NCBI GenBank assembly: GCA_021234155.1
Contig: JAJEKV010000022.1
Span: 7,967,961 to 8,031,960 of the forward strand
Direction of reading: 5' to 3'
DNA length: 64,000 nt
Origin: Isoetes taiwanensis
Taxonomy: Eukaryota; Streptophyta; Lycopodiopsida; Isoetales; Isoetaceae
Shown: positions 1-64,000 of the stretch, piece by piece
Layout: each line of letters begins with the position of its first letter
Numbering within the stretch: the stretch's first letter is position 1
Program-made: the position numbers and the translations under genes
Notes under the pieces: generated by a model
What the model was told of the DNA's origin: nothing
The model's input: only the letters and a program-made list of their open reading frames with translations
Databases searched by the model: none

Positions 1-2190
1 GGCAATGATCCATTCTTCGTAATTTAGTACAAGGCAGAAATTTCTTCGCTTTCACCCCACCCATAGATGGTTTACAAGGAACCTTGCCTCCCTTCTTAGG
101 ATCTTGCGAGGATTTTATAGTCACCACTATGAAGACCAAGATCCCGGCACGCTTCTCAACATCTTTCATACACTTTTCTCCTCGGGTGATTGTGGAGACT
201 TATTCCAAGCAAAAAGAATGCTCATGTACACCATCTTATCCACTATTCTTAGAAAGGCATGGAGAGTGCAAATATGTACTCTCTTCACAGAATTGCAAGC
301 ACGGGGATCAAAGTTTTGTCCTCCTTCTCACGCGTTGGTTCAAAGATCCCGGTCACATTCGAGAGTACTCATTCCCTTCCCTTATCATCTACCCTAGCAT
401 ACAAGCAAGAAGGACATGCGTGGGTAGTCTTACCAGAACCATGTTTCATGTTATACATGCACTTGATGGTCTTTAGATCAGCAGCCAGATGCCATTCAAC
501 CTCGTAATCTCCGTATCCAGGAACCTGAAGCTTCTCTCCGACTCCATGAGCAGCAATAATAGTAGGAATAGGTGTCTGTTGAAAGACCCACTGAAGAACA
601 CCATGATTTTCTTCCAAGATTTTGAAATATCCCTATCCACCAAATATGGTCCTCGATTGAACAGAGAACTTCCCTTCCTCATTATCGAGGTGACAACGCC
701 TGTTCATTAATGTCGAGAAAACCCTCTCATACTTTTCACCTTTGATCAGTTCCATCTCATCCAACTTTATAGCAATTTGGAGTTTCCCTCCACATTCTTC
801 CACTTTCATATCATAGAAGCGAACTAATAGAAGAAGCATTTTAGAGAGATCCATCCAACAATTATTCTTCTCATTAAGAACAAATAGATCATTTCCGGAG
901 CCACCCTCCTTCTTACTTTTCCCAAAGGATTAGTGATCCCAAGTGCACGGATGTGGTGATCCGGTACATCTCTCCCAAATGTTCGTGTACTTACGCATTC
1001 CTCTTTGTTCTCTTGCTTTGCTCGACATAAATCGAAGTCTTGGCGAAGATGGTCTTCGTAATACCCCTCGTTGCTTGATACCATCCCGCAAACATCTAAA
1101 GAGAGCAATGTAAGCTTGTCGACCGATACCCACATTGTCACATAATTCTTGCATGTTATCAACACTTTGACTCTTTCCCAATTCAAGAAGCACTGCTCGA
1201 AGAATAAAATTTTCTTAAATGGTTAGCTCGCAGGAAGCTTCAACATATCTATAACATCATCTTTAGTTACAAGCTTTTTCAACAAACTAGCCATATTACA
1301 AGGTTTTCTCTTCTTCTTTTCAGCCATAGTAGGATCCACCAGATTTTTAATAGCGTGGATCCTTCTTCGAGAGCCCCCACCACTAGGGGCAAGTATATTT
1401 AGGGCCTTCAGTTCTTTTTTCCTCTCCCTCATGCCCAGTGGTGTCATTTTCAGTCTTTTTAACTTCCTCTCCAGTTTGTCATTGTCCTCAGAGCATCTCT
1501 TCAATCCTTGTTTAAGTGACTCCACCTCCATAAGCAACCTTTGATTGGAAGCTTGCAGTTCTTCTGTATTCTTAGACCTGTTGGTTAAGAAATAGTTACA
1601 CTGTTGGAGGTAATTACAATGTGCTACCATATTGCAATGCACTCCACACAATTGATTGTACATTGTTCTCAAATGCACATCGGAATTACTTGAAATATTA
1701 TTGCAATAGCCAAGCAGACCTTGATTACCCTTACAGGCAAAATGAATAAGCCCCGATGGAGAATGAAATTCAGGATGTCTTCTGGTGATCGGATCGATGG
1801 GATACAGTTCCCCACGCGCCCAGAGATCAATATTCATTGCACCAGAAGCTCGAAGAGCATTCTCATCGACCTGTTCCTTCCGATTATATTGATTTTTATA
1901 GGGCAAGCAGTTCTTGGGCACCTCCACCCGAATTGGCCTTTCGGTCTCGATTCAAAAAAAGAATTACTCATTGTCATTGGCCAAAATTAATAGAACACGC
2001 TTACCTCGCCATAGATCGAATTCGTGAGTCGCTGATCGCTTCCAGAGCTCCACAGTCCGACGACCAAATTGATGCAATTCTTTGCCAAAATACGAAGGAA
2101 AACTAGAGAATTCCTTCAGATTTGGGCGAGGATTGACATCAAAACTAAATTCGAAATGCCCTCCAAAGCTTTGGCGCCCAATTGAGGCAT
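1..2190 (-). pseudogene. Transposase-like gene of the large element, copy A (partial, frameshifted)
   Basis: The probable start is the ATG at 2190 (MPQLGAK), followed by a short first exon, a small GT..AG intron near 1950-2020, and a long open stretch at 1223-1927. That stretch is 234 residues and includes a coiled-coil rich in Lys, Glu and Leu, then a basic segment (AEKKKRKPC). The reading then changes frame several times towards lower coordinates: GKSQSVDNMQELCDNVG near 1150, DLSKMLLLLVRFYDMKVEEC near 830, and WHLAADLKTIKC near 480 followed by HACPSCLYAR. An Asp in an ADLK context followed by a CxxC pair is reminiscent of DDE-type transposase cores, but I cannot place it in a named superfamily. 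The frameshifts make it non-functional here. The 3' end lies outside the window. Confidence 0.6.
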
Positions 2191-2444
2191 TCTTGAGGCG
2201 TCCCGCTCGAAGCTACTCCTTGTAGCTTCAGTTCGGTGGGAAGGTGGGGGGAGGAGGGATTTAGGCGTAATGAGTAAAACAACAAGTAATAATGACGTTT
2301 ACCAGGTTCGGTTTCTCCAGGGCTGAGGTTCGGTTGAGGTTCGTGGGGGCTTTTTGCCCATACCTGCAGGTTCGGGTACCAACTAAAATCCAAATTTGGG
2401 AATGGCTTACAAGGGCGTTAATAGACTCCACCAAACCTCTAATG
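1..2444 (-). mobile_element. Large unclassified DNA transposon, copy A (terminal 2.4 kb, runs off the left edge)
   Basis: This stretch is the reverse complement of the first 2.4 kb of the element at 25702-36315. Long alignable blocks run from the terminus through the promoter region and the transposase-like gene, with scattered substitutions and small indels. The terminus is sharply defined: both copies share sequence up to an outermost CATTAGAG and diverge at the next base. Here the next base begins a phosphoglycerate dehydrogenase exon, whereas in copy B it is a GATA microsatellite. The rest of copy A would lie left of the window. Copy A has the better-preserved coiled-coil exon, copy B the better-preserved Cys-rich exon. 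Confidence 0.85.
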
Positions 2445-3370
2445 TGTTGGATGTTTTTACAGAAGAACCCCTCCAAAGGAGTAAACTTGTGCAGCATGAG
2501 AATGTGATTCTCACACCTCATCTTGGAGCAAGCACTGTGGAAGCCCAGGTATGTCTTTAAGTACAGTATTTAATTTAACTTTACGACAATGTAATCTGTT
2601 AATTTTATCGATGTTTCGCCTGAGGTATCTAGCTTTTGACACTCCATTTTAGTCTGGAATACATCTAACTCTGGTTTATTGCTTGTAAAAACGTGTCTTA
2701 GGTGTTGACTGAGCTTGCCCCATTTGTCACGCTGGCTGAAAAGTTAGGCAAGTTAGCCGTGCAGGTAGTGTCTGGTGGAGCTGGGATAAAAGATGTTGAG
2801 GTAAGCTACTATTCTTGTCGTGACCCAGATGACTTGGATACACGTCTACTTCGAGCCATGATTGTGAAGGGTATTGTTGAGCCTGGTATTAACCTGGTAA
2901 ATGTTGACTATATTGCAAGGCAACGTGGAATGAAAATTACAGCGAAAAGAATACCATCAGACGACTGAACTGAAGACGACTGAACTGATGTTCCCGTAGA
3001 GGCCATAGAAGTTAAGATCAATCATGTTGAATCAAAGTTCTCAAGCGCAGTGTCTGACAGTGGTGATATACCTTTGGAAGGAAGGATCAGAGATGGTGTT
3101 CCACATCCATCAAAAGTTGGAGGATTCAGCATTGATGCTAGCTTGGAAGGGTCTGTCATTCTTTGTAGGCAAGAGGATCAGCCAGGTATGATAGACAAGG
3201 TTGGAAGCATTTTAGGCAATTCAAATGTGACTGTCAGTTTTATAAGTGTTGGAAGAATGTCTCCTCGCAAACAAGTTGTGATGGCAATTGGGGTGGATGA
3301 TGAAAAGGAGGTTCTGCAGGAAATTGGCTCCATTCTTACTATAGAAGAATTCGTGTTCCTGAGTTTATAA
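2445..3370 (+). pseudogene. PGDH: D-3-phosphoglycerate dehydrogenase, 3' fragment (pseudogene)
   Basis: The family catalyses the first step of the phosphorylated serine pathway in plastids (3-phosphoglycerate to 3-phosphohydroxypyruvate, NAD-dependent). Exon 2445-2548 reads [20 protein letters not shown] then LTPHLGAS, the end of the NAD-binding/catalytic domain including the active-site HLGA motif. A GT..AG intron (2549-2701) follows, then exon 2702-3370 with the intervening ASB-like domain and the C-terminal ACT domain (CRQEDQPGMIDKVGSILG, ending EEFVFLSL). About 30 residues expected between EAQ and VLTEL (the EGVAIEIAEAV segment) are missing, so an exon has been lost. Two in-frame TGA codons at 2966 and 2981 sit in a perfect 15-bp tandem duplication. 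Everything 5' is replaced by the terminus of a transposon. The gene is dead here. Confidence 0.9.
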
Positions 3371-3668
3371 AACGAACTTGGATACTTATCTGATGCATTA
3401 ACGGAGTTGTAGCAATCAAGGAGGTAGGGGTGAGCTTATAATTTTTCTCTTTTCTATAAGCTTGTTTTCCTGAATTTTCTTAAGAGTAGATAGTAGAATA
3501 ATCTCAGAAGTGGCTAAAGCAGTTTTGAAGTGAGGCTCATTTTCCTTGAATAACGCAGAACCCACATTGGGTCTTCAAATTGTTCACCTATTATGTCCCT
3601 GCTTTTGTTTCAAAAGAAGGGAGCCATTTACCTTTTAGAAGTTATTTGCTGCTTGGAAATAGAGAAGA
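3371..3668. other. Intergenic, 3' flank of the PGDH fragment
   Basis: AT-rich sequence after the PGDH stop codon. It is probably former 3' UTR. I see no gene or repeat in it. Confidence 0.5.
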
Positions 3669-3773
3669 GGAGGTTAACCCTCCCCTTGAGGGGATTATGA
3701 GAAATAAACCCTCGAGGCCGGGAGGCCGAGAGGGTTATTTCCCATGATCCCCGAGAGGGGAGGGTTGACCTCC
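3669..3773. repeat. Foldback (inverted repeat), about 105 bp
   Basis: Two arms of about 50 bases are imperfect reverse complements. The left arm starts GGAGGTTAACCCTCCCC, the right arm ends GGGGAGGGTTGACCTCC, and the centre is GAGGCCGGGAGGCC. It could be a foldback MITE or the terminus of a larger element; its right edge touches the inverted-repeat element that follows. Confidence 0.7.
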
Positions 3774-4713
3774 CTTAAACCTAGGTCCGAGCAAATTCCT
3801 CAGCTGTTAACTTCGACAGAGCAGAAAAAAGAGGATGATCCGGCCGAGCAAATTCTTAAGCTGTTCACTACAACAGAGCAAAAAGAGCCAGCCGAGCAAA
3901 TCCTTAAAACATCGTGAACTTTTCGTGGGGGATTTTTTAAGCTTCAAAAGACGTAAGAAAGAATGCTCAAATTTAATACTGAGTTTGCTTGGAGAGATCT
4001 CTTCAATGGCTGGTATGTGCGCTCATCATCCCGCATTCTTGCACATAAGCACTTGGCCCTTATGTTGTCATCAATGCCTACGCTCAACACCAACACCTAC
4101 ATGCAAAATTTATCCGCAAAAACGAAACTTAAATTAGGAACATCTTATGAATCTGATGTATAAATATCGTATATGCAGAAATTGAATCTGATGTATCGAT
4201 AAAAAGATTGGATATATGAAGAGAAACGAGGGATTCAAGAGATTCAAGACTCAAGATCCAAAGTCGATGGATTTATACCTTGGGGTGCGGAAATAAACAT
4301 CTCACGACGAGACACGGTAGCAAGAATAAGATTCGGTGACAGATTTGGAAGTTCTTTTGTGGGAAACAGATTGCATGCCGGTTTTGCGGTCTTGGGATCG
4401 AAGTTTCCATGCTAAATTCGTGGCAAAAGGATGCGCAGACAGATACAAGCGGCTATGCCAAAGATATATCTCATCCAAGCGGAGCTATGGCAAGGCAAGC
4501 ACGGGCACTGCTATGGCGAAGACATACCTCATCCAAGCGCAGCTATGGCGGAAGGCATATTCTCCTACAAGGAATATCCAAGAGATTATCGGGATAATTC
4601 ATAGGATATTCGTTAGAAGAAGAATATTCGGGAGGTTACATGAAATAACCTGCTAAGATCCAACGGTCGTGAACGGTCTGATCCTTAGAATTTGCAAGGA
4701 CCTAGGTTTAAGG
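3773..4713. mobile_element. Small non-autonomous element with terminal inverted repeats
   Basis: The ends are inverted copies of a 26-bp sequence beginning CCTTAAACCTAGGTCC and ending GCAAATTC, with two mismatches. The interior (~0.9 kb) has no recognisable protein. It contains a degenerate ~54-bp tandem repeat at 3787-3920 (GAGCAAATTC...CAGAGCA) and a second near 4480-4560 built on ATCCAAGCGSAGCTATGGC. I could not see a clear target-site duplication, so the exact limits and superfamily are open. Confidence 0.6.
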
Positions 4714-5081
4714 TGATTGTAAGCCGCAACTGCTATTCCATTCGTATCCTTAATTTAAAGTTGTCATATTAAGAAATGCCAAACCTCAAGTGAACCTGCG
4801 AATGCTGGAGACTGGTTATTCTCAACCTCTAGACAACTATGGCAACTAATTCCTAATAAGACAATTCTTTGTTTGCTTAGAATATGATCTGCAAGTTTTA
4901 AAAGCTGTTTAAGGACAGAAACCAATTACTCCGAGGCAAGTTGAAACCATAGTTGCAAGGTTGTTTTAGGAGAAACGTCCTTTCTGGAATTTTAAAAATT
5001 ACCGTTCTCAAGGTTCCAGAGGTGGTTGAGTTTGTGTAAGCGTGTTTGTTTAACTCATTTAGGCAAGGAGACATGCGTTGT

Positions 5082-5175
5082 GATGAGACAAGATAATGGT
5101 AGCGTCTATATATTCATAAAAATGGAACGATGAGGCAAGATAATGGTAGCGTCTATATATTCATAAAAATGGAAC
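5082..5175. repeat. 47-bp tandem duplication
   Basis: Two nearly identical 47-bp units (5082-5128 and 5129-5175) starting GATGAGRCAAGATAATGG and differing by a single base. It is a recent local duplication with no coding content. The rest of 4714-5716 is AT-rich with no gene that I can support. Confidence 0.85.
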
Positions 5176-5716
5176 AAAGAGCAAACGTGGACGCATCATT
5201 CAAAAATCACATGCACAAGGATGAATAAAAAAACTACATGTCTTTAACAAGGAAGATAAAAGGAATGCTTTTCTATTACTTCCCATGCTCGGTGGACAAT
5301 TACTTCTATAACATATAATTATTATAATAAGTCAGATTCTAGAATGTTCTATAATTGGATATTAAAATGTAAATATTTCAATGGTGCGTCTAACACGAAG
5401 CTACTAGAAGGTTCCAAGAAGTATCGCGGCCTTTCTGGAGCTAAGCATGAAGTTCTGGCGCCTTCTAAAATAGTCTAGATAGTTTTTGGGTTGCCCCTAG
5501 GGGGGCAAACCCTTGTTTATGTGGGTTTATGGCATATCCTAGGTATATGCTAGAATATACCTAGGATATGTTGATGACTGCTCCAGGGTGCAAATTTTTC
5601 TAGGGCTTTTTTGCTTGGGCATTTTGTTCTTTTTCTACCATTTCGATACTAATAAGAAGACAAACGAAATTATAGACTACAACTTGCTCATATTGGACAC
5701 AAAACTTGCTCATAGT

Positions 5717-6640
5717 CTAATTGGATGGGAATTGTATGACAAGTCTTGTATCCATGGTACACTTTGGAAGACAATAGTATATCATAGCATTGCATAATGA
5801 TATACAATGTGGTTGTTCTTTGCAGTATGCACAAGTGACTGAGCCATGTGCATCACATATAGGACCAACATCTGGTCTAACATGAATACTACCACTCCAC
5901 TGCAAGGAATTATGCTCACCTTTACTAAGAAAGTAATCACAACATGGATTCTGACATTGAAGGTAGCCACCACAATATGCAAGTCTCACAGTACCTTCAA
6001 GTGCAGGAGTGTTAGTGTGATTGTAAGTTGTCCACATATGTGGATCTTGATTTTGTTGCATTCCCTCCATGCTACCCCCCGCTTCTTGTTGGCTAGGTAA
6101 TTCAAACACAATTCTGCCATCATAGTAAGGTGGCAAACAAGCAAGCTTCCTAGGTTCCTTCACTTCCATCAAGATTCTTTTAAGCTTGCTATTACCACTC
6201 TGAAGTAACATCTTTGTGAAGGTTGAGTTGTACCCTTTCATTGAATCTGATGATGAAGAAGATGACGATTCTAAATTTATTATTCTAGTGGGCTTATCTG
6301 GTAACAGGCCACCATACACAATCACTGTGTTACCATACCATGCGTCGATCTTGTAACAATGGGTGCCTGCATCATTCTTGCATTCTTCCAACACATTGGA
6401 AAGACATTGTGGACCATATCCATTTTGAACAACACACAAGGCATCTATTGGGAAGTGAAAGAAGGATGCCAAAGCTTTGCTCTCTAGATTGCAAATTCCA
6501 CCCACGAAAGGCATTGTCATTTCCTGTTCTCTTCCCCACCCTCTTACTGTGACGCGACTTTCCATGAAGGAACAAACTGAAAGAATGGACAAGGATAGCC
6601 GGAACACATGGATATTTGATTTTAAAAAACCGTTAAGCAA
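5717..6640 (-). CDS. Cys/His-rich transposon-type protein (zinc-binding domain), possibly truncated
   Basis: This is an uninterrupted frame of about 307 codons. An internal Met (MESRVTVRGW, about 6565) is an alternative start. The N-terminal half has a Ser run (about residues 125-132). The C-terminal third is Cys-rich: LAYCGGYLQCQNPCCDYFL, then NSLQWSGS, then VTCAYCKEQPHCISLC. It ends in MDTRLVIQF where a His-x-His would be expected in GCM/FLYWCH-like zinc domains. I recall this Cys pattern from uncharacterised transposon-like proteins of non-seed plants, but cannot name a family. No host role can be assigned. The stop just after the Cys block suggests a truncated transposase N-terminus. Alternatively it is a lineage-specific host protein. 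Confidence 0.45.
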   Translation of the reverse strand: MLNGFLKSNIHVFRLSLSILSVCSFMESRVTVRGWGREQEMTMPFVGGICNLESKALASFFHFPIDALCVVQNGYGPQCLSNVLEECKNDAGTHCYKIDAWYGNTVIVYGGLLPDKPTRIINLESSSSSSSDSMKGYNSTFTKMLLQSGNSKLKRILMEVKEPRKLACLPPYYDGRIVFELPSQQEAGGSMEGMQQNQDPHMWTTYNHTNTPALEGTVRLAYCGGYLQCQNPCCDYFLSKGEHNSLQWSGSIHVRPDVGPICDAHGSVTCAYCKEQPHCISLCNAMIYYCLPKCTMDTRLVIQFPSN

Positions 6641-6699
6641 GTCATTAATTGATTCCTTTAAAATAATATACCCGATTTAACGGAGAAATATGCCAACCA

Positions 6700-6850
6700 A
6701 CGTCATTTTTTAACGTTATAATAACGTACATTTGTAATAATAACGTACATTTGTAACGTTCGTTAACATTTGTTAACCTTGTTCAAGCCATAGGCACCAT
6801 ACATGTTTAACATTTTTTATTAACAGTGTTAAACGTTACATTTTTTAATG
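6700..6850. repeat. AT-rich short repeats (AACGTACATTTGTAA)
   Basis: Reiterated AACGTTATAATAACGTACATTTGTAA units and variants of GTTAAC lie upstream of the COI1 fragment. This is low-complexity sequence with no coding potential. Confidence 0.6.
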
Positions 6851-7040
6851 TGGATCGTACTATAGGCAAAAAATCGAGCCCTAAATTGGCACGGTCCGAT
6901 TAATCTACCCAAGGGGTGTAGATGATGTCACGTTAAAAGCCTTTTTAGCTAAAAAAAAAGAGCAAAAAAAAAAAGGGTTTGGACGTATTAGGGTTCTGTT
7001 TTTTTTTTGTGGCTATGGCGGCCACGGCAGCCACGGTGCC

Positions 7041-7490
7041 AAGGGAAAACCTAGGCCCTATGATTTTGCTTTGCTTCCCAAAGATTGGGGTGGGTTTGCT
7101 CGGCCATGGATTCTGGAGATTACCAAGGCGGCTATACAATTTAAGGCTCATCCTGCCCTTCAATCCATTCATCTTCGCCGCCTCAAAGTTATTGATGAAT
7201 ACCTGATACCCATAGCCCGCACATTTTCTAGCTCATTGCAGGTATTTAGATTGGATAAGTGTACTGGATTTACGACCAAGGGTGTCCGTGCTGTAGCCCA
7301 TTGCTGTAGGTATGCTTTCGCCATTTCTTCTTTGTTATGCCATTGCTGTGACATACTATGCATAGTAATTTTGAGAGCTTTTTATGATGCAGAGGGTTAA
7401 AGGAGCTATACCTGGAAGAAAGTTTGATTGAAGACCTGGATGGAGAATGGTTTAATGAGCTCACCTTGCATAATTCGCAGCTGCAAACCC
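7041..7490 (+). pseudogene. COI1: COI1-type F-box/LRR jasmonate receptor, internal fragment
   Basis: Two exons match the LRR region of CORONATINE INSENSITIVE 1, the F-box receptor for jasmonate-type ligands within SCF ubiquitin ligases. The first (7041-7309) reads KGKPRPYDFALLPKDWGGF, then PWILEI, then LQVFRLDKCTGFTTKG and ends VAHCC. A GT..AG intron (7310-7392) follows, then GLKELYLEESLIEDLDGEW and NELTLHNSQ (from 7393). After about 7490 the homology stops and a coiled-coil-like Gln-rich stretch takes over, ending at a TAG. There is no F-box upstream and none of the remaining LRRs downstream, so this is about 115 of roughly 590 residues of the family. The splice sites and the frame are still clean, so the truncation may be fairly recent. 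Confidence 0.8.
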
Positions 7491-10366
7491 ACCCCTATCT
7501 AGATGCCAGCATATTACAGGAGCTTACATATTGCAGGCAGTTGATGCAAGAGATGCAATAGCAAAGGCAAACCCTTCTTTCTATGATGCAAGATAATGGG
7601 GTCTTCTTCCATGTAAGTTTGAATATTTTGTTCCGTTTAAATGTCTTCTTGAGGTAGCAGAAACTTACACTATCATCCACTGTCAAATACCTTTTCCGCA
7701 GCGCAAAGGTAGCCCTACACATTTTGTGCGATATCTCTGCTTAGAAAGCTCTGTTTGGTGTGAAATTTGATGCGTTTTGAAGCTGCTCAAGAGAACTTCT
7801 TGGAAAAGTCTATTTTGTTGACTATCAAGGCCGAATGAGATAATATGGAAACTTAAAAAAAAAATATTCATCTTAAAGTTTTTCTCTGTCGCAGCTAAAT
7901 CAAAGTATTACCATGTCTTTGCAGCCAGACAAGCATCTTATGCTTATTAGACAAACAAACATTCTATAAGGCAATATCTATTGCTTCTGCTAACATTCTT
8001 CATGAATGATTTTATTATCTTGCTTCTGGTATTAGCGGTGTTTGTTAGTTTTGTTTTTCTCTGAAGCATCATTCTACAACTCCTCTGATTATGTTGGCAT
8101 GTCGGCATCTGAGGAATATGATTTGCCACGCTGGTGGTAATGTACATCTCCAGGAATGTTATGAATAACACATTATTTAGAGTATTCTATCACTGTAACT
8201 TTTAAGGTCCATGGGAAACGTGGCTTTAGAAATTACAAATAGAGCCACAGCCTGTCACTTTGAAGCTGCATTTTATGGTTTGCAATGATAGTATTTTTAA
8301 TTTCAGAAAGTTGAAGACACCTGTTGTATGCGCTCTTTAATTCTTTTACTCATCTATTATATTTTATTTGCAGACCTTCATGGTCGATAACAAAAATGGA
8401 TGTTGAACAGCATTATTCATCAACTTGGATGTGAAAGACAACCATGAAGAGGTAGCTGGTGGTGCTAAACTTTCAGGGATCGTCTGCAATATCGCAAGAA
8501 CTACTAGCTAGAGTTATATTCAATATCAAGCATATGCATTGTGCTTTTTGTAAGCATGTTACAAGTTTATAGTCCAAGCTACGTTTTAGTGGGGACACCT
8601 GCCAAATTTCTATTGGCTTCAAACGAATTAACCTATCCGCCCTCCATGTTTCACTCATATTCATGTCAGGTTTTGGTGAGATTCTACTTTTGAAAATGCT
8701 AGATAATTGTTAACACTGTATACTCATGGCCATGCTTCATCTTTAATACAGATTTAAACAGTGCATATAATTTTCAACAATACATAATGCAGATGCAGAA
8801 CAAACAGGAGTTAAAAGGAATGCAGGGTAACAGAATCTCTGTGACCAAGGGTTATCATATGAGGTTTTGAAAATTTTCAATCTCTGCCTTAAGGCAAAGT
8901 ATCTGAAAAATAAAGAATGGGAGCTTAGAGCTTCATATCCAAATAAACCCTGCACCTCCAAGATTTTGAGAGATACTTTTGTCTTAGTAACTAATTTCCA
9001 GCTCACTACAAAAACATCTCTGGATTTGTCTACATGTATCTATCTCTGATGTTTATCCTTACAGCCTGTATTACTGGCAACTTCAAATACAATAAAATTT
9101 GCTCATCCAAAGTTTCCAGCACATCCAAGGACAAGTCAACTTAATTGGGCAAGGTAATTTAGTGTTGGTTTCCGTCCTCAATTTGTTCTGATACTGTTTC
9201 AGATGTCAGTAACTTGGACAAGTGGGTATGGAATTGAAGAAAAACAAAATGCACATAACAAAATGAGTAGTTACAAGAAAATTTGAGATCCAATAGTTTG
9301 ATATTCCCTTAAAAAATATAGAACATTGCAAAGTGGACATGAAATTTAACACCGTAGACGTTTATAATCAAATCATTTCGCAAAAGGCTAGAGTAAAATA
9401 TATGTGGTTCTCCATTGCCATTTCATAATGCTTTTAGGTTAATTCCATGAATTTCGTTATTTGCATGCACAATTGTTTGTCCCTCCACAAACAAACGATA
9501 CCGTATAAAAATGCAAAATAGCTTGAACTAAAGATAAGAAATGAGAAGACTAGCTCTCTTTAGTGTGGTCATGGAATTTCTTCTACGCTTTGATCCTGAC
9601 CTCTAGCTCCTATGTTTCTTGCAACAACATTATACAGGCATGACATAGTGTAATTATACTACCATGCATCAAAAGTAAATGTGAACAAATTTATTAAAAG
9701 TAAATGTGAACAAACACAAGAAGTCATGCATTAAAGGTAAATGTGAACAAATTTATTAAAAGTATAGGCTGGCTCGAGCAAATCACAGGGATTCTTCCAG
9801 CAATCACAGGTTTGTATTTTTTCAGAGCTTCATTTTTCATATTCTTCTTTTATAGTCTTCATTCTTCAGAGCTTCATATTCTTCTTTTATATTCTTCATT
9901 CTTCCAGCCGACTGAACTCACAGACCGACTGGGTTCCAGCCCCACTCTGTCGAACCTTTTCTGCTACAATTTTGCCCATTGGATTGAATAAGGTAAGCAT
10001 TTATTTGCAATTTTCTTATCATATAATCACTGGGCGGCACCGACTTGTATAATCACCTGCTTGTATTGGTTCTTGCTGAACCTTTTTGCATCTGAAAAAC
10101 CATCTGCTGAACCATTTTGTTGAACCATCTGCTGAACCATTCTGTGTTTTTCTTTGTATGCATTTCAATGGTCGGTGCCGACTGGCTTGAGATGTACACA
10201 TTTTGCTTGTATTGGTTCTTGCAGGCCCATTTCTTGAAGCATTATAGAGCAGAGCAAATAAGGAACAAATGATAGCTTTGTGGCAAATAGGTAAGCATTA
10301 CTTTCATTACATTCCAAATAGGTTATTTTCAGGATTTTGTAATGAATATCACAAACATGCTTGCAG
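7491..10366. other. Intergenic, no supported gene
   Basis: AT-rich sequence. A short Gln-rich open stretch (QEMQ then QRQTLLSMMQDNG, 7540-7612, followed by GTAAG) might be a captured exon but cannot be assigned. Tandem units of AAAAGTAAATGTGAACAAATT occur at 9670-9765. A 15-bp repeat TGCTGAACCATYTG and inverted copies of GGYGGCACCGACT lie at 10030-10185. Confidence 0.5.
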
Positions 10367-11175
10367 AGGCAAAATTCTTCCTGATATCAAGAATGGAAGA
10401 GATGGAGCTTGAGAGCGTTGAAATAATGAGATCTATACGCCACAATAACTACTTGGCAATAGGACCATCGCTGCCTTTGAGATCTGCTATTGCATATGAA
10501 GACCAAAACAGAGGGCTTTTCCAATGGTTAGATTGTAAGGCTCCTGATTCAGTGATATACATTTCATTTGGAAGCCATGTGACCATGTCTATGGATCAAG
10601 TGAAAAATCTAGCTAAAGTGAAAAATCTAGCTAAAGGATTGCAATCTTCAAGTATTCCTTTCGTTTGGGTATTTAGACGTGATCTTGCCTAAGGAGACTT
10701 GCTGGAGTTTCTTGAATCCTTTAAAAGTTCATATAAAGAACAAGGTATTGTCATAACCTGGGCTCCTCAGCTGCAAGTTTTGAAGCATGCATGTGTAGGA
10801 GGTTTTCTGAGTCATTGTGGATGGAATTCCACCATGGAGAGCATATGCTTTGGGGTACCCATGCTATGCTGGCCTTTAGGCGCAGAGCAAAATGTGAATT
10901 GCAAGCATATTTTGGAGAAATGGAAGGTTGGTCTAGGTTTAAATTATTCCCAAGGAAGATTGTTGGAATCGTTCGAGATTCGAAATGCAATCAAAGAGCT
11001 AATGAAGGGCCCAAAGAGAGAAGAATTGGCAAGAGAAGCTCTAAGGTTAAGTAAGGTGGTGGTAGGGTCTTTAGAGAATGGAGGTTCATCTGACCTTAAC
11101 CTCAAATGCTTCATCAAAGGTTTCCTCCATCAATGCACTCAAATTGCTCTAACTCATGTCTCACTCCCAATTTAA
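10367..11175 (+). pseudogene. Family-1 UDP-glycosyltransferase, 3' fragment with in-frame stop
   Basis: UGTs transfer a sugar from UDP-sugar to small acceptors in the cytosol. This piece covers only the C-terminal, donor-binding half, from AIGPSLPL through ISFGSHVTM to the 44-residue PSPG box (WAPQLQVLKHACVGGFLSHC, GWNSTMES, ending CWPLGAEQ). The acceptor-binding half with the catalytic His is absent. An in-frame TAA at 10690 interrupts the gene; the same frame continues afterwards to the end at 11175. Just before it, an 18-bp perfect tandem duplication (10600-10617/10618-10635) repeats VKNLAK. The closest relative in the window is the intact UGT at 51.3 kb, which shares the domain layout (IGPL, ISFGS, FLSHCGWNS, NxNCK). 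Homology starts part-way into what is exon 2 in that gene. Confidence 0.9.
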
Positions 11176-12575
11176 GATCTATGCTAGCGGATATGGTATA
11201 TTTCTTTTGCTTCTTTGCACCAGCCTCTCTCGATTCATTTCTTTTTTCCGTTCTTTAATCTGCTCATTCAATCTTTTTGCGAAGCAATTCTACAAAATAA
11301 TTACGATCAATGAATGATATGTTGGCCACCACTATGAGAGGGATAACACCATGGAACAAGGGTGTTATGCCCTATTATAACAAATCAAGAGGCCGGAATA
11401 GCCTACAGGAAACTTAGTGCATGGAGAGTGGCAAAATATTATGAGAATGATAGGATGCATGGAGAGTGGCAAAATATTATAGATAGATAGATAGTAGTTT
11501 TATGAGAATGATAGGATGCTTCTGTTCATTTCCCCAGACCACATGTCTTGGGAGGATCCTTTAGCAAAGGCAACAAAATACATGGCTATACTGCAGGTTC
11601 AATTCCTCCACGTTCTTAAATTATCTGTCCAAGTTGATAGAGTGATAGGAAGAATGAAAGAATAAATACTCGCGACGACCTTTGTTTGAATCTATTAGTT
11701 GTAATTCAAGGATGCCTATTGTGGAAGCTGAACTATCACAAATCTCAAACTAGATAATATATGGAACATATCATAAGTCTGATTGATAGGGTTGGAAGAA
11801 GAGAAACGTTCGCGGCGGCCTTGGCCGCCGCGATAAGTTTCTTGTAATCAATAAAAATGAGTGACTCGCATACCCTGAAAGCAAAGTACATTCTTTTAGA
11901 GCCTACATTTCCTTGTCATTGTTATATATGATTCACTTCTTATAAAATTGCACTCTTCTTGGGAATTTTTTCCTTCGGGGCTTCTTTTCTTTTTTTGGCC
12001 ACTCTATTTGACTTTTTACAACCTTTAATTGTTTATAAAAGAACAAAGTGCCCAAGCAAAAAAGCCCTAAGAAAAAAATTTCCCACTGCTCCAAACCTAC
12101 TATTCGCTGTAAACTCTCGGTCACCTGCGTTCTGGATCTAGGATGCTCCAACCGAGTAACTGGCAGGGCAGACCGAAGATTTTCCTTTCAGAATTTATGT
12201 CCGCAGTTGCAAGGATCGGAGCAGAAATATAGGAATATACTGCATCGTTCCATTCTAGGTTTTCCGAGGCAAGTTCACTCTGTTTTGATGCTATTTCTTT
12301 CTTTGAAAGTGTGGAACTAAACTCGATTATTGTTTTCTCTGCCGATAAAGGGATTTTAGGTTCTTGATTTGCTAGAATTTTTGGATAACAAGAACCTAGT
12401 TGTAGATTACCCTCGTTGTTTATGCTGAGAAAGACAGAGTTACTAGAGCTCTGTAGCAGCGGCCTTCGGAGATGACAACTCGATATTTTGGCCCCTGACA
12501 AATGTGTTTTCCTTCGGAAGCTACCACGATTAATGATTGGTTCTTTTGTGGTAACATCTTATCATTCTGTTTTAG
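11176..12575. other. Intergenic; GC-rich hairpin and one unassigned open frame
   Basis: It holds a short GATA run near 11482-11495 and a GC-rich inverted repeat at 11811-11832 (CGCGGCGGCC, TT, and its complement) followed by an AATAAA. The hairpin and its 3' context recur in degraded form at 24780-24830. An open minus-strand frame of 126 codons (12121-12501) is not similar to anything I recognise. Earlier isoamylase exons were sought here and not seen. Confidence 0.5.
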
Positions 12576-13289
12576 GTGGGGCGAGTGGAATGGCAGGTAC
12601 AGAGATGATATTCGACGGTTCATTAAGGTTTGTGTCTTTTCATTCTTAATCATGTGCAGTGGTTGTTGCATGTTGCGTATAAAACTTCTGTCCTGATTTG
12701 GAAATTGAAAACAAAAATTATGTTGGGTGCTCCCTTCATTATTACCTGACAACATAGTGTGCTGTGGTCTAAGAATTAGAAATAAGAACTAACGAACAAA
12801 GAGGGAAAGAAAATAATAGATAAGGAGGAATATGACCGACTCTACTAATTGCTTAATCAAGCAAAAATCTGTGAACATAGCCATTAGGGCCATGTCATTG
12901 AGTGAATGTTGCAGAAGAATCTCACTAATGTATGATACAGTTTTTCTCTCTCTAAGCATGTTGTGGACTCTATCCATTGTTTTAGCCATCAAATGCAGGT
13001 TAAGCTGACCTCCCGAGTCATCCATCTGAAGAAGAAAAATAACCTTGCGTGAAACTTCTGCTGAGTTTATCTTTTAAAGATAAACAGATCCCAAGCTAGT
13101 TGCTAGCCAAGAGACTCCTTTCGAGGCATTCTGTGGGGACCTCTTCTACCCGCTCAATGATAGTATGTACATCCTGATCTGCACTAAAGTCGTATTTAAT
13201 TAAAGTGGGACAAATCTCGAATTTTGGGACTCAGACTGAAAATGAGACTCATTTCCAAATAAATAGTTGAGAAAGTTTACAAAAACCTA

Positions 13290-13529
13290 GAGTGGGGTGA
13301 GGAGCAGAAAGGGGGAGGGGAAGGGGAGAAGTTAGGGGAGAACTTGAGAGAAGTCATGGAAGGGGTAAGTTAGAAGAAGGGGAGGGAGGAAGTTCGGTAA
13401 GGGGGGCGAGAAGAGGGGGCAAAGGGAGGTGGGTAAGGGGCAAGGGGGGCAAGAGGAGGGGCAAGGGGTAAGGGGGGCAAGAGGAGGGGCAAGGGGAGGA
13501 GCAAAGTCGAAGAGGAGATGGCAAAGAGG
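13290..13529. repeat. Purine-rich low-complexity tract
   Basis: About 240 bp of almost pure G/A on the plus strand (GGGGAGAAG, GGGGCAAGAGGAGGGGCAAG). It continues on the other side of the inserted TRIM as AGATGGCAAGGGGAGGG. Long Pro/Leu/Ser frames on the minus strand here are translations of this tract and not genes. Confidence 0.85.
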
Positions 13530-13534
13530 AGATG

Positions 13535-13983
13535 TGTAACGTTCCTAACCGACATGCCCTTAACCAACTGGGCAAAACCGTCTTGACGTTTATGAGTAGT
13601 CGCTTCTACCCATTTATGCCGGTGTCTCGGGAACGCCCCACAGGCACATTCAAGGTTCGAATACTCGAGCGGTCTACCATGGGCCCGTTACAATCTCTCC
13701 CACTAGAACTATGCTCGTCCTCGAGCATCAAGGCTATACCATGTCACAATGATTCCCAAGTCTTTGCAAATTACCTATGCATATAGGCACCCATGGAGAC
13801 TCGAACTCGAGACCTGCTCTGATACCAACTGTAACGTTCCTAACCGACATGCCCTTAACCAACTGGGCAAAACCGTCTTGACGTTTATGAGTAGTCGCTT
13901 CTACCCATTTATGCCTTGTCTCGAACGCATACAGGCACATTCAAGGTTCGAATACTCGAGCGGTCTACCATGGGCCCGTTACA
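13535..13983 (-). mobile_element. TRIM (terminal-repeat retrotransposon in miniature), complete
   Basis: Two direct repeats form the LTRs (13535-13692, 158 bp; 13830-13983, 154 bp). Each starts TGTAAC and ends GTTACA and they differ by few changes. In minus orientation the 5' LTR is followed after two bases by TGGTATCAGAGC (13816-13827), a classical plant primer-binding site matching initiator tRNA-Met. A purine-rich tract, AGTGGGAGAGAT on the minus strand (about 13694-13705), precedes the other LTR. The element is flanked by a perfect 5-bp target duplication AGATG (13530-13534 and 13984-13988). The internal region is only about 137 bp and encodes nothing, so mobilisation would depend on an autonomous retrotransposon. 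It lies inside the big isoamylase intron. Confidence 0.93.
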
Positions 13984-14039
13984 AGATGGCAAGGGGAGGG
14001 AAAAAGAGGGAGAGGGGATGAATCTAAAAGTAAGGATTA

Positions 14040-14135
14040 TAAATAATAAAATAAAATAAATAACTATAATAAATACAATATAATAAGTAATACAATTAAA
14101 ATTCAATAAATCATTTAATAAATACAAATAAACAT
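14040..14135. repeat. AT-rich low-complexity (AATAAAATAAA)
   Basis: Runs of AATAAA/ATAAAT-like units without coding content, within the isoamylase intron. Confidence 0.6.
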
Positions 14136-14914
14136 AATTAATTAGATAATTTCTTTTTCTTTCTTTCTCGCCCCGCGTGGCGAGAATGGGCTCAGCCCTC
14201 TTCTTGTAGCCCTTCTATCGCCCCTTCCATGAAAGCACTCTGCCAAGTGAATTGCACGATAATCCGTCTTCCTTTTCTTCTCAATAATCCTTTTCTTCCT
14301 TCTATAATCCGTCTATGGCGTGAGAGAAGGCTTCGATATATTCTCACGATGCCCAAATGTGAGGAAATGTGAACGAATGCCAAGAGGGCGTTGAGTAAGA
14401 GGCAAGAGCCAAGAGGCCGCAACAAAGAACCCAGCACCACAAACACGGACACCAGCAGATGTTAGAATATTAGGCAAAACGCGTCAGGTTGGGGCAACCA
14501 AAAAGGGAAAAAGGAGAGGCGCCGAATGGAGAACGGTGGAAGGCGAATCGATCAGAGGAACTGGATCGCGGAGTGCAGATGGTTTTGGATCCGGTCTGCA
14601 GGGAAGGTTGAGGAGAAGCTCTGATATAAAGGCAGGAAGATAAATCCGGAAGAGAGCGAGGAGACAGTAGGTTGAATCTTGTGCAGGTTGCTTGGGCTCT
14701 CGGCTGCCACAGAAGGAAGGAATCTGGTGCATAGGCTACTTGCAACAGCAGAGGCGATAGAACTAGCGCCCAAAATGTTTTGATGCCAAAACAGGGGCGG
14801 GTCTTGCATCTTTGTCTGCTTCCTCCCCTGCTTCTTGCTTCCTCATTTGCTTCTTGTTTGATCCATCTGCTTCATGTTTGATCCATCTACTCAGGGATTT
14901 ACCCTACAGATAAA

Positions 14915-15085
14915 GATAAATGGCAAGATCCGGATCCGGCAGAATAAAGAGAAGAAGAACCGCGTTTGCAGCATCCGACCTTGCCAGATCCGACCTCTCA
15001 CAGATCCGACTCTGGCCTTTCTCACAGATCTGACCTTGCCATCATTCACACAGATCCGACGAAGCACAGATCTGACTCTGGCCCG
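14915..15085. repeat. Degenerate ACAGATCCGAC repeats
   Basis: At least seven copies of CAGATCYGAC, irregularly spaced 15-35 bp apart, within the isoamylase intron. They look like the pyrimidine-rich leader of a retroelement, but no other retroelement signal is visible. Confidence 0.6.
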
Positions 15086-15470
15086 GATCAGAAATCTTCA
15101 ATCTGCTTTCTTCAAAAATCTTCTATTATTGCTTTCTTGTGCTGTCCTGGCCCTATAAATTCGGCTCTGTGCGTGTAATCCTCAAGTTCCGGATGCAGGC
15201 TGATAATCGGCCTCGGCAATTTCGCTTGGCAGCAACACATTCGACCCTTTCTTTTCTTGAAAAGAACCGAAATGGGGCGCTCATATATTCATTGATGATG
15301 GGTTTGGCAAATCCGGGCTTTGCACAGCATCAAAATAGCATGTGTTAGTGCCGGAAAATAGCTTCGAAAAGGAATAAAGAGAGGCTGCCATAGCCATAGC
15401 CATCGCCATAGCCGGGTCTTCAGCAGGGGATTAGAGCCATCGTGGGAAAGAGCAGGACCAAAAGGTATGT

Positions 15471-15610
15471 ACCAAATTCAAATTTCGAAAATGAGGGGGA
15501 AAAAAAGCGGGGTAGAGTAAAAAGAACAATAAATACGTACCAAATTCAAATTTTGAAAATGAGGGGGAAAAAAAGCAGGTAGAGTAAAAAGAACAATAAA
15601 GAGTTGAAAA
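15471..15610. repeat. 68-bp tandem duplication
   Basis: Two units beginning ACCAAATTCAAATTT (15471 and 15539), each ending with a GTAGAGTAAAAAGAACAATAAA segment. Downstream (15735-15960) short units of ATACATAGTATATAGG alternate with TTTTTCATAGAAAATA. Confidence 0.8.
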
Positions 15611-16066
15611 AGAAATCGAGGATTTGTTTGTTTGAAGCTTTACATTTTCGCAAGTTCTAGTCATATTTGGCAAGTTTTATTTGGCATTCTTTCAAGCATT
15701 CTTTATATGCTCGTTTAGAGTTTGTGATGGTCTATTTTTTCATAGAAAATATATATAAGGAGTGTATTTTTTTCATAGAAAATACATAGGATATTGTGTT
15801 TATTGAAAAATACATAGTATATAGGATATTTTGCTTATTAATAAATACATAGTATATAGTGTCCCATTGAAAAAAGCTTCCCATTTTGTAGTCACATAGG
15901 ATATTGTGCTTATTAGAAATTAGTATATAGCGTCCCATTTAAAAAAGCTATCTTTGAAAAAAGCTATGGGTAAATATTGACATATTAAAAAGGGGAGAGC
16001 GTCTATTTTTTGTATTACTATACATAGAAAGTGCCCTCAGACTTTTTTTTTTTTTCTCTAAGCTGC

Positions 16067-16545
16067 CTTTCTCGACTCGCGAGTCGAGAAAGAGCCTCAG
16101 ACCTGTGTTTTTCACTTTGAAGGACCTCAGAACTGCGTTTTTCACTCTGAGAGGCTCTTTCTCGACTCGCGAGTCGAGAAAGGGCCTCAGACCTGTGTTT
16201 TTCACTTTGAAGGACCTCAGAACTGCGTTTTTCACTCTGAGAGGCTCTTTCTCGACTCACGAGTCGAGAAAGGGCCTCAAACCTGTGTTTTTTCACTCAA
16301 AGGACCTCGAACTGCGTTTTTCACTCAGAGGCTCTTTCTCGACTCGCGAAGTCGAAAGGGCCTCAAACCTCTGTTTTTAAACTTTGAGTCGCCTTTCTTG
16401 ACTCGCGAGTCGAAAAGGCCTTCCCTAAAACCGTTTTTTCGCTTTGGTTTGCCGCTTTTTTCTCGACTCGCGAGTCGAAAGGCCTTCTAACCTCGTGTTT
16501 TTCCTTCGAAGTCGCCTTTCTCGACTTCGCGAAGTCGAAAAGGCT
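16067..16545. repeat. Array of perfect palindromes (CTCGACTCGCGAGTCGAG)
   Basis: Seven copies of an 18-26 bp palindrome centred near 16079, 16169, 16259, 16346, 16405, 16470 and 16529. The first three units are 90 bp apart and nearly identical, including the spacer CCTCAGACCTGTG. The later ones are 59-87 bp apart and decayed. Two late copies carry compensating changes (GACTTCGCGAAGTC) that keep the dyad symmetry. No protein is encoded. It lies in the isoamylase intron. Confidence 0.85.
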
Positions 16546-19500
16546 CTCAGCCCTGCCCGTATTTTCCAAAATGGCCCTAAGAACCGTGTTTTATTTTATT
16601 TTATTTGCACAGTAGCATCACTTGACTAACTTGATTTTGTCTTTTGGCACCTTATCTCGACCCGGATAGTACATGCATGGGAGCAATGAAAAGACCGGTT
16701 CATTGAAGAAAGGTGCCGAAAGAGGGTGGTGACATCGGTTTGGACATACAAGCACGTGACCCATGAAGGAACTCCTCATACAAATTTCTATTGTCCTACG
16801 TAAGTTGCTCATGACTTGGAGAGCTCCACGCCGCCCTTGCACTAGGTGGTTCATGTGTGAAGAGGGTGTAATCATTGTGCCCATACGACCACTATGGTCT
16901 CTTCACCCACTGTAATATATATTGTAATGAGCCCATTTATAAATATAAGGTGTCTCAAAACTAGTATTTTTTGGTGATTAAGTAAATAATTTTCTTAATT
17001 TTTGTTGGAATTTGTGATCTCTTGTCTACCCACCTAAGAAAATAGAGCCAAAATGTTCAACTAAGAATCTTTTTCAACTAGAACTTCGGTTTCAATCTGT
17101 AATGAAATTCCTATGTTTGAGTTGCATTGTTCTTGTTCTCGACTCCCGCTATCCAAGAAAACTGGAAGAAAGCTTGGATGCACACTAACAGACAAAAATT
17201 CAAATTATGGACAGTTTTCGGGTCGGGGTGCTCCTATTTGTGTAAAATAACAGGGTTCCAAAAAAAAAGTGGGAATGGAATGAGTCCCACTTTAATTAAA
17301 TATGACTTACTAGCACTTGTCATTTTTTGAAGAGGAAAAATCTCTGCTTCGCTTCATCCTCGCAATGGCTGCAACGGTCTTTAAATCATTGTACAATACT
17401 TATAAAACAACTTAGGCAGCCACTGGTGCCACTTCTGCAGGCTATGGCCTTCAGCTTGCCTTTAGCATGACACTTTCTTCTCTTGGCTGACATCCACCTT
17501 GTTTTTAATTGATCAGAGATGAAACAAAATAATGAAGATGAGTATTCGTACACTTCCTGTTCCCATCCATTCTCTTTTATTCTGAATCTCATCAAATGTG
17601 AACTTGATTCTCGAACCTCTTAACATTCTGAAATTCAAGCACGGAATTGAACAACCCATAACTTAGGAAGCCAATATCCTTATAGATTTCCCAAGGATGC
17701 AAGGTTTGTGTTTTATTGCTGGCTCTCTGTTGTTTATACTTGCTGGTGCAGGACCTTTCTCTTGCAGCTGCTAGGCCATATTAATATAATCGTGCATCCG
17801 AGCAGTCCGCTTAATGTTCCATTGATTAGCCAGCTTCTACCTTCTTTAAGTGTGCATGATTTTTCCAAGGTTTGAGTTATACGCCCTTAAGCCAGCATAT
17901 GCCAAGCCTTCTTTAGATCTAGTGCCTTCTCATCCATATGTGCATCAGAAGCTAGTTCTGCTTTATTTTGACACACTTGAAATCGAGTAGTACTAAGTTT
18001 GAAGGCAGCTTCTGATCAAGTGGATGCCACATATGTGGTAGGGCAACATGTTCAGGAAGTGTAGTCTAAAATCAGTGCCCCCTAGGCAACGGTATTTACT
18101 GAAAGGCCGATATGTTCGAATATGGAAACATTGAGTTTGTAAGCTAGTGGGAAGTCTATACTTACGATTTACATGCTTCTGCCATTGTTTTTTGGTTGCC
18201 TGAAGGGCAAAACCTTGGGGTGTGGGTTGAGCAATTGGCATATTCCAGCATCTTCCATAAAATATGCCTTATGTCTTATGGATGGCTTCAACCTTGAACA
18301 TAGTAACCCCGATTGCATATTCTTGAATTCTAGTTTTATCCACATAGCCACATCCTACTTTCCTTGCTCTCTTCCTTTTCCTTTCATAGGGAACCTTGAT
18401 CTCTTATATAAATCCTAACTCTACTCTAGCACTACTAGCTATGGCATATGCAATCACTGAGCTTCAGGTATGGTCTGGTCTAGCGGGTTAACCCAAGCAA
18501 GCCCAATGAGGGCAACCCATAGTGCTGCAACAACACTTTGTTAATCTAAAGGGTTTATATCTCTATCTCTGCGCATAATTCTATAGACAACATTGCAAAT
18601 CTTGAGTGCCAATGAACCTTCCTTCTATAAAAAGAATACTAGATGTGAGTAACTTAGTATTCTAGCCTCTAGATTACAGCAAATTATTGCAAATCGTGAC
18701 CCGAGAAGTCTTCAAGCAACTCCTTAAAGAAGCTTATATTGTCTGCATGCTTGTCCAAATCAAATGGTAATAGTCTTTAACAGATACAAATCAAATGCAG
18801 ATTTTGGCCACATGTACGATAAGTTAGTTCAGCACCACTTATATGCTCTTATATAGAACTTCAACGGGAAGGCCAATTGAGCAATTTGTTAAACTATCTT
18901 GTTTTTCCCTTGACAAGCAAGCTCTAGAAGTCATGGCAAACAAGAACGTTAACTATCGTTAGGAATCCCTAGTCGTTGAGTGTCCCAAGCGGTTGTGGTT
19001 CAATTTATTAATGTTTCGGGAGGATTGTGTACTATTGTGTTGTTTTTAGCTGATGGCGTTGTTGGAACCGATCACTTCTAAATCATTATCTGAGGGGGAT
19101 CCCGCAATGAAGAGTGCATTTGCAACCCGTGTTGCTGGATCAGGTGATTTATATAATGTATATCATCTCTGTTCATTTTTTCATAATGCTTCCTTCACTT
19201 AAGTAACATGACAAGATATTTTATGGTAGAGATGTATATAACTTCTAATGACAAGAGTTGGACACAGAATAATCAGCGGAAACCATATCACAAAGATGAA
19301 TTTCGTTGTAGCTCGTGATGGATTCACTTTATACGACCTTGTGGCATATAATACAAAGGTACAAGTCCTTGTTGAGTGGGAACTTATCGGTGATTTGGAA
19401 GGGCAAAACTTGACACGCACTCTACAATTTCACTTGCAACATAATAATGCGAATGATGAAGGTGGCAAAGATGGGAGCAATGATAATCTAAGCCGGAATT

Positions 19501-20616
19501 GTGGTGTTTGAAGGTAGTTCTTCCCGAATGCACGTGTACTACTGAATAAATATAAAAGCTATATTTTCATATTTATAAATGAGACAAGTGACCCGGCAAT
19601 CAATGGCTTACAAAGTTGCCAAATATAGAATTTTCATTTGGCTTTGATGCTTTCTCGGGTATTTTTCTGGCGATAAACAAATAACAGATTATTTAAATGT
19701 TGAATCGAGTTTTTAAACGGCCATTATTATTTGCTTTTCGGGGCACACCAATGATAGTATCGGGAGATGAATATGCACATACTCGTTTTGAAAACAATAA
19801 TTCATATGGGCATGACAACTTTCTAAATCATTTCCTTTGGAATGAAGTAAGATGAAACATGCATCGATCATGTCGCTTTATTCTCATCAAGTTTCAAAAT
19901 GTATTTACAAAGAGATTGTTACAAAATGGAGAAGAAAAGAGTCTCACATTTTGACTTCTTTGCAAAAGTCGTCAAGCTACGGCGTCAACATCCACTTCTT
20001 GGTCGTGATAAATTTCTAACGGATGTATAGTCTCTTTACTAGTCTTTAATCTCTTGCTTCTAGTTTCATTAACTGTTATTGATGTCGAGCTCTATACAAT
20101 TGTTTGCCGCTTTGCTTGTTAATCTGTCCTCGGGAGGATGTTACTTGGCATGAGGATAATTGGCACCATCCGGACAATGAAATTTTTGGCGTTCACGTGA
20201 GTACTTGAATCGTTGCCTTTACGCTAGCAATTGTGTAAGGCACATTTTAAAAGGAGCACGGGCCCTTGCGGTTTGCATGAAGGTAAGTTAGGGGAGACCT
20301 CTATGCGATTCAATACGCATACGATTACTTTGTCAATGTATCATTACCACAACCACCACCGGGAAAGCACCGGGCTTCGTTTGGTAAGTTCTTAAAGGTT
20401 CTCTATATTTATCTTTGAAACATATACTTACACATTCATTATGAACTTTTACGTGCAGTTTGACACTAATCTTCCCGCACCGGATGACCTTATCGAAGAT
20501 GGAGTCTCGGTGTTCAAGGCCAATATAATGTAGCTCATTATGCTTCTATTCTTCTTATCGCAAAAAATGCTGAGCCTTCGTTCGGCGGCGGCAGTTTAGC
20601 CTTGGAACATGTATAA

Positions 20617-25701
<5,085 letters not shown>

Positions 25702-25950
25702 CATTAGAGGTTTGGTGGAGTCTATTAACGCCCTTGTAAGCCATTCCCAAATTTGGATTTTAGTTGGTACCCGAACCTGTAGGTATGGGCAAAAAGCCCC
25801 CACGAACCTCAACCGAACCTCAGCCCTGGAGAAACCGAACCTGGTAAACGTCATTATTACTTGTTGTTTTACTCATTACGCCTAAATCCCTCCTCCCCCA
25901 CCTTCCCACCGAACCGAAGCTACAAGGAGTAGCTTCGAGCGACGCCAAGA

Positions 25951-28578
25951 ATGCCTCAATTGGGCCAAAGCTTTGGAGGGCATTTCGAATTTAGTTTTGA
26001 TGTCAATCCTCGCCCAAACCGGGCGAATTCTCTAGTTTTCCTTCGTATTTTGGCGAAGAATTGCATCAATTTGGTCACGGACCGTGGAGCTCCTGAAAAG
26101 CGATCACGCCGACTCAATTCGATCTATGGCGAGGTAATCGTTCTATTAATTTCGCCAATGACAATGAGTAATTCTTTTTGAATACGAGACCTAAAGGCCA
26201 ATTCCGGTGGAGGTGCCCAAGAACCGCTTGCCCTACAAAAATCAATATAATCGGAAGGAACAGGTCGATGAGAATGCTCTTCGAAGCTTCGATGCAATGA
26301 ATATTGATCTCTCGGGCGTGGGGGGAATCAGATCCCATCGATCCGATCACCGTAAGACATCCCGAATTTCATTCTCCATCGGGGCTTATTCATTTTGCCC
26401 GTAAGGGTAATCAAGGTCCGCTTGGCTATTGCAATAATATTTCAAGTAATTCCGATGTGCATTTGAGAACAATGTACAATTAATTGTGTGGAGTGCATTG
26501 CAATATGGTAGCACATTGTAATTACCTCCAACAAATGTAACTATTTCTTAACCAATAGGTCTAAGAATACGTAAAGAACCGCAAGCTTCCAATCAAAGGT
26601 TGCTTATGGAGGTGGAGTCACTTAAACAAGGATTGAAGCGATGCTCGAGGACAATGACAAACCGGAGAGGAAGTTAAAAAGACCAAAATGACACCACCGG
26701 GCATGAGGGAGAGGAAAAAAAAGAACTGAAGGCCCTAAATATACTTGCCCCTAGTGGTGGGGGTTTCAAGAAGGATCCACGCTATTAAAAATCTGGTGGA
26801 TCCTACTATGGCTGAAAAGAAGAAGAGAAAACCTTGTAATATGGCTAGTTTGTTGAAAAAGCTTGTAACTAAAGATGATGTTATAGATATGTTGAAGCTT
26901 CCTCGAGCTAACCATTTAAGAAAAGTCATTCTTTGAGCAAAGCTTCTTGAATTGGGAAAGAGTCAAAGTGCTGATAACATGCAAGAATTATGTGACAATG
27001 TGGGTATCGACGACAAGCTTACATTGCTCTTTTAGATGTTTGCAGGATGGTATCAAGCAACGTGGTATTACGAAGACCATACCGCCAAGACTCCGCTTAT
27101 GTCGAGCAAGCGTAACAAAGAGGAATGCGTAAGTACACCAACATTTGGGAGAGATGTACCGATCACCACATCCGCACTTGGGATTACTAATCACCGGGAA
27201 AAGTAAGAAGAAGGGTGGCTCCGAAATGATCTATTTGTTCTTAATGAGAAGAATAATTGTTGGATGGATCTCTAAAAAATGCTTCTTCCATTAGTTCGCT
27301 TCTATGATATGAAAGTGGAAGAATGTGGAGGGAAACTCCAAATTGCTATAAAGTTGGATGAGATGGAACTGATCAAAGGTGAAAAGTATGAGAGGGTTTC
27401 TCCGACATTAATGAACAGTATTGTCAAATTCTCGATAATGAGGAAGGGAAGTTCTCTGTTCAATCGAGGACCATATTTGGTGGATAGGGATATTTCAAGT
27501 ACCGAAGAAAATCATGGTGTTCTTCGGGGTCTTTCAATGACACCTATTCCTACTATTATTGCTGCTCATGGAGCTCGGAGAGAAGCTTCGTGTTCCCGGA
27601 TACCTGAGATTACGAGGTTGAATGGCATCTGGCTGCTGATCTAAAGACCATCAAGTGCATGTGTAACATGAAACATGGTTCTGGTAAGACTACCCACGCA
27701 TGTCCTTACTGTTTGTATGCTAGGGTAGATGATAAGGAGAAGGGAATGAGTACTCAAGAATGTGACCAGGATGCTTGCAATTCCTGTACTTTGATCCCCG
27801 TACTTGCAATTCCTGTGAAGAGAGTACATATTTGCACTCTCCATGCCTTTCTAAGAATAGTGGATAAGATGGTGTACATGAGCATTCTTTTTGCTTGGAA
27901 TAAGTCTCCACAATCAGCCAGAGAAAAGTGTATGAAAGATGTTGAGAACGTGCTTTCTGATCTTGGTCTTCATGGTGGTGACTATAAAATCCTGCAAGAT
28001 CCTAAGAAGGGAGGCAAGGTTCCTTGTAAACCATCTATGGGTGGGGTGAAAGCGAAGAGATTTCTGCCTTGTACTAAATTACGTAAGAATGGATCATTGC
28101 CAACCGGAAAGTGGGAGGGGTATAAGGACTTGCCGGAAGCGTAAGATGACCGTATTTCACGGGGAGGGCAAAACTAAAGAAAATTAAAGTGTGGCGTAAT
28201 CCGAAAGCAATCGGGTAACTTTGATGGCGAGAAGAAAATGGTGGGTGGAAAGTTAGATGAATTCGAGTAGCAAAGAATCAATTCACGGGTCGCTTATACA
28301 AGCATGGGGAGAATGCAATGTCACACATTACATTCATATACTTCACGCCCATGGCTTGTGGTTTGCCAAAGAGTACGGGAGCTTGGGAATATGGAATACG
28401 CAGGGAATGGAGAAGTCACATAAGCAAGCCAAGAATGCTTTTTTCAGGTTCACACAACATCGAGGTTCGTGGTGGTAACTCATTGCAACAGATGTGCCAA
28501 TGGTTCTATAGAAGGATTATCCGCAAGCTAGAGAAAAAGATAAAGCTAAACAAGACACGACGCTGGCTAGAATATTGA
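25951..28578 (+). pseudogene. Transposase-like gene of the large element, copy B (frameshifted)
   Basis: The start MPQLGQSFGGHFEFSFDVNP matches copy A. The coding sequence continues through a short intron near 26130-26200, EVPKNRLPYKNQYNRKEQ, a degraded coiled-coil, the basic segment AEKKKRKPCNMASLLKKLV (26800s), VRFYDMKVEECGGKLQIAIK (27300s), then HACPYCLYARVDDKEK and RVHICTLHAFLRIVDKMVY (27680-27860). The last part reads THYIHILHAHGLWFAKEYGS followed by GMEKSHKQAKNAFF (28320-28450). An ADLK-type Asp, a CxxC, a conserved CTLHA and a late GxEKSH are the sort of layout seen in RNase H-like transposases; whether they are catalytic is inference. Several stops and frameshifts mean this copy cannot make the protein, so a full-length source copy must exist elsewhere if the family is active. 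Confidence 0.6.
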
Positions 28579-28781
28579 GGAGAAAAGTTGAGCAGAAAAA
28601 AAAGAAATGATATGGTGTAGCTCTAGTGCGCAGATAAGTTAAAGGCGTAAGCGATCCACAAGGATCAGACAGGGTAGAAGATATACTTCTGGGGAATCAA
28701 TTGTATGAATAAATTCATATTAATGTATAACTATTGACCATGATGTGCAACTATAATGTTTCAAATATGTTAGGTTGGCAG

Positions 28782-28966
28782 CGTGGGCACGGTGCGAACT
28801 TAGTTGGTATTCAATTGCTGAATGACAAGTATTCGCACCGTGGCCACGGTGCGAATGAAGTTGGGAATTAGTTATAGATTACCTGCTATTCGCACCGTGG
28901 CCACGGTGCGAAAGCATTTGGTTTCCGTGGCTATCTTTTGTCGTTTTCGCACGGTAGCATCGGTAC
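28782..28966. repeat. Palindrome cluster 1 (4 units)
   Basis: Units are centred at about 28787, 28844, 28900 and 28957, spaced 57, 56 and 57 bp. The second is a perfect 26-bp palindrome (ATTCGCACCGTGG plus its reverse complement). The first and fourth are decayed. The spacers between palindromes are about 32 bp and not obviously alike. It lies between the transposase-like gene and the next gene. Confidence 0.9.
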
Positions 28967-29083
28967 TCTTTATATAATTATGCTTGTTATCGATGATGTC
29001 TGCTTTTGATATTTGTTCTAAGTCATTACATTGCATATTTATCAATCTTGTCCACTCATTTGTTGCATTACAGTTCAGAGACA

Positions 29084-29982
29084 ATGGCACAGAATAGCGG
29101 TAATGCCGGATCTAACAATCCCAACAACCAAAGAACAGAAGAGAAGGCGCCGTCTGGGCGCACACATCATGGTGAAGACAGCGAGGGCAACTCCTAACTC
29201 ATTCTCTGTACTGGCTAATGAGATAGATTACATAACCGGACTTCCTCGTAGAGTGCCGGAAGTTGGATTGGTGGAGATAAACCAGGGGCCAGACTTGCTT
29301 GAAGCCGACAATGAGAATGCTAAGCCCCATGAGGATGACCATCAGGATGTGCATGTCCAGGATGTTCCGTTGATGTCCTCGATGTGCCCGCCCGTAACGC
29401 CCTATTGCCGCTCGTGCAGCTTTTGAACCCCTCAATATTATGTACTTTCGTCCCTTTCCGTGTCCCCTCGTGATAGCTCAATTAGAAGAAAATATCGTTC
29501 TACAAGAGGCAACTCGCAGCATTCTGCGGACGGTTGTGCCTGAAAGCATTGTACCAGATGCAGTAGTGCTTCCTGTTGATGAGCAGCCTGCAGTCGCATC
29601 ATCCAGTAGACGTAAGAGGAAAACTAAGCCTAAGCAGCTGCAGAAGAAACAGGTTCTCTGCAAAGGCCCTCCTAAGCTGAATAAGAAGGGCCAGCCGTTT
29701 AATCAAAAGTTAAGATGGATCTGGCGAAATCCCAAGACTTCCGTAACCACGTGGAGTGGGTGCTTCCGAAGCTCACAATGGCTAGAATATGTAAGGAGGT
29801 GGTTATACATTAAGATGAAGAGGGATGGTGCAAGGTACCGGAGACATGGTTACAATTTTCCAATGCCAGAACAGGTGACTCGATTCACTGCAGATGCCCT
29901 TGATGCTCGCGACGAGGTCACCGAGAATCACATGGTCGTTCTTCAAGACTGTGAAATGTCTTTGTGCATTCCAAGAGAGTGA
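29084..29982 (+). CDS. Unknown acidic-then-basic protein of the large element (interrupted frame)
   Basis: The likely start is the ATG at 29084 (MAQNSGNAGSNNPNN). The frame shifts to ARATPNSFSVLANEIDYITG and an acidic stretch ending HEDDHQDVHVQDVP, and then shifts again. From 29440 an open stretch runs to 29982 with a Lys/Arg-rich segment (SSRRKRKTKPKQLQKKQ) and a compact C-terminal part (RWIWRNPKTSVTTWSGC, WLEYVRRWLYIKMKRDG, MVVLQDCEMSLCIPRE). Either two small introns or two frameshifts separate these parts; I could not settle it. The basic segment could be a nuclear localisation signal or DNA-binding. No known domain is recognised. Palindrome cluster 2 follows its stop codon by about 140 bp. 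Confidence 0.45.
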
Positions 29983-30124
29983 CAATAATGAGGCAGGATA
30001 TTGCCTTGACAAATTACTTCCGAGGCATGTAAAGTGTTTTATATTAATGAAACGATCTTTGTTGTATATTTTGTTTGCTTGCTAGGTATTTTGATTGTAT
30101 CTATTCTCTATGTATACTTATAAT

Positions 30125-30246
30125 GCACCGTTGCCACGGTGCGAAATGGGTATAAATTACTTTGTGAGGGAGGTATTTTCGCACCGTGGCCACGGTGCGA
30201 AATTCCCGTAAGTTACGCGTGTGAGGGCAATTTCAAGACCGTGGGC
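30125..30246. repeat. Palindrome cluster 2 (3 units)
   Basis: Units are centred at about 30133, 30189 and 30244, spaced 56 and 55 bp. The middle one is the full palindrome (half-site TTCGCACCGTGG), the first has one mismatch, and the third keeps only one half. Here the spacers resemble each other (GTATAAATTACTTTGTGAGGG versus GTAAGTTACGCGTGTGAGGG after the palindrome), so the repeat unit is the whole ~56 bp. It sits between the convergent ends of a plus and a minus gene. Confidence 0.9.
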
Positions 30247-30394
30247 CTTTGTATAAATTGAATCATTCCACAGAAAGTGAACCACAAGATCAAAGTGAGC
30301 ATATTAACATGTTTGAGGATATATTAACATATTAGAGAACATTTAGAGAACGGCAAGTCACGGAATTATGTCCAAGTAACCTTCCCCTAGGTTT

Positions 30395-30985
30395 CTAACC
30401 CCTTCCCCTTCCCCTGCGAGGTCTAACCCATGCATCTGGGTTAGGAGTCAAGAGCTCACGCTCCTCCCAGCCTGATTCTTTCCACCATATGGGGTACCTA
30501 GTCATTAGAAAAAGTAATTCCACAGGATGATACTCACAGAAGAAGAGCGGACCTAACTCCACAAAACCGTTGTACTCGTGGTAGTACACCCTAATAAGGC
30601 CATACATCTGTCCCCGGGTAATTTCATGAATGAATTCTGTTATGTATGCATCCAGAGAGTGTGCTAAATAGCCAGCACGAAGAAGAGGCCTCAATTGTTG
30701 TAGCATCTCGTCCAGATAAAGAGGGGGTTCAAGAAGTCCCCTCATTGCAAGTCTCCTATAACATTCAGATGGATTAATTTCCATCAGTGGCTCATGACCA
30801 CAATCAAATCGCTCCAGAATGAAGTTGATCAACTCCATTGTAAGCTCCTTGGTAGGACTGTGGTGCAACCTCCACTCCAAGAAATGGTCCCATAGCTCAT
30901 CCATTCCAGGCCGCACAAAATGCCTGGGGCATGCTTGCAGGCCTTGTGGAGTGGCCCAGGGAGGATTCGGTCCAATCATTTGCAA
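30395..30985 (-). CDS. Intact 196-residue ORF of the large element, unknown function, RG-rich tail
   Basis: A single uninterrupted exon starts at ATG 30985 (MQMIGPNPPWATPQGLQACP). The predicted protein is largely helical by composition, with segments such as MDELWDHFLEWRLHHSP, TMELINFILERFDCGHEP and YITEFIHEITRGQMYGLIRV. It ends in a PDAWVRPRRGRGRG tail, typical of nucleic-acid-binding RGG-like ends. No catalytic motif or known family is recognised. It is the longest undamaged frame of the element, which contrasts with the ruined transposase-like gene. Its upstream side is a pyrimidine-rich leader (purine-rich on +). Cluster 2 lies just beyond its stop codon. Confidence 0.6.
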   Translation of the reverse strand: MQMIGPNPPWATPQGLQACPRHFVRPGMDELWDHFLEWRLHHSPTKELTMELINFILERFDCGHEPLMEINPSECYRRLAMRGLLEPPLYLDEMLQQLRPLLRAGYLAHSLDAYITEFIHEITRGQMYGLIRVYYHEYNGFVELGPLFFCEYHPVELLFLMTRYPIWWKESGWEERELLTPNPDAWVRPRRGRGRG

Positions 30986-31290
30986 AGAGCACGAAGATCA
31001 AGTAGCAAAGAACAAGGAGCACGAAGATCAAGTAGCAAGGAGCAAGAAGATCAAAAGAGAAGGAAGATCATGGAGCAAGAAAGCAAGGAACAAGATCAAG
31101 TAGCAAGATCAAGAGCAAGGAACACGGAGCAGACAAGAAATTAGTGGATCAGACAAGAAATTAGTGGAGCAGACAGGAAATTAGTGGAGCAGACAGAGAG
31201 GCAAGGAGCAGACAAGAGGCGGACAAGAGGGGGAAAGAGGCAAAGAAGCAGACAAGAAGCAGACAAGAGGCAAGGAGCAAACAAGAAGCA
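30986..31290. repeat. Purine-rich short tandem repeats
   Basis: Units of GATCAAGTAGCAARGARCAA are followed by three near-identical GGAKCAGACARGAAATTAGT units and then AGCAGACAAGAGGC variants. They occupy the intergenic space between the divergent minus ORF and the two small plus ORFs. Confidence 0.8.
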
Positions 31291-31464
31291 AAGCCAATGA
31301 TAGACAGTGAAGGCATAGATGCCTATTTAAAGAGAAATCAGGTATATATGACATTATACGAGTACCATACAAGTATGTATATAATCCAATAATTTCTATG
31401 TATATACGATCAATATTGGTGGGTATAAATATACATCAAATTGCCGAGTGCAGCAACATTGGCC

Positions 31465-31713
31465 ATGTGGCCTCCTCCTGGTCCTGAACGTGATTCCATC
31501 ACCTGCAAGATGAATCACGAAAACTTCAAGCAGTGTCGCGAGCGACAAATACCAATGGAAGACTGGATGACCACTGCCGCTCTCAATCCTCGCTATTATC
31601 CTGATCCCTTCGATGTTATCATCCATCTAATATGGAATAGAGAACATCAAATGTACATGATAGAAAAGATCACTGGGGTGCCTGGTGACAATGACTCAGA
31701 AGAGTCCCCCTAA
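31465..31713 (+). CDS. Small unknown protein SITC-1 (82 aa), tandem paralogue
   Basis: ATG 31465 gives MWPPPGPERDSITCKMNHEN and an 82-residue protein ending GDNDSEESP. It aligns end to end with the product of the next ORF: SITCxM, then a Cys six to eight residues after it, RQIPMEDW versus RGIPLDSW, a VIIHL/VFIHL strand, and MYMIEKIT versus AYEINRIT before an acidic tail. The shared Cys pair and WxxxA spacing suggest one small folded domain duplicated in tandem. I know no family with this pattern. Both lie on + between palindrome clusters 2 and 3. Confidence 0.55.
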   Translation: MWPPPGPERDSITCKMNHENFKQCRERQIPMEDWMTTAALNPRYYPDPFDVIIHLIWNREHQMYMIEKITGVPGDNDSEESP

Positions 31714-31807
31714 ATCAATACTTGTCATCTGGATCATATTGTCAATACTTATTTGAAGAGTTCATGATCGTGTATTTTGTACATTATGCTCGTATATATA
31801 ACCAATA

Positions 31808-32134
31808 ATGCTGCTACAGTGCACGTCAATAATTTTGTTCGATATAAGTACAGCTCCATTCATTCAATGGAGAAGGCATCCATTTGCTATGTCTCGGCCT
31901 GATTATTCTTGTTATTCCATTACTTGCACTATGACATATAATGATCTTTATAGATGTTCTCAGAGGGGTATCCCCCTTGATTCCTGGCTGGAAGGGGTAG
32001 CAGAGGGTCGAAATCATTCTTCCAACGGGGTTTATCGTGTTTTTATCCACCTTCATCGGGTTCCGGGCGTCCACGCCTATGAGATTAATCGCATCACTCA
32101 ACTTGCTGCTCGTGATGATCCCGATTGCGAATGA
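31808..32134 (+). CDS. Small unknown protein SITC-2 (79-108 aa), tandem paralogue
   Basis: The frame opens at ATG 31808, but homology with the neighbour begins only after the in-frame ATG at 31889 (MSRPDYSCYSITCTMTYND), which is therefore the likelier start. Matched positions include SITCTM, RCSQRGIPLDSWLEG, VFIHLHR and YEINRITQLAARDD. The spacing to the upstream paralogue is under 180 bp from the preferred start. The protein has no signal peptide or membrane segment. Palindrome cluster 3 begins about 200 bp after its stop. Confidence 0.55.
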   Translation: MLLQCTSIILFDISTAPFIQWRRHPFAMSRPDYSCYSITCTMTYNDLYRCSQRGIPLDSWLEGVAEGRNHSSNGVYRVFIHLHRVPGVHAYEINRITQLAARDDPDCE

Positions 32135-32335
32135 TCTTCTGCATTTATGTATGCTATGCCTTTTGTATGAGTTCTAAATTACACTAGAATATTTCGGACA
32201 TTCTCTAGTTATAGGTATGTATCCATAAGAGATAAGAACATATGATTCATCTATTTACCGCACATTTTCAATTTCGAAAGCTCTTGGCCATTTTCCTTAC
32301 ATGTAGATTCTAAATTCAGATAAGCATTCTCTTCG

Positions 32336-32455
32336 CAGTGTGTGTAGTCACGGTGCGAAATAATATGGAATATTTTCGCACCGTGGCCACGGTGCGAATA
32401 TTTGTTAGTTGTAAGCACGGACAACACGATCTTCGCACCGTGGCCACGGTGCAAG
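32336..32455. repeat. Palindrome cluster 3 (3 units)
   Basis: Units are centred at about 32347, 32386 and 32443, spaced 39 and 57 bp. The first keeps only the right half (CACGGTGCGAA), the second is the full palindrome, and the third lacks the last bases of the right arm. It sits between the SITC pair (+) and the 3' end of the following minus gene. Confidence 0.88.
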
Positions 32456-32811
32456 TAAAATAGAAGCGTAAAACAAATTAAAATGAAACCGAAGTTTATG
32501 TTCGATATACCCGGGGGTTTCACCTACTATAAAGGTGATACGCCACGTGCGTTAATGGGGTCAGCAAAAAACCCTCCGTATACGCCTTGTCCAACCTTCT
32601 AAACGCCCCTTCCCGTATACATATTACACTGGATTCTCCTCCAGAAAACCCCCTAGCCAGCCCCTATCCGTATTTTTACATACGGTTTAGGGTAAAAAAA
32701 AACCCACCCCTTTCACTCACATGGTATATACGCCTTAAACTATGTGACATCCCCGGGTCGATATAACAAGAATAGAGATTTCAAACAAGTCTTTGCATTA
32801 ATTGACAATGG

Positions 32812-34045
32812 TTACAACTTCATTTTCTTAGAAACATGTAAGTCATCGGACACTTCGACTTCTTCCAATTCGGATTCCTGCAGACCAGCATCCAACAGGT
32901 ACATAAGGCGAGGAATCTGGGGCTCCCTCTCTTCCCAAGTCGGGCCGAATTGTAGCCTTATCCACGCCGGACAAGGCCAATGCAGCTCACCGCAGCCATA
33001 GAATACATACTAAAGCCACCAAAAATATGCGTGGCGATATCTCTCCTAACGCCCACTACTCGATCGAATTGGCGATAATGGGATATGATTACCAATCAAC
33101 GAGAGGGCCTTGAGTTTCAAGACCTCTTCTCGTCCATATGGGCTGTACTTAGAATGGAACACAACGATCTCTCCCTTATAAAGGTAGCCCATATAGTGGG
33201 CAATACTTGCATCTCTCGCCAAGGGTAACTCTGTCATGTCCGGGCGAAAAATCGCCCACAAAAATCTCCTCCAACAAATAATCGTTCTTAGGCACTTAAC
33301 AAAATAAGCAAACTTATGGTAGCTTACCTCCACTTCATCGATGCAATAACCTCTTTGGTAGAAATGTTGATGGATCGACCTTGAAGAGCTTGATTCGCTC
33401 TTTGATACTTGTTTTGCACTATCCTTTTAGCTTCGATGTACTCGCCTCGAACTTTACTTCGAGACTTCCTTCAAGCCCATTTCGCCATCTCCGTAACTCT
33501 ATCAAAAGCATTCTCGTGAGCTATTGAAGTTCCATCATAAGTTAAGAGATCGTGGCAGTCCCTAGGCACTTCCGCTCAAGTCAATGAAGTCGCCTAGACC
33601 AACAACGAAAGCATAGATTTGTCCAAGGACTTCATCTTCCCTCAAACCAAGAATGGAAGATATATCGTGGAGAAGAAGATAGTCCTTCCCTCCTATGTTA
33701 ATCGGCAAGGCTTCCGTGACACCCCATCTATCAAGATTCTCTTCATGCTCGCTTCACGCCTTCATCCTCGCCCTCGCCGAGCTTTTCCACCAGTTCCTTC
33801 TCTTTCTCTGCATCAAATACCTCCTCTACAGGTGACTGAGGTTCTGCAATAGCCTTCACCTGTGGTTCTTCCCTATCTGTTGGTGGAACCGTATATATCA
33901 TGTAAGTAGCAAACATGATGTCAACTGGATATAAATTATCCTTCCCATCCTTCTCACATAAGTCGGCTGGCAGTCTCTTGAACGACCTTCGAACCTTATC
34001 TTGGTCACCTTTGGGAAAAAGCTTCAGAAAGGACTTTAGACTCAA
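32812..34045 (-). CDS. Multi-exon unknown gene of the large element (decayed or spliced)
   Basis: On the minus strand ATG 34045 gives MSLKSFLKLFPKGDQDKVRR, continuing about 100 residues to an acidic Glu/Lys stretch. The reading resumes in another frame as NLDRWGVTEALPINIGGKDY and HDISSILGLREDEV (near 33700), then DCHDLLTYDGTSIAHENAF (33550). A GT-containing donor (GAG|GTAAGC) lies near 33330. Next come LPLARDASIAHYMGYLYKG and YSPYGREEVLKLKAL (33100s). The last exon reads GCGELHWPCPAWIRLQFGP and ends KKMKL at a TAA (32812-32814). Small introns plus one or two frameshifts explain this best. No known domain is recognised; the IGGKDYLLLHDIS stretch resembles a small DNA-binding or antirepressor-like fold only loosely. 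Confidence 0.4.
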
Positions 34046-34445
34046 TACAATCTTCCCAAATGAGGGAGAAGGACGCTGCCTTCACTTTCGCCACGGCCAT
34101 GAAACCATGAATGTAATCGACCATACACGCCAATCGTGTTTGTTAGCCTCGAGATTATATCTACCGTTAGGCGTAAGTTATTGTAGACTACGATTAAAGG
34201 CTCTACGGGTTTTCGGTCGTTGAGCCGAACTCATCTGGGTGTGACAGCCGATACTCTGCTTCCTTCCTGACGATCTGGTCATACCATGCCTGGAACTGTT
34301 CCCAAGCTTTCTCTGACCTGCCGTTTGACATTGCGGAATTGTAGCGCCTTCTTTAGTGCAATAAAAAACCTGATCGCCTAAAAGTAAGTGCCTGCGAGCT
34401 GACGGCGCGAAACTAAAATGTCTTAAGTGTCCTCACGAGAAATAT

Positions 34446-34651
34446 GTCGCACCGTGGCCACGGTGCGAAACAAATATAAACCACAAAGACAACAATAAGG
34501 TATTCGCACCGTGGCCACGGTGCGACATTTTGCCGAAAAGAAGGCCAAATTTTTGTTAACTGCAAAACATACTACACCGTGGCCACGGTGCGAAACTACA
34601 CAACACGACTACACGAACTCCACATATTTCGCACGGTGGCCACGGTGCTAT
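34446..34651. repeat. Palindrome cluster 4 (4 units)
   Basis: Units are centred at about 34457, 34514, 34582 and 34639, spaced 57, 68 and 57 bp. All four keep the core CACCGTGGCCACGGTGC or a one-base variant. The cluster lies between two minus-strand genes, so clusters occur downstream of both plus and minus genes. Confidence 0.9.
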
Positions 34652-34726
34652 CTTTGCAAAAGGATATAAGTTATTGGCAAACAACACTGGGATTTGAACC
34701 CAGTAACACCATTGTGATTTATTTGT

Positions 34727-35957
34727 TTAACTGTTTTCACTTAAAGAAAGTACAACAGAAGGCATACAGAGCTTTGTTGTATACAATTCTTCCCTACGTT
34801 TTCCTACCTTGACACCATCTACCAAAAAATGGAAGACGTTTAAGTCACATTCTGATTCCAAAATAATTCTTACATCAAATAAAGACCATGCTTCTTCGAC
34901 TTTTAAAGTTTTAAACAATTGACCACTTTTGAAGATAGCAATGTCAATGACCGCAGAATGGGTACCATCAGCATCGTCTTGTTCCACTGGAACCCACGTC
35001 CATCTGCTCCCTTCTTTTACTTCCCTCCATCTTCTGTATTTGAAGGTAATGTAAACGCTTTGCTTTCGAATACAATACCGATTCAACGCTTTCTTTCTTT
35101 ATCCCGCAGACCGTACCTTCTCAACTCCTTCATGCATCGGATGACCATTCATCACATAAAATGTCATCCGTAAACAACCGACAATCACTTACAAAGAAAC
35201 ATTTTTGAAGTCTTCTTGACATTCTCGACATTCTTAAACAAGGTAATAAACATATCGATGGGTACATTTACTTTCACGCGGTCCACAGACTCCACCTTTC
35301 TCCTTCAAAGCAATCAAAATTTCCCCGTGACAATTTCAAATTGGCAAGAAACAGAGAACTGGAATCCATTGGGCAGAACTAAGCTGTGATAATGGGGGCA
35401 ATGGTAAGTCCACAATTTTGCCTTTCCGAGGATAATACTCATATTTTAAGAACCAAATCCCCTTTCCCCAGGTAGTTTGCACTTCGCTTGACCTTCAAAA
35501 AGCAAGGATCCAATATCATAATAGAAAGCACTAAGATGCTTGTGATAGAACTCGATGGTTCCAGATCCAAAGACATCGAAATACAGAGCCCCGAGATACC
35601 GTAAAACCCAATTAGTTGATTTCTTCAAAATATAATGAATGACGGATTAGCACAGATATAATGAAACTCACAATTCGCACGAAGCTCAGGGAAATTACGT
35701 CGAGATCTTATCTTTTCTTTTCTCATGTTTGTCGGTGTGTATAGGTGTCTGACCTTGATATATACTTCCCCTCTCACCTCGAACCCGACAACAATAGCCT
35801 TCCAATGGCTTGAAATAACATTTCTCCTGCCTTTGATCACCCGATGAGGACCTCCGAGTGGCGGCCTGATTGTCACGAAGCTCCCAAGAAATATATTAAG
35901 CAGCCAAATCATTCTCACCGCGGATGCAGGTAATCGCCATCTGAAATGAACCGGCAA
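34727..35957 (-). CDS. Decayed or multi-exon unknown gene(s) of the large element
   Basis: Three open pieces follow one another on the minus strand. 35957-35625 reads MIWLLNIFLGSFVTIRPPLG then HWKAIVVGFEVRGEVYIKVR and HLYTPTN, vaguely like a BAH-type module. 35628-35340 reads YLGALYFDVFGSGTIEFYHK and WFLKYEYYPRKGKIVDLPLP. 35086-34727 reads WREVKEGSRWTWVPVEQDDA then LFKTLKVEEAWSLFDVRIIL and FHFLVDGVKVGKRREE, which has the rhythm of a ubiquitin-like fold. Whether this is one spliced gene or two cannot be settled by eye. The upstream segment 35958-36315 contains no further frame of note and would hold the promoter next to the right terminus. The assignments are impressions, not matches. Confidence 0.35.
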
Positions 35958-36315
35958 ATTAATTAGATCAAACAGTCTGAATCAGATGAGCTCGCGGAAC
36001 TAGAAGGATTGAAAGCATTAGCAAACCTGGATGGAGAGACGTGAAAAGAAGAGCCGTTGAGGAAGGGGAGGTACTTATAGACACCCCAACATTTGGGCAG
36101 AATTGTATGGGAATAATTTGTAATTATTACTTCCCCCCAATCGAACCTCCGGGCAGGTAGGTAAGGATAATGCCGAACCTCAGATCTTGACGACACACCG
36201 CATGGGAAGGGAGGCATGGATGAAGAAAAGCCCAGACCCCGAATTCTCATTGGCCGCGATTTCCATCTTTGGCATCGAGCTTGGGACAATAAGTGAACCC
36301 AAAAAAACTCTAATG

Positions 36316-36399
<84 letters not shown>
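36316..36399. repeat. (GATA)21 microsatellite, right flank of the large element
   Basis: 84 bp of GATA units start directly after the terminal CTCTAATG and end at GAAATGAACAC. It has the same strand and phase as the left array. Long Ser-Ile-Tyr-Leu frames through both arrays are translation artefacts. Confidence 0.95.
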
Positions 36400-36401
<2 letters not shown>

Positions 36402-39243
36402 AATGAACACATACAAAATTTATATCGTCCTCAACCACAGCCTCGGCATGTCGATCCCAGTTTTCACCTTTACACACATGGCCATGCCCATAGATGGAAG
36501 AAACTTCCCAAAACCCCAACATCATCCACCACAACGCATAGATAAGGGAGTTGATAGATTCCACTTGTAGGACAGACCACACAGCAAAGGCAGACAAGTC
36601 TACCCTACAAAAGGAGGCGAGGGCAAAAGCGCAGACAACACGTTTGGCTAAGCAAGCCTATGGCCGTTACGAAAACCTAGTGGCCATTCTCAAACAAGTT
36701 CAGATTGAGCATCTGACGAACCTTAGAGGCATGTCCAGAGGCAAATGTTGAAGCTCAATAGTTATATTCACATGTCTTGCTGAGCAACTAGAGACTTCAG
36801 TGCTTGCATTTCTACGAAAATAACTGGCCACAGAGAAGCAATGGATTTCTAGAATGGAGATGCGCATGCAATAGATTGATGATTGCCTTCAACTGACACA
36901 GTTTAAAGGCAGTAGGGTAGGCCAGACACCGTCAATCTCTGGGCTGATCTGGCCACGATGTCAACCTTCCCAATATCCTATTGATTTCTTTTTATGGCTC
37001 CCCAATAAATAGTACAGACTACAATGTACGCATTTTATTCATACGCTGCTATGTCAAAGTCTTGACAATTATGTAAGGACTGCTCTTTCAAAGCTTTGGC
37101 CATGTGTAATTCTTAGGAAGTTTAACCAATATTCTTACAAGGTGCCCAAAATTGGATATTATGATCTTTCCTTTAAAACTGATAATCAAACCTTCAAATT
37201 GAAGGTATTTCCATACAAATGTTTAAATCATCTACTTATGGAGTTCCCTTTGACCACATACTGGGACACTTCCATCCGATTACACATCACAACAGGCTGG
37301 AATGCACTGTATGCCATGTAGAACAACAGTCATAAAGTAGAGCTGTATGCCCGGGCCCATCAGTCACATCAGTCATACTTGTTCAAAGCACTGGTAGAGC
37401 CTGTTCTTCTATAGGCGGGGTTGAGGTTTGGAGCCCAATAATATCCCTTGCCACCTAGAATGACCTCGAGCAGGTACAGAAAGTCTTCTTACCTCGCACA
37501 CTTGTGGTAAAGTCCACAGTTCCTTATCAGATCCTGCTACAGGAAATAGGTCTTTTGCCCTTCCAAGGGGCCGCATTGCATAATTTATTTTCGAAAAGTG
37601 GTCGGTATAGGTGATGCCCGTCTCCCCAACCTTGCTTATGTCGTGGCACTGGGGCCACAACGCCTCAAAGTCTGTTGGAAGAAGAAATGAGTCCAGTGGT
37701 TTTCACGATAGGGCATGCAAGAGCAAAGGTGCATGCAGGTCCAAACTGAAGAGGACCACCACTATTTGTGGTAGTACCTTGATGCTTGCTTCATTAGCAA
37801 ACTTTGGGATGCGGGCACCCTAGAACAGGTTAAAACAACACACTACAAGCATCAGATCAATCTCACAGTGGCACGAGGTCCATAATGCTACCTACATACA
37901 CATCTACCCATGAAGACGCGCAGACGGATAGGCTCCATTCGAACGGAGACGTATCACTACCGCACTGAGATAGGCAGATAGTACTCAGCAGGGACGGGAG
38001 GATATGATTTATCAATGTTGTCAGCAGGGAGCTATTGAGGATGGATACCATGCCCTTCAGAGCTGTCTAGCATATGACCATGTTCGGGCACGCTATGTTA
38101 AGTTACTCCCGCCTAATTAGCCACTATATGTGCTGCTAGACACGGCCTCTGTGGACTCTCTGGGATCATATCTTCAAGAGATCATGGATACACGCACTCA
38201 GCTATGTCCTCTAGCACGACATCACTATGTCCTCAGCTATGGCCCCCTAGCTATCATGGATACACGCCATAGCTATGTCCTCAGCTATGGAGTGAATAGT
38301 ACAAACATCACTTTACGTATTTTATTGATACACTGCTCTCTTTCAAAGTCTTGACAATTGTGTATTTTACAAGCCTTTGCCATGTGTAACTCTTAGAAAG
38401 TTTAACGATTTATTCCTACAATTGAATACTATGATATTTCTTGTATAAGTGGACATCGAACCTCCAACTCAAGAGGCGTTTATGTTCAATATATTTGAAA
38501 CCATATCTAGTTAACGTAATATGAATTACGAGTACAATTTCATAATTTATACATGGTAGGTGTAGTTATTTAGGATACGTCAACTTTTGTATCTATTAGG
38601 TGTAAAATGTACAAAGAAAAGTTGGCATCATTGAGTACTTTAAGAAATGTTGGCATCATTGAGTACTTTAAGGGTCATGTGTAACTCTTAAAAAGTTTAA
38701 CGAATATTCTTACAATTGAATACTATGATTTTTCTTGTATAACTGAACATCGAACCTCCAACTCAAGAAGGGTTTCTGTTCGTTGAAACCATATCTATTT
38801 AACATAATCTTCTTTTTTAAAACGAGAGGGTGTTAGTAACCGTGCCTAGAACGCAGCATGTGCAGACGCATGCGGCGTTCCCTTTCCCGTAAAATACATT
38901 TTTTCCCCTTGCGGCACATTTTCTTTTTAGTCCGCTCTATTTCAAACATGCAATGGAGGTAAAGGTTCATCAGCAATAGCTCCTTCCGGGCGATGGAGGT
39001 CCACCGTGATAGCCAATGCACAAGATGGAAGCTCAGATGTCCCAGCGATCTCAACAAAAGATCTAACTTTCAAGCTTCAAAAGTTTCATTGTTTTGTCTT
39101 CAGCCCGTCTCCTTGACCTTGGATTTTCTATAACCCTAGGTATCAGCTGCATTCTCTTCCTCATTTACAAAGCTTAAATTCGGCATCGATCTGGCATGGA
39201 AAGAACATAATAAAAAGCCTTATTCTTATTCTCAGAACAAACG
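36400..39243. other. Intergenic region between the two large elements
   Basis: No gene can be supported. A short coding-like block at 37773-37866 (SKLWDAGTLEQVKTTHYKHQ) recurs at 49305-49404. Blocks around 37000-37130 and 38290-38410 (TCAAAGTCTTGACAATT, CATGTGTAAYTCTTAGRAAG) recur in inverse orientation at 51110-51200, upstream of the intact UGT. Small duplications of ATGGATACACGC and TATGTCCTCAGCTATGG lie at 38185-38290. The 38551-38644 block recurs at 25376-25470. Confidence 0.5.
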
Positions 39244-39494
39244 ATGCATCTATGGGTGTAAATATGGTAATGCTACCCAAAAAAACGCGAAAGCACTTAG
39301 CACCTAAAGCACTTCCAAGCACTTAGCAACCCGTAGTTATACCTCCCACAATCTCGACCTCGGTTCCCGCGCGCACCTAGCTTCCAGGCACCTTCCTTTT
39401 TTTTTGATCCCAATTTGTGTTTCTTTTGCTCTGTTTTTCTCCCGCTCACATCATAGATCAATTATCCGGAACTTACATTCGTGAATCGATTACA

Positions 39495-41317
39495 ATGGTA
39501 GAGGAGGCAGTTACAGCTGATGATTTCGAAAGGATACACGGCCTTTCAAACCATGGTTTGCAGACCTCGTGAGCGCATTCAATTGGTCGGCAAATAATGT
39601 TACACAAGAACAAGTGGGAATCAGGTTTGGCAAGAACCCCTCAATTCCAAGTCGGTTTCGGCACTAAAGTTGCCGCTATTCAGCCACATCCAAGGCCAAA
39701 TTGGACAGTTTGTTAAGGATTCTTTATCCAGATGGGGTTTCAAACAATGAAGTCAGGAAGCAATTTGCCCTTGCATTTGCTTGGGAAAATTGCCAAGAAG
39801 GTCTTGAAGATCCTGAAGGCCATCAAATCAATTGGGCTGCATATGGTGCATGTGTTATGGTTTACGTGCATAGCAGTAGAGAGGTCGTGGTTTTAAAGAG
39901 AAACAAGAAATTGATTCAAAGCCTCGGTTTCGAGCAAAAGAGGTAGCAAGTAGTAAACTTGATCGCACAAACTTGAAACCGAATCTGCGCAGATAGTGAC
40001 AGAGAATCTGGAAAAACTTATGATCAAGAAAACTCAGATGGAAAAAGAAATGCAGGATATAGTTGTTAGCCTGGCAGCTGAAGAAAAGTCAAATGACAAA
40101 ATTTTTAAAAGGCTAACCGAAAAAAGACACAGCATGGAACAATTGAAATCAATTGCTTGTTGAAAAGAGGGGCCTGCTCATGACACAGAAGTAGAACATG
40201 AAATAAAGGAGTTGGAGAGAAAGTTAATGTTTGAGGAGTATGCCGCAGAGTCCATGGAGTCATTATGCGCACTGAGATCCGGATCTGATTTTGAAGAAGG
40301 GAAATTTGGAGGCGTAATTAATTCAACCGGATGGTGACATCAAGGCAGCCAAGGAATATGCAAAAAACCTTGACAGTCTAGGAGACATCACGAATTCAAC
40401 TTTCTGCATCAACACCATCAAGAGAAATCTTCCAGGTTTTTTACAAAATTTTTGTAATGCTTGTGGTTTGGGATTTCCTGATAAGTACAAGCTTTCTTTA
40501 ATTCTTGATTGCTCACATGAATATCATGTGATGTGTGTCTGCCTTTGTTAAAGGAAGGCAAATGTTTGAAATGTGAATGCCTAGTTCCCAAGACCTTTAT
40601 GTTGAGCTTGGCTTGAGCATTCCTGTTGCTAGCTTGAGCAGGTTGCTTCCTTTGATCCTAGATTAAGTTTCAGAAATCGATTTGGGATCAAATACAGGTC
40701 GGGCAATTGAAGATGTAGTAGATGTGCAATCTGACCAATTGAAGTCCCCTTCTACTAGCACGAAGAGAAGAAGGTTGAGACATGTCAGGGATGATTCTGA
40801 TATTGAAACAGAGAATTTTCTGGGACAGGTGACCCCAATGCAGTGTCTCCAAATTGGCAGTAAAATTCAGGAAGAAACAAAGGCTGCTTCAGATGAGGAG
40901 ATTGAGTATGTCTTAGACACTCCAACCAGGAAGAAGCAGAAGCAAGATCAAGAAGAAAAAGCTGATGTGGTTGTGAAGAAGACAGGGAAGGAAAAGAAGA
41001 CATTGAATAAAGAAGAGACTAGCAAAAAGAAAGGAGGTGGCAAGGCCAAAGCAGCTGTTCAGACCAAAGCCAAGGTTACTAGAAAGTATCCTTTGAGAGG
41101 GAGAGGTCAAAAGAATGATGGGAATGATGCAGGCAAATGTAACTTGCAAGGCAATGAAGAAGAGGTTGAGAAGGATGTCATGGACAACATAAACTCAACC
41201 CTTGCTGATATTGCAGGTGCAAGGTTTGAAAGTTCAAAAGAAGTTCATGAAGAGCAGCCAATAAAAGAACCTGCACCAAATGTACAAGGCTGCAAAAGAC
41301 TATCTCGTACAAGGTAA
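39495..41317 (+). CDS. N-terminal and coiled-coil/Lys-rich part of the plus-strand cargo gene
   Basis: An ATG at 39495 opens MVEEAVTADDFERIHGLS; frames then shift. Open stretches follow at 39701-39946 (LLRILYPDGVSNNEVRKQFA, then GHQINWAAYGACVMVYVHSS). A coiled-coil reading lies at 39970-40250 (EKLMIKKTQMEKEMQDIVVS, then KELERKLMFEEYAAESMESL). A long Lys/Glu-rich exon occupies about 40698-41317 (STSTKRRRLRHVRDDSDIET, with many KKK/KEK groups and a PLRGRGQK segment). The last is typical of a disordered nuclear region. No enzymatic domain is seen in this part. Its strand and proximity suggest that it is the front of the gene whose FCP1-like domain follows at 41602, but the joins are uncertain and some are probably broken. 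Confidence 0.45.
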
Positions 41318-41601
41318 AGGTACAAAACTTGCAGCAATGATTGGATCCATGATGGGGAATAACAACATCCCCTTGGAGCGTAATAATTCATTCCCCGATT
41401 GTTTAATTTGAATTCTTAAATTATTGTATTCATTATTTGAGTTGTCTTCTGTAATCTTCAGGGAGTGACCAAGTAGTCCAAAGTGATGAGGACTTAAATG
41501 TATCCCAATTAACTTCCAGGTCTTGTGCTTTTTTAATTTAATCTCAATATTTGTACTTGAATTTGGGTGTGTATTCACTTGATTAATGTTGTGAATGTTA
41601 G

Positions 41602-42227
41602 GTCCATCAAGTACAAAGTGTAAATGTAGCTTCAAGTTCCACCGCACCGCCAATTGTTATTAGGCAAAAGAGATTGCCGATTCTAGATCTTAATGGCGTT
41701 CTCGTGAAGACCTTTAGAAGAAGCAATCAATTGAGGGATGATCTTAAAAGATAAACCCTCAATTATTAAAATCATCAACAACTAACAAAGTAGTTGTATT
41801 CAGTAGGAGTACATGCTTTCTTGCGGAAGCATCTTCTTGGTATGACTTAGCCATTTGGTCCTCTATGAATGATTTAATGTTCATGAGGTGCTTGATGTCC
41901 TATGTCCCGCTAAGAAAGACAAATTCATATTCATTTGGGACCGAGTTTTACGTGATGAGATGCCTTTCAAGTATCCTTTGGAGTCTTCTAATCCTATTTT
42001 TATGAAGCCACTCCATAAGGTATATGCACTTTCCCGTAGTATCGCGAAATGTAATTATTGCGTATGATGAGGTTTACAAGACATTTCTGTCCCCACCATT
42101 TACTTCCATCATGGTGCCTACTTTCACCTGTCAGCCAACTGACAAAATTCTGGATGTTTATTTGCTTCCAATACTTAGACAGGTGTCACATCATGTCAAG
42201 AGATACTTACTTAGTCTTCAAGAATAA
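41602..42227 (+). pseudogene. FCP1/SCP-like HAD phosphatase domain (degenerate)
   Basis: After an acceptor AG at 41600-41601 the sequence reads QKRLPILDLNGVLVKTFRRS, the motif-I strand of FCP1/NIF-type HAD phosphatases. AEASSWYDLAIWSSMNDL follows (motif-II region), then after a frameshift NVHEVLDVLCPAKKDKFIFI, WDRV, KPLHKVYALS, and finally VIIAYDEVYKTFLSPPFTSI and TDKILDVYLLPILRQV. Family members dephosphorylate Ser, for example on the RNA polymerase II C-terminal domain. Motif I is DLNGV, so the second catalytic Asp is Asn; plant NIF-domain proteins of this type exist, but the classical DxDxT/V is missing. At least one frameshift is present. It lies entirely inside the 8.5 kb transposon and may be captured host sequence or part of the element's own gene set. 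Confidence 0.7.
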
Positions 42228-42640
42228 CACTAGAGCGTAATGTTATACAAGGATTTCCCTGGGGTGTTCTTGAAGAATTATTCCAAAGGACATTGGAGCA
42301 GATAAGAAATCGCTGGTCAAAGCATACCGCAAGGGCCGATTCGATGGTTAGTTGATGCACATCGAAATGTCTTCGCTTGAACCAGTTGGTTCATCTACAG
42401 AAGTTTTTAGATTCCTGATCCTGGTATAAACTTTGTAAATTGCCTCAATTTTGTTACACAGAGGCATGTAACTATGTGAGTGCAGATTTGCCTCCATTTT
42501 GTACAGATACTATGAGAGTGCAGATTTGCCTCCATTTTGTAACTACACAAGAATTTTGTACCATCTTGCAATGTAATATATCTTCATTCTCTTTCATTAT
42601 GTGTTCTCGTATGTATTTTCTTGAAATTGCAAAGTTAACC

Positions 42641-42905
42641 GTGGCGGATGTTATGCTTTCCCAATTCAAGAAAAATAGTTTAGACTATAAGACTCCTTAC
42701 GACCACAACCCAAACCTTTTGCAAATGATTTTAATCTTGGCGGGGAACTCAAAGGAGTTGAGAAGATGTGGATTGAATTTGGACTGAAGTATTGCATCAG
42801 ACCTTGTTCATATTGATGACACTGACCAGGTCAAAATTTGGTCAATGTCCCTGGCCGAAGTCAATTTTTTGCAGACATGTTAGTGCTGGGAATTTTTGGA
42901 ATCTG
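42641..42905. repeat. Internal direct repeat of the 8.5 kb element, unit 1
   Basis: Similar in direct orientation to 45641-45905. Shared blocks include TTTCCCAATTCAAGARAAA, AAGACTCCTTAC and TTGCAAATGATTTTAATCTT. It probably reflects an internal duplication; it does not encode a recognisable protein. Confidence 0.75.
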
Positions 42906-43289
42906 AATAAAAGCAAGATATGTAGAACTAATTTGAAAAGTAATCCAATGCTGAAGAACAAATGTGAATAGTAATCAAATGTTTGTGGTGCATGATAATT
43001 GAAAAAAAAGAGAAATTTTTCACATTAATAACACAATAGCCCCGCAGCTCGAATTTAAAAGAGTTCCGAGCCCGCAAAATTACAAAATTGGACAAAATTA
43101 CAAAAAGGATGAAGATGGATGGCCTACTCAAAATTGGTAGGTGTCTAAGTACTTGAAGTCTTCACGTAAATCAGGCCGATTATAGTCACCGCTTGGTCGA
43201 TTCCACCATTCAACACCGTCAATGAGGTACTCAGTGATTGCAGTTTGCCATATTTAGCGTAATCAAATTACCATAAGCATCCCTGCTCA

Positions 43290-43739
43290 CCTCTATGATA
43301 GTAATAGCATTCTCTCAGAATGATCAAACCGAAAGTAAGTCATGAGAGGGTTGTTCCTTTCTATGAAGTAGTACAAAGATCGCCAACCGGTAAGTTGCTT
43401 GACAAAATTCAATCGCCCATTTTTTCTCCTTCTCTCGCACAACTCGCCCCTTAAATTGTACCCCGCTCTTATCACTTTCCTTCAAGACATGATCTATATC
43501 TGCTAGAAGATTCTCAAAAAGTCTTTTTCCTTTGCCTTTACTAGTTCCTGAAGAACTAGCAACTGACCCACTTCTAGATTTCTTGAGCTGTGCAAACAGC
43601 CTTGCCTCTGCAAAGTCACAACCTGTGTCCAAAGTTTTTTGCAGCTTTCTAGGTATTGTTTGAAAAGCCTAGCGGAGGGAGGCCAACGCCTTTTAAGGGA
43701 ATCCAATTCACGAGCAAATGTAGCATTTGTCTTGATCAC
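43290..43739 (-). CDS. Unknown minus-strand reading in the 8.5 kb element
   Basis: Two overlapping minus frames read LDSLKRRWPPSARLFKQYLE then KKLWTQVVTLQ, and FAEARLFAQLKKSRSGSVAS with a Ser/Gly/Lys stretch, then FENLLADIDHVLKESDKSGV and RVVREKEKKWAIEFCQATYR. A single frameshift near 43600 would join them. No domain is recognised. It lies downstream of the transposase on the same strand and could be a second element-encoded protein or a captured exon. Confidence 0.3.
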
Positions 43740-44253
43740 ATACCTCTACTGTGGGGACCCCTCGTACACGAACTCCTCGATCATCCGAATCGCAACACAC
43801 CATCCGACCCGGTCTTTTTAAATTATCCCAAGGAGGAGGATAAAAGGAGAAATAAGCCATTTTTCTTGACAAAAGCGACTTTGTGAGATGGATCCAAGCG
43901 GAGAGACCGGGTAGATCAAGGCGGAGATGAGCGGCTTCTAGGTTAAAAGAATTCTGAATGCATTTTCGGGTTTAAAGAATTTGCCATTAAGACAAGGCGA
44001 ATGGGCAGAGAAAACAACAAAAGGGCAATTGAAACAGAAATTCTCTCACTTTGAAGAATTCTCAAACTTCGCCAACAATTCTTGTTCAAATCTCCTCCAA
44101 TCCCTTCACCAACATCCCAGCATCAGAATTCAGGAATTAACCTCCCAGTACAGTCAAATTTTGAAGACTCTACCTCCCAGAAAAGCCCTCAGAATAAAGT
44201 CTTCGTAAGTGCTTTAAGTCTTTGTGTGTGAATTCAGAACATGCTAAAGACAA

Positions 44254-47200
44254 CTAAAAAAAGGGAAAATACCTTTTCATCCTGCAGTTTGCATCTTCTT
44301 CATTTTCAATGTTGTCACCTGTATTCCTAGGTTCCTTTAACCTCAACTCACTGTTCTCCCAATCACCAATTCGACTCACATACACACATTTATCCCACTT
44401 GAATTGAATGCAATAGTTGCAAAAGCATGACAATGGTCTATAAGCTACCTTCAAAGAGTTTTCCTTGTCACATGGCCTGATGCAGTGAATCTTTGTTGTT
44501 CCCTTCAAGGTATGGCATTCAATTATTTCAGATCTGTCAATGTTTGAAGACTCCACCTCCCAGAATAACCTGTAACATCAAGTGCTGTAAGTGCTTTAAG
44601 TCTTTGGGCGTGAGAAAAGACCGCCTAAAAAAAAAAAAAAAAAAAGGAATAATACCTTTTGATATCATTATCAGATGGATGATTTTGAAAGTACAATTGG
44701 AGAAAATTAACAACCTCATGTGCACACTGCAGTTTGCATCCATTGTACTTCATTTGCTCTTGAGTTAGTACCCTCTTTATAACTGCACCAGCACCATCAT
44801 GCTCACCTTTGCCATGTGAGCTAGCAAAAAAATTCCATAGGAGATCCTTACCCTTTCTCCCATAAAATCTACCAAGAAAATGGAATGGTCTTGAAGACTT
44901 GAACTGTGAAGAACAGCCATCACTCCAAAATACATGTTTCTTATATTCAACTCCAATACTTTGCAACCAATCAGCATGCATTTGTAGACAATGTTGGACA
45001 AATTCTGTGTCATGTGTTTTGTCATCACTAATATAGAAATGAGTCTCCTTCACAATACCTTTGAGAGTTTGTTTTCTCTTCTCCTTGGCCGAGTCCTTGT
45101 TCTTCTTGTTCAAGCTCTCTTCCTCTCTCTTCCTTCTTTCTTCTTCTTCTTCTTTCTTCATCCTCCTGTAAGTAATATGCACTAGAATTGACACCTGATC
45201 AGTATGCCAATGACAGGATTGAGCTTCCCCGTTGGATCTTAAATCCGTAATTTTCCGCAAAGTCTATGACAGAAACAATAGTATCATCTGGTATGGTTGC
45301 CAAGCATTTCTTGAATTCCTTAGCTTGCCAATGAGCTTTATAATTATGTGGAACAAAAGATTTCATAGTCTTTTTTGCATGCTCATTAAATTCAAAAGCA
45401 CTGCCCGTCTTGTAGGCCAATCTAGTAACCTTTGCAGGTTTCTTAGATAGCTTGGCAGTATTCTTTCTTTGGACTTCTTGCTGTCAGTTCAATGTCAAAT
45501 GATTAGCTCAACTCCTAAAAAGTAATATGCTTGAATTTGATAGTTAGTACCTTTTCAAATACTTTCCATTGGACATTGATAGACTTTTGCTTGTTCCTCT
45601 CTTTAGGACATGTTGGCAACCTGCAATACAAAAACAATAATGGCAGATGTATCAGTTACAGTAACTTTCCCAATTCAAGAGAAAACAGTCTAGACTCTAA
45701 GACTCCTTACAACCGTAACCTAATGGTTTTGCAAATGATTTTAATCTTGGCATGAACTCAAAGGGGCTGAGAATATGTGGATTCATCTGGATCAAGTCTT
45801 GCATCGAGCTTGTTGAAAATGATCACACCGACCGGGTCAAGAATTGGTCAATGTCCCCGCGTAATCCAAGATTTTGCACATCACTCTAATAGGATAATTT
45901 TGGAATTCTATCACCTAGATTAGACTCGGACAACTCAGAGAATACACCGCAAACCTTAGTGCTTCAAATAAAAGCAAGGCACAATGTGATTTAGTTCTGA
46001 GACTAGTTATTTCAAGGTAGCGTGACTTTGAAATTTCGTGAGAACATAAATCTGCGGGCATGAACACTCAATCTTTTCCTCGTGTTTGAGTGAAGTCGAG
46101 CATTCCTATCAAGCGAGGGACACTCACATACAACCCGGACAAGATAACTCTGTTGAGGAAAAGATGAGCAAGACTATCCGGCCCAGGAAACAGTTTTAGA
46201 TTAGATACTACTTAAAAGTAATGTACAAGCAAAAGGAAACCATACTTACTTCTTTAACCCACACTTTGTACAAGTCTCAGCATCAAACACACGTGCTTAT
46301 GCCACTCTTCACTCTCATCCTTTTGGCACACCACCATTCTCCAATAATCACTAGTTGATTTAATGGTGTTCTCCTTGGCCATCTGAGATCGACTGGGCCA
46401 CAAACTTTGCACTTACATTTACATCCCTTGTGAACACCATGAGGATCTGTCCTCATATTATTGATGGCCTTGCCTTACAAATTCTAAATGCAAATGGTAT
46501 TGGCGAAGAATGTGTCTCTCTTTCTTTTAATTTTCTAATGTAGCTTGGCTTCAGTTTCGAAAGCCTTCTTTGGGACATCTTCATATCCGGATGTTCCTTC
46601 TTGAAACCAAGATATAGTTGAACACGCACAATGAAAAAATTTAGTTACTTTCTAAACAAAAGAAAGAAAGAAAGCATTCAAAATGTATGGTCGAAACTAT
46701 ACCGTGTCATCTCTAGCGGATGAATAGGATGATCAATTTTCTCACCTTTATCATTCAAATGCTTCCTCACATGCTTCTTATAAGGTGATACTCGTATTTT
46801 CATCCCAATACTTCCCGACCAGTGGCTATTTCTTCAGTTTGTGAAGGCATCTTTTCTTCTCTTCCTTCCAAACATTGACCGGGGGGCGACAGATTCTGCA
46901 AAATTGTCTTCTAAATGCCATGGCAACAGTTTTTGTGGAATAGATAGAACCCTTGAAATTGCAGATTGATTGATCCCCGGGCCCGAACAGTCCGCCATTT
47001 GTAGAGTGCTCTTTCTTGCTTGCAAAATATCAGTTTTTCTTTGCATTTTTGGGCCTGCATTGTCTCTGGACATTGGAAATCATGGTATGCATTACGTGCC
47101 CGGGTTCTTGGGATCTAGTAATTCTCCTTGCAATGGTAAATGTGTATTTTTCTTCAAAAGTCTTTGAAGAATTCTCCCTTTGTCTAAATCCTCCAAACAT

Positions 47201-47451
47201 TCCTCACAATGTGATTAAAAGAGTCGATTAGCTCTTTTGACTCTTGCAACCTTCTATCATCGAGAAAATGTTTTCTCTTCTTCTCATTTGGTGCAATGTT
47301 TTTCCTTTAGTTTCAATCTCTTTCTGATTCTCTCTTCCTCTTGGCTTCAAAATCCGTGATAAATTCTCCTTTCCCCGATCGGCAAAGGCTCTCGGAATTA
47401 GAATTGGGATTGGCATTCTGATTGAGAATTGCAAGTGAATTATCAGCCATG
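44254..47451 (-). pseudogene. DFAENY/SDGC/HGKG-type DDE transposase of the 8.5 kb element (decayed, spliced)
   Basis: The likely start is ATG 47451 (MADNSLAILNQNANPNSNSE). The N-terminal region continues through ISRVLSIPQKLLPWHLEDNF and MFGRKRRKDAFTN (47000-46840) and VSPYKKHVRKHLNDKGEK (46780). Next come KLKPSYIRKLKERETH (46560) and a Cys pair region GVHKGCKCKCKVCGPVD (46430). The catalytic part is clear: SVIDFAENYGFKI (Asp near 45263), NGEAQSCHWHTDQVSILVHI, HFYISDDKTHDTEFVQHCL, FWSDGCSSQFKSSRPF (Asp near 44920) and ASSHGKGEHDGAGAVIKRVL (Asp near 44797). The C-terminal exon (44556-44254) ends in SCFCNYCIQFKW. The three acidic residues in conserved settings fit a DDE/D-type transposase. A frameshift after DFAENY, an inserted Glu/Lys run and a poly(A) tract near 44622-44643 suggest inactivity. 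Confidence 0.75.
45641..45905. repeat. Internal direct repeat of the 8.5 kb element, unit 2
   Basis: Partner of 42641-42905. It falls inside the minus-strand transposase gene, between the catalytic exon and the upstream exons, so it is intronic there. Confidence 0.75.
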
Positions 47452-47788
47452 AGAACGGATGAAAGATTGAATTGGATTGGAATTGAAGACAGCCGGGAAA
47501 ATCTCAAGTTCACAGAAATCTTCGAAAGAATGACAACCAAGAATTTCCCTCCAAGAATCCGCCCATCTAGAAATCCCGCCAAACATGAAAATTCATCTCC
47601 CACGCGCGGGATCATCCATGTCATCGATCCCTACCTCCACGGGATGATCCGTTCTATTTCTGGAGTAATCATCAAACGATGTCGTTGAACGAAAAAGCAC
47701 TCGAGGGTAAAGCACCTAAAGCACTTACAGCACTTGTCCGGACAGTGCTTTTTGGGTAGCATTATCATATTTACACCCCTATGCATCT

Positions 47789-48960
47789 TGCTTTGATTTC
47801 CTGACGGATGGGTTAATAGCGCCAGTGGAGCCTGCAACAGATGCAACACCCTTTTTACAAATGTTAACAGGTCATTATATCTTGGTTCATTATTTGTAAC
47901 TGCTAGCAGATAACAGGATAATAACCTATGATTTTTTTAAATAAACTCGGAAGGTAGTTTTCTGGAGTTTACGGAAGGTAATTTTCTGGAGTTTTCATTA
48001 AGTTTTATTCTTCAGAATCTTTTACCGTCACCAAGTAACGCAGGCTGTGCACTGGGAGTTTTTGCGAGGTACGTTGCACTACTTCTACTTTTTGTTTGTG
48101 TTAAAGCATGTACAGAATTCTTATTCAAAAACTCCATCACAACTCCATGCTACTGTATACTAACGGCAATGATTATTACAAACCTTGCTTTTTATAACGT
48201 TTCCCTTTCTATTATAAAAGCTGTATAAAGTTCAAATGAAATTGAGAGGTTTAATCTGACTATGAAGTTTAATCTGTGCTGAATATGAAATCAGGAGCTA
48301 AGGAGCAGAGCCTTTATTGCTGTGAAAAGGGATTTGTTGCCGTGTTACCTAAAGTTTGTTGCTGCCAAAAGGTAAGAATCTGCTCTGAAGGCACTTTTGT
48401 TGACAGATTTAGAACTATTGAATAGTTTGTTTTTCTCCCTTTCTGCAAATCATAATAGATTATCTGAATCGCTTCTGGATAGAATGAATAGGTTACAGAT
48501 CGAGATCCTAAGAAATTTCAAGAAAAGACACAGCACCGAGTTCCAATGCTGCGTTAGTCTACTAGTGAAGGTAGGGGCATACAGGAAGAGTAGACAAAGA
48601 GGCAGACGCAATGGGGAAGCAAGAACAAGTATATTACATTCTACAGCTGAAAAGGGAAGTAATCAGATGCAAGGCCCTGAAAATAATGCTGAAAATGACG
48701 GAGCTATGACTGAACAATGATCTCAGGTACCATTTTGAGAGAAACTACCACCTCTTCCAACAGAAAAGGGAAGCACATGTGCTATTATTGCTGGACAGGA
48801 CGCAGCACAATGCAGAAGAACTCGACAATCTCTTGGCGATCTTCGGCAACAAACTGGGCTACTCAGTCACACTCTGGAAGACATGATATGCGAAAATGAA
48901 AGCGGAACATTGCCGCAAGTATCAATATAGATGAATCGTAATATGCTTGTAGACCAATGT
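47789..48960 (+). CDS. Exon-like pieces of an unidentified gene next to the 8.5 kb element
   Basis: Directly after the target duplication an open piece reads FDFLTDGLIAPVEPATDATP (47795-47870). QNLLPSPSNAGCALGVFAR follows (about 48011-48069, then GTACG), then ELRSRAFIAVKRDLLPCYLK (48296-48371, then GTAAG), NRLSESLLDRMNRLQIEILR (48455-48525), and from ATG 48611 QEQVYYILQLKREVIRCKAL then RYHFERNYHLFQQKREAHVL and ELDNLLAIFGNKLGYSV. Donor-like GTs after two of the pieces support real exons. The end is coiled-coil-like. I do not recognise the family. If the pieces belong together, the transposon has inserted into this gene or just upstream of it. Confidence 0.3.
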
Positions 48961-49401
48961 TCTTGTGAAACCAAGCTTGTAATTTTTTTGTTGATATTAT
49001 GTTTTAACAGTTCATAAACTACAAAGTTCAAAAGTATTTGCAATTATAACTTGCATGCGTAACAAATATCGACTTATGATGGCAATTATCAATCCATGTC
49101 ATTCCTCATCTGCCTCATCATCTACATAAATACACCGTCTTATCCTCTTTTTTGCTGGTAACAAAATTGGTGACTCAATCAGCTCCATAAGATAGGCTGC
49201 TTGGGCTGCATAAGGTGGCAGCATACTAGTATCTGCAAAAAGAATGAAAGGACATAAAATAGTTACTCCGAATGCAAACAGAGGTAGATCGCCATAGCCT
49301 CAAACAGTACCTTAATACATGCTTTCTCAGCAAGTTATGCGATGCCAGCACCTTTGAACAAGTCAAGACGGCATATTACCAGCACCACATAAACCCCATG
49401 T

Positions 49402-50000
49402 TGGACGGGAGCATTTGTGAGGCCGAAAGGTAATACCTTATAAGCATAGATGCCAAAAGGTGTTCAAAAAGCCGTCAGTGCTTGATGTGGTGGATAGATT
49501 TGGATCTGATTATATCCTGAGTAACCATCCAAGAAAGAATAGGCCTGATTTCCTGCAACAATATCCAACAAAGTGTCTATGAATGGTGTAGGAAAATGAT
49601 CTCTTTTGGTAGCTTTGTTGAGATCCCTATAATCAATGCATACTCGGATTGAGTTATTTGGCTTTCTCACTAGTACAATAGAACTGATCCAATCCGAATT
49701 TGGCACTGGTACAATAAATCCCGCCCCAAAAGCTTCATGACTTCAACCTTTACTTGCTCCTCTATTGCTGGACTCATTCTCCTTTGAGCTTGTTGGACTG
49801 GTTTTGATCCTTGTTTCAAATCTATGGTATGAACCACAACCTCTGGTGGAATGCCTTTCAATTCTTTGTAATTTCTTGCCAAAACATCCCTGGGAGCTAT
49901 TCTGTCGCTCGACATGGAAGGCAGTGTAGAATCAGTGGAACCGAAGATAAATCTGTGGAACGGGAGATTTCTTTCTCTGGAACTTCCTGGCTTTGAAACA
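49402..50000 (-). mobile_element. Ty3/gypsy reverse-transcriptase fragment
   Basis: The minus strand reads YKELKGIPPEVVVHTIDLKQ, VQQAQRRMSPAIEEQVK, SDWISSIVLVRKPNNSIRVC, IDYRDLNKATKRDHFPTPFI, FLDGYSGYNQIQI and, after a frameshift, YKVLPFGLTNAP, the order of Ty3/gypsy RT motifs 1-4. Homology breaks off before the YxDD box, so it is a fragment with no protease, RNase H or integrase. The break coincides with the edge of the repeated block 49305-49404. Confidence 0.88.
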
Positions 50001-50109
50001 GTACGAAAAAGTGCCGCGTGGCAAGATATTATTGGACAGGAGGGCAGAATAGCTCTTAACTGGTTTTTACGTATACAAGAATGTCCCCTAAAGGGACATT
50101 GTTGCAACG

Positions 50110-50580
50110 TAAAATTTAGGTTAGGGTTTATTCTGGCAAGTCCGGCTATGGCGATGGCGCCCTGCTCCGACTTTGGCTCCGGCGATGGCACCGGCGATGG
50201 CATCCTGTTCCTGCTCCAGCCATAGCGATTTGTGTAGCGGCTCTGTTGTTCGCTCTGTTCTTAGTTTCTGTTTTTTCTTTCTTGCTCTTAGTTTCTTTCT
50301 TGCTCTTAGTTTCTTGTTTTTAGTTTCTCTGTTCTTTCTGTGCAGTCCGGCGATGGCGTAACAAAGCCATTTTTTTCTGTTTTGCTCTTAGTTTCTTGTT
50401 CTTAGTTTCTCTGTTCTTTGTGTGCAGTCCGGCGATGGCGTAACAAAGCCATTTTTTCTGTTTTTTCTTTCTAACGAGTCTGTTCTTTCTCGGCAACTCC
50501 GGCGATGGCTAAGCTTTTCTTTTCTTTTCTTTTCGAAGCTTTGTTATGGCGATGGCATTTTTTTCTGTTTTTTCTTTCTA
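50110..50580. repeat. Tandem ~82-bp repeats (TCCGGCGATGGCGTAACAAA)
   Basis: At least three units combine GTTTCTCTGTTCTTT, the GC-rich AGTCCGGCGATGGC core and AAAGCCATTTTTT. The first two (from about 50324 and 50406) are almost identical. The interspersed pyrimidine-rich stretches give long Phe/Leu frames that are not genes. Confidence 0.8.
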
Positions 50581-50601
50581 ATGAGTCTGTTTTTGAATCT
50601 C

Positions 50602-50768
50602 TTTAAGTCTGTTTTTGTTAAGAAATATGTTGCTGGTGCTTTGGACCGGGGTTCATTTCCCTAGGCAGTAAAGAAATCTGTTCTTAGATTTGTTAAGTCT
50701 GTTTTTGTTAAGAAATCTGTTGCTGGTACTTTGGACCGGGGTTCAATTCCCTGGGGCAGTAAATGTTC
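50602..50768. repeat. Tandem duplication carrying a tRNA-like T-arm
   Basis: Two units (about 50602-50675 and 50697-50765) share AAGTCTGTTTTTGTTAAGAA and TTTGGACCGGGGTTCAATTC. The second half resembles a tRNA T-arm/B box (GGTTCAATTCC). It is probably a SINE or a tRNA-derived fragment duplicated in tandem; no complete tRNA can be folded. Confidence 0.6.
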
Positions 50769-51340
50769 AATGTTTTGTAAAACTAAAACAAGAAAGCAGA
50801 ATGCGAGCCAAAATGCAGGTAAAAATCTTAGAATGCAGGTAAGAATCCGGGAATGCAAGTAAATTTCAGAATGCAGTCAGAATACAGGTAAGAAATTTTA
50901 GTATGACGATTAAAAACTTAGAATGCAAGTAAGAGGACATTCCGGGAAAGAAAAGATGACACGTGGCGGCAGCTCATTGGTGGATTGGCCAGAATGAACC
51001 CTAACCAAACTTTACGTGAACAGAAACACCTTTTGAGTTGGAGGTTTCTTTTGAGTTGGAGGTTCGATGCACTTATACAAGGAAAACATTCAATTGTAAG
51101 AATATTCGTTAAACTTTCTAAGAGTTACACATGGGCAAGGCGTGTAAAATACACAATTGTCAAGACTCTGAAAGGGCAGTGTATGAAAAACGAATGTTTG
51201 TACTATTCACTTGGGGGGCGTAAGAAAAATCAATAGACTATTGGGATTGCTACTAGCCTCACATGCGTGAATAAATCACGACCTTACAATATGCTTTAAA
51301 ACTACATGCTTTGAACACAACCTCATACCCAAAGACCATC

Positions 51341-52890
51341 ATGGAGCTTGAGAAGAGATGCCACATTCTAGCAATCCCATTTCCTGCTCAAGGGCATATT
51401 AATCCCATGATGCAGCTTTGTAAGTGGCTAGCAAAACGTGGCTTCATTATCACGTTAGCCAATATAGATAGCATCTATGAAAATATGCAGGAGCACTGGT
51501 CTCCTCAACCAGGTGTAGATATTCGTCTGGCATCAATTCCCTTCGAATGGAGACCAATTTCGACGGGCTTCGACGCATATGCCATGGCCAATTTGGAGGC
51601 ATTTTTTGGCCATACCTTAGATCCATCATTCCAGAACAACTTAGAGGATTTGATAAAGAACATGGGCTCTTCTATATCTTTAATTTTGTCAGATTATTTG
51701 CTTCCAGTGACACAAGAAATAGCAGATAAATTTGGGATTGATAGGGTTATCTTCAAGACAGGAAGTGCGGCATGGGCGTGTGTGGAGTATCATCTTCCAG
51801 CAATGCAAGAGGACGGCAATCTGCCACCTCAGAGTAAGAACATGCTACTTTTAGCTATTCTTATGTTTATTGTAGTGGACTATTTCATGACTTCACAGAT
51901 ATGTAGTATGTAATATATGTATGTATGTATGTATCTATCTAAGGATATGATTATGTCAAAAAAAAAAAAAAAATTACACCTATATATTAATTAAGACTAC
52001 TTTGTTTTGCAGGGGATGTAAAGCTAGAAGGATTACAGCCATTAAGAGTAGCAGATCTGCCATGGTATCTTCACGTACCGGAGCAAGGCTGGATTGAAAT
52101 GTGCACTGAGAGGCCATCTTCATTCACAAAAGCCACATGGGTTCTGGTGAATTCAGTGTATGATCTGGAAGCTGATGTGTTTGACTTCATGCAAGGGGCA
52201 GAGGGGAAAAATTTCCTTCCGATCGGGCCGCTACTGTTCTGCGACAAGCAAGAGGAGGGAAAATACGGGATGAGTCTGAGGCCAGAGGATGAAGGATGTC
52301 TGGAATGGCTGGATACACAGGAGCCAGAGTCTGTGATATACATATCATTTGGAAGTATAGCAACTTTAAGCCTGGAGCAGTTCCAGGAGCTGGCTGCTGG
52401 CTTGGAAGCAAGCACAGTTCCATTTTTGTGGGTGATCAGACCCCAGCTCATATCTGGTGCCTCTGAAGAGATCTATAAGAGTTTCTGCCTCCGGACCGCG
52501 GACCGCGGCCGGGTCATTCCCTGGGCTCCCCAGACCAAAGTCCTTGCTCATTCTACTGTGGGAGGATTTTTGAGCCACTGTGGCTGGAATTCTATCATTG
52601 AAAGTGTATGTGAAGGAGTTCCCTTGCTGCTTGCCTGGCCTTGGGCTGCTGAACAGAATCTCAACTGTAAAATTGTATGCGAAGACTGGGGCATTGGTGC
52701 CAGATTTTTGGATTCTCCAGACGAAATTGTTCTGAGGGAGAAAGTTGAACGCCTTGTGAAGTACTTGATGGGCCAAGATGGACTTGAAATGCGAGCCCGA
52801 GTCAAAAAGCTCCAGCAGATCTGCTCAATCGCACAGGCCTCCCGTACTAACCTTGATTCCTTTGTATCTGCATATTCTAATGTAGTTTAA
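51341..52890 (+). CDS. Family-1 UDP-glycosyltransferase, two exons, apparently intact
   Basis: The exons are 51341-51833 and 52013-52890, joined across a phase-1 GT..AG intron (51834-52012), giving 456 residues, the usual UGT length. The ATG at 51341 is the first in frame. Features: the catalytic His19 in IPFPAQGHINPM, the partner Asp118 in LILSDYLLP, VIYISFGS before the donor site, and the PSPG box at residues 335-379 with WAPQTKVLAHSTVGGFLSHC, GWNS and a final AEQ. The final Gln of the box is usual in UDP-glucose users. The box is 45 residues, one longer than the standard 44, because of an extra Leu in GVPLLLAWP. The likely role is cytosolic glycosylation of a small lipophilic metabolite; the acceptor cannot be read from sequence. 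A short TATG microsatellite and a poly(A) run lie in the intron. Confidence 0.93.
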
Positions 52891-55290
52891 GGGTGTACGT
52901 TAATACCTCCACAGCATTCAACTCAACATGTTCTTATCTGATAGCCTGTAGCAACTGCTGCCTATCTGTCATGGCAGTTATGGCCAAAGTTAATCGGTAG
53001 GACCTCCTCCACTTATCACTTGCCAGCATTTCCCAAAAAAGAAATCGACTACTTAAGTCAATTGTCTGCTTCTAAAGTCAAGAATCTTTGCCACCGCATA
53101 AATCTCCTACACAGCTTTTAACTAAATCTCTAAATATAAAACCTGCTTAAGAATCCCAAAATAAATTAAAAAAAAAATCAAGATAAGTGTTCCAGCGACT
53201 TAACAAGCCGGATTCACATAGCCTGTTACAGTTACCTTCTGTATTTCTCATGTTTGTTCCAGTCAAACAGTCAAGCAACAACAGTTAGCATATGCAAGCA
53301 TAAAATCCAGAAAACTTGTAACTTACTCTGCTGCAACAAACACCTTTGCGCCATTGTTGTCTTATGCGACAACTATTTAACTTTGGCAGTCCACACCAAA
53401 AACTGGTCTCCATGGGCAAACCCAGTACAACTTTTTCACTTCAACCCTACTGTCTTTCCATCAATTTGATGTGTGACATATTCAATTGAATCATACAAGG
53501 GATATAAATTGAACATTATGCAATCATACAGGAATAAATTGACACCTTATGGACACATGACACCAAACACTAATGCCGGTTGTTGGATCATGTCATCGAC
53601 ACTAATGCCGGTTGTTGGATCATGCCGGTTGTTGGATCATGTCCTTCTAAACAATGCCAAACCCTCTTAAATTTGAGAGAAAATATTTTTGGTGTCTAAA
53701 TGAACATATATTGGAGAGTGAATTTCCATCCCACTAACGTCCTTCCATCCTTGTCAACCACATCCAACATCATAGGTATTTTGCATGACAATGTATCTAC
53801 TGCCTTTTCTCCCATTTTATGTGTATTTCTACATCTACATTGGAAAAACCTTTGCGTATTAATGGCACTGCTTTTGCCGGTCAAACTTGTGGCACTTATC
53901 TCTGTGGTGATAAATCAAGTTATTGTACGCTACCTGGTATGTTCGATTGTGAAGGACCCACTCCTGAAGAATTAAAGTTCTTACGCTTCCAAGAAGGTTA
54001 ACAAAGAACTCTATCCATGCAGAAGTAGCATTTCCTGGCACACTTTTGATGGAAACGTCAATAACGGTGGCGCTAATTCCATGAGACCATGGAACACTTT
54101 TTAATTCAGACTTCGTTATAAGCCTTATCCAGGACATTCTGTGCTAAATTTCATATCCATTCAAAATCTGTTGCGTGGGGTAAATGTATTTTTTCCTTGT
54201 AGAACTAGTGGCTTCTTACAATTTGCAAGCTAGAAATGTGGAAAATTTGCAAAAAGCAATTGCACTCAGCAGTATTTTCTGATTTTGATTATCCATATAT
54301 CTTAGAAGTGTAAAGTGTCAGTGACTCTTGAAACGCAGCTTATTTCAAATAGAAGTACCTGGAAATCAAGTCATGTCCTATGAGGCAAAGGTGCTGGTGA
54401 CATATTACCTTAGTCCTTCAAGAGATTTTTCTAACTATCTAACAAGTCCACTAGCAAAGATGGAACACATGTTATAGTAACATCTTTCTTCCTTAGATCA
54501 CAAAGGTAATCAAAATGGTGGAGCAAAAACAAATTCATCGTTACAGGTACTCATTTTTAATATTATTCAATTTGTCAGAAAACTAACTTGCCAAACAGCT
54601 CAATAGATGGAATTCAGCCCACATTGCATATGTTTTGTAGCTTGTTTCTGGTTTGTACAAAATACACACTTCCAACAAGCTACTAGTCTGATTCTGGAGA
54701 CCATTCCACCCTTCGATTTTATCGTTTGCAAGTACAATGCGTTAATGATATGTTTTACAATCTGCTTTAGGAAATTTGAGATCTGTTCCATGCATAGCAC
54801 TTTGTTAGGATCGCTTGTAACTTCTGAATTTGTAGACCTGACAAAGTAGAGAATCCATCCATTCAGATTGATATATGAAAAGGAGGAATTAAATGGAAAC
54901 AATTATCTTAGTCGCTTAATGGATACTAACGGAAAATACATCCCATTCTGTTGTATCTTAATAGAAGAAGAATATCATCATTTAATACGTGAGTGCTGGC
55001 ATGAATATAAACACAGGCATAAGCTCTGCAGAGTTGTACGCAGGCAGTAGTACTCACAGTCCATCCACTATATTTCAGGCACTTTGGTATTACATTCTTA
55101 AAAGTAAGAAAAGCTTTTATAGGCACCAAAGACATTGTGAAAACAATGACTTCTTGAAGTTAACCATAGGACAAGTTAGCCCTTACCCAGCACGGCACTT
55201 AAGTCTATGCCTGGAATTTCTTGTATCATAAATAACTGATTCATCTGAAGTAGCCCTTACTTAAATAAACATCTACCATACTTGTGTAAT
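52891..55290. other. Intergenic between UGT and Vps62 genes
   Basis: AT-rich. A 20-24 bp tandem repeat of ATGCCGGTTGTTGGATCATG lies at 53573-53640. A short Cys-containing frame at about 53865-54001 (FAGQTCGTYLCGDKSSYC, then EGPTPEELKFLRF) may be an exon remnant but was not recognised. Otherwise nothing is seen. Confidence 0.5.
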
Positions 55291-56931
55291 TCATGATATG
55301 CCGACAGATGGACGAGATCTCTCATCTCCAAACCAGTTATTCTTTTCTTTAGGACCAGTAGGACCCTCCTCCCGTGATAACTCATTTGGAAACTTGTTAA
55401 GTAAATCCTCTAATGATTCTCTAACCTTTTTTGGAAGGAACTTTACAACTTTGTTAATCTCAGTTCTTGAGTTATATTGAATTTTGGGTCCCCATTCTCT
55501 CATATACTGTAACCATGGTGGTTCAGGCGGTGCTTCCTCAACCCCTAACTTATGGAGATACTCAGCAGATATAATTTCATATTTGGAACTTGTTTCCATA
55601 AAGAAGTCACTTCGAGAAGTGTCATTTCTGATTCCAACCCCACGTTTTGCATCACCCTGAAGGTTATCCCCTTCATGTGGATAGCTTGCATGCCCATGCT
55701 TAGAAGAGTATACTATGGGCTTATTATTAACATACTCGATCTCAGAAGGCCTTAGCCAAATTCCACCACTATGTTGAGAGTAATAAACTCCCAAAAGCTC
55801 TGCATTGAAGTTATTAAACCTTAGCGTGAAGTGTTCCCAATCCCCAACATGTTGTCCAATTTTACCAAGATGTACGTTGACTATGCCCAGCTTTGCTGTT
55901 CCAGGACCATTGAAAGGGCAGAATATCCAGAATGCCAGGTCTGTGATGGTTGCCCCATACATTGGTTTCACATGCAAGTATGTCTTGGCGACTGATAATT
56001 TTCCACGCTTGATCGTGTCGGCGGAGTCAACATTTGGCAGGTCAATCCAGTATTGTCCATCATTAGTACCTCCTTGAGGCAAATTTGAACCATCAGCATC
56101 AATCTTTACAGGATCTGCTGAGGCGTTGGAATATAACAGAGCACCAGCTTCAAAGAACCAATCAACAGAAGATGGAAAGTATGCCTCATCTGGATGAAAG
56201 TAAAGGGTAGGTCCATATTGATTCGCAAGAGCATGGATTTGATCCAAACTAGGCATTGCTTCATACCTGAAGTTGGTATTTGCCAACACGGCAATAGGTA
56301 TATTAGTCCCTGTGCTCAATCTATTACTGACGAAGAACATGCCTGTGCTTATTCCACTACATTCAGTGCCAATATTAAGGGGTTTGAGGATCCAAGGATA
56401 GAAGGGCAGTTTGTTGTTGTCTGTGGACCAGATGGGTTGGTCAAGAGCAGCCTGAGCAGTAAGATCATTTCTTGCACAGACTACCTGGTCAAGGCCAGGC
56501 TTATCTTGAGTTTGTGTAACAAGGTATCCCAAGGGGCTATAACCTTGGGGGGCAACAGGCAGCCAGAAAAAACCAAGGCCGCTTTGTTTCCCATCCCAAC
56601 TTTGGCTGCTCCAAACTAACTTAAAATCCACTGGATTTGCTACTGCTGAAGACCCTGAATTTTGCCTTACAACAACAGCATTTCCTGGCTTGGTTACAGA
56701 GTTTGGCTGTGAATAGTATCCTATACAATGAAATCCTTCCGGGATGTTTACAGGCTTGTAAAAGCCTGCTCCCTGTCCATCCGAACCTCCTTCAAGACTT
56801 TTCCACACCACTTGCAACGTACTAACCTGTTGAAGATCAAGCTCGCCGATGTTTATGGTTCCGGTGCCAAATGCAAATGCAGTACCTAATTTTGCATGTA
56901 TCAGTAGAGAAGAAGCAATTGACATATCCAT
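55291..56931 (-). CDS. Vps62/DUF946 family protein, intact single exon
   Basis: An uninterrupted 546-residue frame from ATG 56931 to TGA 55291. It matches plant proteins of the Vps62-related family (PF06101/DUF946) along its length. The N-terminal half has beta-rich repeats typical of the family (YKPVNIPEGFHCIGYYSQPN, then FFWLPVAPQGYSPLGYLVTQ and PWSTDN-like IWSTDN). The C-terminal half has the conserved HVGDWEHFTLRF (about residue 361), YYSQHSGGIW (about 383) and SSKHGHASYPHEGDN (about 409) with its invariant His residues. Yeast Vps62 was found in vacuolar sorting screens; the biochemical role of the plant proteins is unclear. There is no obvious signal peptide or membrane segment beyond a mildly hydrophobic start. 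A transposon lies about 240 bp upstream of the start codon and may affect its promoter. Confidence 0.93.
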   Translation of the reverse strand: MDMSIASSLLIHAKLGTAFAFGTGTINIGELDLQQVSTLQVVWKSLEGGSDGQGAGFYKPVNIPEGFHCIGYYSQPNSVTKPGNAVVVRQNSGSSAVANPVDFKLVWSSQSWDGKQSGLGFFWLPVAPQGYSPLGYLVTQTQDKPGLDQVVCARNDLTAQAALDQPIWSTDNNKLPFYPWILKPLNIGTECSGISTGMFFVSNRLSTGTNIPIAVLANTNFRYEAMPSLDQIHALANQYGPTLYFHPDEAYFPSSVDWFFEAGALLYSNASADPVKIDADGSNLPQGGTNDGQYWIDLPNVDSADTIKRGKLSVAKTYLHVKPMYGATITDLAFWIFCPFNGPGTAKLGIVNVHLGKIGQHVGDWEHFTLRFNNFNAELLGVYYSQHSGGIWLRPSEIEYVNNKPIVYSSKHGHASYPHEGDNLQGDAKRGVGIRNDTSRSDFFMETSSKYEIISAEYLHKLGVEEAPPEPPWLQYMREWGPKIQYNSRTEINKVVKFLPKKVRESLEDLLNKFPNELSREEGPTGPKEKNNWFGDERSRPSVGIS

Positions 56932-57213
56932 TGGAGTGCTTAAGCCTTAATGCAGTACCTAAGTTTGATATGTATGAGCAAGCAAGAAGGAATTGACATC
57001 GCCAATAAAATGCTTACCGGAAGGCCATTGCCCAGAAACTTGTGTGGTCGAGCTGTCGCCATATCTCCTCGCCATCTCCTCCGAATATCAGAATGAGCAG
57101 CATCTTGTTAAGGAAAAGTGTTTTTTAAAGAAAGCAGGTTTTAACTTTATCATGTTTGCACTTCACGCCCGGGGTCTTTTTTGGCTCCCCAAATCGGGGT
57201 CCCCCGCGGCCAG

Positions 57214-57529
57214 AAATCGCTTAAGCGATTTTGGGCAGGAAAATCACTTAAATTTTCCTGCCTGAAAAGGCCCCGCCGGAAAATGTGGAGGTTAAAAAAA
57301 AAAAAAAAACTGGAAATCGCTTAAGCGATTTTAAATTTGCTAGGCGATCTTGTGCCGACGCCTACGCCCGCGCCACGAGGCCCGGCAGCACTGCAGGAGA
57401 AAGTGAAGAGAAAAAAAAAAAAGAAATTTCAAAATCGCTTAAGCGATTTTCAAAATGCGACTGTATACCGCAGGAGGTCCGGTACGAAAAACCGAAAAAA
57501 AAAAAAATCAAAATCGCTTAAGCGATTTT
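57214..57529. repeat. Left subterminal palindromes of the MULE-like element
   Basis: Full or 18-bp core copies of AAAATCGCTTAAGCGATTTT lie at 57214-57231, 57314-57331, 57431-57450 and 57510-57529, with decayed copies near 57238 and 57597. Poly(A) or poly(T) runs sit next to several of them. Confidence 0.95.
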
Positions 57530-57639
57530 TAGGTTTCGAACCTTAAAGGATTTCCAGCGTTTCCAGCCTTATTTTTCAGGTTTTCCAGTTTCCAGGCTTA
57601 AGCGATTTTCACGTTTCCATAAGGTCTTTAATATGTGCC

Positions 57640-57790
57640 CATTTGTATTCTAGATTTTGTGCCTAGATTTTGTATTCTTTAATATGTGCCTAGATTTTGT
57701 ATTCTAGATTTTGTATTCTAAATTTTGTATTCCAGATTTTGTCTTGATATGCCTAGATTTGTCTTGATATGCCTTTGTTGTATTCTAAAA
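57640..57790. repeat. Short tandem repeats (TAGATTTTGTATTC)
   Basis: About eight imperfect units of TAGATTTTGTATTC / TAGATTTTGTCTTGATATGCC inside the MULE-like element, non-coding. Confidence 0.7.
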
Positions 57791-59336
57791 CCATGGGCCT
57801 TTTGAACCATTGCCATTATAACCATGGTCTTGAGTAAGTTGAACATATTCTGGCTTCCTTCTTTATACACCCTACCTTCATATGTTGTTTATGATAATTA
57901 GATTTACTTTACTAACAACACATTCGGCATATTCCCCAAGCAGGCATTACAAAATGGCAACAGGTGGCCCGATGGGGGAGTAGATCTTACGTGGAGAGTC
58001 GCCCAGATAGGGATGGACGAGAGTGGAGCTCCCGAATTACGCCAATCATGGACAAAGAGGCGAGGTTGGGTACATCACTTTTTGGTAAGTACCGTCAGAC
58101 CCCCATTAGATAGCTTGCATAGTTGTGTCTTTAGAGTTTTTTCATTTGTACTTGTATGGTTGGTAGGCTAGCCTAGGCGCTGATTATGGAAGTTTGACAG
58201 GGAATATCGAGGCATATGGCTGATTGTCAGGCGCCTGGGCCCCCGAACAGCCCGTGGCACACATAGTTTGGGCACTTATCTTGTGGCCTTTTGGGTGTCC
58301 CCATACAAATGGACAAGCTACGGGTGAATCGTCCGTGGGCCCGGTCGGCGAGGGGCCGGTGCCATTGGGCACCATAATGCATATCACAGAGATATGTGGT
58401 GGCCATCGAGGGAACGTGGTCGTCCCAGGAATGACCCTTCGCAGCCATCCCCTCTCACAGATGAGGAGAGGGAGCGCCTCAATGAACTGGCACGGCAGAG
58501 GACAGCGGAGCAGCGGGCAAGAGCGAATGTAACTGCGGCGACAGGCAGAGACAGGCGTGCTTTGACGAGGACGATTTGTCGTATGCAAGTGGCTCCATGC
58601 CCCCTCGCATTTTGCCAAGATACCCCCTTACCCCAGTGGGCGGATGAGGCATTGACAGCTGTCTCAAAGATCGCAGTGGCATACGGAGGTGGTGCACCCT
58701 CTATACTTGCAGGAGGCCCGTGTAATGCCACGATCATCATCGACGCACCACCGAGGAGGATCTCGTGGATGAACGCGGTACCATGATGAGTGGATGAGCC
58801 ACCGGATGTCGCAGGAGCCCCCTCCCAAAGTACACCCGAGATCATGGAGTATCCAAGGCTGGGTGGTGAAGAGGAGCAAAGAGGGGGGGCACTATCGCGG
58901 CGGAGAGCGACCATCGCGGGAGAGCATCCATCGTATGAGAGCGACCATCGGTAGAGCGTACCATCGCATCGACGGCGGCGCTCGAACCCAAATGCGGAGA
59001 GCGCCGAACGGGCGCTATAGCTTTGAGACAATTTTGCATTTCGCTGGCATGTCGCCCTCACAAAGGGTTGCCGCCCCTTGAGGAGGAGCGGGGGATTGCC
59101 GATGATGTCCCTCTGAGGAAGAGGAGGAGGCGGATTACTGGTAGAAGGGACATATCGTGCCCAGACGGTCTTTAACTGTCGGACCATTTTAACAAGATGG
59201 GCATGGAGATTAGATGCGCTCTTTGACGCATATGGTAGCCCCGCACGCTTGTTTTTATATTGAATAAAAAATCGCCGATTTTCAATTTTTTTTTTTTATT
59301 TATTTTCCCTGGCGCCGCTGACAAGGCTGACACGCG

Positions 59337-59661
59337 AAAATCGCTTAAGCGATTTTCAATTTTTTTTTTTTTTTTCCTCTAACTTTCGGCGCTGACAGAC
59401 GTAGACTTCGAAAATCGCTTAAGTGATTTTTTTTTTTTTTTTTTCATTTTCACAGACATAAGCGATCGGGGCGACGTCGGACGGACGCCGATGACCAAAA
59501 TCGCTTAAGCGATTTTCGATTTTTTTTTAAAAACCACCTGGAGATGTGAGCCTAGTTTCCGGGGACGGAAAACGAAAATCGCTTAAGCGATTTTCACTTT
59601 CCCCTTTTGAAAATCGCTTAAGCGATTTTCGCAAGTTCCCTAAAATCGCTTAAGCGATTTT
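59337..59661. repeat. Right subterminal palindromes of the MULE-like element
   Basis: Copies of AAAATCGCTTAAGCGATTTT lie at 59337-59356, 59411-59430 (one mismatch), 59497-59516, 59575-59594, 59610-59629 and 59642-59661. They are closer together than at the left end. They are plausible transposase-binding sites. Confidence 0.95.
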
Positions 59662-59713
59662 CGTCCGCGCGAGACCCCGATTTCGGGAGCCAAAGAAGGC
59701 ACCGCTTCACGCC

Positions 59714-61300
59714 TGTGTTTGTCTTTTGTTATTTGGTGTAACTGTAAATTCCTTTTTCTTCGGTACAATGGTCTACTACTTTTGAGTGAAATGGGCTGAC
59801 ATGAACAACCCTGAAAATGGGCCTTTTTTCCCTCCACTAATAAACCGGTTTTGCTGAATGTTATTGATGGGCATGTCCAGGGCTAGAATCCTCTGCTCAA
59901 AGAGAGCAAGTATAAAAATGTGTACATTTTCTTTCTTATACTCCATGACAGGGACAATAGAAATAATCCGATAAACACCCACTAGAAGTTAGGAAAATTG
60001 CTAAAGCAAGTTGAATTGCTCATGTAGATTGCATTACACACACAGGTAGACCAACACTGGATTGTTCAATGTGCTTCTGAAATGAGGGATTCCTATGTGC
60101 CCTATGTTCAGTTGTATCATCATGCTGGATTAAGTTACCCTACTTGTCAAAGATAAGGAAATCTACCAACAAAAATGCGGCCACTTGCTACTTCAACTGT
60201 AGATTTTTTTCCCACATATAGAGGAATAACAGACCCAAATAATCAAATATTAAATACAATTCCATTTTGCCTTTGTTTTGGGACCTTGCTCTCTTAGATA
60301 TCAGTGTGCATCCCCTTCTCTCCCTTTCTTGATGCAACCTTGACAGAGGATTGCTGGGTTCATTTTGACCACGTCAAACGTACTGTTGAATGGACTACTT
60401 TAGCTTGTCATGTGTACAATCCTAGGTGAGTTTGCTATCTTTTTATTTTTAAATGGCCATTTTAAAGTATTAATTTTTGAATGGCCAAATGCAGCTCGAT
60501 GGAAGGCTACACTAGAATAAGCAAACCATGCTTGTAGCATTCCATGTAGATGGAAGGGCTCGCGGTTGCTACACAAGTCCAATGGCTCTAGGGTCGGCAT
60601 GGACGGAAATATAACATAATAACATAATTCACTTTCTTGATTGTTCAGTTTGCCTTTTGACAATAGCAACATGTGACATGACAACAAAAGATACAGAGGC
60701 CCAGATAAAGTTCAGGAGTAAGCTAAATAATGTCATGGTATTAAGGAATTTTAAACTAGCTCAGTTTAAGGGATTCATGGCAGATGAAGCATAGGCTAAT
60801 TGGAATGCAATTCGAGTTGTGTTCAATGATGGTCAACTAATGAAGGAAAGGAAAGTAGTTGTAAATTCCATTAAGAGCAATGTCTTTAAAGACACACGAA
60901 TAAGTATATCACAAGAGCATAGACAAGAGCATCTTGATTTCTGTAGGGCGTGGAGATCAATATGCACTGCAAAAGAAGCTGAAGTAGCTTTCTAAAAAAT
61001 TGTCAATTCGTGGCTTAGAAAAGCTTGTCCAACAGATATAACTTCCTTAGGCTTATGGCTAGCATGGTGGCATCAAAGAGTGAGCAAATGAAGCAATGAA
61101 GGATGGAGTGAATCTAACAATTGCATCTCAGATCGCTAACACCAATCCATCTGAGTTTGTGCATGCAAGTTGTTTGACATCAAGGGAGTATGTCAATAAA
61201 TTATCCTTATACAATGCATGCTTGTATGGTCTGACAGAAAATGTGTTGCAAAGTGCAAAGCTCATAGAGAACATAATTTTATTGGAATAGGTCAAGGGAT
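59714..61300. other. Intergenic, no supported gene
   Basis: AT-rich. A short frame at 61096-61290 (DGVNLTIASQIANTNPSEFV, YVNKLSLYNACLYGL) is not recognised and lies next to the LINE poly(A) end; it could be an exon remnant. Confidence 0.5.
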
Positions 61301-62074
61301 TTTTTTTTTATTTTTTTTTTTTGGATGAACGTGGAAATACAAAGAGTATATGGGGGACTCAAAACCCAGTGAGGAAGATGTCCACTAGAGCAACACTACC
61401 CACTACATACATAACACCGAAAAGCAGAGAATATGTATCACCAAGAGCACAACTGGCTATAAGTAAGTCTGAATCTGAAGATATCGCTCCCAAATGATAC
61501 TCTTGACATCATCGTTTAAGGAAGAACACTTGTACGCCTTTACAGTGCGACTACGAGCATCACTAAGCACTTGCATATCTGAAAAGACCTGTCCCTTGAA
61601 GATGAGGAGATTTCATCTCTTCCAGATGGATCAGATGATCCACACGGATGCTAAGTGGAAAGCCTCTTTGCCAACTTGTCCCAAGAACTAGACTGACAAT
61701 AGGATCTGCTGACTATTCAAGTCACAATAGAAAAGGCTCAAAAGCCACTGCCAGCAAGTCGAACATGGTGACACAAGAAAAAACAGTGCTCAATTGTCTC
61801 ATTCCTCTGCATGCAAGAAGGGCAGATCATAGAGACATCTGGACAAAATCTATGAACAACAGTGTTTACTTGCATGCATCTATGAATGATCTGCCACAAT
61901 AAGATAGATCACTTTAGGATAGAGTTTATTCCATACCCATCGCCATACTGCTTTTCGATGAGGCTTAGGGATAACTAAAAGCCACTTTGGCGATGGAGGC
62001 AACACTTTAGGATGAAGCAGGACCACATACATCGAGTGCACCATGTACTCCTCCTTGACACTGCCATGAACCAT
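61301..62074 (-). mobile_element. LINE (non-LTR retrotransposon) 3' end with poly(A) tail
   Basis: The minus strand reads WRWVWNKLYPKV, then ILLWQIIHRCMQVNTVVHRF, CPDVSMICPSCMQRNETIEH and CFFLCHHVRLAG, the zinc-finger domain that ends plant LINE reverse transcriptases. After frameshifts a characteristic tail follows, LASVWIIWSIWKR then NLLIFKGQVFSDMQ. A T-rich tract at 61301-61322 on + is the poly(A) tail in this orientation. The reverse-transcriptase core and the 5' end are missing, and stops and frameshifts are frequent, so it is an old 5'-truncated insertion. Confidence 0.82.
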
Positions 62075-63150
62075 GGGGAGCTACATCTTGTGGATGTGGA
62101 GGATGAGTAGCAGCTACTTTTTCCCAAATGCCACGGTCCCAACGAATAGGTCCAGGTATGGATACCTTGATGCACAGAATGGGCACTCCAGTGGCTAGTA
62201 TGTAACTCCATCTGTTTGTGTCAGCGCAGTTAACCTAGCAGTTTTACATACTAGAATTTGGCCCATTCATGCAGTTCAAGAGGAAACAATCAGACTATTC
62301 TAAAAAGGACCAGGGATAGCACAGAATAAAACAAGAATGTAGGATCTGGGATTAGGGTTGATGCTTCAGCAAAGCAGAATATAATTTTGATGATGCTACA
62401 TATGTTGTATAGGAACATGATATTCCTCCAGAAGATTGGGCGAATAGAAGAACCGAGCCAGGTAGTAAAATAAGATGTCAAGGAAGAATCAAGTCCAATG
62501 GGCAAAGATGCAATGTTGAGATTAATAAAGTTTGTGGAGAGTCTTCTATTGCGCCATGTTTTACTAGACGAAGGAAAACAAATGGGAGAGAGATCACACA
62601 TAGGTTTTGGTTTTGTCATGAAAATGTGTAGCATACCTTCTATCCAATCGCGGGCATTATAGCCACACCTACTCGTCGAGTTGATTGGCCTGTGGCAAAA
62701 GGAGTGAACTCGTGAGGAGTTGGAAATGTTGGAGAACGGGAACTATTCTATTAGAGGAATTAACCCACGAAACTCATTGCCCAAAGTGACTACTATAAAC
62801 ACTCCTACTGCGAGCAGCTCTTTCCACTTCATGGAACGTTTTGGCAAGTGCATGAATGGTGGAAATAAGCTTTGTGTAGATGCTGAAACCAAACTAAATA
62901 AAGCTTTACAACTAGAATGTGATATTGAATCTATAAAGGTCAATATCCACCATATAAATATTGGGTATCAAGTGCGGTGACCTGATGAAACTTATACAGT
63001 AAGGCTCTCAAGCATCCCACATGCCCAAATTTCATGCATAGAGAACTGAAACCTGTATTGAGAGAGGATGTTTTACACAGGGTCCTTGCTTGAGGATGCA
63101 CACACTATTTTGCATGAATTTTTCATATTGAATAGTGTAATTGTTAACCT
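62075..63150. other. Intergenic, no supported gene
   Basis: There is an open frame of 86 codons at 62720-62980 (ETKLNKALQLECDIESIKV) and a minus frame at 62290-62634, with no recognisable domains. Some of this may be upstream LINE sequence too decayed to read. Confidence 0.4.
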
Positions 63151-63169
63151 TCAATACTAATATTATTGA

Positions 63170-63435
63170 GTATATTCTTTAAACATATTGGGTGAACATG
63201 CTTACCTTATGAGTGCATTTTGCTATGTATTGGCTCATATTGATTTCATTTTGCTATATGTTAAAACCCACCCTTTAAACATGCTCATCTTATGAGTGCA
63301 TTTTGCTATATATTAAAAATAAACTAGTGAATTTTGCTATTTTGCTATATGTTAAAACTCACCCTTTAAACATGCTCATCTTATGAGTTCACTATATGTT
63401 AAAAATGAACTAGTGAATTTTGCTATATATTGAAG
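63170..63435. repeat. Tandem repeat around TTTAAACATGCTCATCTTATG
   Basis: Three decayed units contain TTTTGCTATATRTTAAAA, CACCCTTTAAACATGCTCAT and TTATGAGTKCA, with a roughly 70-105 bp period. Confidence 0.75.
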
Positions 63436-63829
63436 AAAAGTAGAGATGATTTTATCCCACCACATGAGAATATCCTTAAGAATATTCTTTCATAACACCC
63501 TCTAAGCCATCTTCATATAAACCCTCCAAATCAAATTTCCCTTTTTAACAAGGCCACTTTCTTTTAGTCTTAGATTAATTGGTTCATATTGTGCTTCTAG
63601 TGTCATATAAAAGCTTTATCTCATATTCCTACTATTATGTCACCATTCTTCTAGGGTAGGGTCGCCTCCTATCGTGACTGCCCCTCGGGGCACGGGTCGC
63701 TCCCCCGTCGTGCCGGTGCGACATCGCCATGTGTCATGCCGATCGGGCCCTCTACCGTGGGATGGTGGCAGGGCTTCACCACGTGTGTGACTAGTTCACG
63801 TTTTGTGGACGTCCTCTGGCCATTATGGG

Positions 63830-64000
63830 TTGCTCCATTGCGTTAGCCATGTGCCCCGCTGTCGTGCAACTAGTGTTTGCGGCTGTGCAACAAAGCTCCG
63901 CTATGCGTTAGCCCCGTTGCCAGCTGTCGTGTAACTGGTGTCCATAGTTGTGCAACAGAGCTTCGCTATGCGTTAGCCCTGTTGCTCGCCGTCGTGTAAT
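63830..64000. repeat. 65-bp GC-richer satellite at the right edge
   Basis: Three units, phased by GCGTTAGCC at about 63840, 63905 and 63970, each contain GCTGTCGTGYAACTRGTGT or a variant and a GTGCAACARAGCT block. The array runs off the window. The preceding ~170 bp (63655-63830) is also unusually GC-rich. Confidence 0.8.

What the first reader, a model, noticed from the sequence alone, without database searches (positions are those of the whole stretch)
25702..36315. A 10.6 kb transposon of no recognised class, inserted in a GATA microsatellite
Two independent signals fix the ends. The left terminus is shared exactly with a second copy at 1-2444. The right terminus is the inverted CTCTAATG directly before resumed GATA repeats. 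GATA is on the same strand on both sides, as if one microsatellite was split. The cargo is unusual: a transposase-like gene with ADLK, CxxC, CTLHA and GxEKSH motifs plus at least four further genes on both strands, none with a domain I can name.
Basis: partly seen in the sequence, partly recalled or inferred. Interest (0 to 1): 0.87.

Follow-up and report, generated by a model that had tools for sequence, protein, structure and literature searches.

The report
Plant RAG1-like transposon leaving no duplication
This is a large, many-copy jumping gene in a plant genome whose transposase is predicted to fold like RAG1, the enzyme that cuts antibody genes in vertebrates, yet it inserts without duplicating target DNA and carries several genes of unknown kind.

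Summary
The 10.6 kb transposon is real. In its own 1.66 Gb genome each end has at least 40 places. Twenty-one other copies were paired end to end; 20 have exact CATTAGAG...CTCTAATG ends, and the 9 read in full all carry parts of the same genes.

Surprisingly, insertion makes no target-site duplication (0 of 20 copies; CMCT elements make 2-5 bp). Eight empty sites of one copy, a rejoined PGDH exon and the GATA phase show nothing duplicated and nothing lost.

The two cargo genes searched have no detectable relatives. Gene spacers carry a 24-bp palindrome, 158 exact copies genome-wide against 0 for its reversed control, mostly 57 bp apart. I propose a binding site for an element-encoded regulator; that step is inference.

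The parts
25702..36315 (+). Whole transposon, copy A (10,614 bp)
   Evidence: Same exact ends in 20 of 21 paired copies of the own genome; 9 of 9 full copies collinear with it apart from insertions and deletions
25702..25755 (+). Left terminal inverted repeat (8 bp exact CATTAGAG, then imperfect to about 54 bp)
36262..36315 (-). Right terminal inverted repeat, ending CTCTAATG
25585..25701 (+). Left half of the split (AGAT)n microsatellite (target site)
   Evidence: pure period 4 with the right array, zero bases removed
36316..36401 (+). Right half of the split (GATA)n microsatellite
26195..28605 (+). Gene 1: RAG1-fold DDE transposase, frame broken in the assembly (D1 of KLDE at about 27357, D2 of ADLK about 27638, CxxC about 27701, VHICTLHA about 27826, HxxxxH 28335-28352, Glu of GMEKSH about 28410)
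   Evidence: 23 of 23 homologues P0001-P0023 match by tblastn within 26316-28605; frames; fold on homologue P0002; 5' start not fixed
1..2444 (-). Copy B, left part, with a less disrupted gene 1 reading; inserted in a PGDH exon
   Evidence: flanks join as [10 protein letters not shown]
29084..29982 (+). Gene 2 (about 300 aa over three frames)
   Evidence: its last 180 codons found in part in 9 of 9 full copies; no Pfam family, one weak PHROG hit E 0.11
30395..30979 (-). Gene 3, open 194 aa frame; no relatives found
   Evidence: found in part in 9 of 9 full copies but in none as one open full-length frame; an ATG frame of 191 aa or more in 2 of 200 Markov nulls
31465..31713 (+). Gene 4, open 82 aa frame, paralogue of gene 5
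   Evidence: 29% over 68, E 4e-10; found in 9 of 9 full copies, open over all 82 residues in 3
31889..32134 (+). Gene 5, open 81 aa frame, paralogue of gene 4
   Evidence: found in 9 of 9 full copies, open over all 81 residues in 2
32812..34331 (-). Gene 6 (about 410 aa as read, with frame breaks and a supposed intron); no relatives found
   Evidence: a 112-codon middle part found in 9 of 9 full copies
34727..35940 (-). Gene 7 (roughly 400 aa, several frame breaks)
   Evidence: its last 123 codons found in part in 9 of 9 full copies
28775..28969 (.). Palindrome array 1 (4 sites, 57-bp spacing) between genes 1 and 2
30122..30201 (.). Palindrome array 2 (2 sites, 56 bp) between genes 2 and 3
32375..32455 (.). 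Palindrome array 3 (2 sites, 57 bp) between genes 5 and 6
34446..34651 (.). Palindrome array 4 (4 sites, spacings 57, 68, 57) between genes 6 and 7

Best explanation
A DNA transposon of a land plant. Its transposase (gene 1) has a RAG1-like catalytic core: RNase H fold, two Asp and one Glu, and a zinc site made of CxxC and HxxxxH inserted before the Glu. It cuts the element out at CATTAGAG ends and joins it to target DNA with no stagger, so that no bases are duplicated and none are lost. Shown here: the ends, the copy number, the collinear right half, the absence of a duplication and exact empty sites. Predicted: the fold and the catalytic residues. Inferred: cut-and-paste chemistry; that the two strand transfers hit directly opposite phosphates; the zinc site; and that the intergenic 24-bp palindromes at 57-bp spacing are sites for a protein encoded by genes 2-7, perhaps one that keeps the element from being silenced.
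Against: The stretch around the catalytic Glu (residue 779 of P0002) has pLDDT below 50 (775-782), so the Glu rests on motif and spacing. Direct sequence comparison with RAG1 is weak (hhalign probability 1.8%, P 0.028); the profile found only two unrelated PDB chains, E 0.12 and 0.33. Among the 25 members scanned, Pfam RAG1 appeared for one only, E 0.24. The model is of a homologue (37% identical over the searched region), not of the window protein. Four of the 20 paired copies have ends more than 16 kb apart (nested inserts assumed), so their pairing is less sure; 16 are at 16 kb or less. GATA phase alone fits 0, 4 or 8 bp. Only one copy was tested against paralogous empty sites; about 30 weaker places were not fetched. 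No function of any cargo gene or of the palindromes was shown.
Confidence: 0.82

Rival explanations
1. A divergent CACTA/EnSpm (or Chapaev, Transib) element whose short target-site duplication has decayed.
For: Shared RAG1-type fold, CxxC and HxxxxH between second D and E, CA..TG ends as in the CMCT clade (PMC12730594).
Against: 0 of 20 copies keep a match of 3 or more bases; 8 of 8 fetched empty sites and the PGDH exon show that nothing was duplicated; no Pfam CACTA model among the families listed for 25 members at E up to 1, 25 of 30 families being shown; ends are CATTAGAG, not CACTA or CAC.
Confidence: 0.12
2. The copies were put in place by end joining of excised or circular element DNA into chromosome breaks, not by strand transfer.
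For: Would give no target-site duplication.
Against: End joining usually leaves small losses or extra bases (general knowledge); both termini are base-exact in 20 of 21 copies and no target base is lost or gained at the empty sites tested.
Confidence: 0.06
3. The right part (28.6-36.3 kb) is a separate mobile element or host DNA picked up by chance; the real transposon is about 3 kb.
For: In copy A only gene 1 has a transposase signature; copy B shows only 2.4 kb in the window.
Against: 9 of 9 full copies carry the right part collinearly to the right end, blocks 86-95% identical, and parts of genes 2-7 are found in 9 of 9.
Confidence: 0.02
4. The palindromes are not regulator sites but hairpin-forming, replication or transcript-end signals.
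For: Perfect 24-bp palindromes lying between genes, some between convergent genes.
Against: Sequence, not only pairing, is kept: 158 exact copies in the genome; spacing of 56-57 bp in 29 of 35 close pairs over nine related copies, with largely unrelated spacers in copy A.
Confidence: 0.35

Closest known systems
RAG1 / ProtoRAG (BbRAGL) / Transib transposases
   Different: No target-site duplication (a 5-bp CCAGG duplication is described for a TransibSU in PMC4411706, passage seen); very weak sequence match; no RAG2-like partner recognised among the cargo; in a plant
CACTA/EnSpm (plant members of the CMC group)
   Same: Plant DNA transposon, large, with extra genes (recalled for CACTA); C(2)C/H(3-4)H motifs
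   Different: Ends CATTAGAG not CACTA; no 3-bp duplication; no Pfam CACTA model listed
ESTA, Plavaka, Lanisha, Chapaev (CMCT clade of Kojima 2025, PMC12730594)
   Same: C(2)C and H(3-4)H motifs, CA..TG ends
Spy (PHIS superfamily)
   Same: Cut-and-paste transposon without target-site duplication (PMC4482050, passages seen)
   Different: Spy inserts within AAATTT; here the 20 target sites are not AAATTT, and the transposase fold found is RAG1-type
VANDAL/VANC anti-silencing transposons of Arabidopsis
   Same: Multi-gene plant transposon with short motifs concentrated in its noncoding stretches (PMC5735166, passages seen)
   Different: VANDALs are MuDR-type (PMC12730594, passage); their motif is 9 bp and not palindromic; no VANC-like gene was recognised; the regulatory role here is a proposal

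Membership tests
CMCT clade (CACTA/EnSpm-Mirage-Chapaev-Transib) | RAG1/Transib-type transposase core | tested here: met
   (model of homologue P0002)
CMCT clade (CACTA/EnSpm-Mirage-Chapaev-Transib) | C(2)C and H(3-4)H between second D and last E | tested here: met
   CxxC 23 of 23 (P0001-P0023); HxxxxH..E found in 6 of 24 and in the window piece; the other 18 showed no match, most of them ending before that region
CMCT clade (CACTA/EnSpm-Mirage-Chapaev-Transib) | CA..TG termini | tested here: met
   20 of 21 paired copies, and copy A
CMCT clade (CACTA/EnSpm-Mirage-Chapaev-Transib) | 2-5 bp target-site duplication | tested here: not met
   0 of 20 copies with a match of 3 or more bases; 2-base matches 3 of 20 against 1.5 by permutation; empty sites
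CACTA/EnSpm | CACTA/CAC ends, 3-bp duplication, Pfam CACTA transposase | tested here: not met
   Ends CATTAGAG; no duplication; no such Pfam family among the 25 of 30 listed for 25 members at E up to 1
Chapaev | Invariable CAC..GTG ends, 3-4 bp duplication (PMC4079192, passage) | tested here: not met
Transib/RAG1 | Detectable sequence relationship of transposase to RAG1 | tested here: inconclusive
   Pfam RAG1 E 0.24 for one of 25 members; hhalign P 0.028, probability 1.8%
Spy (PHIS) | No target-site duplication | tested here: met
Spy (PHIS) | Insertion in AAATTT | tested here: not met
   Flanks of 20 copies show only a weak TGNAAT-like bias on the left
Spy (PHIS) | PHIS-type transposase | tested here: inconclusive
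   The fold list is led by RAG1; PHIS was not tested by itself
VANDAL-like anti-silencing | Element protein binds its own noncoding repeats and removes methylation | not testable with these tools
   Only repeats and spacing shown

The most novel reading that the evidence does not exclude
A separate lineage of RAG1-fold transposons in land plants that integrates bluntly, with no target-site duplication, and that carries its own regulon: several orphan genes, some in divergent paralogue pairs, separated by arrays of a 24-bp palindrome at 57-bp spacing that recruit an element-encoded protein (for example to resist DNA methylation).
Probability: 0.5. Interest if true: 0.88.

Novelty: new variant of a known kind. 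Interest (0 to 1): 0.76.

Why it matters
Transib and RAG elements are known mainly from animals (recalled), where they gave vertebrates V(D)J recombination. A plant lineage with the same predicted core but no target-site duplication would show that the spacing of the two strand transfers, often taken as a mark of a transposase family, can fall to zero within this fold. It would be a second TSD-less kind of DDE transposon besides Spy. It also offers a large many-gene element in which a repeat-reading regulator, if there is one, can be tested directly.

Tried and rejected
A 4-bp duplication (GATA), which I first inferred from copy A's microsatellite, was rejected: period-4 DNA fits 0, 4, 8... 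equally and the other copies show none.

Relatives elsewhere: none confirmed in viral contigs (11 pattern stretches, 0 confirmed) or prokaryote genomes (6 stretches, 0 confirmed). A 20-base core of the palindrome had no exact match in viral contigs. A 1.6 kb piece of gene 1 had no match in plasmid records. BFVD gave no hit at E up to 0.001. Rfam and tRNA scans of the window: none.

Cargo: the gene 6 reading and gene 3 found no homologue at E up to 1 in a database of 5.8 billion proteins, within that tool's word-sharing limits (5252 and 90 candidates). Gene 3 without its first three residues, folded alone, gave pLDDT 39.9 and was not searched further. Pfam and PHROG hits to cargo pieces were weak and scattered. 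Genes 2, 4, 5 and 7 were not given a protein search, for want of searches.

'Gene 1 is simply dead' was not accepted: of 30 isolated A/B differences 10 are CTG in B against CCG in A, and 2 are CAG in A against CGG in B; relatives keep Leu or Ile at one such site (TPLG, TPIG). I suspect base-calling errors at methylated CHG sites in a nanopore assembly (inference; the sequencing method is unknown), so frame breaks in the cargo may also be partly artefacts.

Other genome requests did not complete: a pattern search for the left terminus and the empty-site search for copies other than c7.

Literature: no paper on a RAG1-like or TSD-less CMC-type transposon of plants appeared in the listings (open-access full text only; some listings were cut to the best 6-15). 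For PMC12730594 I saw the abstract, sections 7 and 16 and passages; for PMC4079192, PMC4411706, PMC5735166 and PMC4482050 passages only; for the others the listing only.
Full report
What is there. The window is plant DNA (inferred). It holds a Vps62 gene at 55291-56931 (Pfam E 5.4e-214) and a UDP-glycosyltransferase piece at 52099-52890 (E 1.1e-18), and intron-split PGDH exons beside copy B (NCBIfam TIGR01327 E 2.4e-21). The only named relative of the transposase comes from the fern Adiantum nelumboides (P0024, E 5.6e-13). The own genome has 1.658 Gb in 1110 contigs and no name. The element starts with CATTAGAG at 25702, directly after (AGAT)29, and ends with CTCTAATG at 36315, directly before (GATA)21. 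Copy B (1-2444, minus strand) starts at the same base with another flank, so the GATA repeats are not part of the element.

It is a real, many-copy transposon. The left 499 bp has 203 candidate places in the own genome; the 40 scored, A and B among them, match at 91-100%. The right 500 bp has 190 candidates; the 40 scored, A among them, match at 87-100%. I read nine further copies in full: 9 of 9 run from CATTAGAG to CTCTAATG over 10.8-15.6 kb and include the right half, in blocks 86-95% identical to A; c9 lacks about 1 kb of gene 1 and c8 has large insertions. Five of the nine are 11.9-12.1 kb. Pairing the two lists by contig and strand gave 21 copies other than A with both ends; 20 have exact ends, and one ends CTCTAACG and was dropped from the junction counts. 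Four of the 20 have ends more than 16 kb apart, among them copy B at 61 kb; I take these as copies with nested inserts. Seven of the nine full copies have an extra block of 0.9-1.2 kb between genes 3 and 4; in four of them it holds a second, divergent relative of gene 3 (37-39% identity).

No target-site duplication. In 20 of 20 copies the flanks share no match of 3 or more bases across the insert (permutation means 0.28 for 3 and 0.16 for 4 bases); 2-base matches are 3 of 20 against 1.5. Copy c7 sits in a copia reverse-transcriptase gene. Its joined flanks find paralogues without the insert. I fetched the 8 best other than its own flanks, and 8 of 8 align through the junction without any gap there, the few gaps lying 40 or more columns away. 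The joined frame is open across the junction and is RVT_2 at E 9.5e-31. Copy B sits just inside a PGDH exon: its flanks join as an AG acceptor followed by GCTG^TGTTGGATG..., giving [10 protein letters not shown] in frame, so nothing was duplicated or lost there. Copy A's two GATA arrays form one pure period-4 tract when joined with nothing removed, which fits zero but also 4 or 8. The flanks show a weak bias, roughly TGNAAT before the element (G at -5 in 11 of 20, p 3e-4; T at -6 in 12 of 20, p 0.007; A at -3 in 12 of 20, p 0.005) and T at +8 (12 of 20, p 0.007), not corrected for the 16 positions tested.

The cargo. Genes 2-7 lie on both strands. Genes 4 and 5 are short tandem paralogues (29% over 68, E 4e-10). 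Parts of all six are found in 9 of 9 full copies, often frame-broken: gene 4 is open over its whole length in 3 of 9, gene 5 in 2, gene 3 in none. Gene 3 and the gene 6 reading have no detectable relatives at E up to 1 among 5.8 billion proteins; genes 2, 4, 5 and 7 were only scanned, whole or in part, against Pfam and PHROGs.

The palindrome. TTCGCACCGTGGCCACGGTGCGAA occurs in this window only inside the element (12 sites with up to 8 mismatches; outside, one site with 8 and one with 9), in four gene spacers. The spacing is 56-57 bp in 7 of 8 close pairs in copy A and in 29 of 35 over nine related copies, which are not independent. The spacers between sites are nearly unrelated (10.1 of 33 identical, shuffled 8.9, 3.6% of shuffles as high). 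The genome holds 158 exact copies against 0 of the reversed control. Of the 50 places listed, 20 lie within 16 kb of one of the 80 listed element ends, where chance gives 0.15% per site; both lists are incomplete. A conserved site at constant spacing suggests a bound protein. The likeness to VANC, which binds short motifs dense in VANDAL noncoding DNA (PMC5735166), is an analogy only.

How it most likely works. The RAG1-like transposase pairs the two ends, cuts at CATTAGAG, and joins both strands to directly opposite target phosphates, leaving no gap to fill and so no duplication. Only the junctions are shown; the chemistry is inferred from the fold. Frame breaks in copy A are partly suspect: 10 of 30 isolated A/B differences are CTG against CCG, which looks like base-calling trouble at methylated sites.

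What is known. Kojima (PMC12730594; [quoted passage not shown] This family has the fold, the motifs and the ends but not the duplication, so I call it RAG1-like, in or beside CMCT, and do not file it under a named lineage. Spy (PMC4482050, passages) is the known TSD-less kind, with another target. The paper searches listed in Tried and rejected showed no report of such a plant family; they cover open-access papers only.

Noticed in passing
window 25702-28200 against 1-2444: Ten of 30 isolated differences between the two copies are CTG in B and CCG in A, with multi-base clusters of differences elsewhere; this looks like base-calling error at methylated CHG sites rather than mutation.
   Followed up: partly
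window 2444-3000: Copy B disrupts a PGDH exon four bases after an AG acceptor; downstream the gene carries a doubled AGACGACTGAACTGA with in-frame stops, so it may be a decayed copy.
   Followed up: partly
window 31000-31290: Degenerate tandem repeats of the GGAGCAGACAAGAAATTAGT and GCAGACAAGAG kind fill the divergent spacer between genes 3 and 4. In copy A this spacer has no palindrome, but in copies c4, c5, c7 and c8 the extra block there carries one or two.
   Followed up: partly
window 16067-16387: A 90-bp tandem array (3.6 copies) whose unit contains the palindrome-like CTTTCTCGACTCGCGAGTCGAGAAAG.
   Followed up: no
G000 copies c3, c7, c8, c9 (L014/L013, L022/L021, L024/L023, L025/L026): Fuller copies hold a second gene-3-like frame (37-39% identical to gene 3) in the extra block that copy A lacks.
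   Followed up: partly
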